The notes beneath the pieces were generated by a model, which ran no database searches, was not told the origin of the DNA, and worked only from the letters and a program-made list of their open reading frames with translations. Both the position numbers and the translations under genes were made by a program. Shown here piece by piece: positions 1-9,044 of a DNA stretch of 9,044 nt; the first letter of the stretch is position 1; the number at the start of each line of letters is the position of its first letter. This stretch comes from Candidatus Desantisbacteria bacterium CG1_02_38_46 (GTDB lineage Bacteria; Desantisbacteria; UBA1551; UBA1559), in NCBI GenBank assembly GCA_001871015.1, contig MNUO01000029.1, positions 1 to 9,044 on the forward strand, read 5' to 3'.

Positions 1-2
1 GG

Positions 3-713
3 CAGGGGGTTATCTTTGCACAGAGTAGAGACTTTCCCAGAGCCAGCGGTTTTGTCAATGACTTTGCCGGCATCGTTAGCCCTGATGAAAAGACAAGTTT
101 GAATCTTTTCATTGGAGAATTAGAAAGAAAGACCAGCGCGGAAATAGCCATTGTTACCCTTACGGATATTGGCGAGGCGACCATTGAAGAATATGCGGTA
201 GATTTATTTGAAAACTGGGGAATCGGGAAAAAAGATAAGGATAACGGCCTGCTTATATTGCTGGTTGCCGGTATAAGGAAAGTTCGAATTGAAGTAGGCT
301 ACGGCCTGGAAGGAATTATTACCGATGGACTGGCCGGCGAGATTATCCGCCAGAAGATGGTTCCATATTTTCAAAAAGGAGAATTTGGAAAAGGATTATA
401 CTATGCCACAGCTACCATTAGCCACTTAATCGCCAGGGAATCAGGCGTAGAATTATCCAGCATGGAGAGTTTATCCCGGCAGGAATATCAAATGACCGGG
501 GCAGGGGAAGCAAGAAGAAGGATTCTTGCTAATCTGCTCTTTCTTATTCTCATCTTTGCTTTTTTTGGCATGCGCTTTTTCTTTTTCCCTCTCTTTTTCC
601 TCAGAGGAGGGTACTGGGGAGGAGGAAGTGGAGGTTTTGGTGGAGGCATGGGTGGTTTTGGCGGTTTTGGTGGAGGTCTAAGCGGGGGTGGCGGCGCCAG
701 CGGCAGTTGGTAA
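3..713 (+). CDS. TPM-domain (YgcG-like) membrane protein, 5' partial
   Basis: The frame is open to the left edge, so the gene starts outside the window; the TTG at 99 is internal. The first visible residues, GVIFAQS, look like the end of a signal peptide. They are followed by PRASGFVNDFAGIVS, the usual opening of a TPM domain, which spans about visible residues 12-145 and includes NGLLILLVAGIRKVRIEVGYG. A hydrophobic, Phe-rich membrane segment follows (about 173-201). The tail of about 35 residues is almost all Gly, Phe, Ser and Trp, as in YgcG-type members. The domain should therefore sit outside the cytoplasmic membrane with a Gly-rich tail beyond the anchor. TPM proteins have been linked to photosystem II repair in plants and to envelope roles in bacteria; the exact activity here is unknown. 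The lemA-family gene begins 16 bp downstream, a pairing seen often, which suggests one transcript. Family assignment is secure, function is not. Confidence 0.9.
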   Translation, partial: QGVIFAQSRDFPRASGFVNDFAGIVSPDEKTSLNLFIGELERKTSAEIAIVTLTDIGEATIEEYAVDLFENWGIGKKDKDNGLLILLVAGIRKVRIEVGYGLEGIITDGLAGEIIRQKMVPYFQKGEFGKGLYYATATISHLIARESGVELSSMESLSRQEYQMTGAGEARRRILANLLFLILIFAFFGMRFFFFPLFFLRGGYWGGGSGGFGGGMGGFGGFGGGLSGGGGASGSW

Positions 714-729
714 AAGGAGGAACGTAAAA

Positions 730-1293
730 ATGAAGAAATGGATTATCGTTATCGTTATTCTGTTAGTGGTGATAATTGGTTTAAGCGTGTTCATCGGTGG
801 ATTAAATAAAGTGGTGAGAATGGATGAATCGGTCACCGAGGCATGGGCACAGATTGATACACAGTTACAGCGCAGGGCGGATCTTATTCCCAATCTTGTG
901 CAAACAGTAAAGGGATACGCCAGGCATGAAAAAGAGATATTCGAGCATGTTGCTGATGCCCGCAAGGCCTGGGCCGGAGCAAAAAGTATTCCTGATAAAA
1001 TTGCTGCTGCCGGTGCTATGGAAGGAGCTTTGGCGCGGCTGATGCTCATTGTCGAGCGCTATCCGGATTTAAAGGCGAATCAAAACTTTCTACATTTGCA
1101 GGATCAATTAGAAGGTACGGAGAACAGGATTGCCGTGGCCCGCACAAGATACAACCGCAGCGTAAAGGATTTTAATGCCTATATCCGGGAAGTTTTTGGC
1201 CGTATGTTTGCCCGCCTGCGTGGTCTGGGCCGGCCACACACCTATTTTGAAATCAGCGAAGAAGCCAAAGAGGTTCCTAAAGTAGAATTTTAA
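730..1293 (+). CDS. lemA: LemA family protein
   Basis: This is a 187-residue protein with one N-terminal membrane helix (about residues 3-24, KKWIIVIVILLVVIIGLSVF) and a long helical domain. The family signature is clear: a LNKVV stretch where most members have YNxLV, then DESVTEAWAQIDTQLQRRADLIPNLVQTVKGYARHEKEIFEHVADAR with the near-invariant RRxDLIPNLV core. LemA proteins are anchored with a short N-terminus and a helical bundle; their biochemical role is not established. The frame is open from an ATG at 688, but that start lies inside the TPM gene and has no ribosome site. The ATG at 730 has AAGGAGG at 714-720, 9 nt upstream, and puts the membrane helix at the N-terminus. Length matches the family. 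It is probably co-transcribed with the TPM gene. Confidence 0.93.
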   Translation: MKKWIIVIVILLVVIIGLSVFIGGLNKVVRMDESVTEAWAQIDTQLQRRADLIPNLVQTVKGYARHEKEIFEHVADARKAWAGAKSIPDKIAAAGAMEGALARLMLIVERYPDLKANQNFLHLQDQLEGTENRIAVARTRYNRSVKDFNAYIREVFGRMFARLRGLGRPHTYFEISEEAKEVPKVEF

Positions 1294-1314
1294 ATTCCAG
1301 GGAAAAAGCAACTC

Positions 1315-1343
1315 TTGACAAATCGCTTATTTTCTGCTATAAT
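1315..1343 (+). promoter_or_regulatory. Strong sigma-70-type promoter with extended -10
   Basis: TTGACA (1315-1320) and TATAAT (1338-1343) both match consensus exactly and are separated by 17 nt. A TG one base before the -10 box (1335-1336) makes it an extended -10. Transcription should start near 1350, about 30 nt before the HAMP gene. It separates the TPM/LemA unit from the HAMP/ComEC-like unit. Confidence 0.85.
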
Positions 1344-1366
1344 ATTGTAGTGAAGTAGACTCAAAG

Positions 1367-1374
1367 AAAGGAGG
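1367..1374 (+). promoter_or_regulatory. Ribosome binding site that decides the HAMP gene start
   Basis: AAAGGAGG is a near-perfect Shine-Dalgarno. The first in-frame ATG (1376) lies only 1 nt after it, too close to be used. The second ATG (1382) is 7 nt away, an optimal distance, so translation should begin at 1382. Confidence 0.75.
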
Positions 1375-1381
1375 AATGTCA

Positions 1382-1819
1382 ATGGAAGAGAGAAGAAAGA
1401 AGATACTGGTGGATCGAAAGATTCAGTTAAGGTATATGCGGACAATTATTGTATTGTTAGTTTTATTTGCAGTGGCTCTGGGTATAAGCAACTATGTCAT
1501 CACTGGTTTTGTATTGCGGGTATCTCAACTTGGACAATATGCTGAAGCGAGATTTTATCAAGTTTATAACAGAATTGTTTATCTCATTATTCTGGAAATT
1601 GTCATATTTATTATTCTTGCTGCAGTGATTAGTGTTTTTACCTCGCATCGCTTTGCCGGTCCGGTTTCCCGCATCAAGGAGGCAATGAATGCAGTAAAAT
1701 CTGGTAACTTTAATTATCGCATCAAAATAAGGAAAGGAGATGATTTGACCGATGTGGTCAATGAATTCAATGAAATGCTTGATGGGCTCCAGGAAAAAAA
1801 TAAACCTGTTTCTTCTTAG
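1382..1819 (+). CDS. Two-TM HAMP-domain protein without output domain
   Basis: This 145-residue inner-membrane protein has a basic N-terminus (EERRKK...DRKIQLRY), TM1 at about 21-45, a short extracytoplasmic loop of about 20 residues, TM2 at about 65-87 and a cytoplasmic HAMP domain at 88-138. The HAMP features visible are HRFAGPVSRI at its start, the GNFNYRI connector and KGDDLTDVVNEFNEML in the second helix. The protein ends 10 residues after HAMP, so there is no kinase, cyclase or chemotaxis output module. Such HAMP-only proteins may relay membrane signals by partner binding, but the partner is not visible here. It is the first gene after the consensus promoter at 1315, and its 3' end is overlapped by the ComEC-like gene. 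Domain call is firm; role unknown. Confidence 0.85.
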   Translation: MEERRKKILVDRKIQLRYMRTIIVLLVLFAVALGISNYVITGFVLRVSQLGQYAEARFYQVYNRIVYLIILEIVIFIILAAVISVFTSHRFAGPVSRIKEAMNAVKSGNFNYRIKIRKGDDLTDVVNEFNEMLDGLQEKNKPVSS

Positions 1820-2792
1820 TTTAGGTATTATTTTCCTCCTGTCAAATTGTAAAATCAATGCTTTTGAAATAGCCAGGTCTTTAGATGAACTTGGCAGGCC
1901 CAGGATGTTTGTTCATTTTATTGATATTCCCGGCGGTGAAGCAATTTATATTGAATTTCCTGATGCTGGAGAAATGCTTATTTATGGTGGAGAATACGAT
2001 GATGTAGAAACAGTCAAAGAACGCCTTAATGATTTATTTGAAAAGAAAGAAGGATATTTTACTTCTAAATTAAAGGGGTTTTTAGGATGGCAGCAAAAAA
2101 TAAATACAGTTATCCTTCGTTATCCCAGGGAAGAAACAGTTAAAGGAGTAGTGGAGATTATTGGTAAAGCAGAGGTTGAAAATCTTTATGGTCCATTAGA
2201 ACAGAAGGGTAGCATTTCTCCTCCTTATGCAGGAGTACCTTCATCTCTAGTTGAGTTTTTTTTATATTTTAATCCTCCATATACGCCTGGCTGGACCACC
2301 GAAATGAGAAAGAAACAAGTTACTACTAATTATAAGGAAGTAAAAAGGGGGAGAAGAATTAAAACTCCTGAACAAATAGAATCTGACGTGGAGATAGAAG
2401 TATTTAACCCTTATACCCCAGTTAGATATTATGAATATATCCGTAGATGCGATGCTCCTGAATGGGTCGAAGACAGAGCTGTTGTAGTGAGAGTGAGATT
2501 CAATGAGGTGAGCTTCCTTTTCATTGGTAATATTGAAAAGAATATGGGTTCAAAATTTGCAACGGCAGGAAGTTCCCTTAAATCAGATATAGTGGAAATT
2601 TCTTCCCCTTGCCTGGAATATCCCTCAGTGCTTGACAATATAAAGCCGGAGGTTATTGTCTTTCCCAAAAGCAGGAAGAAGGTTAAGGATATTTATTCTG
2701 ACAAACTTGGCTACAAAGCGCGGATATATTCTTTTTACAGGAAATCGAGGCTGATTTTCATTACCGATGGTAAGAAAGTATATTTGGAGTGA
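1782..2792 (+). CDS. Exported ComEC-like metallo-beta-lactamase-fold protein, metal ligands lost
   Basis: With the ATG at 1782 the product has 336 residues and a good signal peptide: basic start (MGSRKK), hydrophobic core (about 7-21) and a possible cleavage after KINA (residue 27). ATGs at 1752, 1761 and 1770 are open too but add a poorer leader; none has a clear ribosome site, so coupling to the HAMP gene is likely. The body follows the C-terminal hydrolase part of ComEC/Rec2 step by step: FIDIPGGEA (46-54) for FIDVGQGDA, MLIYGGE (65-71) for LLIDAGG, TVILRYPREETVKGV (109-123) for the HxDxDH strand, DVEIEVFNPYTP (202-213), VSFLFIGNIEK (243-253) for SFLLTGDIEK, SDIVEISSPC (268-277) for ADVLKVPHHGS, and IKPEVIVF (287-294). 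The metal-binding His and Asp positions are all replaced, so hydrolase activity is not expected. The fold assignment is by motif order and is inference; no ComEC membrane channel is present. Confidence 0.7.
   Translation: MGSRKKINLFLLSLGIIFLLSNCKINAFEIARSLDELGRPRMFVHFIDIPGGEAIYIEFPDAGEMLIYGGEYDDVETVKERLNDLFEKKEGYFTSKLKGFLGWQQKINTVILRYPREETVKGVVEIIGKAEVENLYGPLEQKGSISPPYAGVPSSLVEFFLYFNPPYTPGWTTEMRKKQVTTNYKEVKRGRRIKTPEQIESDVEIEVFNPYTPVRYYEYIRRCDAPEWVEDRAVVVRVRFNEVSFLFIGNIEKNMGSKFATAGSSLKSDIVEISSPCLEYPSVLDNIKPEVIVFPKSRKKVKDIYSDKLGYKARIYSFYRKSRLIFITDGKKVYLE
2632..2659 (+). promoter_or_regulatory. Possible internal promoter for recG
   Basis: TTGACA (2632-2637) is followed after 16 nt by TATTGT (2654-2659), inside the end of the ComEC-like gene. 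The -35 box is perfect, the -10 box weak. It would give recG a leader of about 240 nt that includes the hairpin at 2845-2891. Chance occurrence cannot be excluded. Confidence 0.25.
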
Positions 2793-2844
2793 GCACAGCC
2801 GGGCACTCACTTTGAAAATGGGTAGGGAAAATAATCAAAAAGCT

Positions 2845-2891
2845 AGCCAGTGGAAGATAAAAGTGCAGGGCTTCACACTGGTTATTTTTTT
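2845..2891 (+). terminator. Intrinsic terminator or attenuator hairpin before recG
   Basis: CCAGTG (2847-2852) pairs with CACTGG (2876-2881) and GAAG (2853-2856) with CTTC (2871-2874), leaving one bulged A and a 14-nt loop. The stem can extend by an A-T and a G-T pair. A TTA and then seven T (2885-2891) follow, the layout of a rho-independent terminator. It would end the HAMP/ComEC-like transcript. Because the T-run touches the recG ribosome site, it may also act on recG expression. Confidence 0.6.
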
Positions 2892-2905
2892 AAGGACAGT
2901 GGTCA

Positions 2906-5014
2906 ATGGAAGGTTGTAAAAATTTTCTTTTTAAAGATTTATTTTCTCCTGTGCAATACCTTAAGAGTGTAGGTCCAAATAGAGCAAGACTATTAAAGAG
3001 GTTGGGCATCAGCACCATCTTTGACCTCCTTACCTATTATCCATTCAGATATGAAGACCGCAGTCACTTGTATCTGATTGCTCAGATAAAAAATGGGGAT
3101 GAAAAAACGATTCAGGCAGTAGTTTCCAGGCAAATAATAGTAATGACAAGACGCGGGCCTCTTCTAAAAGTGGTGATGACAGATGGAACAGGCGAAGTGA
3201 TTGTGACCTGCTTTAACCAATTCTATTTAAAAGATGTATTTACTATCGGCAAAGCATTTATTATAAACGGTAAATTCAATAGAAAATTTAGCGCAAGTGG
3301 AAGATCTGGAAAAGCAGAAATATCCAATTTTACATATGAGATGCTGACCAAAGATGAAGATGATTTAATCCACACCAACCGCATTGTTCCAATTTATAAT
3401 ATCACAAAAAATCTAAATATGAGATTCCTGCGTACATTGGTCAAGCGAACACTTGATGAATATCTGCCGGCATTATCAGAGATTTTACCCATAAATATAA
3501 GAAAGAATCACAATCTTTGCGAAGAAGGTTTTGCAATAAAAAATATTCACTTTCCAGAAAATTTTCAGACTGCTGAAGAATCGAAAAGACGATTGGTTTT
3601 TGATGATTTTTTTGTCCTGCAGACTGTGCTCGCGCTGAACAGGTCCAGAGTCAAGGAGTCACCAGGTATAACCTATGAAGTTTCTAATCAATTTGTAGAT
3701 GAGTTTGAATCACTTCTCCCATTTACACTAACTAATGCACAGCGCAGGGTTATAAACGAAATCCTGAAGGATATGGCAATTCCAAGGCCTATGAATCGTC
3801 TTCTGCAGGGAGATGTAGGTTCTGGAAAAACTATTGTTGCTGCGGCATCAGCTTATGCTGCAATTAAAAATGGGTATCAGGCGGCGTTTATGGCTCCTAC
3901 AGAAATACTTGCAGAACAACACTTCATAAACCTTCACAATTTTTTAGCAACACTTGGAATGAAAAGCGCATTGTTAATCAGCGGCACAGCAAAGAAGGAG
4001 AGGAAGAAAATATTGCAGAACCTATCAAGCGGAGCAATTAACCTTTTGATCGGAACACATGCTCTGATTGAGGAAGACGTGAGTTTTAACAGACTCGGAT
4101 TCATCATTATTGATGAACAGCACAAGTTTGGTGTGATGCAGAGAGCAAGTCTTCGCAGTAAAGGATTAAACCCTGATGTGCTTGTGATGACAGCCACCCC
4201 GATTCCAAGAACCTTAGCGCTTACAGTTTATGGGGACCTGGATATTTCTGTAATTGATGAATTACCACCTGGCAGGAAAAGGATTGAGACGACATTGTAC
4301 ACTGAGAGGAAAAGGAATGAAGCTCAAGAATTGATTAGAAATGAACTTAGACAGGGAAGGCAGGTATATGTTGTATACCCGTTGATTGAAGAATCTGAAA
4401 AGGTGGACTTGAAGTCAGCCACAGAGGAGTTTAATCGTCTGAACAAGGTCTATCCGGAATTTAACATTGGATTGCTCCACGGAAGACTTCCATCCAAGGA
4501 AAAGGAATCTATAATGCAGGAATTCAAAAATAAGAAAATTGATATGCTTGTATCTACAACTGTAATTGAAGTTGGAATTGACATTCCAAATGCATCAATA
4601 ATGTTAATAGAACATCCGGAGAGGTTCGGACTTGCCCAGTTACATCAATTGCGCGGTCGTATTGGAAGGGGTGAATACGAATCCCTCTGTATCTTACTTG
4701 CAGGCTTAAGACTTTCAGCAGAAGCAAGGCAGAGAATTAAAGCATTTGTTCAAACTAACGATGGTTTTGAAATTGCTGAAGTTGATTTACGCCTGAGGGG
4801 TCCTGGTGAATTTATTGGAACCAGGCAACATGGGATGCCGGATTTGAAAATAGCGGATATTTTAAAAGATGTCAAAATCTTAGAGATTGCTCGTCAGGAA
4901 GCATTCAACCTGGTTAATATGGACCCACATTTATTAAGGGATGAACACCGCCAGTTAAAGGAAATGATAAAATTTTTTTACCGTGGCCGTGAAAGTTTAA
5001 TCAAAGTCGGGTAA
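2906..5014 (+). CDS. recG: ATP-dependent DNA helicase RecG
   Basis: RecG is a monomeric branch-migration helicase that reverses stalled replication forks and processes junctions and R-loops. The 702-residue product is full length for the family. The N-terminal wedge region carries YLKSVGPNRARLLKRLGI and DLLTYYPFRYEDR (18-52), followed by an OB-fold segment (about 60-145). The superfamily 2 helicase motifs are all intact: Walker A GDVGSGKT (302-309), APTEILAEQH (330-339), DEQH (403-406) followed by KFGVMQR, TATPIPRT (429-436), VIEVGIDIPN (553-562) and QLRGRIGRG (581-589). The RecG C-terminal segment (DLRLRGPGEFIGTRQHG) is present. AAGGA at 2892-2896 lies 9 nt before the ATG. The ribosome site directly follows the terminator-like hairpin, which leaves no room for a separate downstream promoter. 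Identification is secure. Confidence 0.98.
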   Translation: MEGCKNFLFKDLFSPVQYLKSVGPNRARLLKRLGISTIFDLLTYYPFRYEDRSHLYLIAQIKNGDEKTIQAVVSRQIIVMTRRGPLLKVVMTDGTGEVIVTCFNQFYLKDVFTIGKAFIINGKFNRKFSASGRSGKAEISNFTYEMLTKDEDDLIHTNRIVPIYNITKNLNMRFLRTLVKRTLDEYLPALSEILPINIRKNHNLCEEGFAIKNIHFPENFQTAEESKRRLVFDDFFVLQTVLALNRSRVKESPGITYEVSNQFVDEFESLLPFTLTNAQRRVINEILKDMAIPRPMNRLLQGDVGSGKTIVAAASAYAAIKNGYQAAFMAPTEILAEQHFINLHNFLATLGMKSALLISGTAKKERKKILQNLSSGAINLLIGTHALIEEDVSFNRLGFIIIDEQHKFGVMQRASLRSKGLNPDVLVMTATPIPRTLALTVYGDLDISVIDELPPGRKRIETTLYTERKRNEAQELIRNELRQGRQVYVVYPLIEESEKVDLKSATEEFNRLNKVYPEFNIGLLHGRLPSKEKESIMQEFKNKKIDMLVSTTVIEVGIDIPNASIMLIEHPERFGLAQLHQLRGRIGRGEYESLCILLAGLRLSAEARQRIKAFVQTNDGFEIAEVDLRLRGPGEFIGTRQHGMPDLKIADILKDVKILEIARQEAFNLVNMDPHLLRDEHRQLKEMIKFFYRGRESLIKVG

Positions 5015-5032
5015 AAGTTGATCAGCAGGGAT

Positions 5033-5061
5033 TTCGTTATTGGAATTCGTTATTCGTTATT
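5033..5061. repeat. Short TTCGTTATT repeats, 7-nt period
   Basis: TTCGTTATT occurs three times, at 5033-5041, 5046-5054 and 5053-5061; the last two overlap with a 7-nt period. It sits in the non-coding gap after recG. No protein or RNA function is visible. Confidence 0.6.
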
Positions 5062-5092
5062 TTCTTGATAGCTAAGGAAATTATACCAAAAG

Positions 5093-5101
5093 TTATCCAC
5101 A
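5093..5101 (+). promoter_or_regulatory. Consensus DnaA box
   Basis: TTATCCACA is an exact match to the bacterial DnaA box (TTATNCACA). It lies in the non-coding gap upstream of the ATPase-priA operon. It is a single site here, so it is not evidence for an origin. Confidence 0.4.
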
Positions 5102-5105
5102 ATCT

Positions 5106-5151
5106 TCAGGACTAAAGTCCTGAGTTACGTAACTCAGACCTTCAGGTCTGA
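5106..5151. repeat. Three interlocking 18-nt palindromes
   Basis: TCAGGACTAAAGTCCTGA (5106-5123), CTGAGTTACGTAACTCAG (5120-5137) and TCAGACCTTCAGGTCTGA (5134-5151) are each perfect inverted repeats; the outer two have 2-nt centres. Neighbours share exactly 4 nt, giving a 14-nt step. The middle hairpin excludes the outer two, so the RNA or single-stranded DNA could switch between two folds. The architecture suggests a dispersed palindromic repeat rather than only a terminator, but copy number cannot be judged from one window. Confidence 0.8.
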
Positions 5152-5156
5152 TTTTT
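5134..5156 (+). terminator. recG: Probable rho-independent terminator of recG
   Basis: The third palindrome forms a CAGACC/GGTCTG stem with a TTCA loop, extendable by T-A and C-G style pairs to the TCAG/CTGA ends. It is followed by TTTTT (5152-5156). Position, 120 nt after the recG stop and just before a new promoter, fits a terminator. Confidence 0.65.
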
Positions 5157-5157
5157 C

Positions 5158-5186
5158 TTGACTTTTGCAATAAATTACATTATAAT
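5158..5186 (+). promoter_or_regulatory. Promoter of the ATPase-priA operon, near-leaderless
   Basis: TTGACT (5158-5163) and TATAAT (5181-5186) are separated by 17 nt. The expected start point, about 7 nt after the -10 box, is near 5193, while the ATG is at 5195. The mRNA would have a leader of only 0-3 nt. No Shine-Dalgarno precedes the ATG, in agreement. Confidence 0.8.
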
Positions 5187-5192
5187 GTAATT
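5173..5192. promoter_or_regulatory. Palindromic operator candidate over the -10 box
   Basis: AATTACATTA and TAATGTAATT form a perfect 20-nt palindrome with no spacer, containing the TATAAT box. A dimeric regulator bound here would block RNA polymerase. The regulator is not identified; autoregulation is only a guess. Confidence 0.5.
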
Positions 5193-5194
5193 AT

Positions 5195-6496
5195 ATGTTA
5201 AATCTAATAACATTCAATCGTTGGTGGGACACAGGTCAAGTAGATGAATTTTACCTGAAGCCTTACAAGAGATGTCTTTTCTATACTCTTATAGATTACC
5301 TCGAAGCCCGCCAAATTTTAACAATATATGGACTGCGAAGAACAGGAAAGACCACTCTTATTTATCAAACTATATCTCAGATATTGAAGAGTGGCACACC
5401 ACCAAAAAATATTCTGTATTTTTCTTTTGATGAAAATATTTCAAATTTGGAAGAACTTTTCAAAACCTATTCTGAATTTATCCTTTCTTCTAATTTAGCA
5501 AAACCAAAAAGGATTTATGTTTTCCTGGATGAAATTCAAAAATTAAATGACTGGCAGAATCAGATAAAAATATTTTATGACCTCTATCCAAACATTAAGT
5601 TTATAATTTCTGGCTCAGCAAGTATTCTGGTTCAAAAAGGAGCAAAAGAAAGCCTGGCAGGAAGAATTTTTGAGTTTGTTTTACCATTACTTTCATTCAG
5701 GGAATTTTTGGAATTAAAAAATGAGAAGGCGATAACAGTGCCTACCGACCTTTTTCGATTTGATGTTCTTAAGGAAATTTATCTGGCAAAAGAAAGACTT
5801 TCTTTGTATCTTCTGGATTATGCAAAGAAGGGCGGTTTTATTGAATTAATGAATGAAGTTGACGATAGGAAAATAAGAGATTATTCAAAATCAATAATAG
5901 AAAGGTGTATTTTTGTGGACCTGCCTGGAATTTATAAAATCAAGCATACACAACTTTTAAAGACAATTGTAGACCTTATCACTTCCAATCCTGGATTGCT
6001 TTTAGATTACAGTACCTTATCAGATACTTTTAACAGGGACCAGAGGGTTATTGCTGACTATATTTTTTATCTGAAGTACGTAATGCTTATTAAAACTTTT
6101 TATAATTTTGGTAAAAACCGTTTTACTTCAGAAAGAAAATTGAAAAAAGTCTATCCGGGTTCAACAAATTTTATTTTCGGAAATTATCCACAGAAATTTC
6201 AAGACCCTGAATTTTTTGGCAAGATTATTGAAAATCTTGTAGCGATAAATATAAAAGAAGAATTCTTCTGGCGTTTGAGAAATAATGAAATTGATTTTAT
6301 TCTGGAGGACGCTACACCCCTTGAAGTAAAATATAAAAATCAAGTAAGCCCAAAAGAAATTTTCCCAGTTTTGAGTTTTTGTAAAAAATACAAATCTAAC
6401 AGATCTGTTATTCTAACCAGGGATTTATTAAAACATGAACAAAAAAATGGAGTTGAAGTATTTTTTATCCCTGTCTGGATATTTTTACTGAAATGA
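5195..6496 (+). CDS. AAA+ ATPase with C-terminal DUF4143 (AAA_14 family)
   Basis: This 433-residue protein has an N-terminal AAA_14 domain: Walker A GLRRTGKTT (46-54), Walker B YVFLDEIQKL (108-117) and a sensor-like FIISGSAS (136-143) followed by the GRIFEFVLPLLSFREFL segment typical of the family (156-172). The C-terminal DUF4143 part contains an early Glu (E346 in IIENLVA), NEIDFIL (D367) and LEVKYK (E377, K379), the spacing of a PD-(D/E)XK nuclease-like fold. Members are widespread in bacteria and archaea, often in many copies, with undefined function. The gene appears to start leaderless from the promoter at 5158. It overlaps priA by ATGA, so the two are translated together. The insertion of such an accessory gene between recG and priA is unusual. 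Family call is secure; the nuclease activity is inference. Confidence 0.92.
   Translation: MLNLITFNRWWDTGQVDEFYLKPYKRCLFYTLIDYLEARQILTIYGLRRTGKTTLIYQTISQILKSGTPPKNILYFSFDENISNLEELFKTYSEFILSSNLAKPKRIYVFLDEIQKLNDWQNQIKIFYDLYPNIKFIISGSASILVQKGAKESLAGRIFEFVLPLLSFREFLELKNEKAITVPTDLFRFDVLKEIYLAKERLSLYLLDYAKKGGFIELMNEVDDRKIRDYSKSIIERCIFVDLPGIYKIKHTQLLKTIVDLITSNPGLLLDYSTLSDTFNRDQRVIADYIFYLKYVMLIKTFYNFGKNRFTSERKLKKVYPGSTNFIFGNYPQKFQDPEFFGKIIENLVAINIKEEFFWRLRNNEIDFILEDATPLEVKYKNQVSPKEIFPVLSFCKKYKSNRSVILTRDLLKHEQKNGVEVFFIPVWIFLLK
6184..6192 (+). promoter_or_regulatory. Second consensus DnaA box, within the ATPase gene
   Basis: TTATCCACA is an exact copy of the site at 5093, same orientation, but inside coding sequence (codons for Asn-Tyr-Pro-Gln), so it may be chance. 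Confidence 0.2.
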
Positions 6497-8532
6497 AGAT
6501 TGCAGAAGTTGTTTTGCCATTACCTATTGATAAATCTTTTTCCTATTCTGTGCCCGAGGGACTTGAAAAGAAAGCGCAGGTTGGAATCAGAGTCGATGTA
6601 CCATTTGGAAACAGGAATCTTGTAGGTTATATCATTTCTACGCACGACGCATCATGCCCAAGGCATATCCGCCGTGGCGGACGACGCACGACGCACGACG
6701 GTAAGAATTTCAAAGAAATTCTTGACGTCATCGATGAAGAGCCAGTGCTGAGCGAAGAAATGCTGAAGTTGAGCAGGTGGATTTCATCATATTATTTTTG
6801 TCCGCTGGGAAAGGTGTTAAAGACAGTCATACCAATAACGGGTCAACAGTCCGAAGCCCCGATGGACATCGGGGTTCGGACTCCATCGGAGACAACAGGC
6901 ATTAGTGATAGGGAGCCTGCAATAACCAGTTTTTTTATTCCAACTCCCCAGCAGAATCAAGCCCTGGAAGTTATTAAAAAATGTATTGATGAAGAAAAAT
7001 TCGGTGTGGCATTACTGCAAGGTCCACCGCGAACTGGGAAGACCGAAGTATATTTGCAGTGTGTAGCTTATGCAATAAATAAAGGAAGGCAGGCGTTAAT
7101 CTTAATCCCTGAGATTTCGCTCACATCAGTTCTTTTGAAAAGATTCAGGGATATATTTGGAAGCGAAAGGACTTGCATTTTCCACAGTGGTCTTTCCCGA
7201 AAAATTCATGATTTTGAATGGGAAAGAATTAGAAAAGGTGAAGTAGACGTTGTCATTGGAACCCGTTCTGCAATTTTTAGTCCATTGAATAAATTGGGGC
7301 TGATTATTATAGATGGAGAGGAAGATGCGAGTTTTAAGGAGGAAAGGGAACCCAGATATCATACCAGAAATGTTGCACTGAAGCGCGCAAGGTATAATAA
7401 TGCATTTGTTATATTAGAAAGCGCTGCGCCTTCGCTTGAATCCTATTATAATACTACTGTTGGAACATACCAGATTTTCAAATTTTCCACTGTTCTTAAA
7501 GGAGGTGGGGTTCCTGCAATTGAAATAATTGATAGAAGAAAAAGTAATCTAGAAAGTTCCTCCTGTATTATCAGTCCACAACTTGAAAAGGCAATTAGAA
7601 ATACGCTTGAATCCGGGGAGAGAGTTATACTTTTTCTCAATCGCAGAGGATTTGCAACTGTCCTTTTGTGTATGGAATGTGGAGGGGGATTTTATTGCCC
7701 TAACTGTCAGGTTCCACTGGTTCTCCACCATCCTCCATCAATGGTATGCCATTATTGCAATTACAGGATTTGTGCTCCAAATACCTGTCCAAATTGTGGC
7801 GGAGTCCAGTTGCGCCAGTTTGGTATCGGGACACAGCGTATTGTCGATGAAGTGAAGAAATTATTTCCAGATGCAAGAGTGGGTCGTTTCGATGCTGATA
7901 TACCAGGAAATAAAGTTTCGTCCAGGCGCATATTAGATGATTTTCGAAAAGGTAAAATCAATGTACTTGTAGGCACACAGATGATTCCAGGAGAGGAAAT
8001 TTCCGGAGTTTCACTTTTAGGTGTTATCTCTGTTGATGCAATGCTGAACCTTCCTGATTTCAGAAGTGCCGAACGTGTCTTTCAAGTCTTAACTCGAATT
8101 ATAGTACCGAAGGTCATTATTCAAACCTACAACCCGGACCATTATATATTTTCTGGATTGAGTGAGGTGGACTATCACAAATTTTATAAAAGCGAGATAA
8201 AGATGCGCCGAAATCTTAGATATCCTCCATTTACACACATTGTCCATCTGTTAGTTTATGGGAATAATGAGGGGAAATGTTCTATGGTCGCTGACAGGTT
8301 AGCTCAGACTTTAAAGAAATGCAGGGAAGAAAGCGGGTACAAATTGGACATCCTTGGACCTGCACCTGCTCCTGTGTCTAAATTGAGGGGAAAATACAGA
8401 TATCAGATATTAATTAAAGGCAAAAAGGTCATTTTAGATAAATGTCTGCACTCCATTCATAATGAGTGTGGTTATGGTTTTAGGAGAGGCGAGAGGATAA
8501 GTATTGATATTGACCCTCTTCGTATGCTATAG
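6493..8532 (+). CDS. priA: Primosomal protein N' (PriA), probably helicase-inactive
   Basis: PriA recognises abandoned forks and reloads the replisome. The 679-residue frame is intact. The 3'-DNA-binding region opens with AEVVLPLPIDKSFSYSVP (4-21) and is followed by a winged-helix region (about 74-117) and the helicase core. Walker A is GPPRTGKT (177-184) with its Lys, and LIPEISLT and VVIGTRSAIFSP are normal. The rest of the core is eroded: DEEH is DGEE (274-277), GSATPS is ESAAPS (309-314), KGHDF after GTQMI is GEEIS, and motif VI (QVAGRAGRG) is missing between FQVLTR and VIIQTYNP (530-547). Eight zinc-binding Cys (393, 396, 402, 405, 419, 422, 432, 435) keep the family spacing, and the C-terminal domain is present. 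It may therefore act as a structural loader without unwinding, as proposed for actinobacterial PriA. Two in-frame inserts lie at residues 50-70 and 119-133. The start overlaps the ATPase stop as ATGA. Confidence 0.95.
   Translation: MKIAEVVLPLPIDKSFSYSVPEGLEKKAQVGIRVDVPFGNRNLVGYIISTHDASCPRHIRRGGRRTTHDGKNFKEILDVIDEEPVLSEEMLKLSRWISSYYFCPLGKVLKTVIPITGQQSEAPMDIGVRTPSETTGISDREPAITSFFIPTPQQNQALEVIKKCIDEEKFGVALLQGPPRTGKTEVYLQCVAYAINKGRQALILIPEISLTSVLLKRFRDIFGSERTCIFHSGLSRKIHDFEWERIRKGEVDVVIGTRSAIFSPLNKLGLIIIDGEEDASFKEEREPRYHTRNVALKRARYNNAFVILESAAPSLESYYNTTVGTYQIFKFSTVLKGGGVPAIEIIDRRKSNLESSSCIISPQLEKAIRNTLESGERVILFLNRRGFATVLLCMECGGGFYCPNCQVPLVLHHPPSMVCHYCNYRICAPNTCPNCGGVQLRQFGIGTQRIVDEVKKLFPDARVGRFDADIPGNKVSSRRILDDFRKGKINVLVGTQMIPGEEISGVSLLGVISVDAMLNLPDFRSAERVFQVLTRIIVPKVIIQTYNPDHYIFSGLSEVDYHKFYKSEIKMRRNLRYPPFTHIVHLLVYGNNEGKCSMVADRLAQTLKKCREESGYKLDILGPAPAPVSKLRGKYRYQILIKGKKVILDKCLHSIHNECGYGFRRGERISIDIDPLRML
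6640..6701. repeat. In-frame heptamer/palindrome insert in priA
   Basis: ACGACGC heptamers occur at 6644-6650, 6681-6687 and 6688-6694, with ACGACGG at 6695-6701. Between them lie two palindromes, ATGCC-CAA-GGCAT (6654-6666) and TCCGCC-GT-GGCGGA (6668-6681). The stretch is GC-rich in an AT-rich gene. It encodes residues 50-70 (rich in Arg, His and Gly), which have no counterpart in typical PriA between GYIIS and the KEILDVID strand. It looks like a repeat element that inserted without breaking the frame. Confidence 0.6.
6848..6891. repeat. In-frame palindromic element in priA linker
   Basis: AGTCCGAA-G-CCCCGATG (6848-6864) pairs with CATCGGGGTTCGGACT (6867-6882) across a 2-nt centre, leaving one bulged G: a 16-bp stem. 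A smaller palindrome CTCC-ATC-GGAG (6881-6891) overlaps its end. It encodes residues 119-133, in the linker between the DNA-binding part and the helicase core, a position that tolerates extra sequence. Confidence 0.65.
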
Positions 8533-8560
8533 TAAAATATCTAAAAATACGAAAAATCTC

Positions 8561-8687
8561 GCTTTATTTCCTCGGGATTTTATGTTTCAGCTAACAAAAG
8601 AAGAGGTGAAAAATTGGAAATCACAAATTGTGATAACCAACCTACGCCTTTACTGACCCCGGCGTAGATATGCTTTTCAGTGTTTAG
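8561..8687 (+). pseudogene. Remnant of an ORF6N-domain gene
   Basis: From 8561 one frame reads LFPRDFMFQLTKEEVKNW then KSQIVITN, closely like the FPEDFMFQLTKEE..LRSQIVTS core of ORF6N (KilA-N-like) DNA-binding domains. It stops at 8654. The next frame, from 8640, reads TYAFTDPGVDMLFSV and stops at 8687, matching the family's PYAFTEQGVAMLSSV. The stretch of about 8-10 residues normally between the two (GGRRYLP-like) is missing. So the gene has a small deletion with frameshift, no N-terminal half (the priA stop lies just upstream) and no C-terminus. ORF6N proteins are common in phages and mobile DNA. Recognition is by eye on about 40 residues, yet order and spacing agree well. Confidence 0.7.
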
Positions 8688-8747
8688 AAAAAATTACAGA
8701 GCGTATACAAAATTGGTTGCTGACAGCTCTTTGAAATAACATTTTTA

Positions 8748-8775
8748 TTGACGGTAATGCATAATAGACTATACT
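8748..8775 (+). promoter_or_regulatory. Possible outward promoter near the IS end
   Basis: TTGACG (8748-8753) and TATACT (8770-8775) are 16 nt apart. It points toward the transposase, antisense to it, and has no gene of its own in the window. Weak. Confidence 0.2.
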
Positions 8776-8809
8776 AAATTAGCCTGTATTACAGGCTAAG
8801 TGGTCTATT
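8763..8809. repeat. Long hairpin downstream of the transposase
   Basis: TTAGCCTGTA (8779-8788) and TACAGGCTAA (8790-8799) are perfect inverted arms around one T. Outer arms AATAGAC (8763-8769) and GTCTATT (8803-8809) extend the structure across an uneven internal loop. On the minus strand the inner stem is followed by TTT, so it may end transposase transcription, or it may lie at the IS end. The terminal inverted repeat cannot be confirmed with the other end outside the window. Confidence 0.6.
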
Positions 8810-8821
8810 TCAAAAGTTCTG

Positions 8822-9044
8822 TTATGTATTTACATAGACAGATAAAACTTTTTGTGGATCGTTCCACAACGGAAATTCTTCAAGGATTGACTCTTGGAAA
8901 ATTACTGGTTGATATTGATTAATGACATTCTCACTAACAAGATTAAGTCTTTCTTTAAGGTCTTTCCTGGTGAATTTCCAGCTAAAGGGACGAGCTACTT
9001 CTTGGTATCGAACTTGGAAATTCATTAGACGTCTTTCTACTGTT
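8822..9044 (-). CDS. IS630-type transposase, C-terminal part only
   Basis: The minus-strand frame is open through the right edge, so the gene begins outside the window; the ATG at 9025 is internal. The visible 73 residues start TVERRLMNFQVRYQEVARPF and continue SWKFTRKDLKERL. This matches the end of IS630/Tc1-mariner-like DDE transposases, where a tyrosine-rich helix is followed by PFxWxFTRxDL. In most members the protein ends soon after that motif. Here about 40 more residues follow (NLVSENVINQ to VYVNT), of no recognised type. Most of the catalytic DDE domain, including its acidic residues, lies outside the window, so activity cannot be judged. It converges on priA. Confidence 0.75.
   Translation of the reverse strand, partial: TVERRLMNFQVRYQEVARPFSWKFTRKDLKERLNLVSENVINQYQPVIFQESILEEFPLWNDPQKVLSVYVNT

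Follow-up and report, generated by a model that had tools for sequence, protein, structure and literature searches.

A predicted PriA pseudohelicase with a retained P-loop in Candidatus Desantisbacteria and eroded PriA proteins in other bacterial lineages

The only PriA found in the genome of Candidatus Desantisbacteria bacterium CG1_02_38_46 has very probably turned from a helicase, as PriA is usually described, into a pseudohelicase, a platform for fork recognition and DnaB loading that would neither hydrolyze ATP nor unwind DNA. Its gene lies in the window, the 9,044-nucleotide stretch of DNA analyzed here, which is an entire contig of a 1.73-Mb assembly (133 contigs, 87.8% complete). Judged from its sequence, the protein is a further PriA pseudohelicase, distinguished by losses that spare the P-loop. 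In both genomes of this small phylum that were compared, and in a probable sister phylum, PriA lacks catalytic residues, the loss having advanced to different stages. The repeated loss across bacteria is of greater interest than the single window gene.

Identity and gene neighborhood of the window PriA

The priA open reading frame (679 amino acids) has no stop or frame break, in agreement with the intact frame claimed in the first-pass annotation. Its product scores 487 bits against TIGR00595, for which the curated cut-off is 230.35, and its best sequence matches in the PDB are all PriA. The domains of PriA are present, namely, a 3'-end DNA-binding domain (3'BD), two helicase lobes, a Cys-rich region with eight Cys, and a C-terminal domain. 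Pfam recognized PF17764, PF00270 (the first helicase lobe), PF18319, and PF18074; the second lobe was seen in the structural model and its fold matches. The features are as follows.

2906 to 5014, + strand: recG, 702 amino acids, motifs intact (GDVGSGKT, DEQH, TATP, and GRIGRG; Pfam RecG_wedge, DEAD, and Helicase_C)
6493 to 8532, + strand: priA, predicted pseudohelicase, 679 amino acids (TIGR00595; PDB sequence matches; model; best fold match, 6dcr)
6505 to 6834, + strand: 3'-end DNA-binding domain (residues 5 to 114), kept (Pfam PF17764; E value, 7.5e-30)
6838 to 6927, + strand: disordered linker (residues 116 to 145) at the position of the winged-helix domain of Escherichia coli PriA (pLDDT, <50; fold match, 6dcr)
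7021 to 7044, + strand: motif I/Walker A, GPPRTGKT, with GKT kept (alignment)
7312 to 7323, + strand: motif II, DGEE for DEEH (E275G and H277E; alignment)
7330 to 7362, + strand: aromatic-rich loop SFKEEREPRYH, kept (alignment)
7417 to 7434, + strand: motif III, ESAAPS for GSATPS (alignment)
7669 to 7803, + strand: zinc module, four CxxC with all eight Cys retained (alignment; Pfam PF18319)
7972 to 8001, + strand: motif V, GTQMIPGEEI, with the Lys deleted and KGxxF lost (alignment)
8089 to 8112, + strand: motif VI site, QVAGRAGRG deleted, reading LTRIIVPK (alignment)
8227 to 8517, + strand: PriA C-terminal domain (residues 579 to 675), kept (Pfam PF18074; E value, 3.5e-20)

The adjoining RecG, earlier described as intact, does have its helicase motifs. 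DnaB and DciA were found in the window genome, in its phylum relative (see below), and in nearly all of the genomes of eroded lineages that were searched. Between recG and priA lies a gene for an AAA_14/DUF4143 ATPase (5195 to 6496), which overlaps the start of priA by ATGA and is not at the corresponding place in the relative. Upstream, a 346-amino-acid frame (1752 to 2792) without a Pfam match overlaps the end of a HAMP-domain gene (1376 to 1819) in a different frame; its real start is probably further in.

Loss of catalytic motifs

Nearly all of the comparison PriAs from other bacterial genomes contain GSGKT, DEEH, GSATP, KGxxF, and GRxGR. In the window protein, motif I (GPPRTGKT) retains the P-loop Lys and Thr of GKT and has the canonical GVTGS altered. 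Motif II reads D274-G-E-E277 against DEEH, with Asp274 retained, and motif III begins at E309 and reads ESAAPS against GSATPS (G309E and T312A). Motif V is GTQMIPGEEI against GTQMxxKGxxF, and QVAGRAGRG of motif VI is absent, the local sequence being LTRII-VPKVIIQT. The zinc Cys are all present, at positions 393, 396, 402, 405, 419, 422, 432, and 435. The alignment thus reproduces exactly the states reported in the first-pass annotation (DGEE, ESAAPS, KGHDF gone, and motif VI deleted, with Walker A and the eight zinc Cys kept).

A conservation test was based on 86 PriAs with intact motifs, in which 69 columns are conserved at 95% or more. Of these columns, 25 belong to motif I, II, III, V, or VI, and 44 lie elsewhere. 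The window PriA is altered at 12 of the 25 ATPase-motif columns versus 1 of the 44 others (Fisher P = 6e-6), which bears out the earlier description of an eroded core with retained noncatalytic parts; intact PriAs are altered at a maximum of 3 of the 25. An active superfamily 2 (SF2) PriA helicase has motifs II, III, V, and VI intact, and the window protein does not. It is an orthologue without catalytic residues and the sole PriA found in an 87.8% complete genome, as in a PriA pseudohelicase, and it is not of the Deinococcus-Thermus type, in which the P-loop Lys is replaced by Arg.

Eroded PriAs in the phylum relative and in other phyla

The sole other genome of the phylum in the comparison (G001; same order, different family; 93% complete) encodes a PriA that is 49% identical to the window protein. 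Its gene lies directly downstream of recG, and this neighborhood is common to the two genomes. The motifs of the G001 protein read GPPRSGKT, ESEE, KSGSPS, and AAGEEL, without GRxGR, and it has eight Cys.

The first-pass annotation had named as grounds for rejecting its reading a second intact priA, sequencing errors at the eroded motifs, and intact motifs in close relatives. A second priA above the TIGR00595 cut-off was found neither in the window genome (87.8% complete) nor in G001 (93% complete), in which the sole copy is eroded, and motifs II, III, V, and VI of the G001 protein are eroded as well. A short, 9-kb contig from a metagenome assembly might be suspected of sequencing or assembly error. 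However, the losses are several, separate, and in frame, similar ones occur in an independent genome, and sequencing error is excluded because the PriA of G001 is eroded at the same motifs; the probability that the losses are artifacts is close to nil. The incompleteness of the window genome would also allow the protein to be a specialized copy, with a second, intact PriA missing from the assembly. We regard this as very unlikely, because the more complete G001 also carries the eroded copy only and in the same recG neighborhood.

In a phylum of 17 genomes (the G028 phylum), 15 PriA matches were found, and every one long enough to read is eroded. These PriAs have also lost the P-loop and have kept the zinc Cys. 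A third phylum (the G112 phylum) is half eroded, with GPRxSGKE, DGEE, and SGSP and with G[KR]AGRG kept. The PriAs of the G112 phylum (L103 and L122 to L124) are about 816 to 845 amino acids long, with the winged-helix region kept and motif VI largely intact.

These relatives bear on whether the window PriA might still be an ATPase in which E276, E277, and Arg535 replace the catalytic Glu and the arginine finger. GKT, Asp274, and the Glu that follows are retained, and Arg535 is common to the window PriA and G001. However, every catalytic motif outside the P-loop is altered together in both genomes of the phylum, G001 has Glu in place of Asp274, and the P-loop itself is missing from the related G028 phylum, all of which points to a dead site. 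We therefore consider a working ATPase improbable and favor the pseudohelicase; a weak or altered ATPase activity is conceivable because the protein retains Asp274 and the GKT of the P-loop.

Selection on eroded priA genes

Ratios of nonsynonymous to synonymous substitution (dN/dS) were calculated by NG86 for close pairs, with the saturated pair L084/L089 excluded. They were 0.17 to 0.27 in the G028 phylum, 0.10 to 0.13 in the G046 phylum, and 0.10 to 0.16 in the G112 phylum, similar in kind to those of intact PriA pairs (about 0.08 to 0.18). The eroded PriAs of the G028 phylum are under purifying selection. Between the window and G001, the two genomes of their phylum in the comparison, synonymous sites are saturated.

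Loss of the catalytic motifs might instead mark priA as a decaying pseudogene in a cell that uses another restart route, and some genomes more than 90% complete have no PriA match at all. Decay is hard to credit, because both genomes, whose PriAs are 49% identical, have an open frame, 43 of the 44 conserved non-ATPase columns are unchanged, and similarly eroded lineages are under purifying selection.

Structural model and absence of the winged-helix domain

An AlphaFold2 model of the window PriA was built from a 39-row alignment (mean pLDDT, 85.7; pTM, 0.89). According to this model, the PriA fold is retained, the best fold match being 6dcr (TM score by query, 0.79; Z score, 33.9; 612 residues; root mean square deviation [RMSD], 3.4). 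Residues 116 to 145 are disordered in the model, from which it follows that the winged-helix domain, which lies between the 3'BD and lobe 1, is absent, a feature missed by the first-pass annotation. A connection between this absence and the catalytic loss was considered and rejected, since many PriAs with intact motifs are likewise short at this region.

Comparison with known systems

The PriA of Deinococcus radiodurans has neither ATPase nor helicase activity and binds fork DNA and DnaB (PMC4504706). The window protein resembles it as an orthologue with degenerate catalytic motifs, kept DNA-binding parts, and DnaB encoded in the genome (PMC4504706). The D. radiodurans protein, however, has a poor motif I with Arg in place of the P-loop Lys, whereas the window PriA keeps GKT and has lost motifs II, III, V, and VI, the last by deletion. 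ATPase activity and the binding of forks and DnaB were measured for D. radiodurans PriA; for the window protein, these properties are predictions. D. radiodurans is the only bacterium for which we found experimental proof of a natural PriA pseudohelicase in the literature.

In E. coli, PriA K230R has no ATPase or helicase activity and retains primosome assembly and cell viability (PMC4504706), and in cells lacking RecG and RuvAB, the corresponding allele, priA300, keeps D-loops from being unwound and DNA from being lost (PMC4752480). Restart is thus supported there by a helicase-dead PriA (PMC4504706, PMC4752480), as is predicted for the window protein. K230R is an engineered single change of the P-loop in a protein with its winged helix, whereas the loss in the window PriA is natural, with the P-loop kept and the winged helix absent. 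The best fold match, 6dcr, is a winged-helix-deleted E. coli PriA with the same domain layout; there, the winged helix alone was removed by design, in contrast to a natural absence that is common in PriAs with intact motifs too.

Actinobacterial PriA is expected to be without helicase activity and in this respect is a comparable orthologue. In contrast to the window protein, with its 487 bits, the possible actinobacterial-type sequences (G127 and G262) lack all of the motifs, including the P-loop, and score 91 to 122 bits. Actinobacterial PriA has been described as smaller and very divergent (PMC1193525). The first-pass annotation had taken it as the precedent; the pseudohelicase reading stands, and the nearest precedent is instead D. 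radiodurans PriA (PMC4504706).

Proposed function

From known PriA biology, the window PriA would hold an abandoned fork or D-loop by its branch and its nascent 3' end and would present the lagging-strand template to DnaB, with DciA as a probable participant, without ATP-driven unwinding. A handover between PriA and DciA is raised as a possibility in the literature, in which we found no demonstration of it. With the catalytic Glu and the arginine finger gone, ATP hydrolysis and translocation would be impossible; the protein may bind ATP through its kept P-loop. Unwinding of the lagging-strand end, where needed, would be left to other enzymes, e.g., the neighboring RecG, a plausible candidate for a possible role as fork remodeler. 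The earlier proposal that DNA binding and loading are kept while unwinding is lost is supported, since none of the grounds for rejection that it named was encountered and the noncatalytic parts are kept; the loss of unwinding itself we infer from sequence.

The catalytic erosion in two phyla and in about 20 further families, in which the zinc module and the DNA-binding parts largely persist, is an argument that selection maintains PriA for recognizing forks and loading DnaB. A more detailed scheme, which as a whole we find possible but rather doubtful, is that the PriA of the window phylum binds and does not hydrolyze ATP, that nucleotide binding alone shapes the fork-bound platform, and that this state is an intermediate before the full loss of the nucleotide site in the probable sister phylum; repeated loss of catalysis in bacteria would then make unwinding optional in PriA-dependent restart. 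Natural variants with the P-loop kept or lost and the winged helix kept or absent could allow the contributions of ATP binding, ATP hydrolysis, and DNA binding to be told apart.

Phylogeny and spread of eroded PriAs

A survey sampled about 290 genomes from across the bacterial domain, and 30 mostly low-scoring PriAs were read individually. About 20 families beyond the lineages above have PriAs without the P-loop, motif II, and motif VI. Nearly all of these proteins (L194 to L209, L211 to L215, L072 to L074, L092, and L094) have the four CxxC pairs; a few are weak matches (90 to 130 bits) whose PriA identity rests on TIGR00595 alone. At least 7 changes, 4 of them forced by well-supported branches, are required to explain the eroded state on a tree of 131 PriAs built by a fast method, a count that is likely too low because of long-branch attraction. 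These sequences suggest that PriA helicase activity has been lost repeatedly, well beyond the published cases that we found. Eleven genomes at least 90% complete have no PriA match at an E value of ≤1e-22 (G017, G035, G077, G095, G108, G132, G182, G214, G260, G292, and G325); these genomes either have lost PriA or encode one that has diverged too far for TIGR00595 to recognize.

In a PriA tree from which the columns of the motifs and of the winged-helix region had been removed, a branch (bootstrap, 92; SH-aLRT, 79) sets the window, G001, and the G028 phylum apart from the other sequences, and a clade of the window and G028 phyla was not rejected by rpoB (P = 0.185). The G028 phylum is thus probably the sister of the window phylum in the PriA tree; at these support values, a single loss shared by the two phyla is not firmly established. 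PriA trees place the G112 phylum beside both with moderate support. One loss shared by all three phyla was rejected by rpoB (P = 0.003), and the FastTree PriA tree sets the G112 phylum apart. The shared DGEE is no proof of shared ancestry, because the PriA of an unrelated lineage, L092, also reads DGEE. The half-eroded PriA of the G112 phylum may reflect transfer or parallel loss. The DnaB tree was poorly resolved for the relations of these lineages.

Fusions of rpoB and rpoC are known in Helicobacter and Wolbachia. In the window genome, the two genes form a single open frame of 2534 amino acids in which the C terminus of RpoB runs into the N terminus of RpoC. A single frame is also found in G001 (L172), the G112 phylum (L159 to L161), G223 (L169), and G073 (L182), and the frames are separate in G028, G072, and G061, which are close relatives of G073.
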